NCBI GenBank assembly: GCA_937923625.1 | Contig: CALDTV010000017.1 | Span: 1 to 64,000, forward strand | Direction: 5' to 3' | DNA: 64,000 nt | Source: an uncultured Alphaproteobacteria bacterium | Lineage (GTDB): Bacteria; Pseudomonadota; Alphaproteobacteria; Micavibrionales; Micavibrionaceae | Part shown: one piece after another, positions 1 to 64,000 of the stretch | How the letters are laid out: each line of letters begins with the position of its first letter | How positions within the stretch are numbered: position 1 is the first letter of the stretch | Made by a program: the position numbers and the translations under genes | The notes under the pieces: generated by a model | Databases searched by the model: none | Told to the model about the DNA's origin: nothing | The model's input: only the letters and a program-made list of their open reading frames with translations

Positions 1-98
1 TAAGCCACAGTTTCATAGCCTTCTTCGATGAACCATTTTAAGATCACAGATGTATCAAGACCACCTGAGTACGCCAGTACAATTTTACCTTTAGACAT
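1..98 (-). CDS. argG: Argininosuccinate synthase, N-terminal fragment
   Basis: The gene runs off the left edge, leaving 32 codons. It starts [17 protein letters not shown], which contains the PP-loop ATP-pyrophosphatase signature (SGGLDTS) that opens argininosuccinate synthases. The enzyme joins citrulline and aspartate with ATP in the cytoplasm, the step after ArgF. It is the last visible gene of the minus-strand arg cluster. The 109-bp gap from argF holds a small hairpin (142-148 paired with 152-158). A strong AGGAGAG precedes the ATG at some distance. Only the N-terminus can be judged, but the motif is specific. Confidence 0.93.
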
Positions 99-207
99 TT
101 GCCGCTTCCATTTCTCTTTCGACTTTGTTGTTTCTCTCCTAAGGTATTTTCAATACCTGTCGTCGCTCACGCCTCGTCGAAAAAGAAAGCGAAACGACAA
201 AAAATTT

Positions 208-1059
208 CTACACACTCACGCCAGATTCTTCAAGGCAATAGGCCAAAATCGCTTTTTGGGCGTGTAATCTGTTTTCTGCTTCGTCATAAATCACAGATTG
301 GGGGGATTTTGCAACAGTTTCTGTTACTTCTTCCCATTCATGAATAGGCAGGCAGTGCATGAAAATGGCGGTGTCCTTGGCTTTGGCCATCAGGTCGTCA
401 TTCACTTGATAGGGCCAGAATTTCTCAATTTCCTTGCCATCTTGCCCCAATGACACCCATGTATCGGTCACCAGAACATCGGCATCCCTTGCGGCATCTT
501 CGGCTGTGATGTTGTTAAACGGCGTTGCCATGACAAAGTCGAAGCCAAAAAGCGGCGCGGCATCTTCGTAGGTTTTGCTGACATTATTATCATCGCCAAA
601 CCACGCAATTTTTTTACCTTCAATGCCGCCAAGTTTTTCTTCAATTGTCATTATGTCTGCCATGATTTGGCAGGGGTGGGACTTGTCGGTCATACCGTTA
701 ATGATCGGGATAGTGGCATGTTCCGCCAACTCTTCCATTTTATCGTGATCGCTCATGCGGGTCATGATGGCATCGACATATCGTGACATGACTTGCGCGG
801 TGCTTTCGATGCTTTCCGCGCCGCCCAATTGCATATCACCTTTTGACATGACAATTGTATGTCCGCCCAATTGTTTCATTGCCACATCAAAAGACATGCG
901 TGTACGAGTCGATAATTTATCGAACATCATCGCAAGGGTTAAGCCGCGAAAAATTTGCGGTGGATGAAATTTTTCCGCCTTTAAAATATGTGCTTGCGCC
1001 AAAATATTTTTAAGCGTCTGCGGATCAAAATCTTTTAAATTGATAAAATGTTTTGTCAT
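208..1059 (-). CDS. argF: Ornithine carbamoyltransferase
   Basis: It makes citrulline from ornithine and carbamoyl phosphate in arginine synthesis. All three family signatures are visible: the carbamoyl-phosphate site STRTR (residues 50-54), HPCQ (128-131), and HCLP near residue 236 in the ornithine-binding half. At 283 residues it is slightly shorter than the usual 300-310, without loss of a motif. It follows argD after a 97-bp spacer filled by an imperfect palindromic repeat. Cytosolic; no signal or membrane segment. The ATG at 1059 is the only sensible start. Confidence 0.96.
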   Translation of the reverse strand: MTKHFINLKDFDPQTLKNILAQAHILKAEKFHPPQIFRGLTLAMMFDKLSTRTRMSFDVAMKQLGGHTIVMSKGDMQLGGAESIESTAQVMSRYVDAIMTRMSDHDKMEELAEHATIPIINGMTDKSHPCQIMADIMTIEEKLGGIEGKKIAWFGDDNNVSKTYEDAAPLFGFDFVMATPFNNITAEDAARDADVLVTDTWVSLGQDGKEIEKFWPYQVNDDLMAKAKDTAIFMHCLPIHEWEEVTETVAKSPQSVIYDEAENRLHAQKAILAYCLEESGVSV

Positions 1060-1078
1060 TTGTTATTTTTCTTTTTTA

Positions 1079-1149
1079 AAACCACAAAGCCGCGAAGTGC
1101 ACGGAGTTTTTTTATAAATATTCTTCGTGATCTTTGTGTCTTCATGGTT
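1079..1149. repeat. Imperfect palindromic intergenic repeat (AACCACAAAG type)
   Basis: The left arm begins AACCACAAAGCCGCGAAG. The right arm ends CTTTGTGTCTTCATGGTT, which is close to its reverse complement. The roughly 70-bp unit fills nearly all of the argD-argF spacer. It resembles the dispersed 'accacaaag/cttcgtg' palindromes seen in many bacterial intergenic regions. In RNA it would fold into a long imperfect hairpin inside the arg transcript. No second copy was found in the window. Confidence 0.55.
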
Positions 1150-1156
1150 AAACTAA

Positions 1157-2368
1157 TTACATCACGCCCTTACGAATAACGTGACCGATTTTATCTAAAG
1201 CTTCGTCGGCCTCGGCCTTGCCCATAATTAAAGGAGGTGTAATACGCAGACTCTTTGCGCCCGCTTGTGTGGCGAGGAGGCCATTATCCTGCAACGTGGC
1301 AAGAAGTTTGCTGATATCATACACTGTATCAACACCAATCATCAGGCCTTTGCCGCGCACTTCTTCAATCGAATTCGTATCGGTTTTTAATTTATTTAAA
1401 CCTTCCATCATATAATCGCCCATATCGACAACGTTCTGAAGGAATTCTGGCTGACGAATTTGATCCACTACTTCGTAAACAATACGCGTGCCAAGGGCGT
1501 TACCGCCATAGGTCGTGCCGTGGTCGCCATATGTGAAAACGGATGCAATTTCTTTTTTAGCCAAGAACGCCCCAATAGGAAAACCACCGCCCATGCCTTT
1601 GGCGATACACGTAATGTCAGGCTCGTAATCATACGCCGCGTGCGCGTAGAGTTTACCGAGGCGACCCATACCGGCTTGAATTTCATCGGAAATAAGAAGG
1701 ATATTTTTTTCATCACATAGATCGCGTAGACCCGTCATAAATTCTTGCGTGGCGGGAACAACGCCGCCTTCGCCTTGAACAGGCTCCACCAAAATTGCGC
1801 AAGTTTTATCATTGATGAATGATTTTACACTTTCTAAGTCATTGAATTTTGCGTGATGCACACCGGGAAGATAAGGTCCAAATTCTGGCTGCTTTACGGA
1901 TTTATATGTGCACGTCACTGCGCCATAGGTACGGCCATGAAAGCTGTCTTCAAAGGCGATGATCTCTTTGACGTCTTCGCCTTTATTTTGATGCGCCCAT
2001 TTACGCGCTAATTTCAACGCGCCTTCAACCGCTTCCGCGCCCGAGTTGGTGAAGAAAATTTGATCGCCGCAACAATTATCGGTGAGAATTTCTGCTGCTT
2101 TAATTTTGGGTTCGGTTTGGTACGACCCCGAACACATCCAAATTTTTTCCATCTGGTCTTTGGCGGCGGCAATCATGCGCTCGTTACAATGCCCAACGGA
2201 CACAACCGCAATGCCTGCAATACAATCCAAATATTTGCGCCCCTCTGTGTCCCAAACGTGGCAATCTTTTCCGCGCTCTAGTACGGCATCTTTAATGGCA
2301 TAAAGCGGCATAATTTTATCTGTGGCGCGGGCGACGTAATTTTCTGTTGTATCAAATTTATCAGTCAT
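1157..2368 (-). CDS. argD: Acetylornithine aminotransferase
   Basis: Class-III PLP aminotransferase that converts N-acetylglutamate semialdehyde to N-acetylornithine. It shows the PLP pocket region SDEIQAGMGRLGK and the Schiff-base lysine in CIAKGMGGGFPIGA. I place the start at the ATG at 2368 (MTDKFDTT, 403 residues), because GGAGAG lies just upstream. The longer reading from 2431 runs back into argB and adds a basic tail atypical of the family. The gap to argB is 10 bp, so the two are surely cotranscribed. Class-III aminotransferases overlap in specificity (succinyldiaminopimelate, GABA), but the arg context settles the role. Confidence 0.94.
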   Translation of the reverse strand: MTDKFDTTENYVARATDKIMPLYAIKDAVLERGKDCHVWDTEGRKYLDCIAGIAVVSVGHCNERMIAAAKDQMEKIWMCSGSYQTEPKIKAAEILTDNCCGDQIFFTNSGAEAVEGALKLARKWAHQNKGEDVKEIIAFEDSFHGRTYGAVTCTYKSVKQPEFGPYLPGVHHAKFNDLESVKSFINDKTCAILVEPVQGEGGVVPATQEFMTGLRDLCDEKNILLISDEIQAGMGRLGKLYAHAAYDYEPDITCIAKGMGGGFPIGAFLAKKEIASVFTYGDHGTTYGGNALGTRIVYEVVDQIRQPEFLQNVVDMGDYMMEGLNKLKTDTNSIEEVRGKGLMIGVDTVYDISKLLATLQDNGLLATQAGAKSLRITPPLIMGKAEADEALDKIGHVIRKGVM

Positions 2369-2378
2369 GGGGCTCTCC

Positions 2379-3245
2379 TTATTTTTCAATTTCTTGTTTA
2401 ATGTAATTATTCTTTTCTTCTTCGCGCACAATCATTGTTCCTGTTCCTTCGGATGTATAAATCTCGCAGCGTAGGCTATCCTTTTTAAAGCCATTCAGAA
2501 TGTGAACACGTTTCACGCCAGAGCGCACAGCGTTGACACAATTTTCTAACTTAACGCGCATGCCGTCAGTGACGATTTTATCACTAATTAACTTATCAAT
2601 TTCGGAAGCGGTCAAGACAGATGCAACCGCACCATCAACCATGACGCCATCAATATCGGTCATGAGAATAAGCTTATTGGCTTTTGTATCTGCCGCTAAT
2701 TCAATCGCGACATTATCGGCATTGATATTAAGTGCTGTGCCTTCGGTGGTAAAAGCAAGGCAAGGGATAACCGCTAAATTCGTTGCCACAAAATGCTCCC
2801 GCACGGCTTTGGCATCAATATGCCCAAGCGTGCCGTCAAACCGAATAATATCTTGCTCTGGCGCGCGGCGTTTTGCTTGCGCCCAATGGGGTGGTAATGC
2901 GTTAAAAACATTTGAGGGGAGCTTTGCTTTCACAAGGCTTTCAGAAAGTTTAAAGCCAAGATCACCGGCCAAAACTTTTTTAATAATCTTGATATCGCTT
3001 TCCGAAGAAATACGGCGACCATCAATTTTTGTTGGTGTTAAGTTTGCCTCTTTTATGGCTTCATCAATTGCCTCGCCGCCGCCATAGATAAGTAAAACTT
3101 TAATACCGTCTTCGGTGAGCTCTTGTATCTGTGCAATTAAATTTTCTCTCGCGGCACTATCAGTAATAATTTTCCCGCTTGCTTTGATAATAAAAAGCTG
3201 GCCTTGGAAAAGGTTGCGATAGAATTTCTTTAACGAATTCATCAT
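2379..3245 (-). CDS. argB: Acetylglutamate kinase (divergent ArgB)
   Basis: Amino-acid-kinase-fold enzyme that phosphorylates N-acetylglutamate, the second step of arginine synthesis. Visible signatures are the N-terminal IKASGK, the glycine-rich YGGG, the substrate-region DGRRIS, NINAD, and the late LMTDIDGVM segment. Its 288 residues are normal for the family. The sequence is divergent from common bacterial ArgB, for example YGGGEAID where GGGPxI is usual. The start codon is read in the 4-bp ATGA overlap with the argC stop, so translation is probably coupled. Position between argC and argD supports the call. Confidence 0.88.
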   Translation of the reverse strand: MMNSLKKFYRNLFQGQLFIIKASGKIITDSAARENLIAQIQELTEDGIKVLLIYGGGEAIDEAIKEANLTPTKIDGRRISSESDIKIIKKVLAGDLGFKLSESLVKAKLPSNVFNALPPHWAQAKRRAPEQDIIRFDGTLGHIDAKAVREHFVATNLAVIPCLAFTTEGTALNINADNVAIELAADTKANKLILMTDIDGVMVDGAVASVLTASEIDKLISDKIVTDGMRVKLENCVNAVRSGVKRVHILNGFKKDSLRCEIYTSEGTGTMIVREEEKNNYIKQEIEK

Positions 3246-4234
3246 GGGTAAATTGCCGTGTTGAAATTTAGTCCTTCGGTTTCATCTATCCCAAACATGA
3301 TATTCATATTTTGAACAGCTGTTCCCGATGCGCCGCGCAGTAAGTTATCAAGCGCACCTTGGGCAATGATCTCACCGCCATGACCGCGCGTGTAGCTAAG
3401 ATCAATAAAATTAGTACTGACCACATGGGTCATTTCAACATTATCTTTGATCCGCACGAAAGGGTGATTATCAAAAACGGAGAGGTTTGGTTCTGCATCT
3501 GTTTTGATAAATCCATTGGCGAAAATACCGCGTAGAAAAGGGCCAACAGTGGGGGCGAAGTTAAGCTGTTCTTCTTTCAATCCACTGCTTGCCAAAATCT
3601 CTGGTGTGTGGCGGTGGTTGTTCACAAGATAACTCCGAATGTTGCCAGAACAAAAAGGATGATCGACAGGATCGCGTGCGGCGCGTCCACCGCCTGATGT
3701 TCCTGATATCGCAATCACATCCGCATGCGCCATTTTACCTTTGAAAGGAAGCAACAAGAGTTGAACGAGGAGGGCAAAGCACCCAGGGTTTGCTATGGCG
3801 TCGCTTTTGGCGATTTCATCACGATAGATTTCTGGCAAGCCATAAACAAAACGACCATTGAGCAAATCTTCATGCTGATGCGGAATGTTATAATAACGCT
3901 CATAAGTTTCTTTATCGCTTAGGCGGAAATCGGCAGAAAAATCGATGATCTTGGTTTTGCCTAAAAAATTAGGCACGACTTCTTGCGCGGCTTTATGGGG
4001 GAGGCATAAAAATACAACGTCGCTTTCTGCCGCAACCGTTTCGTGATCGGTATTTGTCACGGCTAAACCGTCCATGTGGGAGAGGCGCGGAAATAATTCC
4101 GATAGGGGCGTGCCATCATGTTGACGGGAGACAAGGTATTTTATCTCAACATGATCATGTTGCAGCAAGCAACGGAGTAATTCTGTCCCCGTATATCCTG
4201 TAACCCCTACAACTGATACTTTTATCTTACTCAT
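3242..4234 (-). CDS. argC: N-acetyl-gamma-glutamyl-phosphate reductase
   Basis: NADPH-dependent reductase making N-acetylglutamate semialdehyde. The nucleotide-binding start VVGVTGYTGTELLR and the catalytic cysteine motif NPGCFA (about residue 150) are present, followed by SGTSGGGR. At 330 residues it falls within the family range. It is the first structural gene of the arg operon. AAAGAGGTTACGGATT places a ribosome site before the ATG at 4234. Roughly 180 nt of untranslated leader containing a putative attenuator lies between it and the leader ORF at 4372-4416. The stop overlaps the argB start by 4 bp. Confidence 0.95.
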   Translation of the reverse strand: MSKIKVSVVGVTGYTGTELLRCLLQHDHVEIKYLVSRQHDGTPLSELFPRLSHMDGLAVTNTDHETVAAESDVVFLCLPHKAAQEVVPNFLGKTKIIDFSADFRLSDKETYERYYNIPHQHEDLLNGRFVYGLPEIYRDEIAKSDAIANPGCFALLVQLLLLPFKGKMAHADVIAISGTSGGGRAARDPVDHPFCSGNIRSYLVNNHRHTPEILASSGLKEEQLNFAPTVGPFLRGIFANGFIKTDAEPNLSVFDNHPFVRIKDNVEMTHVVSTNFIDLSYTRGHGGEIIAQGALDNLLRGASGTAVQNMNIMFGIDETEGLNFNTAIYP

Positions 4235-4371
4235 AATCCGTAACCTCTTTAATTTATTTAATAATACGGGGTTTCCCCGATATTGACCAGACGAATGAGA
4301 GAGATAATGTGATTGATTTTTAAAAAGATATTAGGTCAGCACAAATGCATCCCCCATGCGAGCTGGGTGAT
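4235..4371 (-). promoter_or_regulatory. Putative attenuator region of the arg leader RNA
   Basis: This stretch lies between the leader-peptide stop and argC. In the RNA sense it contains CACCC (from 4365-4369), a GCAT-GGGGG-ATGC element (4347-4359), a U-run CTTTTT near 4325-4330, and a hairpin CGGGG-AAA-CCCCG (4266-4278) just before the argC ribosome site. The GGGGG can pair with either CACCC upstream or ACCCCG downstream, so mutually exclusive folds are possible. I could not define one canonical terminator by eye, so the switching mechanism is open. A second mini-ORF (MHLC, 4336-4350) begins inside the G-rich element. Confidence 0.45.
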
Positions 4372-4416
4372 TTAATTGCGACGTCGGCGTCGGTTTTGTA
4401 CGTTGGCTATATTCAT
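4372..4416 (-). CDS. Putative arginine leader peptide (five Arg codons)
   Basis: The minus strand reads ATG AAT ATA GCC AAC GTA CAA AAC CGA CGC CGA CGT CGC AAT TAA in codons, giving MNIANVQNRRRRRN. Five consecutive Arg codons sit one codon before the stop, upstream of an arginine biosynthesis operon. This is the arrangement expected of an attenuation leader peptide, where a ribosome stalls when charged Arg-tRNA is short. The -10 of the candidate promoter ends 7 bp before the ATG, so the mRNA may begin at or beside the ATG (leaderless). No Shine-Dalgarno sequence is seen, which agrees. CGA, CGC and CGT are normally all read by one inosine-containing tRNA. The ORF is seen directly; the function is inferred. 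Confidence 0.7.
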   Translation of the reverse strand: MNIANVQNRRRRRN

Positions 4417-4423
4417 TACAGAT

Positions 4424-4452
4424 ATAAAAACCAAAAGGGGTGGTGCTGTCAA
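4424..4452 (-). promoter_or_regulatory. Candidate sigma-70 promoter of the arg operon
   Basis: TTGACA (complement of 4447-4452), a 17-bp spacer and TTTTAT (complement of 4424-4429) face argC. Predicted initiation is at about 4417, practically on the A of the leader-peptide ATG at 4416. The -35 is perfect and the -10 matches four of six bases. Confidence 0.55.
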
Positions 4453-4468
4453 TTATAAACTGGGTTGC

Positions 4469-5494
4469 TTAAAGATTTGTTTTACGCGGGTCAAACGCAT
4501 CACGCACAGCTTCACCGATGAAGGTCAATAACGATAGCATAATCGCCAGAGACAAAAAGGCGGTAATACCCAGCCATGGGGCTTGGATATTGTTTTTACC
4601 TTGCGCCAGTAACTCACCGAGGGAGGCTGACCCAGGCGGCAAGCCAAGCCCTAAAAAGTCGAGCGAAGTAAGGGCAGTGATGGAGCCCGTTAAAATAAAA
4701 GGCATCAATGTGAGTGTGGCGACCATGGCATTCGGCAAGACGTGCCGCCACATGATGGTGGTGTTTGATACGCCAAGCGCATTGGCGGCTTTCACATAGT
4801 CAAAATTACGCGTCCGCAGGAACTCCGCACGGACAACATCCACAAGGCTGACCCATGAAAACAGCAAAAGGATCATCAGCAATGTCCAAAATCCCGGTAC
4901 AAACATCGCAGAAAAAATGATGAGAATATAAAGCGAGGGTAAGGAAGCCCAGACTTCAATCACGCGCTGCATAATGAGGTCTAAACGCCCGCCATAATAT
5001 CCCTGAAACGCGCCTGCCGTAATACCAATGATCGAGCTGATGATAGTGAGCGCCAGCCCAAATAGAACCGATATACGAAAGCCATAAATCACACGTGCCG
5101 CAACATCACGCCCTTGGTCGTCGGTGCCTAGAATATTTTCTGTCGTCGGGGCGGATGGCGCGGGGGTTGGTAGGTCGTAATTGATGGTGTCATAGGAAAA
5201 ACGAATAGGTGGCCAAATCATCCAGCCTTTTTCGTTGATTAATTCTTTAACGAACGGATCGCGGTAATCGGCTTCGGTTTCAAAATCGCCGCCAAAAGTG
5301 GTTTCGGGATAGTTTTGAAAAATAGGCACATAGAAATTATTATCAAACTTCATTAATAACGGCTTATCATTCGAGATAAACTCCGCCCCCAAAACCAGCA
5401 TCAACAACGCCATAAAGATCCAAAAAGACCAATAACCACGCTTATTGGCTTTAAATTGTGCTAAACGGCGTTGTGTGATAGGTGAAAAAGTCAT
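4469..5494 (-). CDS. yejE: Peptide ABC transporter permease, YejE-like
   Basis: Inner-membrane permease of the dipeptide/microcin C (Yej) family. An N-terminal membrane segment (residues 20-42) is followed by the long periplasmic loop typical of YejE, then the BPD permease core with LGTDDQGRDVAARVIYGFRISV. The EAA-like cytoplasmic loop is around VKAANALGVSNTTIMWRHVLPNA. It pairs with the YejB-like permease encoded about 0.8 kb upstream, with two small genes between them. It is the last gene of the yej stretch; no ATPase gene (yejF) follows, because the arg leader lies next. No clear ribosome site is seen before the ATG. Confidence 0.9.
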   Translation of the reverse strand: MTFSPITQRRLAQFKANKRGYWSFWIFMALLMLVLGAEFISNDKPLLMKFDNNFYVPIFQNYPETTFGGDFETEADYRDPFVKELINEKGWMIWPPIRFSYDTINYDLPTPAPSAPTTENILGTDDQGRDVAARVIYGFRISVLFGLALTIISSIIGITAGAFQGYYGGRLDLIMQRVIEVWASLPSLYILIIFSAMFVPGFWTLLMILLLFSWVSLVDVVRAEFLRTRNFDYVKAANALGVSNTTIMWRHVLPNAMVATLTLMPFILTGSITALTSLDFLGLGLPPGSASLGELLAQGKNNIQAPWLGITAFLSLAIMLSLLTFIGEAVRDAFDPRKTNL

Positions 5495-5535
5495 TTTCAG
5501 ACTTTAGCGCAAAGAAGCAGTTTTTAAAATAAAAA

Positions 5536-5964
5536 CTAATTTATTCGGCTTGCCGGTGGGCGGTTCGCTCTGATTGTTGCTAATTCAGCTAACTTGGCGC
5601 GCTGTGCTGGGCTCATACTAGCAGGGTCTCGGGTACAAAGAATTTCAGTGGCTCTTTTCGTGATAGCGTTATCTATTGTTTGAAGGGCTATTGTTCGCTT
5701 GGCGCCAGTTATAAGCTGAGTGATGTCAGCTTGTGTTAATTCTTTGTAGTCAAAAACATCATCAATTCGATCTTTCATCGTCTGGACGTCACATTTGTGC
5801 GCTTCTGCCCATAAGCCGACGGCATACTGCAAGCGTTGCCCTTGTGATAAGCCATCTTCTATTTTATTAAGTTCTTGTAATATTCTTGTTCTGTCTTCAG
5901 GATTTTTAGTCGCCAAAGCAAAATCTTTGATGAGTTGGATAGCGGTTTGGATGGAGTCTTCCAT
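5536..5964 (-). CDS. Uncharacterised 142-residue protein
   Basis: I do not recognise this protein. I start it at ATG 5964 (MEDSIQTAIQLIKDF), four bases after the stop of the 71-residue gene, which suggests translational coupling. The longer reading from 6048 overlaps that gene by 80 bp. It is soluble, largely helical in appearance, and has a C-terminal MSPAQRAKLAELATIRANR segment. No signal peptide. It lies between the two yej permease genes on the same strand. A function in peptide uptake is possible from position only. Confidence 0.6.
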   Translation of the reverse strand: MEDSIQTAIQLIKDFALATKNPEDRTRILQELNKIEDGLSQGQRLQYAVGLWAEAHKCDVQTMKDRIDDVFDYKELTQADITQLITGAKRTIALQTIDNAITKRATEILCTRDPASMSPAQRAKLAELATIRANRPPASRIN

Positions 5965-5968
5965 GCAC

Positions 5969-6184
5969 TTAATGTACAGAAATAGAGCCCGTGCCCGTTT
6001 TTTCCATGAGGCGCAGGCGGAATTTTTGCTCTGCGGATAGGGGGGCATTGTCGTTTTCGGGACGAGGGATAGGGTGACGCACGAGCGCTTCTAAGATTTC
6101 TCTTGTTTCGAGCGTCATTTCATCCTCTTCAAGAATGTTGTCGCGGACTTCTGTAAGTTTTTCGATAACTTTTTTAACGTTCAT
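5969..6184 (-). CDS. Uncharacterised 71-residue protein
   Basis: Small, charged, soluble protein beginning MNVKKVIEKLTEVRDNILEE. No known domain was recognised. AAGAAGGAATATTTGTC before the ATG gives a good ribosome site. It stops four bases before the 142-residue gene, so the two form a pair. They sit 125 bp downstream of the YejB-like gene, inside what is usually a compact permease operon. Confidence 0.6.
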   Translation of the reverse strand: MNVKKVIEKLTEVRDNILEEDEMTLETREILEALVRHPIPRPENDNAPLSAEQKFRLRLMEKTGTGSISVH

Positions 6185-6309
6185 GACAAATATTCCTTCT
6201 TATTGAATATTAAGCAAGCTACAGGGCGCGAAGCCTAAAGTCAAACAAATTATTAAGGAAAATAAACTTTTCCCTCAGATTTTGTAATATTATTACGTTT
6301 GAGCTTGGT

Positions 6310-7416
6310 TTAGACGGTTCTTGCTTCAAAATCGATGCGAGGATCAACCACAACATAGACCACATCTCGAATTAACGTCGTCACCAATCCCATCAATGCG
6401 AATATATATAATGTGCCAAGGACAACGGGATAATCGCGGTTAATGACGCTTTCATAACCCAATAAGCCTAACCCATCGAGGGAAAAGATGACTTCGATTA
6501 AAAGCGAACCAGTAAAGAAAATAGCCAAAAATGCTGAGGGGAAGCCTGCCACCACGATCAACATGGCATTACGGAACACATGGCCATAAAGCACTTGGTT
6601 TTCTTCTAAGCCCTTTGAGCGTGCCGTTAAGACATATTGTTTGTTAATTTCATCCAAGAATGAATTTTTGGTGAGCATCGTTAGGCCCGCAAAGCCACTA
6701 ATGACCATTGCCGCCACGGGTAAAATCATATGCCAGAGATAATCAAGCGCAATTTGCCACCACGCCATGTCTTGCCAGCCATCAGACATCAGCCCCCTTA
6801 ATGGGAACCAGTCAAGATAACGTCCCCCCGCAAAGATAATAATTAGCAAGATAGCAAACATGAAAGAAGGAATGGCATAGCCCGTAAACACTGCCGCACT
6901 TGTCCAGATATCAAATTTCTGCCCATCTTTGACGGCTTTTTTAATGCCGAGAGGAATAGAGATAAGATAGATAATAAGCGTTGACCAAAGCCCGAGAGAA
7001 ATCGACACAGGCATTTTCTCTAACACCAGATCAATGACAGAGACATCACGATAATAACTCTCCCCCAGATCAAAGGTGGCGTAATCCTTCACCATTTGGA
7101 AAAAGCGTTCATGGGCGGGTTTATCAAAGCCATACATGGCTTCTAATTCGGCGACAAATTCGGGATCAAGCCCTTGGGAGCCCCGATATTTGCCTGATTC
7201 TCCTGTGCTTTGTGTTGCCGCGCCTGCGGCCATATCGCCACCCGCACCGCCGCCGCCAAAACGCGCCGTTGCCTCGACGCCATGCCCTTGAAGTTGCGCA
7301 ATCATCCGCTCAACAGGGCCACCAGGGACGAATTGCACGATAATAAAGCTAATCAACATAATCCCAAGCAATGTTGGGATCATTAATAACAGTCTTTTTA
7401 AAAGATAGTTCGTCAT
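6310..7416 (-). CDS. yejB: Peptide ABC transporter permease, YejB-like
   Basis: Inner-membrane permease with the family N-terminus NYLLKRLLLMIPTLLGIML followed by VQFVPGGPVERMIAQL. A glycine/alanine-rich insert (about residues 55-80) lies in the periplasmic loop, as in YejB. The core has several membrane helices and ends VVDPRIDFEARTV. About 368 residues, near E. coli YejB. The ATG at 7416 is preferred; a GTG two codons earlier (7422) is an alternative, and neither has a clear Shine-Dalgarno. It should form a heterodimer with the YejE-like protein and take substrate from YejA. Confidence 0.9.
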   Translation of the reverse strand: MTNYLLKRLLLMIPTLLGIMLISFIIVQFVPGGPVERMIAQLQGHGVEATARFGGGGAGGDMAAGAATQSTGESGKYRGSQGLDPEFVAELEAMYGFDKPAHERFFQMVKDYATFDLGESYYRDVSVIDLVLEKMPVSISLGLWSTLIIYLISIPLGIKKAVKDGQKFDIWTSAAVFTGYAIPSFMFAILLIIIFAGGRYLDWFPLRGLMSDGWQDMAWWQIALDYLWHMILPVAAMVISGFAGLTMLTKNSFLDEINKQYVLTARSKGLEENQVLYGHVFRNAMLIVVAGFPSAFLAIFFTGSLLIEVIFSLDGLGLLGYESVINRDYPVVLGTLYIFALMGLVTTLIRDVVYVVVDPRIDFEARTV

Positions 7417-7436
7417 AAACACATGATAATGGCTTT

Positions 7437-8738
7437 TTAGGCTGCTGCAAGAACGAATTCTTTACGCCCCGCTTTAACAGCTAGTTCTTGCGTTTGTCCC
7501 ATAATAAATTGTGCAAGCCGCGGGCGTTGTGAGAATTCTATATTTAAACCAGTCGTTTGCCCTAAAGGATTAAAGAAACCTCTCAATGTAACTGTCTCGG
7601 GGACTGTCAGACCTTTTTTGGGATGCGCGCTTCTTCTTATGGCTTGTTCATATGATGGCAGAAATTTTTCGTCCTGAATTGTGACGTGTTCAGGCGTAGA
7701 AATTCCTAGCATACGCCTAATAATGTTTTCTTCTTCGCTGGCGAGGTCAAAGCGTAATTCATTTGCAACTTTTTCGGCATGTTGTGTGAGGTATATTTTT
7801 GTTTCATTAAAATTTGTATATATCCAAGCATGAGTTAAAATTTCGATAGATGATTTAGGTGTTTCTTTTAGGCCGTGAATATGACCGTTGGCATCCATAT
7901 TCAAAAAACGTGCCGCATGATCGGGTATTAGCGTAAATAAACTGCGATGGTTGCCGTGCTCATGGCTTTCAATGCGGTAAAAACTGTTTGATGTCGTGAT
8001 ATCATCAAAAACACCAGAATAATTACTTCTTAAACTTCTGGCTGTGACGGTTTTGATGATGTGACCATTATTGGGAAATAATAAAGCTTTTAATCTAAGA
8101 GCAATTTCAGGGGAGACCGCCGCCGCAGTTTTGTTTCCAATCCAAACAATTTCATTATCGTCTGTTCTGTTTGTAATGATTGTTTTATCGCCATGCCTAA
8201 AACCTTCAATTGATACATGTGTTCCCTTACCCTCACTGAAGTTTTTTTCGTTTGTCTTGCCCCAAATTTCTGCCATATGGGCTTTTAATGCGCCCGACTC
8301 TTGCGGGCTTGAAAGTTGTGCAAAATCTAAAGATGCACTCTCTATTAATGCCGCGGCGTCTGGTGATAAGGCAATGTAGCATGTGCCTATTTCACCGCCC
8401 CTTTTATTCATTGTGATGATAATGGCGCTTTGAGAATTGCGTTTAAATATCGGTTGGCCTTCTTTTTGCGCCTTTTTACTATCGTCAAAAAAATCGTTAG
8501 AGCTTTTAATTTCTTGAATTTTTATGGGGGTTTCAGGATAAGCTTTTTGATATGCTAAAAAAGCCTCATAACTGATAAAATAGGCATCTGCAGGAATGAA
8601 GCCTTTACGATATTTTACAGGATCTGATGTTAAAGGAATAAGATCGACTTCGCCATTTTCAACCAAGCGCACACGTAATGGTTTTGCCATTCTGTTAAAA
8701 TCAGAAAGCCTTATGAATTTTGTCGGGGGCGTATGCAT
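7437..8738 (-). CDS. Uncharacterised 433-residue protein
   Basis: I do not recognise a domain. It is soluble, with no signal peptide or membrane helix, and begins MHTPPTKFIRLSDFNRMAKPLRVRLVENGEV-like. Its central part alternates strand-like segments with polar loops, and it ends VKAGRKEFVLAAA. It is transcribed with its neighbours: 56 bp from the phosphatase-like gene and 20 bp from the YejB-like gene. Base composition looks like its surroundings, so there is no obvious sign of recent transfer. It breaks up the yejA-yejB pair that is normally adjacent. Confidence 0.75.
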   Translation of the reverse strand: MHTPPTKFIRLSDFNRMAKPLRVRLVENGEVDLIPLTSDPVKYRKGFIPADAYFISYEAFLAYQKAYPETPIKIQEIKSSNDFFDDSKKAQKEGQPIFKRNSQSAIIITMNKRGGEIGTCYIALSPDAAALIESASLDFAQLSSPQESGALKAHMAEIWGKTNEKNFSEGKGTHVSIEGFRHGDKTIITNRTDDNEIVWIGNKTAAAVSPEIALRLKALLFPNNGHIIKTVTARSLRSNYSGVFDDITTSNSFYRIESHEHGNHRSLFTLIPDHAARFLNMDANGHIHGLKETPKSSIEILTHAWIYTNFNETKIYLTQHAEKVANELRFDLASEEENIIRRMLGISTPEHVTIQDEKFLPSYEQAIRRSAHPKKGLTVPETVTLRGFFNPLGQTTGLNIEFSQRPRLAQFIMGQTQELAVKAGRKEFVLAAA

Positions 8739-8794
8739 ATAAAATTTCTCAAAAGTAACCTTATAGAATCATGCGCGTTGTTATGTCAATAAAA

Positions 8795-9421
8795 TTAAGG
8801 GCGGATGTTCCAATCTTTGACGATCCAATTTTCGCCGTCATATTTTAGAACGCTTAGCGCGCCCGTGGACATTTTCATTTTATGAGTGGCTTTAAACGCT
8901 TCAAAATCTTCCGTTAAATGCGGCGCAAAACGGGCGATGCCGTTGGAGGTAACGACCATGATGATATTTTTTTCGTTATCTTGATTGTTCTTTAAAATTC
9001 CCGCGGCAAAATTTTGCCAGTTTTGAATGCATGCTTGGGGGGCAAATTTCCAACCATCGGGGACAATGGCGTTTTCATCCCAATCCTTAATCGCCTGTGC
9101 GCCAATGCGTGCGATGACTTTATCTTCAGTTTGGTTTTCATCAACGCCGTAATCAATTTCGTTGAAAATATCGAGCGGCGTTATAGTTTGGGAGGAATCA
9201 ATTTCTGCCATAGCGATTTTCGCTGTTTCAATCGTGCGCTTTAATTGGGAGGAATAAAAAGCATCTGGATGAATGTTTTGATCTTTCAACCAAGCACCAA
9301 TTTTTTTTGCTTGGGCTTGACCACTTTCGACCAAAGGTAAATCTGTCCGCGCGCCAACGCGTGTTGGTATATCATGGGGGCCAAATGTATTTCCGTGGCG
9401 GGCGATAATGAGTGTTGTCAC
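8795..9421 (-). CDS. Histidine phosphatase (phosphoglycerate mutase-like)
   Basis: The N-terminal RHG triad (R8-H9-G10 in LIIARHGNTFG) carries the phospho-accepting histidine. SSQLKRTIETA, the second arginine motif, follows. At 208 residues it is a single-domain member of the superfamily, probably a small-molecule or sugar-phosphate phosphatase rather than a glycolytic mutase; the substrate is not readable. The start overlaps the kdsB stop by 4 bp (ATGA), implying coupled translation and perhaps a role linked to sugar activation. Confidence 0.85.
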   Translation of the reverse strand: MTTLIIARHGNTFGPHDIPTRVGARTDLPLVESGQAQAKKIGAWLKDQNIHPDAFYSSQLKRTIETAKIAMAEIDSSQTITPLDIFNEIDYGVDENQTEDKVIARIGAQAIKDWDENAIVPDGWKFAPQACIQNWQNFAAGILKNNQDNEKNIIMVVTSNGIARFAPHLTEDFEAFKATHKMKMSTGALSVLKYDGENWIVKDWNIRP

Positions 9422-10212
9422 GCCGCGCCCTCTGCCAACATTTTTTCGGCGCGGGTGACGTCTTCGGGGGAGTCTATGCCTGCTTGAGCGAGGCCGACGG
9501 GGACGTCTAATTTGACGGTTTGAATGTCTATACCATTTTCTAAAAGGCGGAGTTGTTCCAAGCCTTCTAATTTTTCGTAATGGCCTTGGGGAAGGGAGAC
9601 GAATTTTTTGAGAGTTGCAACACGATAGCCATAAAGACCAATATGTTGATGCACGGGCGAAAATTCTTCGGCGCGATTTTCTTTACGGATGGCGGGTAAA
9701 ATATTTTTTGAAAACCACAGGGCTTTGCCGTGCGTATCAATAATCGCGGTTGTGCCACTGAAGGGGGTCATATTTTTTTGCTCGCGGAGTTTATCTAATT
9801 CGCTCCAGCGTAAATTTATAACGGGGGTCACCACTCCGATTGTTGGGTTACTTTGGGCGGCCTCAGTCATTTGCACCAGCGCGCTGGAGGGGGTAAAGGG
9901 GGCGTCCCCTTGTAGCCCTAAAACAAAGTCAGTATCAGGCGCGATTTTTTCAATAGCTTCTAAAACGCGGTCCGATCCTGTGGCGCAGCTATCGGATGTC
10001 ATCACGGCGGACACGCCAAGTTCTTCGGCATGTTTTAAAATGCGTTCATCTTCGGTGGCCACAGCGATTGTTACTTGGTTGATATCTTTTGCCGCTTTGC
10101 GCGCCACATCAACAACGCGGCTTAACATTGTTTGCCCGCCAATCATCGTTAACGGCTTTCCCGGAAAGCGGGTTGAGCCATAACGCGCAGGAATAATAAT
10201 CGCTGTTTTCAT
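9418..10212 (-). CDS. kdsB: CMP-KDO synthetase (3-deoxy-manno-octulosonate cytidylyltransferase)
   Basis: It activates KDO with CTP for lipopolysaccharide core assembly. The nucleotide-binding start MKTAIIIPARYGSTRFPGKP is characteristic, as are HQHIGLYGYR, LEGLEQLRLLENG and GIDSPEDV near the C-terminus. The usual QGDEP is QGDAP here, one changed residue in the active-site strand. I start at the ATG at 10212 (264 residues), 2 bp after the yejA stop; the open frame to 10317 lies inside yejA and is rejected. This shows a Gram-negative outer membrane with KDO. Confidence 0.92.
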   Translation of the reverse strand: MKTAIIIPARYGSTRFPGKPLTMIGGQTMLSRVVDVARKAAKDINQVTIAVATEDERILKHAEELGVSAVMTSDSCATGSDRVLEAIEKIAPDTDFVLGLQGDAPFTPSSALVQMTEAAQSNPTIGVVTPVINLRWSELDKLREQKNMTPFSGTTAIIDTHGKALWFSKNILPAIRKENRAEEFSPVHQHIGLYGYRVATLKKFVSLPQGHYEKLEGLEQLRLLENGIDIQTVKLDVPVGLAQAGIDSPEDVTRAEKMLAEGAA

Positions 10213-10214
10213 GG

Positions 10215-12044
10215 CTATTTTTTGTTCTCTTTCACCCACCATGTGTCCGCAATGGCGGGGGTGAGGTAAGAGAGGGTTTTGGGGTGATCGAGTTTGTTCC
10301 AATACGCAATACGCCAATAATCAATATGCCAATGCGGAATGAGATAATTGCCGCTGAGTAAGACTCGATCAAGTGCACGGGTGAGGAAAACCAGTTCTTC
10401 ACGATTTGGCGCGGTGATTAATTTTTCTATGATGTCATCAATTACGGGATCTTTGATGCCTATATAATTACGCGATCCTTTAATATCGGCTTTTGCACTC
10501 GCCCAGAAATCGCGTTGTTCATTACCAGGGGAGCTTGATTGCCCCATTGTTTTAATGGCCATATCGAAATCAAAGCTATCCATGCGGTTTTGATATTGCG
10601 CGGGGTCAAGAACGCGGAAATTTGCTTCCACACCAATCTTTTTTAAATTGCCAAGGAAGGGCAAAACCCAACGTTTAAAAACGGGGTTTGGATCAATAAT
10701 TTCAAACGCCAAACGCTCCCCTGTTTTTTCATGAACGCGAATACCGTCTTTGCCAGTTTTGTATCCTGCTTCGTCTAAAAGTTTCATGGCGTTGCGCAGA
10801 TTAGCGCGTGGGTTGCCGCGTCCATCTGTTTTGGGTGGCGTATAGCGCGTTGTGAAAACATCATCGGGAATTTTACCACGATATTCTTCTAATATTTCCA
10901 ATACGCGGCCTGATGGTGCGCCATCAAGAGCGGAAAGATCAGAGTTTTCAAAAAAACTATCGGTGCGCTTATAGGTGCCATAGGCGAATTGCTTATTGGA
11001 CCATTCAAAATCAAAGGCATAACCAAGGGCGATACGAACATTGGTATCCTGAAAAATAGGCTTGCGGATATTATAGATAAAAGCCTGCATTCCTTGCGGA
11101 CGTTTATGTTTTAATTCTTTTTTAGTAATACGACCATCTTTGACGGGCGGTGCATCATATGCGGTTGCCCATGATTTGGCTGTGTTTTCAATGCGGAAGT
11201 CATATTCATCACTGAAGAAGCCCTCAAGCGCGATATTGTCGTCCTTATAATAATCATATTTGATCTGATCAAAATTGAACTTCCCTTTATTGATCGGCAG
11301 GTCTTTGCCCCAATAATCGTCACGACGCTTATAGGTGATGGAGCTTCCAGCATTAAGTGTCTCAACAACATAGGGGCCGCTTCCCATAGGGATGTCCAGT
11401 GAGCCAGATCCGAAATCTTTCCCCTCCCAAAAATGTTTTGGTAAAATTGCTAGTTGTGACAACACCAGTGCAAGCTCGGCATTTTTATCATCTTTAAAAC
11501 TAAACTTCACACGGGTGGGGGAGGTTGCCTCGACTTTTGTGACATCACCATAATAGGCTTTGAAAAAAGGTGTGCCTTTTTCGATAAACGTGTTGAAGCT
11601 CCAAACAACATCTTCAGCGGTGACGGGTTTGCCATCTGCCCATTTTGCCGCAGGGTTTAAATTAAATGCAACCCAGCTTTTATCATCAGTGTCATATTCG
11701 ATTGTTTCCGCCAATAAGCCATACATTGAAAAGGGTTCGTCATAGCTTTGTTCCATCAACGAGTCATAAACATGACTTTGACCCAAAAATGACATGCCTG
11801 CCGCTGGATCACCTTTTAGGATAAAAGGGTTTAAAGAATTAAACGTGCCTGTCGCGGCAATGCGTAACGTGCCGCCTTTTGGGGCATCAGGATTGACGTA
11901 GTCCAAATGTTTAAAATCATCTGCATATTTCGGCGCGCCATGCATGGCAATGGAGGGGGATTTAATAACTTCCGCCTGTGCGGTAACCGTCAATAAAGAC
12001 ATGAATAAAACGAGAGCAAAAATACGCATAATTTTATCTTTCAT
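10215..12044 (-). CDS. yejA: Periplasmic oligopeptide-binding protein, YejA-like
   Basis: Family-5 extracellular solute-binding protein of 609 residues, the size of YejA. A signal peptide (residues 1-24, ending TVTAQA-E) exports it. Then HGAPKYADDFKHLDYVNPDAPKGG-type sequence matches the YejA N-terminus. Later landmarks are LNPAAKWADGKPVTAEDVVWSF and the C-terminal HWHIDYWRIAYWNKL. No lipobox, so it is soluble in the periplasm. It would hand peptides to the YejB/YejE pair. The upstream gap to pgsA is 65 bp with only a weak possible promoter. Confidence 0.93.
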   Translation of the reverse strand: MKDKIMRIFALVLFMSLLTVTAQAEVIKSPSIAMHGAPKYADDFKHLDYVNPDAPKGGTLRIAATGTFNSLNPFILKGDPAAGMSFLGQSHVYDSLMEQSYDEPFSMYGLLAETIEYDTDDKSWVAFNLNPAAKWADGKPVTAEDVVWSFNTFIEKGTPFFKAYYGDVTKVEATSPTRVKFSFKDDKNAELALVLSQLAILPKHFWEGKDFGSGSLDIPMGSGPYVVETLNAGSSITYKRRDDYWGKDLPINKGKFNFDQIKYDYYKDDNIALEGFFSDEYDFRIENTAKSWATAYDAPPVKDGRITKKELKHKRPQGMQAFIYNIRKPIFQDTNVRIALGYAFDFEWSNKQFAYGTYKRTDSFFENSDLSALDGAPSGRVLEILEEYRGKIPDDVFTTRYTPPKTDGRGNPRANLRNAMKLLDEAGYKTGKDGIRVHEKTGERLAFEIIDPNPVFKRWVLPFLGNLKKIGVEANFRVLDPAQYQNRMDSFDFDMAIKTMGQSSSPGNEQRDFWASAKADIKGSRNYIGIKDPVIDDIIEKLITAPNREELVFLTRALDRVLLSGNYLIPHWHIDYWRIAYWNKLDHPKTLSYLTPAIADTWWVKENKK

Positions 12045-12109
12045 TTGAAATGCTTAGGCCACTAGTCAACAGTATGGATTTGACCAAATCAAGACAAATT
12101 TAGGCAAAA

Positions 12110-12664
12110 TTATGCCGTGATGTGTTTTAGGCCAGCCTTTAAATAACCCCAACCCGTCACGACAGTTAAGATTGCTGCGATGGTGATAAGGGCTTGGCCA
12201 TACATTAACGTGTTCGGCAAAACAGAATTTCCGTGATCTCCCACCACTAAAAAGCCAAGGGCAATCATTTGCACCGTGGTTTTCCATTTTGCAAGTTTAG
12301 AAACGGGAAGTTGAATATTTTGCGGCCCTAAAAATTCGCGTAAACCTGCAATTAAGAACTCACGCAGAAGAATGATGATAGCGGGAATAAGCCAGATGCC
12401 TTCGAGGCGGTCAAAGCCAGCCAATAAGATTAGTAGAGAGGCGACAAAAATTTTATCAGCAATCGGGTCTAAAAAAGTACCAAGAGGGCTAACAGTATTC
12501 ATTTTCCGCGCGGCATAGCCATCAAGAAAATCGGTAATACAGGCTAGGGTGTAAAGCCCCAACGCCGCCCATGCCGCCCAAGCGTCAGTAATAAAAAAGA
12601 GGCCAATCAGGAGTGGGAGAATGCCAATGCGAAAGAATGTTAAAATATTGGGTAAATTTTGCAT
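12110..12664 (-). CDS. pgsA: CDP-diacylglycerol-glycerol-3-phosphate 3-phosphatidyltransferase
   Basis: Integral membrane enzyme of phosphatidylglycerol synthesis. The CDP-alcohol phosphotransferase signature D-x2-DG-x2-AR-x8-G-x3-D-x3-D is complete: D45, D48-G49, A52-R53, G62, D66, D70. About five hydrophobic segments span 184 residues, normal for PgsA. It begins MQNLPNILTFFRIG, typical of the family. It heads the minus-strand stretch running to yejE. A 19-bp near-perfect palindrome lies 23 bp before its ATG. Confidence 0.94.
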   Translation of the reverse strand: MQNLPNILTFFRIGILPLLIGLFFITDAWAAWAALGLYTLACITDFLDGYAARKMNTVSPLGTFLDPIADKIFVASLLILLAGFDRLEGIWLIPAIIILLREFLIAGLREFLGPQNIQLPVSKLAKWKTTVQMIALGFLVVGDHGNSVLPNTLMYGQALITIAAILTVVTGWGYLKAGLKHITA

Positions 12665-12686
12665 GCGATGGTTCTAACAAAGCAAA

Positions 12687-12705
12687 CAAAGGATGTCATC
12701 CTTTG
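12687..12705. promoter_or_regulatory. Palindrome in front of pgsA, possible operator
   Basis: CAAAGGATG-T-CATCCTTTG forms 9-bp arms around one central base, 23 bp from the pgsA start. The one-base gap rules out a hairpin, so a dimeric DNA-binding protein is more likely. The 11-mer TGACATCCTTT recurs at 15764 in the start region of the 69-residue gene. Function inferred only from symmetry and position. Confidence 0.35.
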
Positions 12706-12738
12706 ACTTAATTTTAAGGTGTTTTGTGCTGTGATAAA

Positions 12739-12761
12739 ATCCTGCGATAAAGCCGCAGGAT
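12739..12761 (-). terminator. Hairpin downstream of ctrA
   Basis: ATCCTGCG (12739-12746) pairs with CGCAGGAT (12754-12761) around a 7-base loop. In the ctrA direction it is followed by TTTATC, so it may be a weak intrinsic terminator separating ctrA from pgsA. Confidence 0.5.
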
Positions 12762-12771
12762 AATATTTTTA

Positions 12772-13473
12772 CTAAGCGCTTACGGCTGCTTTTTCTTCGG
12801 AAGGGTTGCGCATAACATAGCCGCGCCCCCAGACAGTTTCAATGTGGCTTTCGCCGTCATTCATGTTTTCTATCTTTTTACGGAGTTTGCAGATGAACAC
12901 GTCGATAATTTTAACCTCTGGTTCGTCCATGCCACCATAAAGATGATTTAAGAACATTTCTTTGGTTAACGTCGATCCTTTTCTTAATGATAACAACTCG
13001 ATAATGCCATATTCTTTACCTGTTAAATGAAGGGGCTTGCCCGCCACTTCAACGGTACGGCTATCAAGATTAACTTCGATATTGCCTGTTTCGATGGTGC
13101 TTTGTGAATGGCCTTGTGAACGTCTGACAATCGCTTGGATACGTGCCATTAATTCGCGTTTATCGAAAGGTTTGGTCAGGTAATCATCTGCGCCAAAGCC
13201 AAGCCCTTTAATTTTGTTATCCATTTCGGTTAAACCAGAAAGGATTAAAATAGGGGTATCGATTTTGGAATCGCGGAAGTTCTTTAAAACATCGTAACCA
13301 TCCATGTCTGGCAACATGAGATCAAGAATAATGATGTCATATTCGTAAATTTTACCAATTTCTAGGCCATCTTCGCCTAAATCTGCTGTATCAACGACGT
13401 ATCCGTCGGATTTTAGCATTAATTCTATTGATTTTGCTGTTGAACTATCGTCTTCGACTAATAATACGCGCAT
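12772..13473 (-). CDS. ctrA: Cell-cycle response regulator CtrA
   Basis: OmpR/PhoB-type regulator of 233 residues. The receiver starts [10 protein letters not shown] with phospho-acceptor D51 in [11 protein letters not shown], and has the conserved K in [10 protein letters not shown]. The DNA-binding domain carries the near-invariant CtrA block [19 protein letters not shown], then [14 protein letters not shown] and [11 protein letters not shown]. In other alphaproteobacteria CtrA binds TTAA-N7-TTAA and controls flagellar class II genes and division. A matching box and a GANTC site lie just upstream. It is divergent from fliI. The CckA-like kinase at the right edge is the expected upstream partner. 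Confidence 0.98.
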
Positions 13474-13491
13474 TTATGGCCCCTGCTTAAT

Positions 13492-13538
13492 GAATCGTTA
13501 AGTTAAAGTTTATTAAAAGAATATTAAGAATTCGTTAA
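13492..13538 (-). promoter_or_regulatory. CtrA box and GANTC site in the ctrA promoter
   Basis: TTAA-GAATTCG-TTAA (13524-13538) is a perfect TTAA-N7-TTAA box 51 bp upstream of the ctrA ATG. GAATC at 13492-13496, a CcrM-type methylation sequence, lies 19 bp before the ATG, and a second is at 13628. Extra TTAA half-sites surround the box. In Caulobacter, ctrA is autoregulated and one of its promoters is methylation-sensitive. The sites are seen; their use here is inferred. The remainder of the 317-bp ctrA-fliI spacer shows no further clear signal. Confidence 0.6.
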
Positions 13539-13790
13539 TAAATATTAACACATCTCAAAAGGTTAACAAAATTTATTTACTTAAAATGTGCGGGGCGGCA
13601 GCTTTTTGGAACTTTTCCTTTATAAATGAATCTTATTGAACGCCTAGGTAGGCTATTTTTAGCAGGGGCGTATTATTTTGGGGCACAATAAATTTTACAC
13701 ATAATTATCATTACGCGTTGGCCATAGGTTAACTGTTATGAAAATAAAGGTTTTTCTTATGTTTAACTTAAATAATGCTAAAATGCGTTT

Positions 13791-15164
13791 ATGGATCGTC
13801 TTGCTGATAAAGCGCTTGCCGCAATTGCCCCTATCCCTGATCACGAAGTTTATGGACGCGTGACCAAAGTTTTGGGCTTGCTGGTTGAAATTGCTGGTTT
13901 TGGGCAAAATTTAACCATTGGCTCAATCGTTCATTTGCGACCTGAAAAAAATCATAATGCGAATCAAAATATCCCATGTGAAGTGATTGGATTTAAAGAT
14001 GAACGGGCGTTGCTTATGCCATTTGGGCAGCTTGAGGGCGTCGGCCTTGGCTGCTTGGCGGTCATTCAAGAAAATGAACCGGCTATTTGCCCTGATGATC
14101 GTTGGTTGGGTCGTGTGATAAACGCGCTAGCGGAGCCGATAGATGGTAAAGGCCCACTGATTCAAGGGGGCGCGCCGATCCCATTACGCAATAAACCACC
14201 CGCCCCACATTCACGGGCGCGTGTGGGGGAGAAACTTGATTTAGGTGTTCGCTGTGTGAATAGTTTTTTGTCTACGTGTCAGGGGCAACGGATGGGTATC
14301 TTTGCGGGCTCTGGCGTTGGTAAATCTGTCGTGATGTCGATGATGGCACGTTACACCGAAGCTGACGTTTCGGTCATTGGTTTGGTGGGCGAACGTGGTC
14401 GCGAAGTACAAGAGTTTTTAGAAGATGATCTAGGTGAGCTTGGTTTAAACCGTTCCGTTGTTATTGTCGCTACAGGCGATGAGCCTGCTTTAATGCGAAG
14501 GCAAGCGGCTTATACAACTATGGCGGTGGCAGAATATTTCCGCGGACAGGGAAAAAAAGTTTTATGCATGATGGATTCTGTTACGCGTTTTGCAATGGCA
14601 CAAAGGGAAATTGGGTTGTCTGCGGGGGAGCCACCGACATCAAAAGGATATCCTCCAACAACGTTTGGTGAACTTGCACGTCTGCTTGAACGCGCGGGCC
14701 CTGGTGAAGTTGGGGAGGGATCTATCACAGGAATTTTTTCCGTGCTGGTGGAAGGAGATGATCATAACGAACCGATATCGGATGCCGTGCGGGGGATTAT
14801 TGATGGTCACATTGTGATGGAACGTAAAATTGCCGAGCGCGGCCGTTACCCCGCCATCAATATTTTAAAATCTGTGTCTAGAATGATGCCGAAATGTTTA
14901 ACCCCAGAACAAAATGCATTGGTGACGCAGGCCAAAAAACTGGTCAGCCGATATGAGGATATGGAAGAGCTGATTAAATTAGGGGCATACCGAAAAGGCA
15001 GTGACCCCGAAGTGGATCAAGCGATTTTGCGTTACCCGCTTTTAGAAGATTTTTTGAGCCAAGATAAAGATGATTGCACCAGTATCGAAGAAGGTTTTGA
15101 GATGCTAGCGAGCTGTTTAGGTATGCCGTATCAACGCCAAGATGAGGTGGAGGAGAATGGCTGA
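13791..15164 (+). CDS. fliI: Flagellar export ATPase
   Basis: ATPase of the flagellar type III export apparatus on the cytoplasmic side. Walker A is GSGVGKS (residues 173-179). The Walker B region LCMMDSVTRFAMAQREIGLSAGEPP and the KGYPPTTFGELARLLERAG segment are characteristic of FliI/T3SS ATPases. At 457 residues it is full length. The ATG at 13791 is the first sensible start. Its stop overlaps the fliJ start by 8 bp. The divergent ctrA gene shares the upstream region. Confidence 0.97.
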   Translation: MDRLADKALAAIAPIPDHEVYGRVTKVLGLLVEIAGFGQNLTIGSIVHLRPEKNHNANQNIPCEVIGFKDERALLMPFGQLEGVGLGCLAVIQENEPAICPDDRWLGRVINALAEPIDGKGPLIQGGAPIPLRNKPPAPHSRARVGEKLDLGVRCVNSFLSTCQGQRMGIFAGSGVGKSVVMSMMARYTEADVSVIGLVGERGREVQEFLEDDLGELGLNRSVVIVATGDEPALMRRQAAYTTMAVAEYFRGQGKKVLCMMDSVTRFAMAQREIGLSAGEPPTSKGYPPTTFGELARLLERAGPGEVGEGSITGIFSVLVEGDDHNEPISDAVRGIIDGHIVMERKIAERGRYPAINILKSVSRMMPKCLTPEQNALVTQAKKLVSRYEDMEELIKLGAYRKGSDPEVDQAILRYPLLEDFLSQDKDDCTSIEEGFEMLASCLGMPYQRQDEVEENG

Positions 15165-15582
15165 TTTAGAAGCGCTTATTCGCCTGCGGCGTCATATGGT
15201 AGAAGAAAAACAAAAAGTCTTAGCGGGTATTTTTGAACAAGTTGAATCGCTTGAAGCGCAAAAAAACGAATTTTTGGAGCGTCTCAATAAAGAACGCAAG
15301 GCATTAGATGAAAATTTAACTTTAGAAACAAGCGCTTATTACGGGCGTTTTGAAGCGGTTATTCGCCGCAATGTCGAATTGTTAAACACAGAACTCTCAA
15401 CGTTAGAAACGCGTTTAGAAATTGCCCAAGAAGAGGTGCGCGGCGCATTTGCCGATATGAAGCGTGTGGAAATTGTTCACGAGCGCCGCCAAGAAGAAGA
15501 ACGCCAAGAAATAGATAAAAAAGAATCACAAAACCTAGATGCTATCGGCATTGATGGTTTTATGCGGGGGGCGGAGGAGTAG
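15157..15582 (+). CDS. fliJ: Flagellar export protein FliJ-like
   Basis: A 141-residue, highly charged, almost entirely coiled-coil protein beginning MADLEALIRLRRHMVEEKQK. Length, coiled-coil nature and position right after fliI fit FliJ, the stalk-like activator of the export ATPase. GGTGGAGGAGA before the ATG at 15157 fixes the start. FliJ sequences are weakly conserved, so context carries much of the call. Confidence 0.85.
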   Translation: MADLEALIRLRRHMVEEKQKVLAGIFEQVESLEAQKNEFLERLNKERKALDENLTLETSAYYGRFEAVIRRNVELLNTELSTLETRLEIAQEEVRGAFADMKRVEIVHERRQEEERQEIDKKESQNLDAIGIDGFMRGAEE

Positions 15583-15769
15583 GGGCTACTTTTTTTCTCT
15601 CTGCTTGTGTTGGTGCAGGCTCACTATATTCACCGCATGCGCGGCACCCCATAGCTAGTCCCATAGCACCAACGGCAAGGCCAGCAAGATCGGGACCCAC
15701 ATAGGCTACAGCGCTCCCAAAAAGAACGCCTGTAACAGCACCGAAAATATCTTGTAATCTTTCTGACAT
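15560..15769 (-). CDS. Small glycine-rich membrane protein, 69 residues
   Basis: Unrecognised. Begins MSERLQDIFGAVTGVLFG and has one or two hydrophobic GxxxG-rich stretches (about residues 10-42), a CRAC pair and a proline-rich tail. Its 3' end overlaps fliJ antisense by 23 bp. AAAGG directly before the ATG could serve as ribosome site, but it lies within the 3' arm of a 13-bp hairpin. May be a small envelope protein; it could also be a spurious frame. Confidence 0.45.
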   Translation of the reverse strand: MSERLQDIFGAVTGVLFGSAVAYVGPDLAGLAVGAMGLAMGCRACGEYSEPAPTQAERKKVAPTPPPPA

Positions 15770-15802
15770 CCTTTAAATTTACATAATTATTAAAGGATGT
15801 CA
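15764..15802. repeat. 13-bp perfect inverted repeat over a start site
   Basis: TGACATCCTTTAA (15764-15776) and TTAAAGGATGTCA (15790-15802) are exact inverses around a 13-base loop. On the minus strand the 3' arm contains AAAGG-ATG, the ribosome site and start codon of the 69-residue gene, so folding would hide both. There is no U-run on either side, so it is not a typical terminator of fliJ. Confidence 0.6.
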
Positions 15803-15880
15803 AGGATTAGTTCTCTTTTTTATTGTTTTCACTACCCTCATGTATGACAGTATAAGAGAATTATTATGAAGGGATAAATT

Positions 15881-17422
15881 ATGGGGTTAATCTTTGGCAT
15901 TATTGGCTTGTTGATTGCGTTAGCAATTTTATTGGGGCTTGGAATTGGTGCTTATTTTATTTTTCGTTTGATTGTGCAGGCGGTGAATAAAAATAATGTG
16001 ACGACCAATGTGGACAGTGATGAAACGGATAAGAGCGCTAAAAATACAACGACGCAAAATTCTCTCTCTTTTGGTGCGTTAAAAGACAGCCTGATGATTC
16101 GCCTTTTCATTGCGGGGATTCTTATTTTGGTTTCGCTTATTCCCCTCGCATTTGTTTCCCAATTAGTGTTCGAGCGAAGCACACTTTATAAAAGTGTTGC
16201 TAATCGTATGACTCAAGAATGGAGCGGGGCGCAACGCTTAGCGGGTCCTATTCTTACGATTCCTTATAATTATACGGCAATGATTACAGAAAAAATTGAG
16301 AATAAAAAAACGGGTGAATTGAAAAATGTACAACGGCAAGTAACGCGCTCAAAAACATTGGTGATATTGCCCGATGATTTAAACATTTCTTCTTCTCTTG
16401 AAACACGCGAATTAAAACGCGGCATCTATAAAGTGCCAATCTATGATAGCGCGCATAAGGTGAGCGGATCCTTCTCATGGCCTGATGTTAGTTTGCTAAA
16501 AAATAAACCAGAAGTTATCTTTTGGGAAAAGGCAAAGCTGACATTTTTAATCAGTAGTACGCGCGGCATTACGGGCGGAACGAAGTTTAAATGGAAAGGG
16601 GAGGAAATTGATCTATCTTCTGGTAACGGCATCGCTGCCCTTCCAATGGAAGGAGTTCATGCGAATTTAAAATTGCAAGAAGACTTTAAAAGTGCGCCGT
16701 CAAAATTTAACTTTGATCTAAATTTACGTGGTAGCAAGCGTGTTGAGTTTTCTCCAACGGGGCAAGATTCTATGATTGCGCTATCAGGTGATTGGCCGCA
16801 CCCAAGTTTTGATGGAAAATTATTGCCCTCTGAACGTGATATAAAAGATGATGGCTTTACGGCGAAATGGAACGTCACACATCTCAGCCGTTCTTACGCG
16901 CAAGCAAGTGGGCAGGATGTAACGGGTTTAACAAATTATATGCGCTCCGTGAATAACTTCGCTTTCGGTGCGGACTTATTTCAATCGGTTGATCTATACA
17001 CCTTGTTGGAACGTACCATCAAATATGGTGCGCTTTTTATCGCGTTGACATTTTTTAGCGTTTTCGTTCTTGAGTTTGTATCAGGTCGACGTCTGCATTG
17101 GTTGCAACATCTTATTATTGGGGGGGCATTATCCATGTTTTATATGGCGTTATTGGCGCTGTCAGAACATATCGCATTTGGGTATGCCTATATCGCTGGC
17201 GTCGCTATTATCGCGCTGATGATTGGAATCTATACTTGGATTGTAATGAAAAAAGCCAGCTACGGCATCGGCATTGCGGGTATGATGATCGCACTCTATA
17301 CCGTGCTATATTCCATCCTACAAATGGAAGATTACGCGCTGTTAATCGGCACGTTGTTGTTATTGGTATTCCTTGGAATCGGCATGTTCATCACCCGTAA
17401 ATTGGCACAAAGTGAATCCTAA
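15881..17422 (+). CDS. creD: CreD-like inner membrane protein
   Basis: A 513-residue membrane protein matching CreD: an N-terminal membrane pair (residues 3-33 and about 72-95), a large periplasmic region with SQLVFERSTLYKSVANRMTQEWSGAQRLAGP, then a C-terminal bundle of about six helices with the family stretch FSVFVLEFVSGRRLHWLQHL. CreD is linked to envelope stress and beta-lactam response in gamma-proteobacteria; its biochemical role is unclear. AAGGGATAAATT precedes the ATG. It converges on the first FliK-like gene with 9 bp between stops. No creBC neighbours. Confidence 0.88.
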   Translation: MGLIFGIIGLLIALAILLGLGIGAYFIFRLIVQAVNKNNVTTNVDSDETDKSAKNTTTQNSLSFGALKDSLMIRLFIAGILILVSLIPLAFVSQLVFERSTLYKSVANRMTQEWSGAQRLAGPILTIPYNYTAMITEKIENKKTGELKNVQRQVTRSKTLVILPDDLNISSSLETRELKRGIYKVPIYDSAHKVSGSFSWPDVSLLKNKPEVIFWEKAKLTFLISSTRGITGGTKFKWKGEEIDLSSGNGIAALPMEGVHANLKLQEDFKSAPSKFNFDLNLRGSKRVEFSPTGQDSMIALSGDWPHPSFDGKLLPSERDIKDDGFTAKWNVTHLSRSYAQASGQDVTGLTNYMRSVNNFAFGADLFQSVDLYTLLERTIKYGALFIALTFFSVFVLEFVSGRRLHWLQHLIIGGALSMFYMALLALSEHIAFGYAYIAGVAIIALMIGIYTWIVMKKASYGIGIAGMMIALYTVLYSILQMEDYALLIGTLLLLVFLGIGMFITRKLAQSES

Positions 17423-17431
17423 ATTATCAAT

Positions 17432-19642
17432 TTAAACATCAACGCCTAATTGTTCATTTTTTTCCAAGACATGCACCCAATGGTTGGCGGTGCCTTGGAA
17501 GTTAAGCTCACCTGACAAGCTGGTGTAATCGAGTGCGGAGCTGTAAGCTTGGCGCATGGTCTGTTGCATTGGCTCAGTGAAAGCATGATGCGTGCGCACC
17601 ACCAAATCAAGCCGTTCATCATGTAGCAAGCCGTCAATTTGCACGTCACCCATGCGCGATAAAGACAGATCAAACACAAATCGTGTGCGGCCATTACCTT
17701 CATTATCGTGTTGCTGTTTTTGACTTTCGCTACGGGTATATAATGTCACGCGATGAATTTCGCCTTCCCAAAACATGGGAAGAGGAACAGCGCGCCATTC
17801 ACTGGATGATTGGGCTTCGGGGGCGGCAGCCTGTGTCGCACCACCACCAGTTGTCAGGCGATTTAAGATTGACTCTTTGCCCGCATTTTGAAGCAAATCT
17901 ATTTTTTGTTGCCCAAGGAACTGACCAATATCCCCTGCCTTGATCGCGGCAATAAACATCATTGCCGCAGGGGCAATTTGAAGGGCATTTGCAGGAGAAG
18001 GCAAAGAGCGTGATAGTGACGCCGCTGCTTGCGGGCTGAGTTGTAGCAAGCCATTAAACAGATCATCCATGGCAGGCCATTGGAAGCCCTGAAGCAAGGG
18101 ATTAATATTTTGTGGTGTGACAAGAGGTGTTGCAAGGGACACACCGACGGGTGGCCTTGCGCTAATTTGTAGCTGACTCCCAAGGGTTAAATTATTGCTG
18201 TTATGTTGCAGAATAAAACTTTGTGGCAGGCGACTAGCTGGTGATTGAACAGTAATAAGCGGCAAGCCTTGCGCGGTGAATCCTGTCACTTTTGCGGTTA
18301 AAGTAATGGCAGAATTACCACTAAGTAAAGGCGGTGTAAAAGGCGTGGTTGCGGGCAGAGGTGCTGGTGTTGCTGTATTTAATGCGCCTGTTGTTGGTGT
18401 GGTTAATACGGCATTAGGCGGTGTGATTTTTATAATTTGAACATCTATGGGGGTGCTGCGCGGTTGTAAAAAACTTGCGGGGTTTGTTGGGTCAAAATTA
18501 ATTGGGACAGCCGTTAAGCTTGCGCTTTGTGCCGATGGTGTTGCCGAAGTGGCGGCGGCAGTGGCAGTGGCAGTTTGTCCCGTAATATTTGTTTGGGATT
18601 GTTGCGCCAGAAAAGCCCCCGCCGAAGGGACGGCGATTGTTTGCCCTTGGGGGATAATTTGTGTGTGGGGAATCGCGGTTTGTTGCGCAATATTTGCTGT
18701 TCCCAAAGTGGCGGGCGTTAATGAAACTTGCGGGGATGGACCGAGCGTTAAATTAGCACTGGTTGTTGATAAGGCCGCAGCCGTTTGCAACCCCGTTTGC
18801 GCCGATAAAGCCGAGGGCGTTAGGCTGATTGTTGTAAGATTATTACTTAAGGACGCATTTGAAAGGCTGGCAGAAAGTGCCGTGACACTCTGGTTAGAAT
18901 TCACCGCGGCGGCCTGCGCTTGGGCAGGCGAAACAGGAATAAGTCGCACGACATTATCAGCCAATAATGATGTTGTTTGCGGTTGCGCTGTAATAGAAGG
19001 GGTGGCAGCACTTCGGGTTAAGGCGGCCTGAATTTCCGTGGGGAGGGGCGGTAAGGTTTGCCTTGTTGTGTTTTGCAGGCTCTGTAAGTTGGGCGCTGGT
19101 GTTTGCACCAAATTTTGTCCTGTGTTCTGATTTGTATTCTGGCCTGTAGATTGTGCAACGGGTTGATAATTTGTGGCTTGTTGTGAAGGGGGATTTTGTT
19201 GCGCTGGCGCCGCTTGTGATCCTTGCGTTACTGTTGGCGTGGGAACTTGTAAGCGCGGTGCACTCTCACTTGCGGCTGTGCTGACGACGTTTTGAGAGGT
19301 CGTTGGCGCTTGTCCTTGATTTGTATTTTGTGGTGCGGCGCTGCGATCTGGTTGAATGGCGGCTTGGCGCGGCGGTCGCCCTGCAGGTATTTCAACAATA
19401 ATGCGTTGTCCTTCGGTGAGGGCTTGGCGTCCTCTGATTTTTATATCAATATTGCCGTATTCTGTTTCAATTCGCGCCGTATTGTTATTAGTGTTCGACT
19501 GGGCTATTTTGCCTTCTAAGCGAATAGTTTTTGCATTAGTTTCAAGGGCTTCTGGTATTTTGACGATATTGACGATTGAGGCGCCTCGACCATTTCCCTG
19601 TCCGGGAGGCCTGATGGGGGGCGTGACTTGTCCTGTGCTCAT
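17432..19642 (-). CDS. FliK-like hook-length control protein (first of two)
   Basis: A 736-residue protein whose middle (about residues 85-600) is low-complexity and rich in Q, T, A, N and P, as in FliK molecular rulers. The N-terminal block (residues 25-85) reads like a small beta domain, and the C-terminal about 110 residues (FVFDLSLSRMGDVQIDGLLHDERLDLVVRT) resemble the FliK C-terminal switch domain. A second FliK lies at 40198-41925 in the hook operon. A candidate sigma-54 promoter precedes this gene, which supports a flagellar role. The exact role of two rulers is unknown. Confidence 0.7.
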   Translation of the reverse strand: MSTGQVTPPIRPPGQGNGRGASIVNIVKIPEALETNAKTIRLEGKIAQSNTNNNTARIETEYGNIDIKIRGRQALTEGQRIIVEIPAGRPPRQAAIQPDRSAAPQNTNQGQAPTTSQNVVSTAASESAPRLQVPTPTVTQGSQAAPAQQNPPSQQATNYQPVAQSTGQNTNQNTGQNLVQTPAPNLQSLQNTTRQTLPPLPTEIQAALTRSAATPSITAQPQTTSLLADNVVRLIPVSPAQAQAAAVNSNQSVTALSASLSNASLSNNLTTISLTPSALSAQTGLQTAAALSTTSANLTLGPSPQVSLTPATLGTANIAQQTAIPHTQIIPQGQTIAVPSAGAFLAQQSQTNITGQTATATAAATSATPSAQSASLTAVPINFDPTNPASFLQPRSTPIDVQIIKITPPNAVLTTPTTGALNTATPAPLPATTPFTPPLLSGNSAITLTAKVTGFTAQGLPLITVQSPASRLPQSFILQHNSNNLTLGSQLQISARPPVGVSLATPLVTPQNINPLLQGFQWPAMDDLFNGLLQLSPQAAASLSRSLPSPANALQIAPAAMMFIAAIKAGDIGQFLGQQKIDLLQNAGKESILNRLTTGGGATQAAAPEAQSSSEWRAVPLPMFWEGEIHRVTLYTRSESQKQQHDNEGNGRTRFVFDLSLSRMGDVQIDGLLHDERLDLVVRTHHAFTEPMQQTMRQAYSSALDYTSLSGELNFQGTANHWVHVLEKNEQLGVDV

Positions 19643-19687
19643 ATTGCTTCGCCTTTAACTTCTCTTTTTCTCAATAAAGAGATAATA

Positions 19688-19703
19688 AGCAAAGATTATA
19701 CCA
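19688..19703 (-). promoter_or_regulatory. Candidate sigma-54 promoter of the FliK-like gene
   Basis: Minus strand TGGTAT-N5-TTGCT with GG-N10-GC spacing (GG opposite 19701-19702, GC opposite 19689-19690). Start of transcription would be near 19677, about 35 nt before the ATG. The -24 half deviates from TGGCAC at two bases, making it the weakest of the five sigma-54 candidates here. Confidence 0.5.
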
Positions 19704-19722
19704 TAAAAGCGCGGTCAGGGAT

Positions 19723-20289
19723 TTAACCAAAAAGCTTTTTTCGAAAATTTTGATCTGTTAGACCAAAAAACACATGTGAAAACAGCCATAAGCAAATACA
19801 AAACGTAAATGTCCAATCTTGGCTTAAAACTGCATTATATAAGAGGGGCGGGATTACCAGAATAAACAAAGATGCCGCACAGGCCACGGGATACCGTCTA
19901 TAAAAAGACTTTTTGTCGCTTATTCTATTACCTTGTAACATTAAACCGATCGCCAAATAGGCAGGAATAAAACCACTTGCGTGAACTGCAAAGGCTTCTT
20001 GTGTGTAGCCACTTATGAGTAAAGCAGTATTGGCGAATAATTGTAATATGGCGTTTATCAAAATGGCGCCATGCGGGTATTTTTGTATTAAATAAGTGGT
20101 TAAAGAAACGATGATCCATAGTGATCCAGCAATGCTTTGCCATGAAGAGGGATCGAGGGCTTTTATGTTATCAAGAGACGGTATTAAAGGATGCCCTTCA
20201 ATGAGGCCTTGTAACGTCAATGTAAGGTTTGCAATCAAATAACCTGTGCCCGCGATTAGCGCGAAGGGAAGATTTTTAAATTGAACCAT
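19723..20289 (-). CDS. Uncharacterised multi-pass membrane protein
   Basis: 188 residues with about six hydrophobic segments (for example residues 8-28, 52-68, 78-96, 104-120, 136-154, 160-178). No family recognised. It follows flhG by 27 bp on the same strand and could be read through from flhF-flhG. Nothing in the sequence ties it to motility except position. A start at ATG 20289 with a weak AAGG upstream is plausible. Confidence 0.65.
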   Translation of the reverse strand: MVQFKNLPFALIAGTGYLIANLTLTLQGLIEGHPLIPSLDNIKALDPSSWQSIAGSLWIIVSLTTYLIQKYPHGAILINAILQLFANTALLISGYTQEAFAVHASGFIPAYLAIGLMLQGNRISDKKSFYRRYPVACAASLFILVIPPLLYNAVLSQDWTFTFCICLWLFSHVFFGLTDQNFRKKLFG

Positions 20290-20316
20290 AAATAATAATT
20301 GCCTTATTTGCGCCGC

Positions 20317-21147
20317 TTAGCCAGCAGCAGCGGCGCTTTTACGGGCGGCTAAATCATGCAGGATGAGTTTGGCAATTTTTTGCACATCTTCGGCGGCTTC
20401 GGCATTGGGGGAGCGCGTGAGGATCGGCGTTTGGTGACGAATAGAGTCTTTGACCCGTGGATCGTGATGTACCATACCAACCAAAGGCGGCTTAAGGCGT
20501 AAAAAATTCTCGCACGCTTTAAGTAAAGTCTTATAAGTTTTTTCGCCTTCGGCAGAGCTGGTGGCTTGGTTGACAACAATACCAACATTCTTGGAAACGC
20601 CTGCGGCACTGCCCAGTTTAATGAAAGCATAAGCATCGGTTAAGGATGTTGGCTCATCGGTTGTCACCAATAATGTTCTGGCGGCAGAAGCCGACAGCAT
20701 CCTAACGGTACGATCAACGCCTGCGCCAAGGTCAATAATCACCACATCATATTCTGAAGCAACGTCTAACAATTGATCCCGCAACAGCGCCAAACGTTGT
20801 GATGGTAATGCGGAGAGGGAGGCCTGTCCTGAACGCCCCGCAATAATATCAAAATTTCCGTCTTTGTAAGGTTGTATGACTTTATCAATGCCTAAACGAC
20901 CACGAATGACATCGTTTAAATCTCTTTTGGGCATAAGTCCTAATTGCACATCAACATTCGCAAGACCCAAATCACCATCAAAAAGCAAAACACGTTTGCC
21001 TGCATTCGCCAAAGCGTGTGAAAGGGTAATAGAAAACCATGTTTTACCTACTCCCCCCTTGCCACTGGCAACGGCAATAACATTTGGCGCACGACGAAAA
21101 CCTTGTTTTTTCATTCCTAATTCTTTTCTAGCTAAAGCTTCAGACAT
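20317..21147 (-). CDS. flhG: MinD-like flagellar number regulator FlhG (FleN)
   Basis: ParA/MinD-family ATPase with the deviant Walker A GKGGVGKT (residues 29-36), LLFDGDLGLANVDVQLG, and VVIIDLGAGVDRTVR. The N-terminal segment before the ATPase (MSEALARKELGMKKQGF) fits the FlhG FliI-like activation helix, though not identical to a known motif. FlhG restrains flagellar number and acts with FlhF, whose gene is 2 bp upstream. AGGATAAAA precedes the ATG. Confidence 0.92.
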   Translation of the reverse strand: MSEALARKELGMKKQGFRRAPNVIAVASGKGGVGKTWFSITLSHALANAGKRVLLFDGDLGLANVDVQLGLMPKRDLNDVIRGRLGIDKVIQPYKDGNFDIIAGRSGQASLSALPSQRLALLRDQLLDVASEYDVVIIDLGAGVDRTVRMLSASAARTLLVTTDEPTSLTDAYAFIKLGSAAGVSKNVGIVVNQATSSAEGEKTYKTLLKACENFLRLKPPLVGMVHHDPRVKDSIRHQTPILTRSPNAEAAEDVQKIAKLILHDLAARKSAAAAG

Positions 21148-21149
21148 TT

Positions 21150-22175
21150 TTATCCTGCTTTCTTTGATACCCTTATTTTTGCGGCTTTTGTTTGTGGCAT
21201 CAAGAGTTGAGTTAATCTTTTTGGGGTTAATCGGGATAATCCATCAGCAACTTTTGGGGTTGCGCTAAAATCTGTGAGCGCCATTCTACCATAATAGGCG
21301 GCGGCTAAGATACTTCCTAATCTGCGCGACGCATCGACACGGGTGGGGAGCAATTTTTTAACCCCAATCTGTGAAAAAATTTCCGCAGTTTCTGCAGCTT
21401 CATCAGCGTTAATATTTGCGGGCATCACCAGCACAGGATCAGTTTTTTTGACATTAATAAAACCTGATAATCGATCAACGCTGCTTTGGTCGAATGGATT
21501 TGTACCAGCAGTATCAATAATAATTTGATCTTTATTTCCCAAGGCCATGAGCGCCGTTTTTAATTCTGTTGGTGTCGCGGCAGTCACAAGATCAATTTGC
21601 ATGAGACGTGTGAACGCTTCGAGTTGTTCGCGCCCACCGGCACGTTCGACATCTGTTGTAATAACTGCAATATCAAGCCCGTTAATCAAACCACGCGCCG
21701 CAAGCTTGGCACAAGCAAGTGTTTTACCAGCGCCAGATGGGCCTGCTAAAATAATAGGGTCTGACAGGGCTTGGTTTTCAAAAGGTTCAAAGTCAAAAAG
21801 ATTTTGCATTGACGCCATCACCGCCAACCTTGGTTCCTCCTCGTCGAAAACGATAGCACAAGAGAGAATATGGTTGATGACATCATCGGGTACAGCGTGA
21901 CGTAGCATTGCATCAGTGATCGCTTCAGACGCTATAGAGCCGCCATCATCGCTTTCCTCGTTCTCATATAGCCAATTATCAGGATTGGCTTTTGCTTCGG
22001 CATCGTCATATATTTGCATTTCACGTTCTACGGCGGCGGTAATATGCGTCATGCGCCCCCCAACAGCATTTTCAATTTCGCGTGTTGCCACTATAATCGC
22101 TTCATCTCCTAAAGCTTCTCTGACCATTTGCAACGCTTCTTTCATAGTTTTTGCTGTAAACGACTTAAGCCGCAT
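21150..22175 (-). CDS. flhF: SRP-type GTPase FlhF
   Basis: 341 residues with N-terminal B-domain start MRLKSFTAKTMKEALQMVRE, then an SRP GTPase NG domain: G1 GPSGAGKT (145-152), the TTDVERAGGREQLE segment, IIDTAGTNPF, and LPTRVDASRRLGSILAA. FlhF helps set the position of the polar flagellum. It is the first gene of an flhF-flhG pair, 266 bp from the divergent hydrolase. No sigma-54 motif was found upstream. Confidence 0.94.
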   Translation of the reverse strand: MRLKSFTAKTMKEALQMVREALGDEAIIVATREIENAVGGRMTHITAAVEREMQIYDDAEAKANPDNWLYENEESDDGGSIASEAITDAMLRHAVPDDVINHILSCAIVFDEEEPRLAVMASMQNLFDFEPFENQALSDPIILAGPSGAGKTLACAKLAARGLINGLDIAVITTDVERAGGREQLEAFTRLMQIDLVTAATPTELKTALMALGNKDQIIIDTAGTNPFDQSSVDRLSGFINVKKTDPVLVMPANINADEAAETAEIFSQIGVKKLLPTRVDASRRLGSILAAAYYGRMALTDFSATPKVADGLSRLTPKRLTQLLMPQTKAAKIRVSKKAG

Positions 22176-22386
22176 CTTTCTTAATTTCCATTTTTCCCAT
22201 AGCGCAGGCGACGGCTAGACAACAACAAAGCCATGCTTATTGGGTCGATTCATATAGCAATAGTATAGTGTGCTTAAGATGATGCGCCTAACATATTAAG
22301 CCGTATTATCCACATTTATGACTTATATTAGAGCCGTAAAATGCTATTTGTCTTTCATTTGCCTGTATATGAGGAGGGCACGTGGC

Positions 22387-22414
22387 TTGACAAAAAATGA
22401 ATATCCTGTATTTT
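22387..22414 (+). promoter_or_regulatory. Candidate sigma-70 promoter
   Basis: TTGACA (22387-22392), 16-bp spacer, TATTTT (22409-22414), about 28 bp before the ATG of the amidohydrolase at 22442, with AGAGAGAG as ribosome site. Perfect -35, fair -10. Confidence 0.5.
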
Positions 22415-22441
22415 ACATATTTTATTTAATAGAGAGAGTTT

Positions 22442-23878
22442 ATGAGCACCACACTTGAGTATTGTCGTGAAGTCTCTGCTCAGCTGGATAAATTGGGCCA
22501 TCATACTGTTGATGGAGGCATGGATTGCCTCGCCTATAGTGTTGATGAAACAGCGGCAATGCACTTCGTTGCCCAAAACGCCTATGATCTAGGTGCGCGG
22601 GTTTTTCAAGATCAGGCGGGCAATATCACAGCGGTCATGGAGGGGAGCAATCCTGGTGCTAAAGCTATTTTAGGGGGATCACATCTAGATGCTGTGCCGC
22701 AGGGCGGTCAATATGATGGGCGCGCTGGTGTTCTTATCCAATTGGCTGTTTTAAAGGAGCTAAAAGATAATTGTGAAGATCTTGAGCAAGATGTTGTTTT
22801 ACAAATCTCTCGCGCTGAAGAGAGCCCGCGCTTTGGTAAGGCATTATTAGGGTCATTATACGCCACAGGATTGGGAAAAGTCGAAGATTTCAATAGGCAG
22901 GCTCAAAAAGGAGATTCCGAAACACTCAAAGAGGCTATTAAGAAACAAGGCTTGCCTGTAGATGAATTGCTGATGAAAGTGCAAAATGGCGATGCCTTAC
23001 TGTTATTAGATCATTTTGGCATGGCCATTGAAATGCATATTGAGCAAGCCGACGTCATCCGCAGGAGCAACGCAGATTTAGGAATTGTGACGGGTATTCG
23101 CGGTAATGTGCGCGCCGATATTCGGTTTAAAGGTGAAGCGGGCCATACAGGCGGCGCGGCACAATTTGAAAAAGATCAAGAGGGAAATGTTCGCCTAAAT
23201 GAACATGATGATCCTATCGATGTGCGACAAGAAGCGTCGGGGGGGATTGTTGATTTAGGGTATTTATTCAGAAAAAAATGCCAAGAAATTGCCAAAGGGG
23301 GAAGGGATATCGTTTTTTCCATTCCGCAATTAGATACGCCAGACTCTTCGGCAACAAAACTATGTGATAATGCTTACGCAAGATTAGAAGTCCGTAGTAC
23401 AGATCAATCCGTATTAGATGAGATGGCAAATTTTATTGATGAAACATCTGCCATGGTGGCGCAAGATAATGACCTTTATTTTGCAGATGAAGATAAGCTA
23501 ATTGTGACCAGTGCGCCCGTTCCTGAGTTATCCAATGAAGTTGCAACTGCATTGGAAGATGCGGCGAAAAACGAAGGCTTAAAAACAATTCGCATGGTAT
23601 CTGGTGCGGGGCATGACATGATGAATTTTGCCTTGGCTGGTATTCCTACGGCTGGTGTTTTCGTACCGCATAATGGATTAAGCCATCGTCCTGATGAGGA
23701 TATGGTTCTAAATAAAGGGGATGATCCTTATGCGATAAATTCCCCTTTCGCGAACGCATTACGAACTATTTTTAGATGCACGAAAGACTCACCAGTTGTC
23801 ATGAAAGAAGACAGTGGAAAAAAAGTGACCTTGTCACAAGCAATGCTTAACAATGGCGCAACAGAGTTAAAGTTTTAA
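22442..23878 (+). CDS. M20-family Zn-dependent amidohydrolase (carbamoylase/allantoate type)
   Basis: Metal-binding signatures of the amidase/hydantoinase/carbamoylase group of M20 are in order: GGSHLDAVPQGGQYDG (H81, D92), the acidic pair in SRAEESPRFG (E126-E127), EMHIEQADVI, and the C-terminal SGAGHDMMNFALAGIP and GLSHRPDEDM. The dimerisation-domain motif is GHTGGA where GHAGTTP is common. 478 residues is somewhat longer than usual (about 410-420), with an acidic insert near 140-185. Probable substrate is an N-carbamoyl or ureido compound; the exact one cannot be read. Its stop overlaps the flhA stop by 4 bp. Confidence 0.8.
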   Translation: MSTTLEYCREVSAQLDKLGHHTVDGGMDCLAYSVDETAAMHFVAQNAYDLGARVFQDQAGNITAVMEGSNPGAKAILGGSHLDAVPQGGQYDGRAGVLIQLAVLKELKDNCEDLEQDVVLQISRAEESPRFGKALLGSLYATGLGKVEDFNRQAQKGDSETLKEAIKKQGLPVDELLMKVQNGDALLLLDHFGMAIEMHIEQADVIRRSNADLGIVTGIRGNVRADIRFKGEAGHTGGAAQFEKDQEGNVRLNEHDDPIDVRQEASGGIVDLGYLFRKKCQEIAKGGRDIVFSIPQLDTPDSSATKLCDNAYARLEVRSTDQSVLDEMANFIDETSAMVAQDNDLYFADEDKLIVTSAPVPELSNEVATALEDAAKNEGLKTIRMVSGAGHDMMNFALAGIPTAGVFVPHNGLSHRPDEDMVLNKGDDPYAINSPFANALRTIFRCTKDSPVVMKEDSGKKVTLSQAMLNNGATELKF

Positions 23879-26013
23879 ACTTGCCCCAATGTTTTGATCT
23901 TCGCCTTTGGATGGATTTCATTTTGGCTCATGACCATTGTTTGTGGGCGGAAGCGCTCTATGACGCTGCGGACATAGGGGCGGACGCTGGGTGAGGTGAG
24001 GAGGACAGGGGTTTCGCCTTGCTTGCCAAATTCGTCATAGACTTCGCGGACAGCGGTGATGAAGTCTTGTAATTGTGACGGTGCCATCGCCAGCTGCTTA
24101 TCTTCACCATCAGGGCCCACCAAAGCATCACCAAAAGATTGTTCCCATTCGGGCGATAATGTCAGAAGTGGCACGAAGCCATTGACGTTGGTGTTTTGAT
24201 CACAAATTTGACGCGCCAAGCGGGAGCGCACATGCTCCGCGATGTAGGCAATATTTTTGGTGTAGACGGTGGCTTCGGCAATCCCTTCGAGGATGGTTGG
24301 TAAGTCGCGAACGGATACACGTTCGGATACCAAACTTTGTAAAATACGTTGCAGACCCCCAACAGAAATTTGCGCGGGTATGACATCGCCAACCAATTTT
24401 TGATACTCGGCTGGAAGCTCGTCCAATAATTTTTGCGTTTCAGCATAAGAGAGAAGGTCAGACATGTTATCTTTCACTATCTCTGTGATGTGGGTGGTGA
24501 TAACGGTGGGTGCATCGACAACTGTATATCCTTTAAAATGCGCTTCTTCGCGGTGCTGTTCGTCAATCCACATGGCTGGCAGACCAAAGGTTGGCTCGGT
24601 TGTGCTTTCACCGGGCAAGGTGATTGCCGCGCCTGTCGGGTCCATGCACATCAACATACCAGGGCGAACATCGCCGCGCCCCGCTTCAATCTCTTTAATG
24701 CGGACAATATAAGTGTTGGCGGGAAGCTGTAAGTTATCTTGAATCCGCACAGCGGGCAGAACATACCCCATATCCTCTGCAAGTTGACGCCGTAACCCTT
24801 TAACTTGGTCGGTGACTTTATTACCGCCTTCGCCTTGCACCAGTGGGAGCAGGCCATAGCCAAGTTCAAGGCGAATAGTATCCATCGCAAGGGCTTTGGA
24901 TATTGGCTCTTCCGCGGCTTGAATCGGTGTGCCATCGGGGGCGGTTGTTGCGCCTGCGGGGCCTGCGGCTTCAAGTTGCAGTAGCTCTTCTTTACGTTCA
25001 TTTTTGCGCCATGCAAAATAAGCCAGTGTGCCGAAGGTTGTGGCTAAAAAGGCAAACGGCGTGAGCGGCACGCCAGGGACAAGCCCCAACACCATAACCA
25101 ATATGGCTGTCATCGCCATTGCTTTTGGGTGTTTGGTAAATTGGAATAAAAGCGCTTTATCGGCCGCGCCCTCAACCCCAGCTTTTGATACCAATAAACC
25201 CGCACCAATGGAGATAATAAGGGCAGGAATTTGTGAGACAAGGCCATCGCCAATGGTCAAAATTGTATAAGTTTCGGCGGCCTGCCCCATGGTCATGCCT
25301 TGTTGCACTGTCCCGATAACAATCCCGCCAATAATGTTAATAAACACAATTAGTAAGCCAGCAATCGCGTCTCCGCGGACGAATTTTGACGCCCCATCCA
25401 TTGCCCCGAAGAAATTACTTTCTTGCTCTAATTCTTTACGTTTGGCTTTTGCTTCTTCTTCGCTCAGCAGACCGCTGGAGAGGTCGGAATCAATCGCCAT
25501 TTGTTTTCCCGGCATTGAATCAAGGGTAAAGCGTGCCGCAACCTCGGCGATACGCCCCGATCCTTTGGTAATCACCACAAAGTTCACAATTACCAAAATC
25601 GCAAAAACAATGGCACCGACCACATAACTATCTTGGATAATTAATCCACCAAAGGCTTGAATAACGTGCCCCGCAGAATCAAGGCCGTTATGCCCTTCGC
25701 CCAAAATAAGGCGGGTGGAAGAAACATTAAGCCCTAACCGCAAAGCCGTTGTAATAAGCAAAACCGTAGGGAAAGTTGAAAATTCCAGCGGCTTTTGAAT
25801 CGATAAAACCAACATCATGATAAAGATGGAGAATAAGATCGATACAGATAAACCCATATCCAACAACCAAGTTGGGATTGGTATCAACATAAACACAAGG
25901 ATACAAATAATGCCGAGCGCCAAAACCACGTCGCCACGCAAAATCCCTCCCAAAGCGCCGCGCGCTTGTGAGAGTCCTTCAATTCTAAAGTTTGATTGGC
26001 CTTTATCTGACAT
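23875..26013 (-). CDS. flhA: Flagellar export gate protein FlhA
   Basis: Core of the export gate: eight hydrophobic segments in the first half (about residues 30-340), including the conserved TTALRLGLNVSSTRLIL and the FHIPEP-like loop containing ARFTLDSMPGKQMAIDSDLSSG. The C-terminal cytosolic domain follows with ILQSLVSERVSVRDLPTILEG. I start at ATG 26013 (MSDKGQSN, 712 residues); the frame extended to 26055 adds an untypical hydrophobic tail. It stands alone on the minus strand, away from fliQ-fliR-flhB. Confidence 0.95.
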   Translation of the reverse strand: MSDKGQSNFRIEGLSQARGALGGILRGDVVLALGIICILVFMLIPIPTWLLDMGLSVSILFSIFIMMLVLSIQKPLEFSTFPTVLLITTALRLGLNVSSTRLILGEGHNGLDSAGHVIQAFGGLIIQDSYVVGAIVFAILVIVNFVVITKGSGRIAEVAARFTLDSMPGKQMAIDSDLSSGLLSEEEAKAKRKELEQESNFFGAMDGASKFVRGDAIAGLLIVFINIIGGIVIGTVQQGMTMGQAAETYTILTIGDGLVSQIPALIISIGAGLLVSKAGVEGAADKALLFQFTKHPKAMAMTAILVMVLGLVPGVPLTPFAFLATTFGTLAYFAWRKNERKEELLQLEAAGPAGATTAPDGTPIQAAEEPISKALAMDTIRLELGYGLLPLVQGEGGNKVTDQVKGLRRQLAEDMGYVLPAVRIQDNLQLPANTYIVRIKEIEAGRGDVRPGMLMCMDPTGAAITLPGESTTEPTFGLPAMWIDEQHREEAHFKGYTVVDAPTVITTHITEIVKDNMSDLLSYAETQKLLDELPAEYQKLVGDVIPAQISVGGLQRILQSLVSERVSVRDLPTILEGIAEATVYTKNIAYIAEHVRSRLARQICDQNTNVNGFVPLLTLSPEWEQSFGDALVGPDGEDKQLAMAPSQLQDFITAVREVYDEFGKQGETPVLLTSPSVRPYVRSVIERFRPQTMVMSQNEIHPKAKIKTLGQV

Positions 26014-26089
26014 GTGCCTAAAAAAATAGAGTAAAAGTAAGAACTTACGCGTCAATTGTACTGTTTTAGGTTACTATCTGTAAACATAA

Positions 26090-26118
26090 TTGACACTTTT
26101 GCGCAATTATTTGCTAAT
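26090..26118 (+). promoter_or_regulatory. Candidate sigma-70 promoter
   Basis: TTGACA (26090-26095), 17-bp spacer, GCTAAT (26113-26118), about 43 bp before the lipoprotein ATG at 26162. Perfect -35, moderate -10. Confidence 0.4.
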
Positions 26119-26161
26119 ATGGCAAAGAAAAATAGGATGGACGTTAGTAAACGGGGCGAAA

Positions 26162-27145
26162 ATGAAAAAAATATACGCGATATCAATGGTTTGTGGCCTT
26201 TTGGCTTTGGGTGGTTGTGATCATTATTCAAACAAGTTGGCGGCAATGAATGATACGCCAAGCACGCAATCCATCCAATTGGCTTATACGCAACCAAATG
26301 ATGTGTCACAAATCGAGCCTGCAGCAGGCGGTGCGATGGCTGGTGAGGGCAAAAAATTTAGCCAATATTTAAAGGGTAAATATATTCAGCTCGCGAAGTT
26401 TGAGCAGGATCAAGCCCATGATTATAGCACCGCAAAATATTACACCGATAAAATTGAAAAATTACAAGATGGCCAAATGGTCATGCCTGCATCGCTTAAA
26501 GATTTTGATATCCCTGCCGATAAACAGGCTGAGATGTCACAGGCACGGGCGTCACTGATTGAGGCCATGAAAACTTATCGTTCGCCGGAAAATCGTCAGT
26601 TATTGGCATCGGCGCAAGCAAGCTTTGATTGTTGGATGGATCAAGTAGAAGATCAAAAATCCGATAACAAACAAACGTGCCGCGGAGAATTTAATGAATC
26701 CATGAGTGCGCTTGTGGCGCAAATAGATACATTTGCAGGCGGAACGGATATGGCTTTTACGGTGCCGTTGCGCAACCAAACAACGGTCATCAGTGAAGAA
26801 ACCCGTCTTTCATTGGCGCGTGCTCTGACGCAATGGCGCAAGTATGAAGGCCAAGGATTCCAAATGCAATTAAGCCCAAGTCGCTTAAGTTCGGTTGAAG
26901 AACAAAGCCGACAAATTGCTATTGTGCGCCGCATCATGGAATATAATGATGTCAGTCCATCTGATATCGTGACGGCACTCGCTTCAGATTCCGCCTTTCA
27001 ATTATTGATTACACAACCCGCACAAGCCGCAGTAAGACAAAATTTTGTGACGCAGCAGCCAGTCGTGATTCAATCATCGCAACAAAAACCTGTGATACAA
27101 CAACCCGCATCAGCGCGCCGCATTTCTTATGCTGTTGATTATTAA
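26162..27145 (+). CDS. Lipoprotein of unknown function
   Basis: 327 residues with a lipoprotein signal, lipobox LGGC and C19 (MKKIYAISMVCGLLALGGC). The ATG at 26162 puts this signal at the N-terminus; the longer frame does not. The central part (FDCWMDQVEDQKSDNKQTCRGEFNESM) resembles the N-terminal region of OmpA-type lipoproteins of Rhodospirillales relatives, but the peptidoglycan-binding OmpA domain is missing. The C-terminus is Q/V-rich and low in complexity. Probably in the outer membrane or its inner leaflet. Confidence 0.7.
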   Translation: MKKIYAISMVCGLLALGGCDHYSNKLAAMNDTPSTQSIQLAYTQPNDVSQIEPAAGGAMAGEGKKFSQYLKGKYIQLAKFEQDQAHDYSTAKYYTDKIEKLQDGQMVMPASLKDFDIPADKQAEMSQARASLIEAMKTYRSPENRQLLASAQASFDCWMDQVEDQKSDNKQTCRGEFNESMSALVAQIDTFAGGTDMAFTVPLRNQTTVISEETRLSLARALTQWRKYEGQGFQMQLSPSRLSSVEEQSRQIAIVRRIMEYNDVSPSDIVTALASDSAFQLLITQPAQAAVRQNFVTQQPVVIQSSQQKPVIQQPASARRISYAVDY

Positions 27146-27184
27146 AAAACCTATTGGGATTTTAAGATGCCTCAATAGGTTTTT
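27145..27184 (+). terminator. Intrinsic terminator after the lipoprotein gene
   Basis: AAAAACCTATTG (27145-27156) pairs with CAATAGGTTTTT (27173-27184), ending in a U-run on the plus strand. The A-rich left arm also gives U residues for minus-strand transcription from flbD, so it may work both ways. Confidence 0.75.
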
Positions 27185-27218
27185 GAATGAAGTGTAAATT
27201 ATCTAAAGCGAGTAGAGC

Positions 27219-28622
27219 TTAACTCCCTGTTTTGGGAATGTTGATGCCGTCATCTTTATATTGGTTCAATTTATTACGCAGGGTGCGAATAGAAATACCA
27301 AGGATTTTGGCGGCGTGGGTGCGGTTGCCCAAGCAATGATCCAATGTATTTAAAATCATATCCTGTTCGACTTCTGAAATGGTTTTACCGATTAGGGTTT
27401 CAACCCCACCAGGGTTGGCAACAGTTGGTTGTGTAGGTTGTTCGGATTGTGACGCAGAGGAAACAGCGGCGGGATCAGGCGCGGAAGTTGCCGCATCATT
27501 GGTGCTATGGCCTGCCGTAAAAGCACTTTCTTGAAGATGTACCGCGTCTGGTTCGATCTCTTTTTCTGCACTCATTAGTACAGCGCGATGTATAGTATTT
27601 TCAAGCTCACGAATATTGCCGCGCCATTGATAAGCCTGTAATTTTTTAGCCGCGTCATCAGATATTTTTTTGGTTTCCATACCGTTTTCTTCGGCGAATT
27701 TTTTGACGAAAAATTCCGCTAATTTTATGATGTCGGCAGGACGTTCGCGCAAAGCGGGAAGACGAATATTGACCACGTTTAAACGAAAATATAAGTCTTC
27801 GCGAAATTCGCCTTTTTGGACAGATTGTTCCAAGTCACGGTTGGAGGTCGCGATAATACGGACATCCACTTTAACGGCATCGTTACTACCGACACGGGTA
27901 ATTTCTTTTTCTTGAATCGCACGAAGCAATTTTGCCTGCAACAAAGGATGCATTTCTGATACTTCATCAAGCAAAAGTGTGCCACCAGAAGCTTCTTCGA
28001 ATTTACCGATGCGGCGACCATTGGCGCCCGTAAACGCGCCTTTTTCATGGCCAAATAATTCTGACTCAAGTAAATTTTCAGGAATCGCTGCGCAGTTAAC
28101 AGCGATGAAGGTCGCGTCTTTACGTTTAGATTTGCGGTGAATATGTTTCGACATCACCTCTTTACCTGTTCCTGATTCACCCGTGATAAGCACGGTGGCT
28201 TCAGAGGGGGCGATTTTATCGGCTAATTGCACAACATTTTGCATCGCAGGGTCACTGGCGATCATCGTACTGGTTTCTTGCGTTACGGCTTCAAGCACTG
28301 CCGCGATTAATTCGGCATCGGGCGGAAGGGGAATATATTCTTTTGCACCTTGCTCAATAGCCTTCACTGCATCGCGTGCGTCTGTGCCAATCCCACAAGC
28401 AACAACAGGGACATGAATTCTCTCGGACTCTAGATCTTCAACCAGCTTTCCAATCTTTTGTTTGATATCGCACATGACGACGTCTGCGCCTTTACCGTTT
28501 CGCAACGCGCCAAGGGCTTCGATAATATCTTCGCAATGAATGACTTTTGCACCGCGCTGCAAGGCAATTTTTCCTGCGGCACTAATATAGCCTTCTAATT
28601 GTCCAACGATCATTAATCTCAT
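27219..28622 (-). CDS. flbD: Sigma-54-dependent flagellar activator FlbD
   Basis: 467 residues: a degenerate receiver (1-115), AAA+ domain and C-terminal Fis-type helix-turn-helix. The AAA+ part has Walker A GESGTGKE (148-155), the sigma-54 contact loop GAFTGA (195-200) and GGTLLLDE (213-220). The receiver keeps an aspartate (D52) but lacks the N-terminal acidic pair and the conserved lysine, so phosphorylation is doubtful, as in Caulobacter FlbD. The HTH is HAAKILGISIRTLRNKLNQY. Last gene of the fliF cluster. FliX, its usual trans-acting partner, is at 44420. Confidence 0.95.
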   Translation of the reverse strand: MRLMIVGQLEGYISAAGKIALQRGAKVIHCEDIIEALGALRNGKGADVVMCDIKQKIGKLVEDLESERIHVPVVACGIGTDARDAVKAIEQGAKEYIPLPPDAELIAAVLEAVTQETSTMIASDPAMQNVVQLADKIAPSEATVLITGESGTGKEVMSKHIHRKSKRKDATFIAVNCAAIPENLLESELFGHEKGAFTGANGRRIGKFEEASGGTLLLDEVSEMHPLLQAKLLRAIQEKEITRVGSNDAVKVDVRIIATSNRDLEQSVQKGEFREDLYFRLNVVNIRLPALRERPADIIKLAEFFVKKFAEENGMETKKISDDAAKKLQAYQWRGNIRELENTIHRAVLMSAEKEIEPDAVHLQESAFTAGHSTNDAATSAPDPAAVSSASQSEQPTQPTVANPGGVETLIGKTISEVEQDMILNTLDHCLGNRTHAAKILGISIRTLRNKLNQYKDDGINIPKTGS

Positions 28623-28681
28623 TTTTTTAGTCGCTTCCTTTTGCTTTTTAGGGCGTTTTAATATTTCGCAATAATTCTTTT

Positions 28682-29506
28682 TTAATCAAAATATTTAATG
28701 CGTTTGCTGGGGGGGAGTTCGCTATTCAATAGCATTTCCAAACGTCTAGGGTTGTCTTGGCGGGCGATGGAGGACATGGCAATCATCACCATCGAGCGCA
28801 ACATTGCCTCTTCGTTTGAATTACGTTCGAGCTTTGCCGCCATTGGCGATAGAACCGCCGTCCCCATGATTGCACCATAAAAGGTTGTTAATAGCGCGAC
28901 CGCCATCGCAGGGCCGATGCTTTCAGGGTCTGACAAATTAGCGAGCATTTGCACCAAACCAATCAATGTGCCGATCAAGCCCATCGCAGGAGAAATTTCT
29001 GCAGCGCGGCGTAAAATATTCGCGGAGCGTCTATGGCGTTCAACCAAGGCGTCTAAATCTTGCGCTAAAAGAGATTCAATTTCTTCGGGCTTATAGCCAT
29101 CCGTAACGACTTGCGTGGCTTTATGAAGATGTTCGTCTTTTTTAAGTTCGCTTTCAATGCTTGATAGGGACAATAAGCCTTTTTGCTTTGCAAGGACAGC
29201 AATGTTCATGAGTTGTCTGGCAGTTTCACTGGCGTCGCGTTTTTGTCGAAACAGTGAATTACCAATTACTTTTCCTGCATTGGCTACTTCTTCCCAAGAA
29301 AAAGAAATGCTCGTAACAGAAATTGTTCCTAATACAACGATCAGAAAAGAGGGGAGGTTGAAAAAATTCGCGTCGCTTTGACCAATCGCGATGGCCACAC
29401 CAATTAGGACAAATGTGAGGACAAGCCCCAAAACAGTGGTTAGATCAACGGCGGCTTTCGATTTTTTAATCGAGATATTGGCGCCTGCTGCATTTGTATC
29501 GGTCAT
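28682..29506 (-). CDS. motA: Flagellar stator protein MotA
   Basis: 274 residues with four membrane segments (about 22-42, 48-66, 170-190, 200-222) and a cytoplasmic loop between helices 2 and 3 bearing charged residues (RRSANILRRAAEISPAMGLIGTLIGLV). Length and pattern are those of the PomA/MotA proton or sodium channel subunit. It sits between fliN and flbD, away from its partner motB at 53882. This is an insertion into the fliF-fliG-fliH-fliN-flbD order known from Caulobacter. Confidence 0.92.
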   Translation of the reverse strand: MTDTNAAGANISIKKSKAAVDLTTVLGLVLTFVLIGVAIAIGQSDANFFNLPSFLIVVLGTISVTSISFSWEEVANAGKVIGNSLFRQKRDASETARQLMNIAVLAKQKGLLSLSSIESELKKDEHLHKATQVVTDGYKPEEIESLLAQDLDALVERHRRSANILRRAAEISPAMGLIGTLIGLVQMLANLSDPESIGPAMAVALLTTFYGAIMGTAVLSPMAAKLERNSNEEAMLRSMVMIAMSSIARQDNPRRLEMLLNSELPPSKRIKYFD

Positions 29507-29532
29507 TATATTATGCTCGCGTTATTTGGCGT

Positions 29533-29934
29533 TTAGCTTTTATCAGATTTTACAATTTCGGTCATTGTAACACCAAGCTTATCTTCAACTACGACGACTT
29601 CACCGCGTGCGACAAGGCGATTATTGACGTAAATATCAATTGCTTCACCGACTTTACGATCAAGCTCAACAACCGCACCACGACCAAGTTTTAAAAGCTG
29701 ACTAACCTGCATAGAGGAGCGCCCTAATACAGCAGAGATCTGAACAGGGATATCATAAATAGCCGTAACATCATTTGCCATGGCTTCACCCATTTCCCAT
29801 TCTCTTTCACCCTCATTTGATGCTTCGGGAGATTTCATTTCACCTAATGGCATTCCACCAGAACTATCACTGCTGCCTTGTGCTTTGGTCGTATCATCAG
29901 CAGCATTTGTATCTTTGTTTTCGTTATCCGTCAT
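29533..29934 (-). CDS. fliN: Flagellar switch protein FliN
   Basis: 133 residues. The N-terminal 50 are acidic and disordered-looking; the rest is the SpoA/FliN domain: VTAIYDIPVQISAVLGRSSM, LLKLGRGAVVELDRKVGE, and VNNRLVARGEVVVVEDKLGV. C-ring component together with FliG and FliM. AGGAGAAC precedes the ATG, which overlaps the fliH stop by 11 bp. Confidence 0.96.
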   Translation of the reverse strand: MTDNENKDTNAADDTTKAQGSSDSSGGMPLGEMKSPEASNEGEREWEMGEAMANDVTAIYDIPVQISAVLGRSSMQVSQLLKLGRGAVVELDRKVGEAIDIYVNNRLVARGEVVVVEDKLGVTMTEIVKSDKS

Positions 29935-30730
29935 TAGGTTCTCCTATATCATCTATATCTGTGCGAGCGTTATTGGCATCATGGGTTGCTTTTGTTTGCG
30001 GCGAATTGTTATCCTGATTCTTTATAGCATGAGTTGCGGTATCTTTAACAGTCTGAGGGTTTTTTGTTGGCGTTTGCGCACCGTCTTGATCATGTAACAG
30101 AGCCTCAATCGCGGATGTTATGTCATCTGCAATTTTCTCATGGTCACGCATCATGCCGCCATCTTTCCACGATAGGGCGCAAGAGCCAGAAGTTAAATTG
30201 CTATCGGCTACAACTTTATATCTAGGGGCGTCTTCTTTATCGGGCCAAATTGAGTCAATCAAGGCATCTATGTCCGAAGCGGTGTCTGGATGCACTTCGA
30301 TACGGATTTCAGTATGCCCTGTTTGTGCCGTAAGAGTTTTTTCTAACGCTGATTTTAACGCTTCTTTTCCCAGTGCTGATTGTAATGATGGGGCGAGTTT
30401 ATGAATAACGCTTAAAGCGAGTCTTAATGTTTCTTCTTCATATTGTTTCTCGCGATAAGTTTCTGCGGCATGAAGTGAGGAAAAATTATTTTTAATTTGC
30501 TCTAACGTATCAGATATTTTTTGATCACGTTTTTCCTTTTCTTCATTCATTCCCTCCATACGACCAGAAGCATGCGCAATTGTTTTTGCTGCTTCTAAAT
30601 CATCTTCAGAAAAACTAGGGGGAGGGGGCTCAACAAATATTTCTTCTTCAATGACGACCTCTTCTTCAATACTTTCATCTGGAGTATTAAAATCGTTTAG
30701 GTCGAAAAGGAATTTGTTATTCTTGGTCAA
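29924..30730 (-). CDS. fliH: Flagellar assembly protein FliH-like
   Basis: 268 residues beginning TKNNKFLFDLNDFN, with a very acidic and proline-containing N-terminus (SIEEEVVIEEEIFVEPPPP), a coiled-coil centre, and a C-terminal domain with RIEVHPDT and YKVVADSNLTSGSCALSW that fits FliH, the regulator of FliI. The readable start is TTG at 30730; no ATG lies upstream in frame before a stop, and the next is too far inside. Position between fliG and fliN is the standard alphaproteobacterial one (flbE in Caulobacter). Confidence 0.85.
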   Translation of the reverse strand: MTKNNKFLFDLNDFNTPDESIEEEVVIEEEIFVEPPPPSFSEDDLEAAKTIAHASGRMEGMNEEKEKRDQKISDTLEQIKNNFSSLHAAETYREKQYEEETLRLALSVIHKLAPSLQSALGKEALKSALEKTLTAQTGHTEIRIEVHPDTASDIDALIDSIWPDKEDAPRYKVVADSNLTSGSCALSWKDGGMMRDHEKIADDITSAIEALLHDQDGAQTPTKNPQTVKDTATHAIKNQDNNSPQTKATHDANNARTDIDDIGEPNDG

Positions 30731-30784
30731 TTTATTACTTTTTTGTATGGGTCTTAAGAATTATTCTTAGGCTATTTGTTGATA

Positions 30785-31804
30785 TTAATATATTAGCTCA
30801 TCTTCTTCAGCGCCAGTGGCGATGGTGATTTCTCCGCGCGCTTCTAAATCTTTTGCAACACCAACGATATATTGCTGTGTTTCTTCAACATCTTTTAAAC
30901 GTACAGGCCCCATGGCGGACATGTCTTCTTTCATAATTTTTGCGGCACGTTCAGACATGTTGGAGAAAAATAGATCGCGTAATTTTTCTGTTGCCCCTTT
31001 TAAGGCAGGAGGCATTTTTTCTTTGTCACAGGCACGGATTAATGTTTGCACCGATTGTGGATCGAGCTTTTGTAAATCTTCAAAGGTAAACATCAGGCTA
31101 CGAATTTTTTCTGCAGATTCTGGCGCTGTTTTCTCTAGCATATCCATGAAGCCTTGTTCGGCGGATCGGTCGAAATTGTTAAAGATGTTTGCCATGACTT
31201 CGTGGCTGTCTTGACGTGATGTCCGCGCAAGGTTGGACATAAATTCTGTCCTTAAAGTACGTTCAACATCATCAAGCACATCACGCTGCACGGTTTCCAT
31301 ACGCAACATACGATGAATAACTTCTAAGGCGAAGTTGTCGGGCAATAATGCTAGAACACGCGCGGCATGGTCAGTTGATATTTTTGACATCACCACCGCA
31401 ACTGTCTGTGGATATTCTTTTTGTAAAAAGTTGGAAAGAATTTCTTCATTCACATTGGTCAGCTTTTCCCACATAGTTCGACCTGCGGGGCCACGAATTT
31501 CTTCCATGATGTTTTCGATTTTATCCGAACTCATTCCCGCTTTTGCCAAAAGACGCTCTGTGCTTTCATGCGATCCAACAAGCGTATTCGCACTGCTCAT
31601 TTGTTCAGCAAAATCAACGAAGAGGCGTTCAACCACGGTGGCATCAATTTTCCCGAGGTTGGCCATGATCTGTGAGATTTCTAATATCTCTTCATCATCC
31701 ATATGTTCAAAAATACGGGCAGTATATTCTTCACCCAGTGCAAGCATAAAGATTGCCGCTTTTTCAGGTCCGCTTAAGGTTCTGTAATCTTCTCTAATGC
31801 GCAT
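30785..31804 (-). CDS. fliG: Flagellar motor switch protein FliG
   Basis: 339 residues. It shows [31 protein letters not shown] at the N-terminus, the middle-domain [27 protein letters not shown] (an EHPQT-like motif), and a C-terminal torque domain with [27 protein letters not shown] and MSERAA. Connects FliF to the C-ring and interacts with MotA. 17 bp from fliF; same operon. Confidence 0.97.
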
Positions 31805-31821
31805 AAATAGTGGCCTGTTAT

Positions 31822-33465
31822 CTAATCTTCTGTCATCCAGTTACGGATAACAGAAACAGTTTCTGTCGGGTAGTTTTCAACGATATCTTCAACTTTTTTC
31901 ACAGAAGATGCTTTGACTTTCCCCTGAACTTTTTGAACATCAATAAGTCCTTCTTGTTCACCACCGCCTTCGGCGAATTCTTCTGACGCCAGAGCATCTG
32001 GCCCCGTAAGAGCAGGTTTTTGATCACCTGTTAAAAGTCCTGCTTCACCAAATTCATCTTCTTCCTCTTTGCGTTCCTCGGTGGCAATTAAACGACCAAC
32101 CATAGGTTGTATAACCAATAGAACGACAAGAATAATCATGATCGCAATGGTGATAACTTCTGCAGCATCAAGAAGTTTATTTTTATCAAATCCAAACAGC
32201 GAATTATCATAAGGTGTGTCAGAAACAACAACATCTGCAAATTGAAGGTTCACGACCTCAAGGCTATCGCCACGCGTGGCATCAAAACCAATGGCGGAAC
32301 GGACAAGAGCCGCAATTTTATCAAGCTGTACATCATCACGTTCTTGATAAATTCTCTCCCCTTCGGCATTGGTGGTATAAATTCCATCAACCAAGACAGC
32401 AACAGAAAGGCGCTGAACCTCGCCCCCCTCACGTGTCATGACACGTGTTGTTTTACTGATCTCAAAGTTTGTTGTCTCTTCTGTTCGGCTGGCTTCTAAT
32501 GATGGTTCGGCATCAAAGAATAGATCATTTCCAACTGCAGGAAGATTATTTTCAACAGAGACATTTTGCTCTTCTGAATCTCGCTCAATGTTATTTTCTT
32601 CAATCGCTTGAACAGAACGCGCAACCTGACTTTCTGGGTCAAATAACTCTTCATTGGTGCTTATGCGATCAAAATTCATATCAACAGATACATTGGCACG
32701 AACATTTTCATAGCCAACGATACGACCGACAAGATCCTCGACGGAACGCGAGAGGCGTTGTTCATATTTTAAGCGCGCTTCATCTGCTTTGAGGCTCGCC
32801 ATGTCACGTGTGTTTTCATCACCGCGCGCCAAAAGATTTCCTGCTTGATCAATCAATGAAACTTTTTCAGGTTTTAATTGTGGCACAGCAGAAGCCACCA
32901 AGGATTGAATAGCGAGAATTTGATCATTATTTAATGAAGCGCCAGGTCTGAGCCCAAGCGCAACACTTGCGCTGGCGGCACGACTTGTGCGGCTAAATAA
33001 TTCACGCTCGGGCAACACGAGGTGAACGCGTGCGCTTCTGACAGGATCAAGCGCAGAAATAGTGCGCGCTAATTCGCCCTCTAAGGCGCGGACGCGGTTT
33101 AAGTTTACAATATCATTCGTAGAACCAAATCCTGATTTGCTATCAAAAATTTCATAGCCCATCGACCCACCATTTGGTAAGCCTGCTTCTGCTAGCAACA
33201 TTCTTGCGCGGCCAACATCGGTGTCTGCGACTGTCACACGAGAGCCATCTTCGGAAATTTGATAGGCAATTTCCTCTGTCTCAAGCTTTGCTGCGATTGC
33301 ACTTGAGTCTGACGTTGAGAGATCGCTATATAAAAGGCTATAATCTGGTGTGGAAACACGCATGGATATAAAGATAAAGAAAATCAACAAGGCGACCATA
33401 ATGCCGCCCATAATTCCCAATCTTGTGGGGCCAAGCTGTTTTAATGTTTCAAGAAAGCTATTCAC
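31822..33465 (-). CDS. fliF: MS-ring protein FliF
   Basis: 547 residues, two membrane segments (about 17-35 and 432-455) flanking a large periplasmic ring-building region with [31 protein letters not shown] and [11 protein letters not shown]-like sequence. The C-terminal acidic tail that binds FliG is present ([19 protein letters not shown]). The start codon is GTG at 33465, with AAGGTTTAAAC upstream. First gene of a likely fliF-fliG-fliH-fliN-motA-flbD operon. Confidence 0.96.
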
Positions 33466-33766
33466 GTTTAAACCTTGCCTGCTGCATCAATGTTGTTGTG
33501 CGGAAATGAAAACAAAGAAAATCTGAAATGCTCTCTCAGATGCTTTGTTTCCGCATGAATGATAGGATTATCTTTGATTTACGACAATCATGCAATAACA
33601 CGCATATTTTGTCTGAAAAGCAAAAACGAACCACCTAAGTATTATACCTTTTTTTTCGGAAAAAACCTAATGAACAAGCCATTTTTTTATCGACAGGATT
33701 ATGAATAATTGTTGTCGGTTGCTTGTTTTAAGTTGGGGGAGAGGATAGGAGGCGTTAAGTAAGTTC

Positions 33767-33781
33767 TTAACTTTTTGTTAA
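33767..33781. promoter_or_regulatory. CtrA-type box between fliF and the FlaG-like gene
   Basis: TTAA-CTTTTTG-TTAA is a perfect TTAA-N7-TTAA. It lies 302 bp from fliF and 155 bp from the FlaG-like gene in a 470-bp divergent spacer. A third TTAA at 33755 is spaced by 8. CtrA drives the fliF operon in Caulobacter, which makes the placement meaningful, though the distance to fliF is large. The spacer otherwise holds only a weak sigma-70 candidate at 33845. Confidence 0.5.
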
Positions 33782-33844
33782 TAATATCAAACTATTAATT
33801 GATGATTGTATGGATTTATTAAAGGATTTTTTTATGTTAATTGC

Positions 33845-33873
33845 TTGACAGGCTCCGCTTTATTTGCTAAGCT
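33845..33873 (+). promoter_or_regulatory. Weak sigma-70 promoter candidate
   Basis: TTGACA (33845-33850), 17-bp spacer, TAAGCT (33868-33873), about 62 bp before the FlaG-like ATG. Perfect -35 but poor -10; may depend on an activator bound at the CtrA box upstream. Confidence 0.35.
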
Positions 33874-33935
33874 AGGATTAAGGTTAAGTATATCTATATA
33901 TTTTAGCGTTAGATGTATTTTATAGGGAGATTAAT

Positions 33936-34337
33936 ATGATTGAAGCAGTCAATTCAGTATTGTCGAACGCTTCGAACGTTCGCGCATCAGTAGAGCAGAA
34001 TAGCACTGCTCGCTCGCAGTCGGCCAATCCTGACAAAACGCAGGAGGCGGCAAAAACACCTTACGTTAGTCCTTACATTTCAATAGATAGCCAATCAAAC
34101 CGTGCGGTCTTACAAATACGTGATTCGAACACGGGTGATGTAGTGGCGCAATATCCGTCAGAAGGTCAGTTGAAAGCATATCAAAGTGCGCAACGTTTAT
34201 CTGCTCAGGCAGATAAGGCAGAGGAGCAAGCAACACAACAGACATCGCCTATCGAGAATAATTCCAGTACAACAGAAACACAATCTGTTCCTAGTGTGAC
34301 GTCAGTGAATATTCCGTCTGTAGATCAAGACGCTTAA
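33936..34337 (+). CDS. FlaG-like flagellar protein
   Basis: 133 residues. A conserved-looking core YVSPYISIDSQSNRAVLQIR-type segment with DTGDVVAQYPSE-like sequence sits between polar, S/Q/T-rich ends. That core (order: beta strand with AVLQIRDSNTGDVV, then QYPSEGQL) is the FlaG/YvyC pattern, whose members affect filament length. No signal or membrane helix. TATAGGGAGATTAAT gives a ribosome site. Followed by a strong terminator, so it is monocistronic. Facing the flagellin cluster. Confidence 0.7.
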   Translation: MIEAVNSVLSNASNVRASVEQNSTARSQSANPDKTQEAAKTPYVSPYISIDSQSNRAVLQIRDSNTGDVVAQYPSEGQLKAYQSAQRLSAQADKAEEQATQQTSPIENNSSTTETQSVPSVTSVNIPSVDQDA

Positions 34338-34360
34338 AATATTATTTTAATATAGTTTCC

Positions 34361-34387
34361 AAGCTCCGAATATGCTCGGAGCTTTTT
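34361..34387 (+). terminator. Intrinsic terminator after the FlaG-like gene
   Basis: AAGCTCCGA (34361-34369) pairs with TCGGAGCTT (34376-34384) followed by a T-run to 34387 on the plus strand. The A-run on the other side of flaF makes it usable mainly for plus transcription. Confidence 0.85.
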
Positions 34388-34392
34388 TTATT

Positions 34393-34878
34393 TTAAGCTG
34401 AAGTGTCGGTTAAGTTAACGCCTTCGGCAGCTGTAGGCTTTGCATTTTCTTCTTTTTCCTGCGCGCTTTTCTCATCGCTTAGCCTTTGTTTTTCTTGGCT
34501 CATCAAGCCTGCAGCGATTTCGCGGTTAATATTGATCAAAACATTCAGTTTATTTTTATCGGGCGCGCCCATTATTTCCAGCTCACGTTTGAAAACAAAA
34601 TTAGCAAGATTGACGATGTTAGAGCGAAGATCATTCGGTCGATCACCTTCTGGATTTTCCAACGCGGTATCAAAGAACATCATCCAAATTTGACGGTTAT
34701 ATTTAAGTGTTTCTTCTAAAACATCGGGTGTTACATTATCCCAGTCATCTTGAAGGGCTTTCAAAAAATTTGCTGATTTTATAAGAACATGCGCTTCAAG
34801 CTCACGTTGATCCGGCGTATTTTTTTGAATGTTATCGCCATAAATGCCTGCGGCGGTAGCGTGTTTATCCTGCGACAT
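34393..34878 (-). CDS. flaF: Flagellar biosynthesis regulator FlaF
   Basis: 161 residues from ATG 34878 (MSQDKHATAAGIYG), supported by AAGGAGAC. Family signs are ELEAHVLIKSANFLKALQD, YNRQIWMMFF, and the late LNVLININREIAAGL. In Caulobacter FlaF is required for flagellin synthesis/secretion and works opposite FlbT. The last 30 residues are an extra polar tail. It overlaps the flbT end by 14 bp. Confidence 0.9.
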   Translation of the reverse strand: MSQDKHATAAGIYGDNIQKNTPDQRELEAHVLIKSANFLKALQDDWDNVTPDVLEETLKYNRQIWMMFFDTALENPEGDRPNDLRSNIVNLANFVFKRELEIMGAPDKNKLNVLININREIAAGLMSQEKQRLSDEKSAQEKEENAKPTAAEGVNLTDTSA

Positions 34879-35284
34879 TTGTGTCTCCTTGATGATTAGT
34901 TGTTGCATGCTCAATAAGATCTTTTTCTAATTCAATGAGCTCACGGCCTTCTTTCATGGCTTTGTAATAATTACCTTCAATAATTTTTTCATTAATGCTG
35001 CCAAATATAAAAGATAATTTGGGTGCGGCATGCTGAATTTCTTGAATAAGAGAAAAATATTTTTCGTTATATTCTGATGGGTTGCGCGCCATGTACATGC
35101 ATTGAATCAAAAAATAAACACGCTTACATGGTGTGTCTGCATCTTCTTCTTTCATGACATCTTTTTCCCTTAAAATAGGGGTGTCACCAGAAATATGCAG
35201 TCTTGTTCGTTGCGAGTCATTTGTGATGACGGCATTACCGATTAGAATTTTTTCACGAGGTTTTAGATCAATTATAAGTGCCAT
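34865..35284 (-). CDS. flbT: Flagellin mRNA regulator FlbT
   Basis: 139 residues with the family pattern LKPREKILIGNAVITN, DTPILREKDVM and TPCKRVYFLIQCMYMA. FlbT binds flagellin mRNA and represses it in Caulobacter. It lies between flagellin and flaF, the usual alphaproteobacterial neighbourhood. The 284 bp separating it from flagellin contain an intrinsic terminator and two further small hairpins, so it probably has its own promoter. Confidence 0.92.
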   Translation of the reverse strand: MALIIDLKPREKILIGNAVITNDSQRTRLHISGDTPILREKDVMKEEDADTPCKRVYFLIQCMYMARNPSEYNEKYFSLIQEIQHAAPKLSFIFGSINEKIIEGNYYKAMKEGRELIELEKDLIEHATTNHQGDTNVAG

Positions 35285-35433
35285 GGCTTAGGAGTCCTTC
35301 CTTTATGTTTCAGGTGATTTCTTCACTTATTAAAGCGCTATTATATCGGCAAGCCGAAGAACGCTAATTATAAAATTATATTATATGACTCTAAATAAAA
35401 AGTTAACGCGTTTTTTGTATGCAGCATCAATAA

Positions 35434-35468
35434 GGCAATAAAAAACCAGCGAAAATATTCGCTGGTTT
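35434..35468 (-). terminator. Intrinsic terminator of flagellin
   Basis: AACCAGCGAA/TTCGCTGGTT (35443-35468, 4-base loop) followed on the minus strand by a T-run (35434-35442). Nearer the flagellin stop are two more hairpins: TGCCCG-CGTA-CGGGCA (35531-35546) and a CGGCT/AGCCG pair near 35507-35524, possibly stabilising the 3' end of the mRNA. Confidence 0.8.
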
Positions 35469-35568
35469 CGTTTTATTAGTCTGCCGCCCTGTTTAATCAT
35501 TCTTTCGGCTAACCGTAGAGCCGATCCTTGTGCCCGCGTACGGGCAAAAGGACTGCTGTTAGGCCTTA

Positions 35569-37215
35569 TTAGAACAATCTTAGGACAGATTGCTGAGACT
35601 GTGCAGCCAAGGATAGGGAAGTCGTTCCCAAAGCTTGACGTGTTTGCAGAGCAAGAAGGTTTGCGCCTTCTTCATTCTGGTCTGCAACAACAAGGTCATC
35701 AGCACCTGATTGTAATGTGTTTACAGTCTGCTCTGTGAAGTCACGGCGGAACTGAACAATTGATAAGTCATTCGCAATGGACTGACCAAATTGTCTAACA
35801 TCTACCGTTGCTTCACGAATACTATCAATAGATAGCTGAACATTCGCTGCATTCGTGAAATCACCTTCATCAATCCCTAATCCTAAGGCTGTAAAGTCTA
35901 CACCTTCGGTTGTTAGTGAATTCGAACGATCTTCATTGAAGAAAGTTTCAAGGTCATCACCACCAAGCAAGTTAACGCCTCTGTAGTTTGAATCCTCAAC
36001 AAGTTGATTGATTTGTTCACGCACATTGTTGAAATCTTCTTCATATTGATCAACATCTGGGTTAACACCATCAAATGTGACAAATTCAGAAGCAATATCA
36101 CCTGCGCCAATCGCTGCATCTGCACCACCTGCACCAAAGCCAAAGCTTGTTGTAGACGCTGCGTTTGCTGTGAATTGAACTTCAATCTGACCGATTGTTT
36201 CTGATGCTTCAATTTCGATCTGACCTGTGTCAGTGTTAAAGGAAGCTTCAAGACCCGCTGGACCATTGTTATTAATAGCGTCAACAACATCTTGAATTGT
36301 GTCAGCACCTGTGATGCTAATCGCACCTGGTGTTGCAGAAGTTGTAATACCATCAACTGTAAGGTCGATTTCAATGTCATCGCCTGCGGCGCCAAGGAAA
36401 CCGGCTGTTACAAGATCAGCACTTGCTTCAAACTGACCACCAACTTCTGGAGCAGCAGAAGTAGCCGATCTGATTGTATTACCAGCAATGGCTGTACCAC
36501 CTGAACGAATGCCGCCAGCAGCATCATCTTCAGATCCAACGATTGAATCCAAACCAAGAGCTGAGAAACCAGCAGATGTTAAAGCACCAGCACCTGTTGA
36601 GCTTAAACGGATAGAAGCATTTTCAACTTCAGAAGCAATTTCAAGCTGACCTGCACTTGTAACACGAGCCTGTACTAAGCCGTCTAAAGCAGGGTCAGAG
36701 TTGATGTCTGCAACAATATTATCAACAGTATCGTTTGTGTTGATTGTAATGTTTAAAGACGTCGCTGCTGAACCATCTGGTGGTGTGAAAGTAACATCAA
36801 ATTGATCACCATCAGCAATGATACCGCCACCACCGATGTTTGTTAGGTCTGTAAGATCTGAAAGATCAACATTACCTCGTGCTCTTGAAAAACCCTCAGA
36901 AGAACGAATTTCTGATTGTGCTTCTTGTGCAATAGAGTCTGCTTGATCTAATAACTGCGATAATGACTCAGCACCAGTATTTGCCTGTTCAATTGTTCTA
37001 ATGGATTGTGAAATACCATCAAGAAGTCTTGTAAGGTCACTTGCGCGGTTGTTTAAAGACTTTGCTGTGAAAAAGTTTTGTGGATTATCCAAAGCAGAAT
37101 TAACTTTAAGACCCGTTGATAAGCGAAGTTGTGCTGTATCAATGTTTCTTTGCGTGCTTTGTAATGATAATAGATTGTTCCTCAACGCTGAGGATAGAAC
37201 GATATCTCCTGACAT
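35569..37215 (-). CDS. fliC: Flagellin with large central domain
   Basis: 548 residues. The N-terminal D0/D1 part (LSSALRNNLLSLQSTQRNID, then RLSTGLKVNSALDNPQNFF) and C-terminal part (ALGTTSLSLAAQSQQSVLRLF) are typical flagellin ends. The roughly 300-residue middle is rich in G, A, D, T and S and contains two repeats of a GADTIQDVVDAIN/NDTVDNIVADIN-like unit, as in flagellin hook-IN domains. Alphaproteobacterial flagellins are often about 270-280 residues, so this is twice that size. AAAGGAGATAC precedes the ATG. Only flagellin gene in the window. Confidence 0.95.
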   Translation of the reverse strand: MSGDIVLSSALRNNLLSLQSTQRNIDTAQLRLSTGLKVNSALDNPQNFFTAKSLNNRASDLTRLLDGISQSIRTIEQANTGAESLSQLLDQADSIAQEAQSEIRSSEGFSRARGNVDLSDLTDLTNIGGGGIIADGDQFDVTFTPPDGSAATSLNITINTNDTVDNIVADINSDPALDGLVQARVTSAGQLEIASEVENASIRLSSTGAGALTSAGFSALGLDSIVGSEDDAAGGIRSGGTAIAGNTIRSATSAAPEVGGQFEASADLVTAGFLGAAGDDIEIDLTVDGITTSATPGAISITGADTIQDVVDAINNNGPAGLEASFNTDTGQIEIEASETIGQIEVQFTANAASTTSFGFGAGGADAAIGAGDIASEFVTFDGVNPDVDQYEEDFNNVREQINQLVEDSNYRGVNLLGGDDLETFFNEDRSNSLTTEGVDFTALGLGIDEGDFTNAANVQLSIDSIREATVDVRQFGQSIANDLSIVQFRRDFTEQTVNTLQSGADDLVVADQNEEGANLLALQTRQALGTTSLSLAAQSQQSVLRLF

Positions 37216-37301
37216 CTTGTATCTCCTTTACTTAGGTTATGTTTTGCATACTGCAATTCGCTCCTACTGACCGAATATCTACTATTCTATAACGGAATCT
37301 C

Positions 37302-37316
37302 TTAAAATTATATTAA
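37302..37316. promoter_or_regulatory. CtrA-type box upstream of flagellin
   Basis: TTAA-AATTATA-TTAA, a perfect TTAA-N7-TTAA, 87 bp upstream of the flagellin ATG. No GG-N10-GC sigma-54 element was found in this 382-bp flgE-flagellin spacer, unlike the sigma-54 flagellins of Caulobacter. The box is very AT-rich, so chance is a real alternative. Confidence 0.45.
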
Positions 37317-37470
37317 CAGGTAAATATTAATCTTATTAAAAGTAAATAAAGCTTCAGAACAGAAGACTACCCTCAATATATACACGATTTTTGGTTATTT
37401 TATAAGCTTTTATAATGCGTCCTTGCGAGTAAATTTGCAGACGCACAGAGCAGGGGGCTGTTTTTTGTAT

Positions 37471-37521
37471 AAAGCGTAGCGCGTTTACGCGCCTGAGCGA
37501 GAGAAAAGCGTAGCGTTTTAC
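37471..37521. repeat. Short direct repeat pair AAAGCGTAGCG
   Basis: AAAGCGTAGCGCGTTTAC (37471-37488) and AAAGCGTAGCGTTTTAC (37505-37521) are direct near-copies 34 bp apart, and the first also contains a GCGCG-TTTA-CGCGC hairpin. They lie between flagellin and the flgE terminator. Role unknown; possibly remnants of a REP-like unit. Confidence 0.45.
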
Positions 37522-37523
37522 TT

Positions 37524-37562
37524 AAAAAGACGAACCCCAGAGGGCGGTGAGGCCATCTGGGG
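37524..37562 (-). terminator. Intrinsic terminator of the hook operon (flgE)
   Basis: On the minus strand CCCCAGATGGC pairs with GCCCTCTGGGG (one mismatch, 37535-37562) and is followed by TTCGTCTTTTT. It closes the flgI-to-flgE transcript 36 bp after the flgE stop. Confidence 0.8.
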
Positions 37563-37597
37563 AGCGTTTTATCACCGAGAAGTCTGGTTACGATATT

Positions 37598-39343
37598 CTA
37601 TCGTAGTCTCAGTAAGTCATCTGTCATCTGGTCGACGGTTGTAATCACCTTTGTATTCGCGGAGTATGCCCGCTGGGTGACGATTAGCTTTGTAAACTCG
37701 TCGGCTAGATCCACATTCGATTGTTCAATAGAGGAGGTTTCCAAGAAACCTGCTTGAGAGACACCAGCCTCTTGAAGCAATGGCTCACCTGATTCCGCAC
37801 TTTCAACATAAGATGTCGTTGAAATTTCCTGAAGGTTTGTCGCACTTGGGAATGTCACGATAGGAAGCTTATATAAACGTGAGAGTGTTCCGTTAGAAAA
37901 ACGTGCATTCACGAAGCCCTCACGGTCAATTTCAACACCAGTCTTTAATCCCAGCTCTGCTCCATCTTGGTTGGCAAAGCTTACATTATAAAGACCAGCA
38001 AACTGCGTGAAACTATCAATATTAATATCAATATCTTGTGTTTCTGATCCGTTCATCCAATCAATACTGCGAAGCTCAATGTCACGTTCACCATCAAGGT
38101 CGGATGCGGCATTCAATGTTCCGTCACTATTAAAGTTGATTAAACCTTGTGTCAGTGGAGCAGCAGAGTTTGGACCGACTACATTTACTTGCCACCAACC
38201 ACGTGGGTTATAATTGGCAGAAGGGGGAGCGTTTTGGAAATCTGGGAATGTTCCGTCATTATTTGCATCGGGCAGGCCGTTGGCCGATCCACCAGCAAAT
38301 GGTGTAATTGTTCCTGCGGCAATACCAAGTGATGCAAGAGGTGTTCCCGCCCCATCCGTTAATGTCATCGCATCATTTGCAGGATCAAAACCGCGTCCTG
38401 TAATGTTTAAACGACCATCCGCGTCTAAGAAGGCTTGGGCAATATTACCGCCACCATAATTATTGACGAAGTTAATAATGTCATTAACGCTGTCGATTCC
38501 TGTTGCTGTATCAACAGTAAATGTTTCGAGCGCATTACCGCCGATTTGTAAGTCAAAGGAGCTTCCATCAGCAATATTAAGCGGCGCTCCTGTTAAATCT
38601 TGATCTTCCGTTAGCTCTTGTATGCCTGATACTGTCGCGGCTTGTGGGCCGTTCACTTTGATGTATTCAAAGGTGATATCCTGCGCAGAGCCAAGCGAGT
38701 CATAGGTTCTGAGTGTTCTTGTATAATCAAGATCAGCTGTTGGGTAATCAACCAAACCATTCGCGTAGTTAACGGGTCTGGAGAGTTCATCCGCATCCAA
38801 GTTCAAGCCAAGCGAGCCTTCAGTTGTCATACGTGATTGACCGCCAGCAAGTGATACGTCAACAGGGACAAGGGCGCTAACATCTGGGTTATAAGTCGTG
38901 ACATCTTGTGATGTGTTCGGGTCTTGATCGAGAGGATCAACCGCCCAACCATATAAGAACTGTCCCGCAGAGTTTTGCAAAATTCCGCGCTCATTCTCAA
39001 AGAACTGACCATTACGCGTATATTTAAAATCACCAGCAATATCGAGTGACTCTTCCGAGCGAACGGTGAAGAAACCATCGCCAGAAACCGCTACATCGGT
39101 AGAAGAACCAGTTTGTGCAATCTGACCTTGTTGATCAATTTGTTGCAACCTGTTCACTGTCACCGCACCAGGGGAATAACGTGCAGAGGCGGACTCTACA
39201 GTAACCAAGGCAGCAAAGGCCGCTTCAGAGCGTTTAAACCCTGTTGTGTTAACGTTAGCGATGTTGTTAGAAACAATCGCGGTTGCCTGTGACTGAGCGC
39301 TGAGCCCTGAAACGGCTGTATATAAAGATCCAAATAAGCTCAT
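37598..39343 (-). CDS. flgE: Flagellar hook protein FlgE
   Basis: 581 residues beginning MSLFGSLYTAVSGLSAQSQ with the flagellar rod/hook N-terminal motif and NNIANVNTTGFKRSEAAF. C-terminus has the paired motif (SNVDLADEFTKLIVTQRAYSANTKVITTVDQM). The central region carries the variable hook domains. GGAGGTAATT precedes the ATG. Transcribed downstream of fliK and flgD, last gene before the terminator. Confidence 0.96.
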   Translation of the reverse strand: MSLFGSLYTAVSGLSAQSQATAIVSNNIANVNTTGFKRSEAAFAALVTVESASARYSPGAVTVNRLQQIDQQGQIAQTGSSTDVAVSGDGFFTVRSEESLDIAGDFKYTRNGQFFENERGILQNSAGQFLYGWAVDPLDQDPNTSQDVTTYNPDVSALVPVDVSLAGGQSRMTTEGSLGLNLDADELSRPVNYANGLVDYPTADLDYTRTLRTYDSLGSAQDITFEYIKVNGPQAATVSGIQELTEDQDLTGAPLNIADGSSFDLQIGGNALETFTVDTATGIDSVNDIINFVNNYGGGNIAQAFLDADGRLNITGRGFDPANDAMTLTDGAGTPLASLGIAAGTITPFAGGSANGLPDANNDGTFPDFQNAPPSANYNPRGWWQVNVVGPNSAAPLTQGLINFNSDGTLNAASDLDGERDIELRSIDWMNGSETQDIDINIDSFTQFAGLYNVSFANQDGAELGLKTGVEIDREGFVNARFSNGTLSRLYKLPIVTFPSATNLQEISTTSYVESAESGEPLLQEAGVSQAGFLETSSIEQSNVDLADEFTKLIVTQRAYSANTKVITTVDQMTDDLLRLR

Positions 39344-39448
39344 AATTACCTCCTAAATATAAAATCTGTATTAGCTATAAAATTTTGTGTTTGTTGTTTT
39401 GTTAAAATTAAAAAATTCTGCGTGCGCTGGTGTTTTATGAATTGCCAG

Positions 39449-40159
39449 CTAGATTGTTGTGCCATCGGCGCCTCCATCGGTTCCGTCTTCGACGGGCGGC
39501 TCAACCGCGCTTAAGATATCGCTAATGGGCACGGCGCGTTCCCCTACAAGGGCATAAACAATACCGTTTTGCTGTTCGACGCCTTTAACGCGGGCTTGAA
39601 CAACGGTCGTTGCATCAACGGGGTCTTCTTCGTTATCAAGCGCATCAATGCGAACAACATAAGTGCCGTCGGGTAGCTCATTGTTTAAAAAGTCTGTGCC
39701 GCCCCAAGTAAATTCATGTGCGCCAGCATCTTTTTCTGCAGGGGCAGAGAAGACCAAATTGCCTTCTTCATTAAAGATGTTGATATTTGCTACCGTAGCA
39801 GGCCCCGCTAAAGAGTAACGAATGGTGTTGTCTGCACCTTGCTGGTGCGATACTTCCGCACTTACATATGAGACATCTAAGCCAACATATCCTAGGGCAG
39901 AAGTTGCGGCGCTGTTTAATTGAATACTTAATAAGTCATCTAATTTTGTGTTTGTATTAATGCCTTGCTCGACTTGAGAGAACTGGACGAGTTGATTGGT
40001 AAATTCATTTGAATCTAGCGGGCTCAACGGGTCTTGGTTTTGTAACTGTGTGGTCAAGAGTGTCAAGAACTGGGAAAAATCTTCCGCCAAGGACACAGAT
40101 TGCTGCTGCGTTTGCGCTGCTTGTTGTGCCTGTCCTGATAATGTTACGTCTGAAACCAT
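39449..40159 (-). CDS. flgD: Hook-capping protein FlgD
   Basis: 236 residues. The FlgD signature FLTLLTTQLQNQDPLSPLDSNEF (residues about 32-54) and QLVQFSQVEQG are clear. A C-terminal beta region with FTWGGTDFLNNELPDGTY is the FLIG-like/TUDOR part. Scaffold for hook polymerisation. It follows fliK by 38 bp and precedes flgE, consistent with the hook operon. Confidence 0.95.
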   Translation of the reverse strand: MVSDVTLSGQAQQAAQTQQQSVSLAEDFSQFLTLLTTQLQNQDPLSPLDSNEFTNQLVQFSQVEQGINTNTKLDDLLSIQLNSAATSALGYVGLDVSYVSAEVSHQQGADNTIRYSLAGPATVANINIFNEEGNLVFSAPAEKDAGAHEFTWGGTDFLNNELPDGTYVVRIDALDNEEDPVDATTVVQARVKGVEQQNGIVYALVGERAVPISDILSAVEPPVEDGTDGGADGTTI

Positions 40160-40197
40160 AATCGTCTCTCTTTCTGTTCTTCTTTATTCGCTCGTTC

Positions 40198-41925
40198 TTA
40201 CGCTAAGATGCTGTAGTGAACGTGGCCTGTATTGGGATCAACATCCCATGTCATCGTTGTGGCAATAATTTCCTCTTCTGCCTCACCATTATCCTTTGCA
40301 TTTTCCGTGCCAGTTTGACCATTTTCGTGCTTACCATCCTGATTAAAGGCATGATCCTCGGCCGCCATTTCATAATTTAATGAATCGCTCCCTGTTTCTA
40401 AGCCAGCATCTTGCAGGGCTTTATCTAAGGCATTCGCGTCACGCTGTAACATCAAGAGCGTTTCTGGTTTTTCAACAACAAGATGTGCTTTCACAGATCT
40501 TTCAGCGCCAAATTCTAAACGAATTTCAACGCGGCCTAGCTCTGGCGGGTCAAGTTGTAAAGTAATGCCGTTAGTGCTGCCGTTATTGGCGGCTTTATTA
40601 ATCTGTGCCGAAACCATTTGTGTGGCGGGCCCTGATTGTCCCGCTGATACGTTGGTTGCGGTGACGGCGTGCGCCGCTTGCATTGTGGTGCTAAATGGTG
40701 TGCCTGTTTGCACATCAAAACCCAATGTCTCGCTAAGGGCGTCTGTTGACGACATAGCTTGTGAAAAGCTAGGCGGCAATGTTAGATCACCCATTTGATT
40801 AGATACAGGGGCGCTATTTAAGGCGCTAAAATTACCAATATTAATCTTTGCGGCAGAACCAAAATTTGTATTTGCAGAGTTTTTACTGCCAAATAATGCT
40901 TTAAATTCTGCATTTGATAATGCTTCAGGTAATTCCCCTGTCGGTGTTTGTGTTATGCCGCCAGTACCCGATGCATTCGCCGCAGCAAGGCTTTGCGCGG
41001 CATTTGATGTGGCGATGCCATTTGTTGCTAAGCTTGTTGCAATGATTTTATTGCGGGCAATAATACTGTTATTCATCACAACATTATTGACTTGCGCGGC
41101 GACTGTTTCAGCATAGAGATCACCTGTAAATTCTTCTTCGGCTTGTTCTTTAAGAGCTTCTTTTTTCGCCGCTTTTTCTTCTGCATGAATTTCTGCGTCT
41201 GTTTTATTTTGACCAAGCATAATTTGCAAAGCGTCTGTTCTTGAAAATTCATGATCGTCATCACCAGGGGCGGGGACAATATTTCCGACGCCGGCAATTA
41301 AATCTTCAACTGTTAAAGGACGCCCTAATTTTTCTTCAACTTCTTCGATACGCTCGGCAATGCGTGTTAAATCAGCAGGGTTCATGCCCGTGGCAATTAA
41401 GATCTCTATTGGTGCGCCTTCTGCGCCAAAATCACCTGTCCGAAAGGCTTCAAGGCTTGATTGTAAGGCATCAAGTTTTTTGGACAAGCGTGATACAAGC
41501 TCTTCAACTTGACCTTGAAGTTCTTCTGGTGTGTCAGAAGGTAGGCCACGCGTTAAATGTTCGATCATTTTTTGTAATGTATCAACACGATTGCCTTTTG
41601 CTAATTCAAGGTTTTCAATTTTTAATTCAGATAGTTTTTCTTCTAATGACTTATCAGGATCTTGACCTAGCAAGGCAAGCTGTAAAAGGGCAATGTCTGA
41701 CTTATTATTTTCTTTTACTTCATCTTCGCTCAGGCTATTTGGCGCGACATTTTTGTTTCCGTCAATCAGCTCTTGATCTGCATCTAAACCATTTAGCAAA
41801 GCCGCAAAAAAATCGCCATTCGCACCAAACCCGCTTGAGCCACCGAGTAAAGTGTTGCCAGACAAAACGCCTGATCCTGAACCTGTTTGAACAATCTGTG
41901 AGGCAAATAAACTAAGGTCGGTCAT
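40198..41925 (-). CDS. fliK: Flagellar hook-length control protein FliK
   Basis: 575 residues with an acidic, coil-rich N-terminal half and a C-terminal Flg_hook domain: GITLQLDPPELGRVEIRLEF, then VKAHLVVEKPETLLMLQRDANALDKALQDAGL. This is the standard FliK switch domain, better conserved than in the FliK-like protein at 17432. AAAGGAATAAAAAC precedes the ATG. It sits directly upstream of flgD. Confidence 0.93.
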   Translation of the reverse strand: MTDLSLFASQIVQTGSGSGVLSGNTLLGGSSGFGANGDFFAALLNGLDADQELIDGNKNVAPNSLSEDEVKENNKSDIALLQLALLGQDPDKSLEEKLSELKIENLELAKGNRVDTLQKMIEHLTRGLPSDTPEELQGQVEELVSRLSKKLDALQSSLEAFRTGDFGAEGAPIEILIATGMNPADLTRIAERIEEVEEKLGRPLTVEDLIAGVGNIVPAPGDDDHEFSRTDALQIMLGQNKTDAEIHAEEKAAKKEALKEQAEEEFTGDLYAETVAAQVNNVVMNNSIIARNKIIATSLATNGIATSNAAQSLAAANASGTGGITQTPTGELPEALSNAEFKALFGSKNSANTNFGSAAKINIGNFSALNSAPVSNQMGDLTLPPSFSQAMSSTDALSETLGFDVQTGTPFSTTMQAAHAVTATNVSAGQSGPATQMVSAQINKAANNGSTNGITLQLDPPELGRVEIRLEFGAERSVKAHLVVEKPETLLMLQRDANALDKALQDAGLETGSDSLNYEMAAEDHAFNQDGKHENGQTGTENAKDNGEAEEEIIATTMTWDVDPNTGHVHYSILA

Positions 41926-41985
41926 GTTTTTATTCCTTTATAATCTTTTCTTTTTTATTTTTATATCGCTTATCAATTCTGACGT

Positions 41986-42495
41986 TTAAGCGGATTCGTT
42001 AATGCCAATGGTGGCTTTTAAGCCTGTTTGCATATGCCCTGAAGAACCATAGATAATTTGTCTTTCTTTTTTGACGGTTTCACGTGCTGTTTCCATGATG
42101 CGTTCCCCCAGTCTTTGCATACCATTTTTCATACGTTCGAGTGCGGCATGATTTTCTTGGGCAATGCTGGAAAATTCTTCGCGCATTTTTGTAAGTTGGT
42201 CCAATAACGTGGGCGTGGCTTTTTTAATTTCTTCACTGCGTTCCATCATTTGTTGCATGGCCTCTACATAGTCGCGCGCCACATCAAGCTTGTTATCTTG
42301 TAAGGTCATAAATGTGGCTGTGTCGGCATCTTTCAAGGCTTTGGTTTCTTCAATCATGAAGAATTTTAAGCGATCAATGATTTTCATCATCTCTTGCGTT
42401 GCTTTATTAGGATCACGCGGCAGTTTATATTTTCTGCGCTCCTCCGTTGGGGCAGGCGCGTTGATGGCGTCTTGTATTGCTTGATTACTTTTCAT
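41986..42495 (-). CDS. FlgN-like flagellar chaperone
   Basis: 169 residues, all-helical and charged, with two long helical stretches (about 33-75 and 78-130) followed by GERIMETARETVKKERQIIYG. Layout and position between flgJ and fliK suggest a FlgN-type chaperone or the alphaproteobacterial FlbY protein. No sequence signature decides between them. AAGGGAAC precedes the ATG. Confidence 0.6.
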   Translation of the reverse strand: MKSNQAIQDAINAPAPTEERRKYKLPRDPNKATQEMMKIIDRLKFFMIEETKALKDADTATFMTLQDNKLDVARDYVEAMQQMMERSEEIKKATPTLLDQLTKMREEFSSIAQENHAALERMKNGMQRLGERIMETARETVKKERQIIYGSSGHMQTGLKATIGINESA

Positions 42496-42521
42496 GGTTT
42501 TTGTTCCCTTTTTCCAATATT

Positions 42522-42914
42522 TTATAATGTTCCGCCCACAGCACTGCGTGGGTTATCTGCTGTTTCTTGCATACGGATTAGTTCTTGCTTCACTGCATCG
42601 GCAATGCCAATGCCCCCCGTATCTGAGATAAGCTTGCCGTATTCTTGCATCATGAAGCCGTTAAAAATTTCTTCACCCTTACCGCCACCAAACATTGCGT
42701 TTGGTTTGTTTACTTCTTCAAACATGGGCTTGATCATCTCTGTCATAAACATGGATTCAAAATCTTTTGCGACGACATCTAATTGCGCATGCATTTTTTC
42801 ATCTGATTGAGACAGGCTTTTATTCGCACTTGCTTTGGCTGCATTTGCTTTTGCGGCGGAATCGCTTTGTGTTGCTTGCATAAGTGCCAGTGATGTGTTC
42901 GGGTCTAAGTTCAT
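42522..42914 (-). CDS. flgJ: Rod-binding protein FlgJ (N-domain only)
   Basis: 130 residues with the rod-binding signature DFESMFMTEMIKPMFEE, MFGGGKGEEIFNGFMMQEYG and GGIGIADAVKQELIRMQE. The muramidase domain of gamma-proteobacterial FlgJ is absent, as is usual in alphaproteobacteria, so a separate hydrolase must open the wall. Lies 71 bp downstream of flgI. Confidence 0.93.
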   Translation of the reverse strand: MNLDPNTSLALMQATQSDSAAKANAAKASANKSLSQSDEKMHAQLDVVAKDFESMFMTEMIKPMFEEVNKPNAMFGGGKGEEIFNGFMMQEYGKLISDTGGIGIADAVKQELIRMQETADNPRSAVGGTL

Positions 42915-42985
42915 AATCTTTGTTCTTTTCTCGATTTATCCTTTGTTGGTCGCCCTCCCGCTTGTGGGTATGACGATCTTTTTTG

Positions 42986-44155
42986 TTAAAGGGTTTCTAT
43001 TTCTGCTTGCAAGGCACCTGCCGCTTTGATGCCTTGTAAAATTGTAATGACATCACGCGGGGCAACGCCCAATCTATTTAAGCCTGTGACTAAATCTTGT
43101 AAGGTGACGCCTGTCTCAACCACAGCAAGCTTCGCGTCTGGGCCACTATTGACGTCAATGGCTGTGCGTGGCACGACTTGTGTTTCTCCTTCGGCAAACG
43201 GGTTTGGCTGCGATACTTGGGGTGTTTCCACCACTTTGACAGTTAAGTTTGCTTGAGCAATCGCCACAGTGCTAATACGGACTTCCGAGCCCATGACGAT
43301 CACACCTGAACGTTCGTCAATTACCACGCGCGCAATTTGGTCTGGCTGAACAGGGAGTTGTTCAATGTCAGTAATAAGGTCAACAATGCTGCCGTTGTAA
43401 TTTGCAGGGCGACGTAAAACCACGCTGGCCGAATTTTCTGCGGTGGCGACACCGTTTGAGGTAAAGCCGTTAATCGCTTGTGAAATGCGTCGTGCTGTTG
43501 TGAAATCAGGGTTGCGTAGTGCCAACCTTACTTCTTGTAACTCTTCTAACTTGAAATCAATTTCACGTTCAACAATACCACCCGCAGGGATGCGCCCCGC
43601 TGTGGGGATGTTTTGAGTGACTGTGCCAGCATCACCGCCGATAGAAAAACCAGAAATAATAACAGGACCTTGGGCAACGGCGTAAACTTCACTATCCGCA
43701 CCCATTAACGGTGTTACAAGCAATGTACCGCCTTGCAGGCTCTCTGAATCACCCAAGGCAGAAACACTTACATCTATTTCTGCACCTTGATTGGTGAAAG
43801 GCGGGAGAGTAGCTGTGACCATAACAGCGGCAACGTTACCTGTATTTAAATTTTGACCGCGGATGCTCACACCCAAGCGCTCTAGCATGGCAATAAGACT
43901 TTGTTCGGTAAAAGGGGAGTTATTGAGTGAGTCCCCTGTGCCATTCAAGCCGACAACAAGGCCATATCCAACCAGTTGGTTGTCACGCACGCCTTCAAAA
44001 TCAACGATATCTTTAATGCGCGTGGTTTTTGCATCGGCTGGGTTGTTAAAGGCAACAAATGACAGTGCTGTCATTAAAAGCAAGCTTAAGCTGATTAATA
44101 GATTATGAGACCGTTTTTCGGTTTGTTTCTTATTTTTTGATGTAAAAACCTGCAT
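42986..44155 (-). CDS. flgI: P-ring protein FlgI
   Basis: Periplasmic ring protein. From ATG 44155 it has a signal peptide (basic KNKKQTEKRS, hydrophobic LLISLSLLLMTALSF, cleavage near ADA) and then RIKDIVDFEGVRDNQLVGYG and LVVGLNGTGDS, the FlgI hallmark; 389 residues. The frame extends to a TTG at 44170, but this adds nothing typical. First gene of the hook operon, 60 nt downstream of a sigma-54 promoter. Ends LQGIKAAGALQAEIETL. Confidence 0.95.
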   Translation of the reverse strand: MQVFTSKNKKQTEKRSHNLLISLSLLLMTALSFVAFNNPADAKTTRIKDIVDFEGVRDNQLVGYGLVVGLNGTGDSLNNSPFTEQSLIAMLERLGVSIRGQNLNTGNVAAVMVTATLPPFTNQGAEIDVSVSALGDSESLQGGTLLVTPLMGADSEVYAVAQGPVIISGFSIGGDAGTVTQNIPTAGRIPAGGIVEREIDFKLEELQEVRLALRNPDFTTARRISQAINGFTSNGVATAENSASVVLRRPANYNGSIVDLITDIEQLPVQPDQIARVVIDERSGVIVMGSEVRISTVAIAQANLTVKVVETPQVSQPNPFAEGETQVVPRTAIDVNSGPDAKLAVVETGVTLQDLVTGLNRLGVAPRDVITILQGIKAAGALQAEIETL

Positions 44156-44214
44156 TTGCTGTCCGCCCAAGCTGTATAAAAGTTAAATTAAAATTGTAAT
44201 CTCGTGTTTATCTA

Positions 44215-44231
44215 TGCGAATGCTATGCCAA
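44215..44231 (-). promoter_or_regulatory. Candidate sigma-54 promoter of the flgI operon
   Basis: Minus strand TTGGCAT-N5-TCGCA: GG opposite 44228-44229 and GC opposite 44216-44217, spacing N10. -24 element matches TTGGCA exactly. Initiation would be about 50 nt before flgI. FlbD is the likely activator. Confidence 0.65.
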
Positions 44232-44419
44232 TGTGAGGAAGGCTATATTATTATTGTTTTTCAGTGTCTTAATTGATTTTCGAGGGGCTTGAACGTCAAG
44301 GAACAGGCAGAAAAAGCCTTTAATGTTAGTTCTTGACGCGGTGTAGGGAAAAATTTGCCTGCTATATAAAGTTCGAAAAATTGTGTTATATTAATGTGTT
44401 ACAAATTAAGGAATCACAG

Positions 44420-44857
44420 ATGAAAATTGAAGGCCCCGCAAAAACGCAAAAAAGCGGTAAATCCGATAAGGGGAAAAAGACCAATACAGGCGACAATGCC
44501 TTTGGGAGCTTGGTTGCCGGCGCATCACAAGAAACAAGTGGTGCAGCAGCGGCGCAATCGATTGCCAAGGTGGATGCTCTTTTAACGGTGCAAGGGGCAG
44601 AAGACCCCGCAGAACGTAAAGCACGCAAAAAGATGAAAGAGCGTGGCGATAGTGTATTGCGCCAATTAGATCACTTACGTTTAGGAATTTTAACGGGAAA
44701 TATGACCCTTGGACAAATTATTAATTTAGCGGATGTTGTTGCTAGTCATCGTGAAAATATCAATGACCCGATGATGACCGCTGTACTGGATGAGATTGAT
44801 TTAAGGGCGCAGATTGAGATTGCGAAAGCCCGAAAAGCAATGGAAGACGCTTTGTAA
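44420..44857 (+). CDS. fliX: Flagellar class II assembly regulator FliX
   Basis: 145 residues from ATG 44420 (MKIEGPAKTQKSGKSDKGKK). The C-terminal core RLGILTGNMTLGQIINLADVV and DPMMTAVLDEIDLRAQIEIAKA is the FliX pattern. FliX couples class II assembly to FlbD activity in Caulobacter. Here it is divergent from the flgI operon and the FlbD gene is 16 kb away. The start upstream at 44333 lacks a ribosome site and is rejected. Basic, disordered N-terminus. Confidence 0.9.
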   Translation: MKIEGPAKTQKSGKSDKGKKTNTGDNAFGSLVAGASQETSGAAAAQSIAKVDALLTVQGAEDPAERKARKKMKERGDSVLRQLDHLRLGILTGNMTLGQIINLADVVASHRENINDPMMTAVLDEIDLRAQIEIAKARKAMEDAL

Positions 44858-44923
44858 GGACAATATTCCTGAAAATAGTTGATGTGTAATATGGTGCATG
44901 ATGTATGAGGGGTGAATTAGGGC

Positions 44924-44952
44924 TTGCTTGTATAGCGCCAAAACCCTATAGT
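44924..44952 (+). promoter_or_regulatory. Candidate sigma-70 promoter of dksA
   Basis: TTGCTT (44924-44929), 17-bp spacer, TATAGT (44947-44952), about 75 bp before dksA. Good -10, weak -35. Confidence 0.4.
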
Positions 44953-45025
44953 CTTGACGATTTTTAAGGGGGCTTGGGAAAGCTTTAAAGGGTACAAACC
45001 AATAATTAGATAAACAGGAAAAGAA

Positions 45026-45499
45026 ATGCCAGCGACTAAAAAAACAGCGAAAAAGACAGCAAAAAAAGCGGCGAAGAAAACACCCGTTTTAACCGCAGAT
45101 TATGATCCGTCAAAAGATAAGGGCGGCTACATGAACCCTGTGATGTTGGAATATTTTCGCCAGCTTTTAATTGATTGGCGTCAGGAATTAATCAAGGAAT
45201 CTTCTGAAACAATCGCAAATACCTTGCAAGAAACGGAATTACAAAAGCCAGATCTTGCCGATCGTGCATCAGCCGAGACAGACCATGCATTAGAGCTTCG
45301 TACCCGTGACCGTGAACGTAAGTTGATTAATAAAATCAACTCTGCTCTTCGCCGTATTGATGAAGATGAATATGGCTATTGCGAAGAAACAGGCGATGAA
45401 ATTGGTATCGCCCGACTTGAAGCCCGCCCTGTTGCGACCATGACATTAGAAGCGCAAGAGATGCATGAGCGTAATGAGAAGATTCACCGCGAAGATTGA
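45026..45499 (+). CDS. dksA: RNA polymerase-binding factor DksA
   Basis: 157 residues: a lysine/alanine-rich N-terminal tail (TKKTAKKTAKKAAKKTP), a coiled-coil with ETELQKPDLADRASAETDHALELRTRDR (the D-A-S-E tip), and a C-terminal zinc-finger-like fold with GYCEETGDEIGIARLEARP. Only one cysteine of the classical four remains, as is common in alphaproteobacterial DksA. It modulates transcription with ppGpp. The AKK repeats recall histone-H1-like tails. AGGAAAAG precedes the ATG. Confidence 0.95.
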   Translation: MPATKKTAKKTAKKAAKKTPVLTADYDPSKDKGGYMNPVMLEYFRQLLIDWRQELIKESSETIANTLQETELQKPDLADRASAETDHALELRTRDRERKLINKINSALRRIDEDEYGYCEETGDEIGIARLEARPVATMTLEAQEMHERNEKIHRED

Positions 45500-45763
45500 A
45501 ACAAGTGTTTAGTTTTTTTTAATTTGGAAAAAAGAAATTTGTTAAAGATTCGATTTCATTTTTTCTAATGTTTGGTGAAAATGTTGGTCTTTATCAAGAA
45601 AGAGTTTTACACGTCTTACCTAGAGGTGATCAAATTAAATTGATTATTGATGATGCTTACAGAAATAACGCGCAACAATAGACGGCGCTATGATTTTAGC
45701 TTTAAAGAGGCTTATGAGAAAAGGCAGCTTTTAAATGATCCTGCTACAAAGAAAAGATTGCTT

Positions 45764-45857
45764 GTCATTGCGAGGAACGGAGTGACGCGGCAATCTAGGG
45801 GTATATCCTATAAATTTCTGGATTGCTTCGTCCAAATAAATTTGGCCTCGCAATGAC
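45764..45857. repeat. Palindromic repeat with 12-bp terminal inverted repeats
   Basis: GTCATTGCGAGG (45764-45775) and CCTCGCAATGAC (45846-45857) are exact inverses bounding a 94-bp unit. Inner blocks TGACGCGGCAATCT and GGATTGCTTCGTC are also inverse. This is the 'CATTGCGAG' type of dispersed short palindrome known from many proteobacteria. A degenerate copy is at 61314-61402. It lies in the 588-bp dksA-flgH spacer. The rest of the spacer holds a terminator and no convincing gene. Confidence 0.8.
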
Positions 45858-45896
45858 GGTGGGGTGTTGGCCTTAGTGCAATGAGGGTTAGACAAA

Positions 45897-45925
45897 AAAA
45901 CCGACCTCTTCCTGAGGTCGGTTTT
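45897..45925. terminator. Bidirectional intrinsic terminator
   Basis: AAAACCGACCTC (45897-45908) pairs with GAGGTCGGTTTT (45914-45925) around 5 bases. It has A/T flanks on both sides and serves both dksA (plus) and flgH (minus). Confidence 0.9.
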
Positions 45926-46087
45926 CTTAAATGTTAGGTTGATCCTGAACCTATTTCTTTTTCAGCGAGGACGCTTTTTAAAAACGTCATGCGCACAAGC
46001 GCAAGGACTTACGTCATACCGGCAATCGAGGGTATAGGGAGGGTTAAGGGATCTGCCGATATCTGAAACTCTTTGTTTTCCCATTTG

Positions 46088-46831
46088 TTAAAATGGGAAT
46101 AAAACATCATAAACTTGTTGGCCATAGCGTGGCTGTTGGACGTCTGTTATTTGCCCTTTACCGCCATATGAAATACGGGCTTCGGCAATTTTGTCATAGG
46201 ATATTGTATTATCCGTTAAAATATCTTCCGGGCGGATAACGCCGGCTAATTCTAGGACACGTTTTTCGAAATTGACGCGCACTTCTTGGCGGCCTTGTAT
46301 CACCATATTACCGTTGGGCAGAATTTGCGTGACAGTTGCGGCGAGGGTCATGCGGACTTCTTCTTCGCGTTCTGTACTACCACTTCCGCGTGAACGTGAG
46401 GTTGAGTCAGCATCGACTAAATTTTCATTATCTGCACCTTCTGGCAGGATATCGAGGAGCTTTGTCTCAAACCCTAAGATCGAATTAAGGCCAACGCCTT
46501 CGGAAGCGGAGCGAGAGCGTTCGCTTTCATTTTCTAATTCTGCTTCGTCATCAATATCAATCATAACTGTCAGGATATCACCGACATTATTGGCGCGCTG
46601 ATCTTTAAAAAAGGTCTGTTTGTCACCACCCCAAAGGGAGTTTTTTTCTGGTTTTACTTCTTTTACCGCTGGCATGGGCATGGCTACTTTTGTGTAACCA
46701 CCTGTTTCTGCGGGGTTGTTAATGGGGGACATTTCTGGCGCTTTACCGATGTTTGCTAATCTATCAGATGCGCCACAAGCGCTTAATAATAACACCGTTG
46801 AAATTGTTGCGAGTAATTTTGATTTTTTCAT
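46088..46831 (-). CDS. flgH: L-ring lipoprotein FlgH
   Basis: 247 residues with lipoprotein signal MKKSKLLATISTVLLLSAC (C19 as acylation site) and the FlgH core SLWGGDKQTFFKDQRANNVGDILTV, then ILPNGNMVIQGRQEVRVN and RPEDILTDNTISYDKIAEARISYGG. Forms the outer-membrane ring with FlgI. Last gene of flgF-flgG-flgA-flgH. A separate spacer leads to the terminator at 45897. Confidence 0.96.
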   Translation of the reverse strand: MKKSKLLATISTVLLLSACGASDRLANIGKAPEMSPINNPAETGGYTKVAMPMPAVKEVKPEKNSLWGGDKQTFFKDQRANNVGDILTVMIDIDDEAELENESERSRSASEGVGLNSILGFETKLLDILPEGADNENLVDADSTSRSRGSGSTEREEEVRMTLAATVTQILPNGNMVIQGRQEVRVNFEKRVLELAGVIRPEDILTDNTISYDKIAEARISYGGKGQITDVQQPRYGQQVYDVLFPF

Positions 46832-46890
46832 TTAAACATCTCTCCCTATTTTCTCTATTCTTGTATTTTCTTATTTATTTATCTTTTTTC

Positions 46891-47856
46891 TTAACGTGCA
46901 ATTACTTGGTTTTCAGAGCTTACGATGGCATCAACAGTGCGGCTGCTATTGGCATTTGTAACGCGGACAATGTCACCTTTCGCCCCAGATTGAAGCGCTT
47001 TTCCTTTAGCTGTGAGCTGTAAAGAGCCTTCTGTAAACGTGATAGTAACAGATTCACCGCGTTGGACGAGTTGAGGCCTGCCGAGCGTTCCCTTAAGAAT
47101 GAATTTATTCGCATAGGCAATGCGGCGCGGCGTCAGACCAATAAGATCATCTGGCTTCATGATGACATCATGTTGTAATGATCTTTCTTCGACATCAATC
47201 ATTTTAATATCGTTTGCGCCAATGATATCACCGCTTTGAAGTGTTGTGTTAAAAACTGGCACACGAACGAGGCGTTTTACTTGGCCGCTAACAGATATTT
47301 TCTTTAACGGATTATCGATAGAAGGGGCGACCAAATCTGCCTGAAAATAATCACGCTGTGGGTTGTATTTTAACGACGCCACTTCAACGCTTTCTGGCAT
47401 ATTTTTGGGCAGCACGATGGATGGCTTACCGTTATTGAGTTCAACATTAAAATTCGTGTCTACGCCTTTGTTTTTTAACGCTTCTCTTAGGCTATCGCTA
47501 ATCATGTCATAGGAGACGATGTTGGCTTCACGGCGAATAGTGATCTGGTCGCCTGCGGTTGCTGGACGCCAGTTAAGGTCAAGCGCGCTGGCAATGCGAT
47601 AGAGCGTGCGCGCATTTAATGTCATGTCTTTTCCAGGTTGTGGCGCGGCACCAATTACGTAATCTGCATTATTGCGGACATTATCAAATAAATCGCCGAC
47701 TGTTATAACATCGCTATGGATAACGCTGATATCTTTCAAGCTAGCGGCCATGGCGGAACGAATGCCTATAAATAATGCCATCGTAGTGATCAACAATCCC
47801 GTTAAAACCAAAGCGGTTTTATAAGTAACGTTATTTCTATGTTGCAATGATTTCAT
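46891..47856 (-). CDS. flgA: P-ring assembly chaperone FlgA
   Basis: 321 residues. Membrane anchor or signal at 13-37, then a SAF-like domain in the second half: VPVFNTTLQSGDIIGANDIKMIDVE, DLIGLTPRRIAYANKFI, VQRGESVTITFTEGSLQLTAKGKALQ. Typical C-terminus GDIVRVTNANSSRTVDAIV. Slightly longer than gamma FlgA, as common in alphaproteobacteria. Between flgG and flgH. Confidence 0.93.
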   Translation of the reverse strand: MKSLQHRNNVTYKTALVLTGLLITTMALFIGIRSAMAASLKDISVIHSDVITVGDLFDNVRNNADYVIGAAPQPGKDMTLNARTLYRIASALDLNWRPATAGDQITIRREANIVSYDMISDSLREALKNKGVDTNFNVELNNGKPSIVLPKNMPESVEVASLKYNPQRDYFQADLVAPSIDNPLKKISVSGQVKRLVRVPVFNTTLQSGDIIGANDIKMIDVEERSLQHDVIMKPDDLIGLTPRRIAYANKFILKGTLGRPQLVQRGESVTITFTEGSLQLTAKGKALQSGAKGDIVRVTNANSSRTVDAIVSSENQVIAR

Positions 47857-47929
47857 TATTTTAGTCCTTTATTTTAATCTTAATTTTTAAGTCGCCCTCC
47901 CGCTAACGGGGAGGGCAGCTTTTATTTAC

Positions 47930-48721
47930 TTACCTTAATTGCGTGATTGTTTGCAGCATTTCATCGCTTGTTGTGATGACATTTGAATTCATCTCATACG
48001 CCCGTTGTGCGGCAATCAAGTTTGTGATTTCCTCAACCACGTTCACGTTGGAATTTTCAATTGCTCCTTGGCGAATGCTACCAAAAACATCTTGGTTTGG
48101 GTTTCCTGTTTGTACATCACCTGATGCACTGGTTTCTAAAAACATGGTGTCACCTATGGCATCTAATCCCGCGGGATTTACGAAGGTCGCTAACTCAATT
48201 TGCCCAATATTGTCATACTCCACTTGATCGGGAAGTTTTACGAGAACCTCACCTGAACCATTAACGATGACATCAAGAGCATCTTCAGGAACGGTCATGC
48301 CAGGTTGAAGGCGGTAGCCTTGCGGTGTGACAATTTCACCATTTTCATTGAGCTGATAGATACTCTGGCGGGTATAAGCGGTTTCCCCATCGGGTAACTC
48401 AATCTGGAAATATCCTTCGCCCAAGATCGCCAAGTCTAATTGATTTTCTGTCAGTTGTAGCGTTCCTTGCTCATGGGAGCGAACGATAGAACCGAGGCTT
48501 ACACCAAGACCAAATTGTAAGCCACTAGGAAGGGTTGTATTCGCATCAGATGATGTTGCGCCGGGGCGAATTTTGTTTTGATAAATTAAATCGTGAAATT
48601 CTGCCCGCCCGCGTTTAAAACCTGTGGTGGTCATGTTGGCGATGTTGTTTGAAATGACGTCAACATTCTGCTGTTGTGCCAGCATTCCTGTTGCGCCTAT
48701 ATCTAATGAACGTGTTACCAT
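47930..48721 (-). CDS. flgG: Distal rod protein FlgG
   Basis: 263 residues starting MVTRSLDIGATGMLAQQQN with NNIANMTTTGFKRGRAEF. C-terminal SNVNVVEEITNLIAAQRAYEMNSNVI is typical. Length equals the canonical 260-262. Between flgF and flgA in the sigma-54-driven rod/ring operon. Confidence 0.97.
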   Translation of the reverse strand: MVTRSLDIGATGMLAQQQNVDVISNNIANMTTTGFKRGRAEFHDLIYQNKIRPGATSSDANTTLPSGLQFGLGVSLGSIVRSHEQGTLQLTENQLDLAILGEGYFQIELPDGETAYTRQSIYQLNENGEIVTPQGYRLQPGMTVPEDALDVIVNGSGEVLVKLPDQVEYDNIGQIELATFVNPAGLDAIGDTMFLETSASGDVQTGNPNQDVFGSIRQGAIENSNVNVVEEITNLIAAQRAYEMNSNVITTSDEMLQTITQLR

Positions 48722-48761
48722 GATTTAATTTCTCCTCTTGAGTAAATTCTCTAAATAATTG

Positions 48762-49487
48762 TTATGCTTGTGTTTTTGCTAGGCGTTGGCCTGCGGTTCT
48801 TAATCTTTCATGTTCTGACTGCATCATGTTTTGTACCGCTTGATATTCGCGGGAAACGGCAATCATTTTTGTCATCTCGACCACGGCCTGAACATTTGAG
48901 CCCTCAAGCTTACCTTGAAGAACAGCTGTTCCTTCCGAAGGTCTGCCTGCGGCTGTGGTCTCATACAGACCATTGCCCGCAGGGTTTAATTCTTGGTCAT
49001 TATCAAATTCGACAATCATTAATTGTGAAATTTGTCCGTTTTCTGTGGAGATAACGCCTTTTTTATCAATTCTAATCTCTTGCGCATCTCTTGGGATTGT
49101 AATGTCGCCACCTGCATCATCGGCAACTGCCATACCAAGGGCATTTCTTAATGTGCCTTCAGAATCGACAGTCAAATTGCCAGCGCGTGTGTACTGAACA
49201 CCGTTTGGTGTTTGTATGCCTAAAAAGCCATTTCCAATCAAAGCGATATCAAGCGGATTTTCTGTGACTTTAATGGCTCCAGGATCAGTTTTTTGATATT
49301 GGCCATAATCCAAAACCATCGCAATATCTTCTTTCATATGGCGGGGGTCTTCGATGAATTCCGTAAAGATCATGTTCTGGCCGCGATAGCCTGGCGTATT
49401 AATGTTTGCGACGTTGTTGGCGATGATATTCATGTTTTCTTCAAGCACAACCTGCTTAGATAAACCGATATAAACACTATTTTCCAT
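48762..49487 (-). CDS. flgF: Proximal rod protein FlgF
   Basis: 241 residues from ATG 49487 (MENSVYIGLSKQVVLEENMNI), with NNVANINTPGYRGQNMIF and C-terminal SNVQAVVEMTKMIAVSREYQA. AAAGAGTTTAAA is a ribosome site. The longer frame to 49541 covers the sigma-54 promoter and is rejected. Heads flgF-flgG-flgA-flgH. Confidence 0.95.
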   Translation of the reverse strand: MENSVYIGLSKQVVLEENMNIIANNVANINTPGYRGQNMIFTEFIEDPRHMKEDIAMVLDYGQYQKTDPGAIKVTENPLDIALIGNGFLGIQTPNGVQYTRAGNLTVDSEGTLRNALGMAVADDAGGDITIPRDAQEIRIDKKGVISTENGQISQLMIVEFDNDQELNPAGNGLYETTAAGRPSEGTAVLQGKLEGSNVQAVVEMTKMIAVSREYQAVQNMMQSEHERLRTAGQRLAKTQA

Positions 49488-49524
49488 TTTAAACTCTTTC
49501 GTTGTAATTCTTCGGTTAACACAA

Positions 49525-49540
49525 TGCATTTGCTGTGCCA
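49525..49540 (-). promoter_or_regulatory. Sigma-54 promoter of the flgF operon
   Basis: Minus strand TTGGCAC-N5-ATGCA. GG opposite 49538-49539, GC opposite 49526-49527, N10. Complete -24 consensus. Initiation near 49514 gives a 27-nt 5' leader. The rest of the 326-bp flgF-fliL spacer shows no clear CtrA box and no clear promoter for fliL. Confidence 0.75.
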
Positions 49541-49813
49541 AAGTCGTAAGTAATTGAAATTAAATGATTAAAGTGTTTAAGAGGGGGCGACTGAACGGTG
49601 GTGGATAGGGCCAAAACCGTCTCTTTACCGTTTTCCACAGGCAAGAATTACCGATAAAAGTTTTTACGAGCGAAAATCTTGTCTCAACGAATAATGCTAC
49701 GCGCAATGTAATTTGTGGGCTTTTACTATATGAGGCTGGTCAGAAGTGTGAGAGCTTTATACAATTAGAAAAAGATTCTTATCAATTTTACGTTAGATTT
49801 TAAGGCCTTACCC

Positions 49814-50350
49814 ATGTCAGATACAAATAACGAAGTAGTCAATGCCTCATTGGATGAGGATGATTTAGATGATGAAGGCGGCGGTGGCGGTCTAAAAAAA
49901 ATGATCCTCTTAATTGGCTTGCCGCTTTTGCTTATTGCAGGGGGAGCAGGGGCTTATTTTACAGGCGCGCTAGATGGCCTTTTAGGGAAAGAAGAAGCCG
50001 CAACGGAGATGGCAGACAAATCAAAAGAAGGCGAAGAGAACCTTAATGCGTCATTCTTAAAGATACCCGATATGATTGTTAATTTGAGCAGCAGTGGCGG
50101 ACAACCACGCTATTTACGCCTGAGTGTCCAATTAGAACTGGGGAGCGAAGAAGATAAAGCCAAGATTGAGCAGGTCATGCCAAGGGTCGTTGATCAGTTT
50201 CAAACTTATCTACGAGAGCTTAGAGTGCGCGATTTGCGGGGGTCTGCAGGTATCTACCGTCTTCAAATGGAGCTTTTGTCGCGTGTGAATGCCGCGGCAT
50301 ACCCCGTAGAAGTCCAAGATGTATTGTTTCAGGAGATACTTATTCAATAA
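49814..50350 (+). CDS. fliL: Flagellar basal body-associated protein FliL
   Basis: 178 residues: acidic N-terminus (DEDDLDDEGGGGG), one membrane segment (about 30-50), and a periplasmic domain with FLKIPDMIVNLSSSGGQPRYLRLSVQLEL and the C-terminal DVLFQEILIQ, all typical of FliL. Supports stator function. First gene of the plus-strand motor cluster; 119 bp from fliM with a promoter between. Confidence 0.92.
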   Translation: MSDTNNEVVNASLDEDDLDDEGGGGGLKKMILLIGLPLLLIAGGAGAYFTGALDGLLGKEEAATEMADKSKEGEENLNASFLKIPDMIVNLSSSGGQPRYLRLSVQLELGSEEDKAKIEQVMPRVVDQFQTYLRELRVRDLRGSAGIYRLQMELLSRVNAAAYPVEVQDVLFQEILIQ

Positions 50351-50426
50351 CAGACGTAATAAAAATGCCTTATTTTATGCTATACTAGGGTGTGTTTTGA
50401 ACAAATAGAGCCTTATTTATGATTTT

Positions 50427-50442
50427 CGGCACATTATTTGCG
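50427..50442 (+). promoter_or_regulatory. Candidate sigma-54 promoter of fliM
   Basis: CGGCAC-N5-TTGCG (GG 50428-50429, GC 50440-50441, N10). Initiation would fall near 50453, 17 bp before the fliM ATG. In Caulobacter fliL-fliM is an early CtrA unit, so a sigma-54 element here would be different. Confidence 0.6.
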
Positions 50443-50469
50443 TAACGCTATAACAAAGAACAGAGATTT

Positions 50470-51540
50470 ATGAGCGATACAAGTACAGAAGAATTGGAAG
50501 ACCAAGCAGACGCATCAGTGGCAGAAATGTCTGAAGCGCTTGATGATGGCAACGTATCTGAAGACGAAGATTCACGTATTCTGAATCAGGATGAAATTGA
50601 CTCCCTTTTGGGATTTGATGATGACATGGATGATGGCAGTAGTGATTCTGGTGTCATGGCGTTGATTAATTCGGCGATGGTCAATTATGAACGCCTTCCG
50701 ATGCTCGATATTGTTTTTGATCGTCTTGTGCGCTTGATGTCGACATCTTTAAGAAACCTCACCTCCGATAATGTTGAAGTATCACTCGACCAAGTATCAA
50801 CGGTTCGCTTTGGCGATTACATGAACTCCATACCGCTTCCGGCTATGTTATCGGTGTTTAAGGCAGAAGAATGGGATAATCAGGGGTTAATTGTTACTGA
50901 TAGCGCGCTGATTTATTCTGTTGTTGATGTGTTGTTGGGCGGGCGAAAAGGAACGCCCGCTATTCGTATTGAGGGACGACCATACACCACCATTGAAACC
51001 AAGCTTGTTGAACGTATGGTGCAGGTTACGTTGAGTGATTTATCATCTGCGTTTGATCCCTTATCCCCTGTGAGCTTTAATCTTGACCGTATTGAAACCA
51101 ATCCTCGCTTTTCGACGATTACCCAAGCGGGAAATGCTTGTGTTTTAGCGCGTTTACGCATTGATATGGGTGACCGTGGCGGACGCGTCGAAGTGATTAT
51201 ACCTTATGCAACTTTAGAGCCTATTCGTGAGCTTTTATTACAGATGTTTATGGGGGAAAAATTTGGTCGTGACTCCATTTGGGAAAATCACCTTACACAA
51301 GAATTACATCAAACCGATGTTCAGCTTCAGGCCGTGCTTGGCGAAAAAACGTTGTTGTTAGACGAATTGCTAAATTGGAAGATTGGCACGCAAGTGATGT
51401 TTAACACCTTTGTCGATGATGAGCTGGAATTAAGATGTGGCAATGTGCCTATGTTCCGCGGGCCTGTTGGCCAAAAACAAGGGAAGATTGCCGTGCAGAT
51501 TGATAAATATGTTCAAAAGCACGAAGATGATGAGGATTAA
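50470..51540 (+). CDS. fliM: Flagellar motor switch protein FliM
   Basis: 356 residues. The CheY-binding-type N-terminal motif is ILNQDEIDSLLGF (residues about 38-50). Then MPLPAML-like region, IETNPRFSTI, and the C-terminal SpoA domain (LLDELLNWKIGTQVMFNTFVDDELELRCGN). N-terminal extension of about 35 acidic residues before the CheY motif is unusual. C-ring subunit. Confidence 0.96.
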   Translation: MSDTSTEELEDQADASVAEMSEALDDGNVSEDEDSRILNQDEIDSLLGFDDDMDDGSSDSGVMALINSAMVNYERLPMLDIVFDRLVRLMSTSLRNLTSDNVEVSLDQVSTVRFGDYMNSIPLPAMLSVFKAEEWDNQGLIVTDSALIYSVVDVLLGGRKGTPAIRIEGRPYTTIETKLVERMVQVTLSDLSSAFDPLSPVSFNLDRIETNPRFSTITQAGNACVLARLRIDMGDRGGRVEVIIPYATLEPIRELLLQMFMGEKFGRDSIWENHLTQELHQTDVQLQAVLGEKTLLLDELLNWKIGTQVMFNTFVDDELELRCGNVPMFRGPVGQKQGKIAVQIDKYVQKHEDDED

Positions 51541-51555
51541 AGCGGGTATAAATAA

Positions 51556-52311
51556 ATGAGCTACGATATTTCATTGCTGTTAGACGGGTTGATCCTCGTT
51601 TTCTTGGGAGTCACAATTTTTTATGCGGCACGTCTGTCAATTTTCTTGAAAACTTTTCGGGAAAGCCGTAACGGCATGCAGACTCTTATTCGGGACTTGA
51701 CCATAACAATCACAAAGTCAGAGCAAGCGATTGAGACAATGAAAAGCCATGCGGCGGAAACAGAAAAAGAAATTCGCGAAATTGTTGGCGAAGCGCGCTT
51801 TTTATCCGATGAGCTTCGCATCATGAATGAAACGGGTGACGGTTTGGCGGAGCGCTTAGAAAAATTGGCGGATCGTAACAGAGAACTCGTTAATTTAATG
51901 GAGAAGTCTGGCGGCATTGGTCACCAAAAAATCATCCGTGATGATCTAAAGCCCCTAGCGGTTAAAGCAAAGCGTGATATTGAGGAAGAGATTTTTGAAA
52001 TAGATGATTTTGATGCGGATGATCTCGCTGAATTAGACAATGAAATGGCCGAAGATGATGAGCGTGATTTTTCCGCTTTGGAAGATGGCACTTATCGTGG
52101 GGAAGAATATCATCAGCATGTTGGTGTTGAAACAAAGGACAAGGCGCGAAGCTTCTCAATATCTGATCGAGATCATCATCACCATGAGGAAAGAGATCTT
52201 AGTCCCCCTTCTAATAATAACGCTGGGCTGGGGAATGATTTGAAAAGTACAGCAGAAAAAGAATTATATGAGGCCTTGCAACGTAAGCGTCGCATCAGGG
52301 AAACTTCATGA
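51556..52311 (+). CDS. Membrane-anchored coiled-coil protein, DUF6468-like
   Basis: 251 residues: an N-terminal membrane helix (6-26), LKTFRESRNGMQTLIRDLT-type segment, a coiled-coil to about residue 120, then a long acidic tail with HHHH (about 211-214). It resembles the DUF6468 proteins found next to fliM/motE in alphaproteobacteria; no function is established. Its stop overlaps the motE start by 4 bp (ATGA). Probably part of the fliL-motE transcript. Confidence 0.65.
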   Translation: MSYDISLLLDGLILVFLGVTIFYAARLSIFLKTFRESRNGMQTLIRDLTITITKSEQAIETMKSHAAETEKEIREIVGEARFLSDELRIMNETGDGLAERLEKLADRNRELVNLMEKSGGIGHQKIIRDDLKPLAVKAKRDIEEEIFEIDDFDADDLAELDNEMAEDDERDFSALEDGTYRGEEYHQHVGVETKDKARSFSISDRDHHHHEERDLSPPSNNNAGLGNDLKSTAEKELYEALQRKRRIRETS

Positions 52312-53036
52312 GTTGGCTGAATAATTTGAAAATTATGCCGTTATTAATTTTGGTTGCGGCACTGTCTTTTGGCGTACGTTTCGGTGATTTTGTTACAGGC
52401 GTTTCGGACATATCAGGCTCGGCTAATGCGCAAACAACGGATCAAACAGCTGCAACGCAGCAACAGCCAATACAGGCTGAAAATGTTGATCAATTGTCAC
52501 TTCCGCCGCCGCCCACAATGAATTCAGAGACAAGCAAGAATGTTGCTGATTTAGAAAATGACCCGCAAAGTCCAGAATGGCGCGATTCTTCGGATACAGA
52601 TTTTGAGTTTTCTGAAGTGCGGATGGAATTATTTCAGGATTTAACCAAACGCCGAAAAGCACTTGAGGTGAGAGAGAGAGAATTATCCGTGCGAGAAGCT
52701 TTATTAAAAGCAGCAGAGCAGGAAATCACCCAAAAGTATGATGAGTTGGTCTCACTCCGTTCTGAAATTCAGGATCTTTTGAAAGAGCAAACCGAAGAAG
52801 AAAAAAAGCGAACAACAAGTTTGGTGAAAATATATGAAGGTATGAAACCTAAAGATGCCGCCAGAATTTTTAACACATTGGATATGGATGTTTTATTGAA
52901 TGTTGTGTCAAGAATGTCAGAGCGTAAATCAGCGCCAATTTTGGCATCTATGGATCCCGCTCGTGCGCGTTCGCTAACGATTATGTTGATGGAACAAAAA
53001 TCATTACCAAACGTCGAGGAAGATTTAAACTCTTAA
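52308..53036 (+). CDS. motE: MotE-family periplasmic chaperone-like protein
   Basis: 242 residues: N-terminal membrane/signal segment (8-25), low-complexity linker with PPPP, a coiled-coil (about 104-165; RKALEVRERELSVREALLKAA), and a C-terminal MgtE-N/FliG-like domain YEGMKPKDAARIFNTLDMDVLLNVVSRMSERK. Such proteins stabilise MotC in rhizobia. Coupled to the preceding gene by ATGA overlap and next to motB genes, supporting a stator role. Confidence 0.85.
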   Translation: MSWLNNLKIMPLLILVAALSFGVRFGDFVTGVSDISGSANAQTTDQTAATQQQPIQAENVDQLSLPPPPTMNSETSKNVADLENDPQSPEWRDSSDTDFEFSEVRMELFQDLTKRRKALEVRERELSVREALLKAAEQEITQKYDELVSLRSEIQDLLKEQTEEEKKRTTSLVKIYEGMKPKDAARIFNTLDMDVLLNVVSRMSERKSAPILASMDPARARSLTIMLMEQKSLPNVEEDLNS

Positions 53037-53108
53037 ACCAAAACTGTCACAGAGCGCTTAATTAACATTTCTTTTTTTGAGTGCCTATTTTAAATAAAGC
53101 CTATTCCT

Positions 53109-53885
53109 ATGCTCATTCGCCGCCGTCGCCGCAAAATCCAAACGGGTAATGAATCTTCTGATACCGCGCAGATGATGAACTTGTCTTTGTTCATAATGCT
53201 TTTAGCCTTTTTTATTGTCTTAAACGCAATTTCATCTTATGAGGAGGTAAAAACTGTCGCCGTGCGTGAAAGTGTGGCGATGGCCTTTAATCGGGATGCA
53301 AATATAAAGGAGCGTTTATCTTCGGATGCGCCCGACGACAGCAAATCTGTGAATAAAGGGGATTCGTTTGATCGTTTAGAAGCTTTATTTGATGCCCAGA
53401 TTGCCTCGTTTGAAGTCACACGCAGCAACAGCATGGGTGTGATGATGGTGGAAGTGCCATTAGAGGAATTTACACGCGCTGTCATGGCCGTGGGGCAAAA
53501 AGATTTAACGCGTTACCCAACACGCCGTGCGATACGGGAAAATGCATTTTTGCCAACGCTTGTTTCTATTATGCGTAAGGAAATTTATGGTGCCACCACA
53601 AGAATGGAAATTTTATTTCAGTCAGAAAACAATCCTGCAAGAATGCAAAATCAAACGCCAAACCAAGTAAAGAAAATAATTGATATGGGCGGAGAGCTTG
53701 CGCAACATTTAGAAAAACGTGGCCTACCGCAAAAGCTTATCAATATAGGTATTCAAAAAGGTAATACAGATATTGTAACTTTAGTTTTTAGAAAATATGT
53801 GCCTTTTTCCCCTGTTAATGAAGAGGAAACATTAGAAGAAAACTCAGGCGCAAATAATATACAAAATAATAGTTCTCAAACATGA
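53109..53885 (+). CDS. MotB-like stator protein lacking the channel aspartate
   Basis: 258 residues. A basic N-terminus (RRRRRK) and one membrane helix (about 22-44: MMNLSLFIMLLAFFIVLNAIS) match MotB, where the D of 'DxMxLLLAxF' would lie; here that position reads S. The rest resembles no OmpA domain: the peptidoglycan-binding motif is missing. Its stop overlaps the next motB by 4 bp. It may be an auxiliary or degenerate stator subunit. Whether it ever conducts ions is doubtful. Confidence 0.7.
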   Translation: MLIRRRRRKIQTGNESSDTAQMMNLSLFIMLLAFFIVLNAISSYEEVKTVAVRESVAMAFNRDANIKERLSSDAPDDSKSVNKGDSFDRLEALFDAQIASFEVTRSNSMGVMMVEVPLEEFTRAVMAVGQKDLTRYPTRRAIRENAFLPTLVSIMRKEIYGATTRMEILFQSENNPARMQNQTPNQVKKIIDMGGELAQHLEKRGLPQKLINIGIQKGNTDIVTLVFRKYVPFSPVNEEETLEENSGANNIQNNSSQT

Positions 53886-54712
53886 ATGACAAAATAGATT
53901 CATATAAGGCGACTTCAAATGATGAAGAAACAGAAGATGCGCCAACATCCTCTGCACCGCGTCGCTTTAACCGCCGCGCAGGTGATCAACAGGGGCAAGG
54001 CTCCTCGATGTGGCTAATATCTTTTACGGATGTTATGGCGCTGATGCTGACATTTTTTGTCCTGCTATTTTCTATGTCCAGCCCAGACAAAGAAGATTGG
54101 GAGCGTATTAAAAATAACATTCAAGAAAATTTTAAAGTCGCCCAAGGAAAGCCATTAAACCGAAGCGACCAAGATGCCATTAACATTAATAAGATTAATT
54201 TTTCACGGGCGTTAGATTTAAAATATCTCAAAGCTATTATTTCAAATATAACGGAAGAGCAACCCGATTTAGGGATTGTTCGTGTTATGGCCGCCGATAA
54301 AAGCCTGATCATCGCTCTGCCCGCCGATTTAATTTTTGATGTCGGCGATGCAGAAATTAAGGGAGAGGCAAATAAAGCTTTGTTTGCCTTAGCAGGAACA
54401 TTAGGCCGCATTAAGAATCGAATTGAAATTGTTGGGCATACTGATCCCCGTCCTGTTCGGGGGGGAGAGTTTTCTTCCAATTGGGAATTGTCACTAGCAC
54501 GGGCAACAAATGTGGCTGCCTTGTTAGAGCGTGTTGGCTATAATAAACCTATTACCGTTCGCGGTCAGGCGAGTGGACGTTATGGTGATATTTCTAACAG
54601 TATTCCTGCGGATGAGCGGAGCGCTTTATCACGGCGGGTGGATATTGTGGTTATGGAAGATGACGGACGCCGACTTAAATTATTTGATTTGGGGCTTCCT
54701 TCTCGCTTTTAA
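53882..54712 (+). CDS. motB: Flagellar stator protein MotB
   Basis: 276 residues. SFTDVMALMLTFFVLLFSMS (about 47-66) holds the channel aspartate. The OmpA-like peptidoglycan-binding domain follows with IEIVGHTDPRPVRGGEFSSNWELSLARA and SALSRRVDIVV. Partner of MotA at 28682. ATGA overlap with the preceding MotB-like gene. Complete in length. Confidence 0.94.
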   Translation: MNDKIDSYKATSNDEETEDAPTSSAPRRFNRRAGDQQGQGSSMWLISFTDVMALMLTFFVLLFSMSSPDKEDWERIKNNIQENFKVAQGKPLNRSDQDAININKINFSRALDLKYLKAIISNITEEQPDLGIVRVMAADKSLIIALPADLIFDVGDAEIKGEANKALFALAGTLGRIKNRIEIVGHTDPRPVRGGEFSSNWELSLARATNVAALLERVGYNKPITVRGQASGRYGDISNSIPADERSALSRRVDIVVMEDDGRRLKLFDLGLPSRF

Positions 54713-54808
54713 ATTATTTCAGCCCTTTGAGCATTTTAACGGGGCAAAACTTGATTGAAATCATTGGCATTGCTTGTTCTTTAATTTTGTCTATGGCAAA
54801 ATTTGAAT

Positions 54809-57712
54809 ATGAAATTTTCATTTATTTTCAACATTCTAATGCTTATTGCCCTTGTGGTCGTGCCACAGAAAAGCTATGCACAAAGCAAAGTTGATATTCG
54901 CGCGGGAACGCACGCTGATTATTCGCGTCTTGTTTTTGATTGGGATAAAGCTCCTACTTATAAAGTGACAAAAAATGGTGGTGCGTTAAACATTGAATTT
55001 AATGCCCAAAGCGCCGCGAGTGTGTCGGCTGTTAATCAAGAGAAATTAAAGAATATTGGCACAGTTGATGTTACATCAAAAGCAGGGGCGCCTTTGGCAT
55101 TGTCTGTTGCTATCTCAGAAAAAAGTAACTTTCGACATTTTAAGATTGGTAAAAAAATTATTATAGATGTTTATAATGCCGCAGGAGAACCTTCCCGCAA
55201 AGCGGCTCAAAACACATCAATTGATACATCAAAGAATAAAGCGACGGAGACAGCCAAACAAGCTGTAAAAGATATCGCCGCTTTGGCAAAAAATAATTCC
55301 CAAGTCCGTGCGGAACTTAAAGAGCCTTTGCAAGATTTGAATTACGCGCCTGTTGCGGGGCAGGCGCCCCATGTCATTACCCTAACATCAACCAAAAATT
55401 TTGGTGCTGCCGTTTTTGAACGCGCGGGGTTTTTATGGATGGTGTTTAATCGGGCGGATCTTAAAACTGATCCTGTTATTTCGGGGCCAGATAAGAAAAA
55501 TTTTCCTAAGTTTGAAAAAATTCAATTAAAGAATGCGACAGCCTACCGCATGGCAAAACCAAGGGGGTATTATTTTTATGGTGAGGGTGGCGGGTTGCTC
55601 TGGCGTATTATTGCAACGCCAAATCCGCGTCAAACAAAACCTATCAGACCGAAGGTCATCAATAGTGAATTGTTTTGGCCGTTAAAGAAGCCATTGCAAG
55701 TAGCGACCGTGAATGACCCACTTATTGGCGATGAAATTAAAGTCGTAATGGTAGAAGATGCGACGGAATATGCAGGCCCACGCCGTCAATATGTGGATTT
55801 AGAAGTTCTGCCGTCAACTATCGGTGTGGCCTTTGTGCCCTTGGCGGATAATATTGAAACAACACGAAATGAAGAAGGTGTTTTTATCTCTAAACCTTTG
55901 GGGTTAGCTATCTCGTCATCGCGTGATATTGCCGCGGTTGAATTAAAAGATGATGTGCAAAAAGAAAATCAATTTTTTACGGAAGAAGAAAAAACGGAAC
56001 GTTTATCAAAAATTTTTGATTTCAGGCGTTGGGAAATGGGGGGCACAAATGCGCTAGAGCGAAACCGCCGTATTATTATGCGTGATGTGGGCACTAAGTT
56101 GGGCGCGGCAAAGGTGGAAGATTTGATTACATTAGCGAAATTAAATATTGCCAATGATCGCGGCCAAGAAGCTTTGGGGCTATTGCGTGTTGCGGCGCAG
56201 GAGTTGCCTGGGATTGATGAAGATGCTGAATTTATTGCGCTACAAGGGGCTGCCGCGACTTTAGCAGCAAAATATGATGAAGCCATTGAACTGCTTTCTT
56301 CTCCTAAATTAGAAAAAGTAGGAGAGATTAATTATTGGCGCTCCGCAGCTTTAGCGGGGTTAGAGGATTGGCGTCAAGCCGCGGAAACGATGCCTGCGGA
56401 TAATGATTTGCTCTCGCAATATCCGGTGCAGTTGCAAATTCCGTTGGCGTTAAAACTAACCGAAGTATCTTTAAGGGGCGCAAAGGCAGAAAAAGCAGAA
56501 GAGTTTTTAGAACTGCTGCAACCTGCTTTTCAAGACATGTCCAATGGCAACCAATCTGCTTGGAAATATTTGAATGGAGAGTTAGAGCGGCAAAAAGGAA
56601 ATGCTGACAAAGCAATGGATAATTGGAAACCATTATTAGATGGGCGCGATGATTATTACCGCGCAAAAGCGGCTTTATCTGCTACCCGATTGCAACTAGA
56701 ACGGCGTAAAATTACCAAAGAAAAAGCGATTGATCGTTTGGAAGGTCTGCGTTATGCGTGGCGTGGAGACGAGCTAGAGAGTTTAATTAACTTGCGCCTT
56801 GGTGAAGTCTATATTGATAACGGTGATTACCTGAAAGGGCTTTCGACGTTGCGTAATGCTGTTTCGATGTCCCCTGATTCAAAAATTACGGAGGAAGTGA
56901 CCTCTTATATGACGCAAACATTTGAATCTCTTTTTACTGAAGGGAAGCTTAAAAATATTTCGGCGTTGGACGCGGTTAGTATCTATGATGAATTTAAAGA
57001 GCTGACACCTGCAGGGCAGGAGGGCGATGTTTTTGTTCAAGAATTGGCAGAGCGTTTGGTCGATGTTGATCTTTTAGGGCGCGCGGCAGATTTGTTAGAT
57101 CATCAAATGGAACATCGCTTAACGGGGGGGCAGGCGGTTAATGTTGGCATACGCTTGGCGGCAATTCGTTTGCTGGATGGTAAGCCGCAAGACGCCTTGC
57201 GTGCATTGGATATGGCGTCGAAACAAATTACCGGCGGTCGTGCTGGTGAGCGGCGTCAAATAAGATTGCTACGCGCGCGCGCTTTATCAAAATCTGGGCA
57301 AGCGGATCAAGCTTTGGCACTGTTAAAAGATATGGGGAATAACCAAGATGTGTTGCGTTTACGTGCGGACATAGCTTGGAATGGATCTGTTTGGAGTGAA
57401 GCCGCCAAGGCGTTTAATCAATTAATTGCATTAGAATCTATTTCAAAAACACGCCCACCGAATGACTATCAAACAACGTTAATTTTAAACCGTGCGATTG
57501 CCTTGAATTTATCTGGTAGTCGCTCCGCGTTGGATAGCCTGCGGGCGGAATATGGGGACTTGATGACACAAAGTGATAAGGGAAAATTATTTGATCTTGT
57601 GTCACGGCCGCGTAAGCTTGGAATGCTGTCTGATCGCTCAACGGTGGGATCGTTAATTTCCGAAGTTGATTTATTTGGTGATTTTCTTGAGAGCTACCGT
57701 AAGATAAACTAA
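54809..57712 (+). CDS. Large periplasmic TPR protein
   Basis: 967 residues. From ATG 54809 it has a signal peptide (MKFSFIFNILMLIALVV, cleavage after SYAQ), then an AMIN-like beta region (VDIRAGTHADYSRLVFDWD) and, from about residue 430, TPR-type helical repeats (NIANDRGQEALGLLRVAAQELP; GEVYIDNGDYLKGLSTLRNAV). A TTG two codons upstream is an alternative start. It follows motB and converges on fliP, whose stop it overlaps by 4 bp. Similar TPR proteins occur next to motB in other alphaproteobacteria; role unknown. Confidence 0.75.
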   Translation: MKFSFIFNILMLIALVVVPQKSYAQSKVDIRAGTHADYSRLVFDWDKAPTYKVTKNGGALNIEFNAQSAASVSAVNQEKLKNIGTVDVTSKAGAPLALSVAISEKSNFRHFKIGKKIIIDVYNAAGEPSRKAAQNTSIDTSKNKATETAKQAVKDIAALAKNNSQVRAELKEPLQDLNYAPVAGQAPHVITLTSTKNFGAAVFERAGFLWMVFNRADLKTDPVISGPDKKNFPKFEKIQLKNATAYRMAKPRGYYFYGEGGGLLWRIIATPNPRQTKPIRPKVINSELFWPLKKPLQVATVNDPLIGDEIKVVMVEDATEYAGPRRQYVDLEVLPSTIGVAFVPLADNIETTRNEEGVFISKPLGLAISSSRDIAAVELKDDVQKENQFFTEEEKTERLSKIFDFRRWEMGGTNALERNRRIIMRDVGTKLGAAKVEDLITLAKLNIANDRGQEALGLLRVAAQELPGIDEDAEFIALQGAAATLAAKYDEAIELLSSPKLEKVGEINYWRSAALAGLEDWRQAAETMPADNDLLSQYPVQLQIPLALKLTEVSLRGAKAEKAEEFLELLQPAFQDMSNGNQSAWKYLNGELERQKGNADKAMDNWKPLLDGRDDYYRAKAALSATRLQLERRKITKEKAIDRLEGLRYAWRGDELESLINLRLGEVYIDNGDYLKGLSTLRNAVSMSPDSKITEEVTSYMTQTFESLFTEGKLKNISALDAVSIYDEFKELTPAGQEGDVFVQELAERLVDVDLLGRAADLLDHQMEHRLTGGQAVNVGIRLAAIRLLDGKPQDALRALDMASKQITGGRAGERRQIRLLRARALSKSGQADQALALLKDMGNNQDVLRLRADIAWNGSVWSEAAKAFNQLIALESISKTRPPNDYQTTLILNRAIALNLSGSRSALDSLRAEYGDLMTQSDKGKLFDLVSRPRKLGMLSDRSTVGSLISEVDLFGDFLESYRKIN

Positions 57713-58557
57713 CCAGTGCCTGCTACGGCAGCGGCGGGCCCCGTAGGGCCGAAGCTTTGGATGAGTGAGCCAGAGATAAGATACCAGCCATCGACGAGCA
57801 CGAAGAAAATAATCTTAAATGGCAGGGAGATCATCACGGGTGGTAGCATCATCATACCCATCGACATTAGGATGGAGGCTGTGACCATATCAATAATCAA
57901 AAACGGTAAGAAGAGCATAAAGCCAATTTCAAAAGCACGGCGTAATTCCGATATCATAAAAGAGGGCACGAGGACTTGTATCGGAATATCCATTGGCTCA
58001 GCATAAGGGCCGCTATTGCTTAACTCTGTGAAAAGCTCGACATCTTTTGTGCGGACATGGTTAAGCATAAATTCTTTAAACGGTTCAATCCCACGCTCGA
58101 AAGCTTCGACTTCGTCTATTTCTTCATTCATTAACGGCTTCAACGCTTGGTCATATGCTTTGGTGAAAGTTGGCGCCATGATGAAAAATGTGAGGAACAA
58201 CGCAAGTGATACCATCACGGTATTGGGCGGTGTTTGTTGAATACCAATCGCGGTTCTAAGGAATGACAACACAACAATAATGCGTGTGAAGGATGTCATC
58301 ATAATCAAGATAGATGGCGCGAGTGATAGCACCGTGAGAATTCCAACCAATTGAATTACGCGGCCCGTCACTGTGCCGCCTTCGCCGGGACCTAAATCAA
58401 TCGATACTGCTTGTGCTAATGCAGGGTTGGTTGTGAGGGCGAATAAGAGCGCGCCACAGATGGTGGTGATAAGCAAATTAAACGCGATAAAACGTTTCAT
58501 ATTTTTGCTGAAAAATGGTGTTGGTTTTATTTCTGTCGATTTTATTTTTTTAGTCAT
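57709..58557 (-). CDS. fliP: Flagellar export gate protein FliP
   Basis: 282 residues from ATG 58557, overlapping the fliO stop by 8 bp. A signal-like N-terminus is followed by SLAPSILIMMTSFTRIIVVLSFLRTAIGIQQTPPN, the FliP hallmark, then the AFEIGFMLFLPFLIIDMVTASILMSMGMMMLPPVMISLPFK block. A start at MKRFIAFNLL (residue 20) is possible. Central pore component with FliQ and FliR, which are 3 kb away on the other strand. Confidence 0.96.
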   Translation of the reverse strand: MTKKIKSTEIKPTPFFSKNMKRFIAFNLLITTICGALLFALTTNPALAQAVSIDLGPGEGGTVTGRVIQLVGILTVLSLAPSILIMMTSFTRIIVVLSFLRTAIGIQQTPPNTVMVSLALFLTFFIMAPTFTKAYDQALKPLMNEEIDEVEAFERGIEPFKEFMLNHVRTKDVELFTELSNSGPYAEPMDIPIQVLVPSFMISELRRAFEIGFMLFLPFLIIDMVTASILMSMGMMMLPPVMISLPFKIIFFVLVDGWYLISGSLIQSFGPTGPAAAVAGTG

Positions 58558-58843
58558 TCGTTTTTGGCGTTTCACTCTTTGGCTCTTTTATATTTGTTTC
58601 AATGACAGTTTCACCCGAAGCGCTCAAAAGCACAAGATGTTGTGTGTCATCGCGTTGTATAATCATGGCTTTGCGGCGGGCATCAAGTGGCAGTACCTCA
58701 AGAATTTTTAAACGTTTGTTTTTTGTCGTGGTCAGACCGCCATGCGTAAAACCAAGGCGTTTTAGCACAAAGGCCAAGCCCCCCATTAACGATAGAACAA
58801 AAATCATCGCAAAGAAAAATTTTAAGTAATCGGATGGCTCCAT
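58550..58843 (-). CDS. fliO: Flagellar protein FliO
   Basis: 97 residues: one N-terminal membrane helix (7-27) and a cytosolic domain with LKILEVLPLDARRKAMIIQRD and QHLVLLSASGETVIE, the FliO pattern. It stabilises FliP during assembly. Sits directly upstream of fliP; its ATG overlaps the preceding stop by 1 base (TAATG). Confidence 0.88.
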   Translation of the reverse strand: MEPSDYLKFFFAMIFVLSLMGGLAFVLKRLGFTHGGLTTTKNKRLKILEVLPLDARRKAMIIQRDDTQHLVLLSASGETVIETNIKEPKSETPKTND

Positions 58844-59118
58844 TATTCAAGCCCCTGCTGTTGGGATGTCAAACCATTTTGAAATTCTTGTAAAGCCAAG
58901 CCCAATGCTTCGAGCTTAGAAATCATGTCAGCCATGACGGGTTGTACTTGGGTGGCATCGGCAGGGGGAAGGCGCAGGGTGGCTTCGCATAGTTTTTCTA
59001 TCTCACCATCCAAATGGGATAGATTTACGACTTCACCATCACTCAGGCTGTTATGGGCGGATTCGATGAAATCACTTAATTCTTGAAGGCGGGCGGAAAT
59101 ATCTTGCGCATTACTCAT
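58843..59118 (-). CDS. Small helical flagellar-cluster protein
   Basis: 91 residues, soluble, largely helical (MSNAQDISARLQELSDFIES; QPVMADMISKLEALGLALQE). Not recognised with certainty. Size and helical nature recall FliT-type chaperones, but no motif proves it. Coupled on both sides: an 8-bp overlap with the FlhB C-domain-like gene and TAATG with fliO. Confidence 0.65.
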   Translation of the reverse strand: MSNAQDISARLQELSDFIESAHNSLSDGEVVNLSHLDGEIEKLCEATLRLPPADATQVQPVMADMISKLEALGLALQEFQNGLTSQQQGLE

Positions 59119-59536
59119 TGGTTAAGTCCTTGTTATTATGCCCGTCATTGACTGAGTCATTCATAGCATCTTTTAGGATGGCATCAAATGGGTTTGGCTC
59201 TCCATTGGCGCGATAGACATAAGACAGAACTTCGGCGACAGCCATAAAAGCTTCGGAAGGAATCGGACTTTCTAGCTCAATTTTAGCCAAAATTTCTACT
59301 AAATCGGCGTCTGTGCGGACTTTGATGTCATTTTCATAGGCTAATTGCAAGATTTGCTCGGCAATTTTTCCCCTTCCTGCGGCGGCAATGACGGGTAAAC
59401 TGCCATCCTCGCCGCCATCGGTGAGGGCAACGGCTGTCAGTCGATCTGGTTTTTCCGTTATATTTAAAGGCTTTAGCAGCTCATCCCTATCTATTTCGCC
59501 GCCTTTTTTATAGCCATCATCGAATTTATCGCTCAT
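59111..59536 (-). CDS. FlhB C-terminal-domain-like protein (FhlB type)
   Basis: 141 residues from ATG 59536. The core PDRLTAVALTDGGEDGSLPVIAAAGRGKIAEQILQLAYENDIKV and IPSEAFMAVAEVLSYVYR parallels the cytosolic domain of FlhB, without the membrane part. The autocleavage motif NPTH is absent. Such stand-alone FlhB-like proteins can substitute for or assist FlhB-C in substrate switching. First gene of the fliO-fliP transcript. Its start abuts the flgB sigma-54 promoter on the other strand. Confidence 0.82.
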   Translation of the reverse strand: MSDKFDDGYKKGGEIDRDELLKPLNITEKPDRLTAVALTDGGEDGSLPVIAAAGRGKIAEQILQLAYENDIKVRTDADLVEILAKIELESPIPSEAFMAVAEVLSYVYRANGEPNPFDAILKDAMNDSVNDGHNNKDLTNE

Positions 59537-59546
59537 GAGCCAAGTT

Positions 59547-59562
59547 TGGCACGGTTTCTGCA
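59547..59562 (+). promoter_or_regulatory. Sigma-54 promoter of the flgB operon
   Basis: TTGGCAC-N5-CTGCA (from 59546; GG 59548-59549, GC 59560-59561, N10). Complete -24 consensus. Initiation near 59573 gives a 25-nt leader to flgB. It lies only 10 bp from the start of the divergent FlhB-like gene. Confidence 0.78.
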
Positions 59563-59597
59563 ATGTTAGAACTGTAATTTTAAAACAGAGGTTAATT

Positions 59598-60008
59598 ATG
59601 GACATTAAAGAAATCGGATTATTTCAAGCAATGGGCGCAAAGATGAACTATCTGAGCACACGTCAAGGTGTTTTGGCGCAGAATATCGCAAATGCTGATA
59701 CGCCAGAATATCGCCCGCGTGATTTAACCGACGTAGATTTTGGTGCGGTTTTACAAGATGTTACGGGCTCTAAAAAAGTGCGCATGGATCGTACAACGCA
59801 AGGGCATATGACACCTGGCGGCAATTTGGATACAGCAGATAGCAGAAAATCACGCATCACATATGAGGTCGCACCAGGTGACAATGCGGTGATTATTGAA
59901 GAACAAATGATCAAAGCGACTGAAACGACAATGGATTACAACTTAATGACAAACCTGATGCGCAAAAATATTGGATTGATCCAAACCGCGCTCGGTAATG
60001 GTAGATAG
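59598..60008 (+). CDS. flgB: Proximal rod protein FlgB
   Basis: 136 residues from ATG 59598 (AGAGGTTAATT upstream). MDIKEIGLFQAMGAKMNYLSTRQ, then QNIANADTPEYRPRDL, the FlgB motif, and C-terminal MIKATETTMDYNLMTNLMRKNIGLIQTALG. The longer frame to 59535 covers the promoter and is rejected. Heads flgB-flgC-fliE. Confidence 0.96.
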   Translation: MDIKEIGLFQAMGAKMNYLSTRQGVLAQNIANADTPEYRPRDLTDVDFGAVLQDVTGSKKVRMDRTTQGHMTPGGNLDTADSRKSRITYEVAPGDNAVIIEEQMIKATETTMDYNLMTNLMRKNIGLIQTALGNGR

Positions 60009-60044
60009 ATAGAGATAAACAAAGAATAAGTAAGGGAGATTAAA

Positions 60045-60458
60045 ATGGCTGATATGCAAGACGCACTAATGATTTCTGCAATGGGAATGCGCGCACAAGG
60101 CGAGCGGACACGCGTAATTTCGGAAAATATTGCCAACGCTGGTACAGCAGCGCTCACAGCGGACTCGGAACCTTATTCGCGGAAAGTTATTACTTTCAAG
60201 AACGAGTTAGACCGTGAAGACGGTATTCGTAAAGTAAAAGTAGAAAATATTACAGATGATCGCCGCGAAGATTTCCCGTTAAAATTTATGCCCGATCATC
60301 CTGGGGCGGATGCTGCGGGATATGTAAAAATGCCGAACGTGAATATGTTAATTGAACTAAATGATATGCGTGAAGCGCAAAGAAGTTACGAAGCCAATTT
60401 AGGAATGATTGAGCAATCACGGACAATGATGTTCCGCACGATTGATATGCTTCGTTAA
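60045..60458 (+). CDS. flgC: Proximal rod protein FlgC
   Basis: 137 residues: MGMRAQGERTRVISENIANAGT at the N-terminus, a variable middle with YSRKVITFKNELD, and the C-terminal NVNMLIELNDMREAQRSYEANLGMIEQS. Typical FlgC length. 36 bp from flgB, same operon. Confidence 0.97.
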   Translation: MADMQDALMISAMGMRAQGERTRVISENIANAGTAALTADSEPYSRKVITFKNELDREDGIRKVKVENITDDRREDFPLKFMPDHPGADAAGYVKMPNVNMLIELNDMREAQRSYEANLGMIEQSRTMMFRTIDMLR

Positions 60459-60519
60459 AAAAATAAGACTAATTTAACCAAAATTGTGATATGATAAAAG
60501 ATACACAATAGGAAATAAC

Positions 60520-60831
60520 ATGATTGACCATCTTACGAATCCCGCTGCTGCTGCCAATGCCTATGCTAAATCAGGCAAGACAATTGATGCCCCAGGATTG
60601 GGCGCACCAAAAGGGGATTCTTTTGCCGATATCGTAAAAAATGCGGCGATTAAATCAATCAATACGCTACGTGCTGGTGAAGCGGCCTCTGCCCGCGCGG
60701 TTAGTGGCGAAGCATCTTTGCCTGAAGTCGTGCAAGCTATTACGGCGTCAGAAGTAACCCTTCAAACCGTGGTCGCCATGCGTGACCGCCTTGTAGGTGC
60801 TTATCAAGAAATCATGCGGATGCCCGTTTAA
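60520..60831 (+). CDS. fliE: MS-ring-rod junction protein FliE
   Basis: 103 residues. GDSFADIVKNAAIKSINTLRAGE and the C-terminal SLPEVVQAITASEVTLQTVVAMRDRLVGAYQEIMRMPV match FliE. Joins MS ring to rod. Followed by a 205-bp gap with nested inverted repeats (CCCTAT..ATAGGG enclosing CTATCAA..TTGATAG at 60938-60970), without a clear U-run. Confidence 0.95.
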   Translation: MIDHLTNPAAAANAYAKSGKTIDAPGLGAPKGDSFADIVKNAAIKSINTLRAGEAASARAVSGEASLPEVVQAITASEVTLQTVVAMRDRLVGAYQEIMRMPV

Positions 60832-61001
60832 TAAACACATTGCTTTCATTAAAAGAACTTCATTACACTTCACTTTAAATTTATTGGCATAATCTAAATT
60901 GCAGAAGAAAAGCTTTCTTACCATTGTTGCCACTAAACCCTATATTATCTATCAACAATAATTGATAGGGCGCAATGCGAAATGACTAATATATAAGGTT
61001 C

Positions 61002-61030
61002 TTGTCACTATAGCCTTGCGCCTGTAAACT
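61002..61030 (+). promoter_or_regulatory. Candidate sigma-70 promoter of fliQ
   Basis: TTGTCA (61002-61007), 17-bp spacer, TAAACT (61025-61030). The fliQ ATG at 61037 is where transcription would begin, suggesting a leaderless mRNA; no Shine-Dalgarno is visible. Both elements match imperfectly. Confidence 0.35.
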
Positions 61031-61036
61031 GTTTCC

Positions 61037-61306
61037 ATGAACCAGAATGAAATTATCGATATTGCGCGGGAAGCGATCATGATCGTGATCCAAATCGGCA
61101 TGCCTGTTATGTTAGTGGGGCTTGTTGTTGGTGTTGCTATTGCGCTGGTTCAGGCTTTAACTCAAGTGCAAGAAATTACATTGGTTTTCGTGCCCAAAAT
61201 TTTGGCAATTTTCTTGGCAATTTTTGTTTTTCTTCCAGGCTTTGCCGCCGTGATGATTAGCTTTATGGAGCGCATTGCCGACCGCATTATTGGGTTGGGT
61301 AATTAA
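61037..61306 (+). CDS. fliQ: Flagellar export gate protein FliQ
   Basis: 89 residues, two membrane helices (about 15-38 and 52-75), with IQIGMPVMLVGLVVGVAIALVQALTQVQEITLVFVPKI, the FliQ signature. Gate component with FliP and FliR. Separated from fliR by 115 bp occupied by a degenerate palindromic repeat. Confidence 0.97.
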   Translation: MNQNEIIDIAREAIMIVIQIGMPVMLVGLVVGVAIALVQALTQVQEITLVFVPKILAIFLAIFVFLPGFAAVMISFMERIADRIIGLGN

Positions 61307-61313
61307 ATATCTT

Positions 61314-61402
61314 GTCATTGTGAGGAATAAAATGACGAAGCAATTTAATAGGCGCGTAATAAAAATTATATTGCCGTGTTCTTTATGTTCTTTCGTCATG
61401 AC
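61314..61402. repeat. Degenerate copy of the CATTGCGAG palindromic repeat
   Basis: The left arm GTCATTGTGAGGAA..TGACG..GCAAT aligns with the copy at 45764 at about three quarters of positions; the right end reads TTTCGTCATGAC. It fills the fliQ-fliR spacer and lies inside an expected operon. Confidence 0.6.
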
Positions 61403-61421
61403 AAAAAGAAAAAATTAACCC

Positions 61422-62195
61422 ATGCAATCGATTGAAGAATTTTTGGTAACGGGCGTTTTTGCTTTTATGCTGATCTTTGTACGACTTGGCACAGCTATGA
61501 TGATTATGCCGGGTATTGGCGATAGCTTTGTTCCAACAAATATACGCCTACTTTTTTCGCTCGCTTTTGCTTTTGTGTTAACGCCCATTGTACAAAATTA
61601 TATGCCGTCGCCAATTCCGTCTGTGCCTGTCTTATTTACATTGATTGTCATGGAATTTGTTGTTGGTTTGTTTATTGGCACCATCGCACGAATTTTTATG
61701 GCTGCACTCGATACAGCTGGGATGGTTATTTCGATGACATCAGGTTTGGCGAATGCCCAAGTTTTTAATCCTGCTTCCTCGTCGCAAGGCTCAATCGCTG
61801 GGGCGTTTTTATCTATGACGGCTGTTGTTTTGTTGTTTGCGACCAATATGCATCACATGCTTATCTATGGTTTGGTCGATAGCTATAATATGTTTCCCAT
61901 CGGCGAAGTGCCAGATTCTGGTAGTATGGCTCAAATGGTTATTGGCGCATTTTCAAGTGCATTTTTAATCGGTTTTCAAATTGCTATCCCGTTCGTGATT
62001 GTTGCAACGTTGCTCTATATTGGTATGGGGGTGCTCTCGCGTCTCATGCCACAAGTACAGGTGTTTATTTTAGCCCTGCCTGTACAAATTATGTTGTCAC
62101 TTTTGACGATGGGGCTGATTTTATCGTCTGCGATGTTGTTCTGGTTGACAAAATTTGAAGAAGCCATGGTCTTCTTTTTAACGTCGGCAGGATAA
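61422..62195 (+). CDS. fliR: Flagellar export gate protein FliR
   Basis: 257 residues, about six membrane helices. RLGTAMMIMPGIGDSFVPTNIRLLFSLAFAFVLTP and QVFNPASSSQGSIAGAFLSM match FliR. Gate component. 77 bp before flhB, same strand. Confidence 0.96.
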   Translation: MQSIEEFLVTGVFAFMLIFVRLGTAMMIMPGIGDSFVPTNIRLLFSLAFAFVLTPIVQNYMPSPIPSVPVLFTLIVMEFVVGLFIGTIARIFMAALDTAGMVISMTSGLANAQVFNPASSSQGSIAGAFLSMTAVVLLFATNMHHMLIYGLVDSYNMFPIGEVPDSGSMAQMVIGAFSSAFLIGFQIAIPFVIVATLLYIGMGVLSRLMPQVQVFILALPVQIMLSLLTMGLILSSAMLFWLTKFEEAMVFFLTSAG

Positions 62196-62272
62196 ATTTA
62201 GATTAATTTACTAAATTGCCTGTATACAAGGATGCTCTGGGGAAATTCATGACTTTATGATAAACTCATAAT

Positions 62273-63352
62273 ATGAGTGATGGCGGCCAAGACGATTCCG
62301 AAAAGACCGAAGAACCGACCCCCAAAAAGCTGGAGGAAAGTCGGAAGAAGGGGCAGGTAGCGCTGTCGCGTGAAGTGAATAATTGGGTCATGTTGTTCAC
62401 GGGAACAATTGTTGTATTGGCAATTGGCCCTCATAGTTTGACCGCCCTTAAAAACCATATGCAGGCCTATATTGAAAAAGCACATCTTATGCCCTCTGTG
62501 CCAGGGGGGATGGGTTTTATTTTGGGGGATAGTTTCTGGGAGGTCATGGGCATTTTGACGCTACCATTAATTATTTTAGTGATTGCCGCATTTTTAGGGC
62601 CGTTTGTTCAAATTGGGCCGCTAATAGCTCCCCATACAATTAAGCCTGATATTTCTAAAATTTCCCCGATGGCGGGATTTAAGCGTTTATTTTCTTTGCG
62701 CTCGATCATGGAGTTTGTGAAAGGAATTTTAAAGATTGGCATTATTGGTGTTATTGGCGTCATTTTGCTCTATCCGTTTTATGCGTCGGTCGATCACATG
62801 GTTGGGCTGCCAGTAGCGGTCATGATGGAAGAATTACAAATTCTGGTCTTAAGGCTGATGTCTGGTATTTTGGTTGTGTTACTGGTCGTTGCTGTTGCTG
62901 ATCTTGTCTATCAACGATATGAGCATCATAAAAAAATGATGATGTCCAAGCAGGAATTAAAAGACGAATATAAACAAACGGAAGGTGACCCGCATGTGCG
63001 GGCAAAATTGCGACAGTTGCGGCAAGAAAAAGCCCGTGTTCGTATGATGCAAGCTGTGCCCGAAGCGGATGTGATTATTACAAACCCCACGCATTATTCC
63101 CTCGCGTTAAAATATAAACCAGAAGAAATGGATGCCCCTATTTTAATCGCCAAAGGGGTTGATGATTTGGCCATGCGTATAAGAGAAGCCGCAAAAGAAA
63201 ACGATATTCCTTTATATGAAAACAAGCCTTTAGCGCGCGCTCTTTATGACACGGTTGAGGTGGATCAAATGATCCCTGAGGAACATTATAAGGCGGTTGC
63301 TGAAGTAATTTCTTATGTCTTCCAATTGAAATCCCGATTACAGCCAGAATAA
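62273..63352 (+). CDS. flhB: Flagellar export switch protein FlhB
   Basis: 359 residues. N-terminal SEKTEEPTPKKLEESRKKGQVALSRE, four membrane helices to about residue 210, then the autocleaving cytosolic domain with NPTH (near residue 270) and YENKPLARALYDTVEVDQMIPEEHYKAVAEVISYV. It sets export specificity between rod/hook and filament. Followed by tandem terminators. Confidence 0.97.
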   Translation: MSDGGQDDSEKTEEPTPKKLEESRKKGQVALSREVNNWVMLFTGTIVVLAIGPHSLTALKNHMQAYIEKAHLMPSVPGGMGFILGDSFWEVMGILTLPLIILVIAAFLGPFVQIGPLIAPHTIKPDISKISPMAGFKRLFSLRSIMEFVKGILKIGIIGVIGVILLYPFYASVDHMVGLPVAVMMEELQILVLRLMSGILVVLLVVAVADLVYQRYEHHKKMMMSKQELKDEYKQTEGDPHVRAKLRQLRQEKARVRMMQAVPEADVIITNPTHYSLALKYKPEEMDAPILIAKGVDDLAMRIREAAKENDIPLYENKPLARALYDTVEVDQMIPEEHYKAVAEVISYVFQLKSRLQPE

Positions 63353-63354
63353 GT

Positions 63355-63383
63355 AAAAGGCTATCAGGTACGATAGGCCTTTT
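63355..63383 (+). terminator. First of two terminators after flhB
   Basis: AAAAGGCTATC (63355-63365) pairs with GATAGGCCTTTT (63372-63383, one bulged G), ending in a T-run. Confidence 0.7.
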
Positions 63384-63385
63384 AT

Positions 63386-63428
63386 AAGCGCCTTGCTGGT
63401 TAATTAAATATTTTTAGGCGCTTTTTTT
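63386..63428 (+). terminator. Second of two terminators after flhB
   Basis: AAGCGCCT (63386-63393) and AGGCGCTT (63416-63423) around a 22-base AT-rich loop, then a T-run to 63428. Together with the first it isolates cckA from the flagellar transcript. Confidence 0.75.
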
Positions 63429-63454
63429 CTTAATTTATGGCATTGTAATGCGTC

Positions 63455-64000
63455 ATGCCCTTGGATCATTCAGACTTTATTGAACAACAAAAACGCCGTA
63501 GCGAAGAACCGCAAGACTTCGATAATTCGATTATGCGCAATGCCTTTGTGACAATGGGGCTCACGACATTATATGTTGTTGGTTGTGTTGTTTTGGCGGT
63601 CTTGTTAGATGTCGATATGACAACAGCAGTTGTGGCAGGGTTGCTCTTCATTATTGCCAGTATTTTGACTTTCTGGGCGCAGCGTTATTTTCATTCTTTT
63701 AAATCCCAAGAAAAAGAACGACGCCTCATTCGTGAAGTCCTTGAGGGAAGCCGTGGCGGTCGCATGATTACAGACAGTGTTGATAATGCTGTTTATGCCA
63801 ATCAACGCTTTGAAGCTATTTGTAAAGATTTTGGCGCGCCGGGGTTAGAGGCGCTGGAACAACTTTTTGTTGGTAACACGGACACGTATAATTTATTTCA
63901 AACCATTGCCGATCAAGCGCGGCGCGGTTTAACAGATTCTATTGAATTACAATCAGGTAAAGTAGGGCAAGAACAATGGTTTTTGGTCACAGCGCAACCT
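63455..64000 (+). CDS. cckA: CckA-type hybrid histidine kinase, N-terminal part
   Basis: 182 codons before the right edge. ATG 63455 (MPLDHSDFIEQQKRRSEEPQ); two close membrane helices (about residues 34-54 and 58-78), then a helical linker and a PAS-like region (GGRMITDSVDNAVYANQRFEAI). This is the N-terminal architecture of CckA, and flhB-cckA adjacency is known from Caulobacter and other alphaproteobacteria. CckA phosphorylates CtrA through ChpT. Kinase and receiver domains lie outside the window, so the call rests on topology and context. Confidence 0.8.
   Translation, partial: MPLDHSDFIEQQKRRSEEPQDFDNSIMRNAFVTMGLTTLYVVGCVVLAVLLDVDMTTAVVAGLLFIIASILTFWAQRYFHSFKSQEKERRLIREVLEGSRGGRMITDSVDNAVYANQRFEAICKDFGAPGLEALEQLFVGNTDTYNLFQTIADQARRGLTDSIELQSGKVGQEQWFLVTAQP

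Follow-up and report, generated by a model that had tools for sequence, protein, structure and literature searches.

The model that we propose, and in which we place good confidence on the strength of sequence comparison and predicted folds, makes the short open reading frame (ORF) lying before argC the leader of a ribosome-mediated attenuator of the arginine biosynthesis operon, with the pairing of RNA segments 1 and 2 (hairpin A) as the putative terminator and the pairing of segments 2 and 3 (hairpin B) as the putative antiterminator. Transcription would start at or beside the leader AUG, and a ribosome would translate the short leader. When charged tRNA-Arg(ACG) is scarce, the ribosome would stall on the CGA, CGC or CGU codons just before the stop and would cover segment 1, leaving segment 2 free to pair with segment 3 and allowing transcription to continue into the operon. 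When arginine is plentiful, the ribosome would finish the leader and depart, segments 1 and 2 would pair, and hairpin A with the U-rich tract behind it would act as an intrinsic terminator in most relatives. The switch would be kinetic, hairpin A forming first, before segment 3 is made. The attenuation reading of the original prediction is supported by the conservation of the leader, its codon choice, its mutually exclusive hairpins and the failure to find ArgR; the start site, the stalling, the termination as output step and the response to arginine are what we infer from them.

The window, that is, the whole stretch of 64,000 nucleotides that was analysed, carries the following features.

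Positions 4447..4452, minus strand: -35 element TTGACA of the leader promoter, read in the sequence, its spacing kept in relatives.
Positions 4424..4429, minus strand: -10-like hexamer TTTTAT at 17 nt spacing, a spacing imposed by the script.
Positions 4372..4416, minus strand: leader ORF MNIANVQNRRRRRN plus stop, from the sequence and relatives.
Positions 4416-4414, minus strand: leader start ATG, from the sequence.
Positions 4378..4392, minus strand: control codons CGA CGC CGA CGT CGC, from the sequence and codon counts.
Positions 4365..4371, minus strand: segment 1, AUCACCC, predicted 5' arm of hairpin A (1:2), from folds and family statistics.
Positions 4349..4355, minus strand: segment 2, GGGGGAU, predicted 3' arm of hairpin A, which also contributes to the 5' arm of hairpin B, from folds and family statistics.
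Positions 4287..4366, minus strand: predicted hairpin B (2:3), which excludes hairpin A, from the fold and RNAalifold on six congeners.
Positions 4267..4279, minus strand: GC hairpin CGGGGAAACCCCG followed by UAUUAUU, terminator-like, from a scan.
Positions 3242..4234, minus strand: argC, first enzyme gene of the operon argC-argB-argD-argF-argG, an ORF reaching the cut-off of NCBIfam TIGR01850.

The ORF with a run of arginine codons before argC is confirmed, since its frame, its five Arg codons, its strand and its position can all be read directly. The leader (minus strand, 4416-4372) reads ATG AAT ATA GCC AAC GTA CAA AAC CGA CGC CGA CGT CGC AAT TAA, with a single Asn codon between the Arg run and the TAA (4374-4372, minus strand), and thereby presents the consecutive end-product codons near the stop that are expected of an attenuator. 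Its position is also that of an attenuator, upstream of argC, argB, argD, argF and argG and on the same strand, the distance from the leader ATG to the argC start (4234) being 182 nt. The argD and argF genes also reach the cut-offs of their NCBIfam models, argB falls just under its own (148.7 vs 151.3), and the N-terminus of argG is lost at the contig end.

The original prediction held that such a run was very unlikely to occur at random. In 40 first-order Markov sequences, ATG ORFs 6-40 codons long that contain five or more consecutive Arg codons occur at an expected 0.05 per 64 kb (both strands); two were observed in the window, so that the run by itself is suggestive and conservation is the real test and the deciding evidence. 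The second five-Arg short ORF (53194, minus strand) is without TTGAC at the leader spacing and looks like chance. A detector asking for TTGAC upstream of an ATG ORF of 8-30 codons with at least three Arg within the last seven codons gave the leader ORF as its sole match in the window and four matches in the control (1.146 Mb of strand sequence), two being genuine leaders of relatives; it recovers 32 of the 36 counted leaders and misses those of G005 and G010, both present in the control sequence. That the ORF is fortuitous, and its CGA/CGC repeats kept solely as RNA or DNA structure, was already disfavoured by the comparative data and appears to us very improbable. The existence of the ORF at 53194 would suit such a reading, as would the fact that four CGN codons in series often occur close to a stop (five genomes gave 132 matches), but among 20 stretches sampled from these matches an ATG was present in just four in-frame cases and the detector gave no leader-like ORF, and both the conservation of the leader and its Arg codon bias argue against it.

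Conservation was followed in a set of 104 genomes of one family, probably the Micavibrionaceae, including 'Micavibrio sp.' and unclassified alphaproteobacterial assemblies; the compared species are related, and the statistics are to be taken as guides, not probabilities. A match to argC was found in 52 of the 104, or 51 once G017 is dropped for its partial match (32% identity), and in 37 of these 51 genomes with a true argC a leader precedes either argC itself or its upstream neighbour. The leader stands immediately before argC in 11 genomes, with peptides such as MNTRNAQRRRRRLK, MDLDTTQLRRQRRK, MNNNTNRRRRR and MTKGNTYVPATQSRRRTR, and one gene further upstream in 24 more (e.g. MKNLVVTVTPRRRPR, MNTMNTPSLPRRRPR and MIKNVKKQPRRRSR), the next gene being a homologue of the gene that we call gene X in 23 of them and a different ORF of ~188 codons in G042 (L013). 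In G004, the leader MDKNCTYQSRRRIS precedes a GNAT-like ORF which itself precedes argC, and in G092 the leader, MKNLNxKxAxANRRRPL, contains undetermined bases. In the comparison of argC upstream regions that accompanied the original prediction as a check, 37 of the 51 retain the run of Arg codons immediately ahead of the stop, the distance to the -35 element and the location ahead of the arginine genes; the rest of the peptide and the nucleotide sequence differ, as expected of an attenuator whose terminal Arg codons matter. The longest Arg run, in 36 leaders, is of five codons in 4, four in 2, three in 24 and two in 6.

No clear leader was seen in 14 of the 51 argC genomes: none was found in 12 (G013, G015, G022, G034, G036, G044, G045, G046, G078, G084, G113 and G114), that of G048 is degenerate, and in G083 the region upstream of argC is cut by the contig end. 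The upstream stretches examined at 25 argC loci of other families in the class lacked a leader with its promoter; one match without promoter outside the family (L135) was rejected, as it sits inside a longer ORF of the same strand. A covariance model built from the leaders of six congeners and run on the 104 genomes with filters so strict that weak copies may have escaped, recovered the six leaders it was trained on at E 4e-25 or better and gave no second leader copies, all other matches having E >0.002, including the true G035 site at 0.27. The other 52 of the 104 family genomes, some of them incomplete, gave no argC match to the query, and arginine synthesis may have been lost often in the family.

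The promoter had been described as good and placed about 8 bp upstream of the leader, and one half of this description holds: the -35 element (4452-4447) is a perfect match, but TTTTAT (4429-4424) is seen only with the imposed spacing and is not listed by the sigma-70 promoter scan. This hexamer ends 7 nt before the leader ATG, and the start codon would therefore fall at the transcription start. Across the family, the distance from the start of TTGAC to the leader ATG is 35-40 nt in 33 of 36 cases, or in 27 of 30 after removal of the six leaders found via a filter that uses TTGAC. G038 is scored as a miss on its first ATG, a second in-frame ATG giving -36, and in some leaders (e.g. G001, G002, G035, G093 and G014) the start codon was picked by eye among in-frame ATGs, a choice which may favour the promoter spacing. 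With 17 nt imposed, the next hexamer is AT-rich in most leaders and ends 6-10 nt before the ATG in 10 of the first 11, G005 being without TTGAC. Because TTGAC keeps this distance from the ATG, transcription probably starts at or beside the A of the leader AUG and the mRNA is probably leaderless.

The choice of Arg codons is itself distinctive. The last eight codons of 36 leaders (G048 and, for its undetermined bases, G092 being excluded from the codon and fold counts) include 141 Arg codons, namely CGA 73, CGC 46, CGU 20 and AGA 2, with CGG and AGG absent, vs a CGA usage of 4/266 Arg codons in the argC genes of 22 leader-bearing genomes and of 3/150 in ten genes of the window. The enrichment of this otherwise rare codon fits a stalling role, and part of it could serve the hairpins; it also offers a handle on whether slow CGA decoding sets the sensitivity of the system. 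tRNA-Arg(ACG) decodes CGU, CGC and CGA through inosine. The own genome gave 33 tRNA hits, and the 30 whose loci were scanned include one tRNA-Arg each with the anticodons ACG, CCG and UCU, so that the idea of a single isoacceptor reading all five leader codons fits the one tRNA-Arg(ACG) gene found.

Bacterial arginine synthesis is usually described as being under the ArgR repressor, and attenuation by Arg codons is a control not usually expected for it. ArgR (PF01316) had no match in the own genome and none over the cut-off in the 104 family genomes, three of which gave weak matches, in a search whose control gave matches in 9 of 14 genomes. This absence fits the attenuator reading: a family without detected ArgR appears to read arginine through translation instead.

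The hairpins provide the second body of evidence. Segment 1 is the stop region of the leader, which in many relatives takes in the stop together with the final Arg codon, while segment 3 lies 57-75 nt beyond the leader stop in the tabulated cases, the 3' arm of hairpin B in the window being at ~4316-4287. The 1:2 and 2:3 pairings persist despite letter changes in 13 leaders, tabulated by eye and some nearly identical, with segments 1, 2 and 3 reading for example CGCTAATC, GATTAGGCG and CGCTTAATC; CGCTAAAC, GTTTAAGCG and CGCTTAAAT; or CGCGCTGAA, TTCAGAGCG and CGTTCTGAA. Over 34 leaders (G004 left out of the fold counts, G125 too short for the z-score set), and with the shuffling limited to the part after the leader stop, the mean z-scores are moderate, -1.73 for hairpin A and -1.96 for hairpin B, and the stretch common to the two measures 14.5 nt vs 10.3 in shuffles. 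Hairpin B is found unguided by RNAalifold in six congeners, with two-sided changes in 5 of 11 pairs; 4 of 500 shuffles reach its covariation score and 25 of 500 its number of two-sided pairs. Two mutually exclusive hairpins, as an attenuator demands, are thus predicted in related species. In cross-pairing, the own arms of hairpin B beat swapped ones (equalled by 0 of 20000 permutations across 11 genomes and by 25 of 20000 within the genus) and those of hairpin A within the genus do not (2368 of 20000), a comparison that is weak, the non-congener arms coming from their own folds, and that is not relied on. As a side observation, an element resembling GGCA-UUUUU-UGCC, noted by eye, recurs in many leaders within the stretch that separates hairpin A from segment 3 (e.g. 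GGGCATTTTTCGTGCC in G016).

At equilibrium and without ribosome, hairpin B is already predicted in four of the six congeners (G000, G001, G006 and G009), and any switch must therefore be kinetic. With a ribosome placed at the stop, hairpin B persists in several genomes, the masked equilibrium folds switching with ribosome position in some genomes only; a stalled ribosome would reach segment 1 in the window's genus only if it halted at the final Arg codons.

As for the output step, at least 5 T of 8 follow hairpin A in 23 of 34 leaders, vs 29% of the positions in the same regions, as illustrated by the T tracts of G128 (GCCCCTTTTTTG) and G020 (GCCTTTTTCTGC); G016 and G094, whose best hairpin swallowed the T run, are counted as misses, and G116, which has no hairpin, is left out of the denominator. 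This U-rich tract points to A as the terminator and to B as the antiterminator. In the window's own genome the tract behind hairpin A contains 3 T of 8, and a strict terminator scan from the leader stop to argC gave a site in just 2 of the 11 leaders adjoining argC, that of G005 being hairpin A. The GC hairpin at 4279-4267 was not found in the other ten leaders adjoining argC and is compatible with hairpin B in the folds. The intrinsic terminator thus looks clear in many relatives and weak in the window's own genome, where, because of the weak U-tract, termination by Rho or occlusion of the argC ribosome-binding site could alternatively provide the output.

An Arg-sensing leader with a Rho output, which would resemble the mgtL or speF leader, supposes that the completed leader exposes a C-rich, G-poor stretch part of which is hidden in hairpin B upon stalling. 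We regard this as unlikely, though worth serious attention: the scarcity of canonical terminators in the leaders adjoining argC (2/11), the composition of the 50 nt after the G000 leader (13 C, 2 G) and the action of Rho in the speF leader (PMC6386406, available excerpt) all speak for it, but the excess of C over G is unexceptional, 0.04 to 0.65 of the window stretches being as high in 11 genomes, and the U-rich tract after hairpin A (23/34) suits an intrinsic terminator. Still less probable, in our opinion, is an Arg-sensing leader with a translational output, in which hairpin A would free segment 3 to pair with the argC ribosome-binding site. The share of the G000 argC start region predicted to be unpaired does vary with the ribosome, from 0.86 on the last Arg codon to 0.45 on the first and 0.46 at the stop, and CACCUCUU can pair with AAGAGAGUG in G005; yet G000 without ribosome is 0.56 unpaired although hairpin B forms, no toggle is common to the 11 genomes, and the next gene is gene X, not argC, in 23 genomes.

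The remaining alternative separates the leader from the operon: a second promoter before argC or gene X would drive the genes, and the leader RNA would be a separate trans-acting small RNA/peptide gene, modelled on the reported rnTrpL and peTrpL of Sinorhizobium. We judge it improbable. A promoter-like site, TGGTCA-17-TATTAT (9/12), does lie at 4289-4261 between the leader and argC and could bypass the leader, but such sites turn up no more often than shuffling predicts (1 found vs 2.7 expected). A TTGCTT-N17-CATTTTA pair, noted by eye downstream of the leader and upstream of gene X in five relatives (G037, G109, G110, G116 and G117; loci L020, L250, L247, L260 and L249), resembles a further promoter from which transcription would skip the attenuator, and rnTrpL offers a precedent (PMC7298713, available excerpt). 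Against this, a variable peptide body with constant terminal Arg codons favours the codons over the peptide as the element that matters, and the leader keeps its place ahead of arginine genes. The leader RNA or peptide may have an additional role.

Returning to attenuation, the closest known system is trpL/rnTrpL of Sinorhizobium meliloti, also of the Alphaproteobacteria, which has a similarly short leader with consecutive control codons and mutually exclusive structures and whose RNA has its 5' end at the ATG of the leader (PMC7298713, available excerpt). That leader senses tryptophan, whereas the argC leader would sense arginine; a further possible difference is that the terminator-like hairpin of the argC leader spans or abuts the leader stop. 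Arginine is likewise sensed by consecutive Arg codons in a short upstream ORF in the Salmonella speF leader, where they are codons 12 and 13 of the 34 of orf34, but that leader controls ornithine decarboxylase through Rho, masking of the ribosome-binding site and RNase G (PMC6386406, available excerpt). In Staphylococcus aureus, the Arg-codon leader rbfL pauses when arginine is scarce, but this pausing lowers rbf translation by blocking the ribosome-binding site, the codons are AGA and AGG, and no biosynthesis operon is concerned (PMC13009471, available excerpt). Rfam gave no family at gathering score over 3500-5000, and its three sub-threshold, chance-level matches did not include speF.

The carA gene feeds arginine synthesis. 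In Pseudomonas aeruginosa it is preceded by a leader peptide (PMC4997734, available excerpt), and the likeness concerns the presence of such a peptide. The control codons of actinobacterial ilvB leaders overlap candidate terminator hairpins followed by poly-U (PMC1262725, available excerpt), and terminator and antiterminator overlap in Corynebacterium ilvBNC (PMC11857589, available excerpt), but the ilvB leaders concern branched-chain amino acids. In its available excerpt, PMC1262725 reports no conserved RNA structure before the arginine operons of Actinobacteria and names T-boxes for arginine genes in other species; the word arginine is absent from the accessible text of PMC2965389, a survey of premature terminators; and PMC12218461 (available excerpt) concerns a different attenuation under uORF control in S. 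meliloti, at genes other than those for arginine. Among the matches listed, the open-access literature showed no arginine-biosynthesis attenuator with Arg control codons, which is no proof of novelty as subscription papers lay mostly outside the search. Vitreschak et al. (2004) are said to have studied proteobacterial attenuators.

Taken more broadly, we consider moderately probable an ArgR-free arginine attenuator widespread in one Micavibrio-like family, combining a leaderless mRNA, CGA-enriched codons served by a single tRNA-Arg(ACG), and a terminator that the stalled ribosome would itself block, since the final Arg codon and the stop codon belong to its 5' arm. If so, arginine biosynthesis would join the amino acids under ribosome-mediated attenuation, through a compact design with the sensing codons inside the terminator, and the system would suggest how alphaproteobacteria without ArgR adjust their arginine pathway.

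Gene X, which separates the leader from argC in 23 family genomes, encodes a protein of ~350 aa with a P-loop (TTGTxMDSGKTT). Copies lie at L043:1447-2496 and L044:1441-2490, the 23 family homologues being 65-100% identical to the L043 copy, and homologues stand before argC outside the family in L024 (65% identity) and L124-L126 (37-38%). The match to Pfam DUF1611 is below the cut-off (E 0.006 and 0.024), and the fold prediction was unusable (mean pLDDT 34.7). Gene X may supply the acetylglutamate-forming step, a putative assignment. In G004, the GNAT-like ORF in its place (L002:2512-3171) matches PF00583 at E 0.0016, below the cut-off, and in G078 (L031:2495-3703) this place is held by a gene of the M20 peptidase family.
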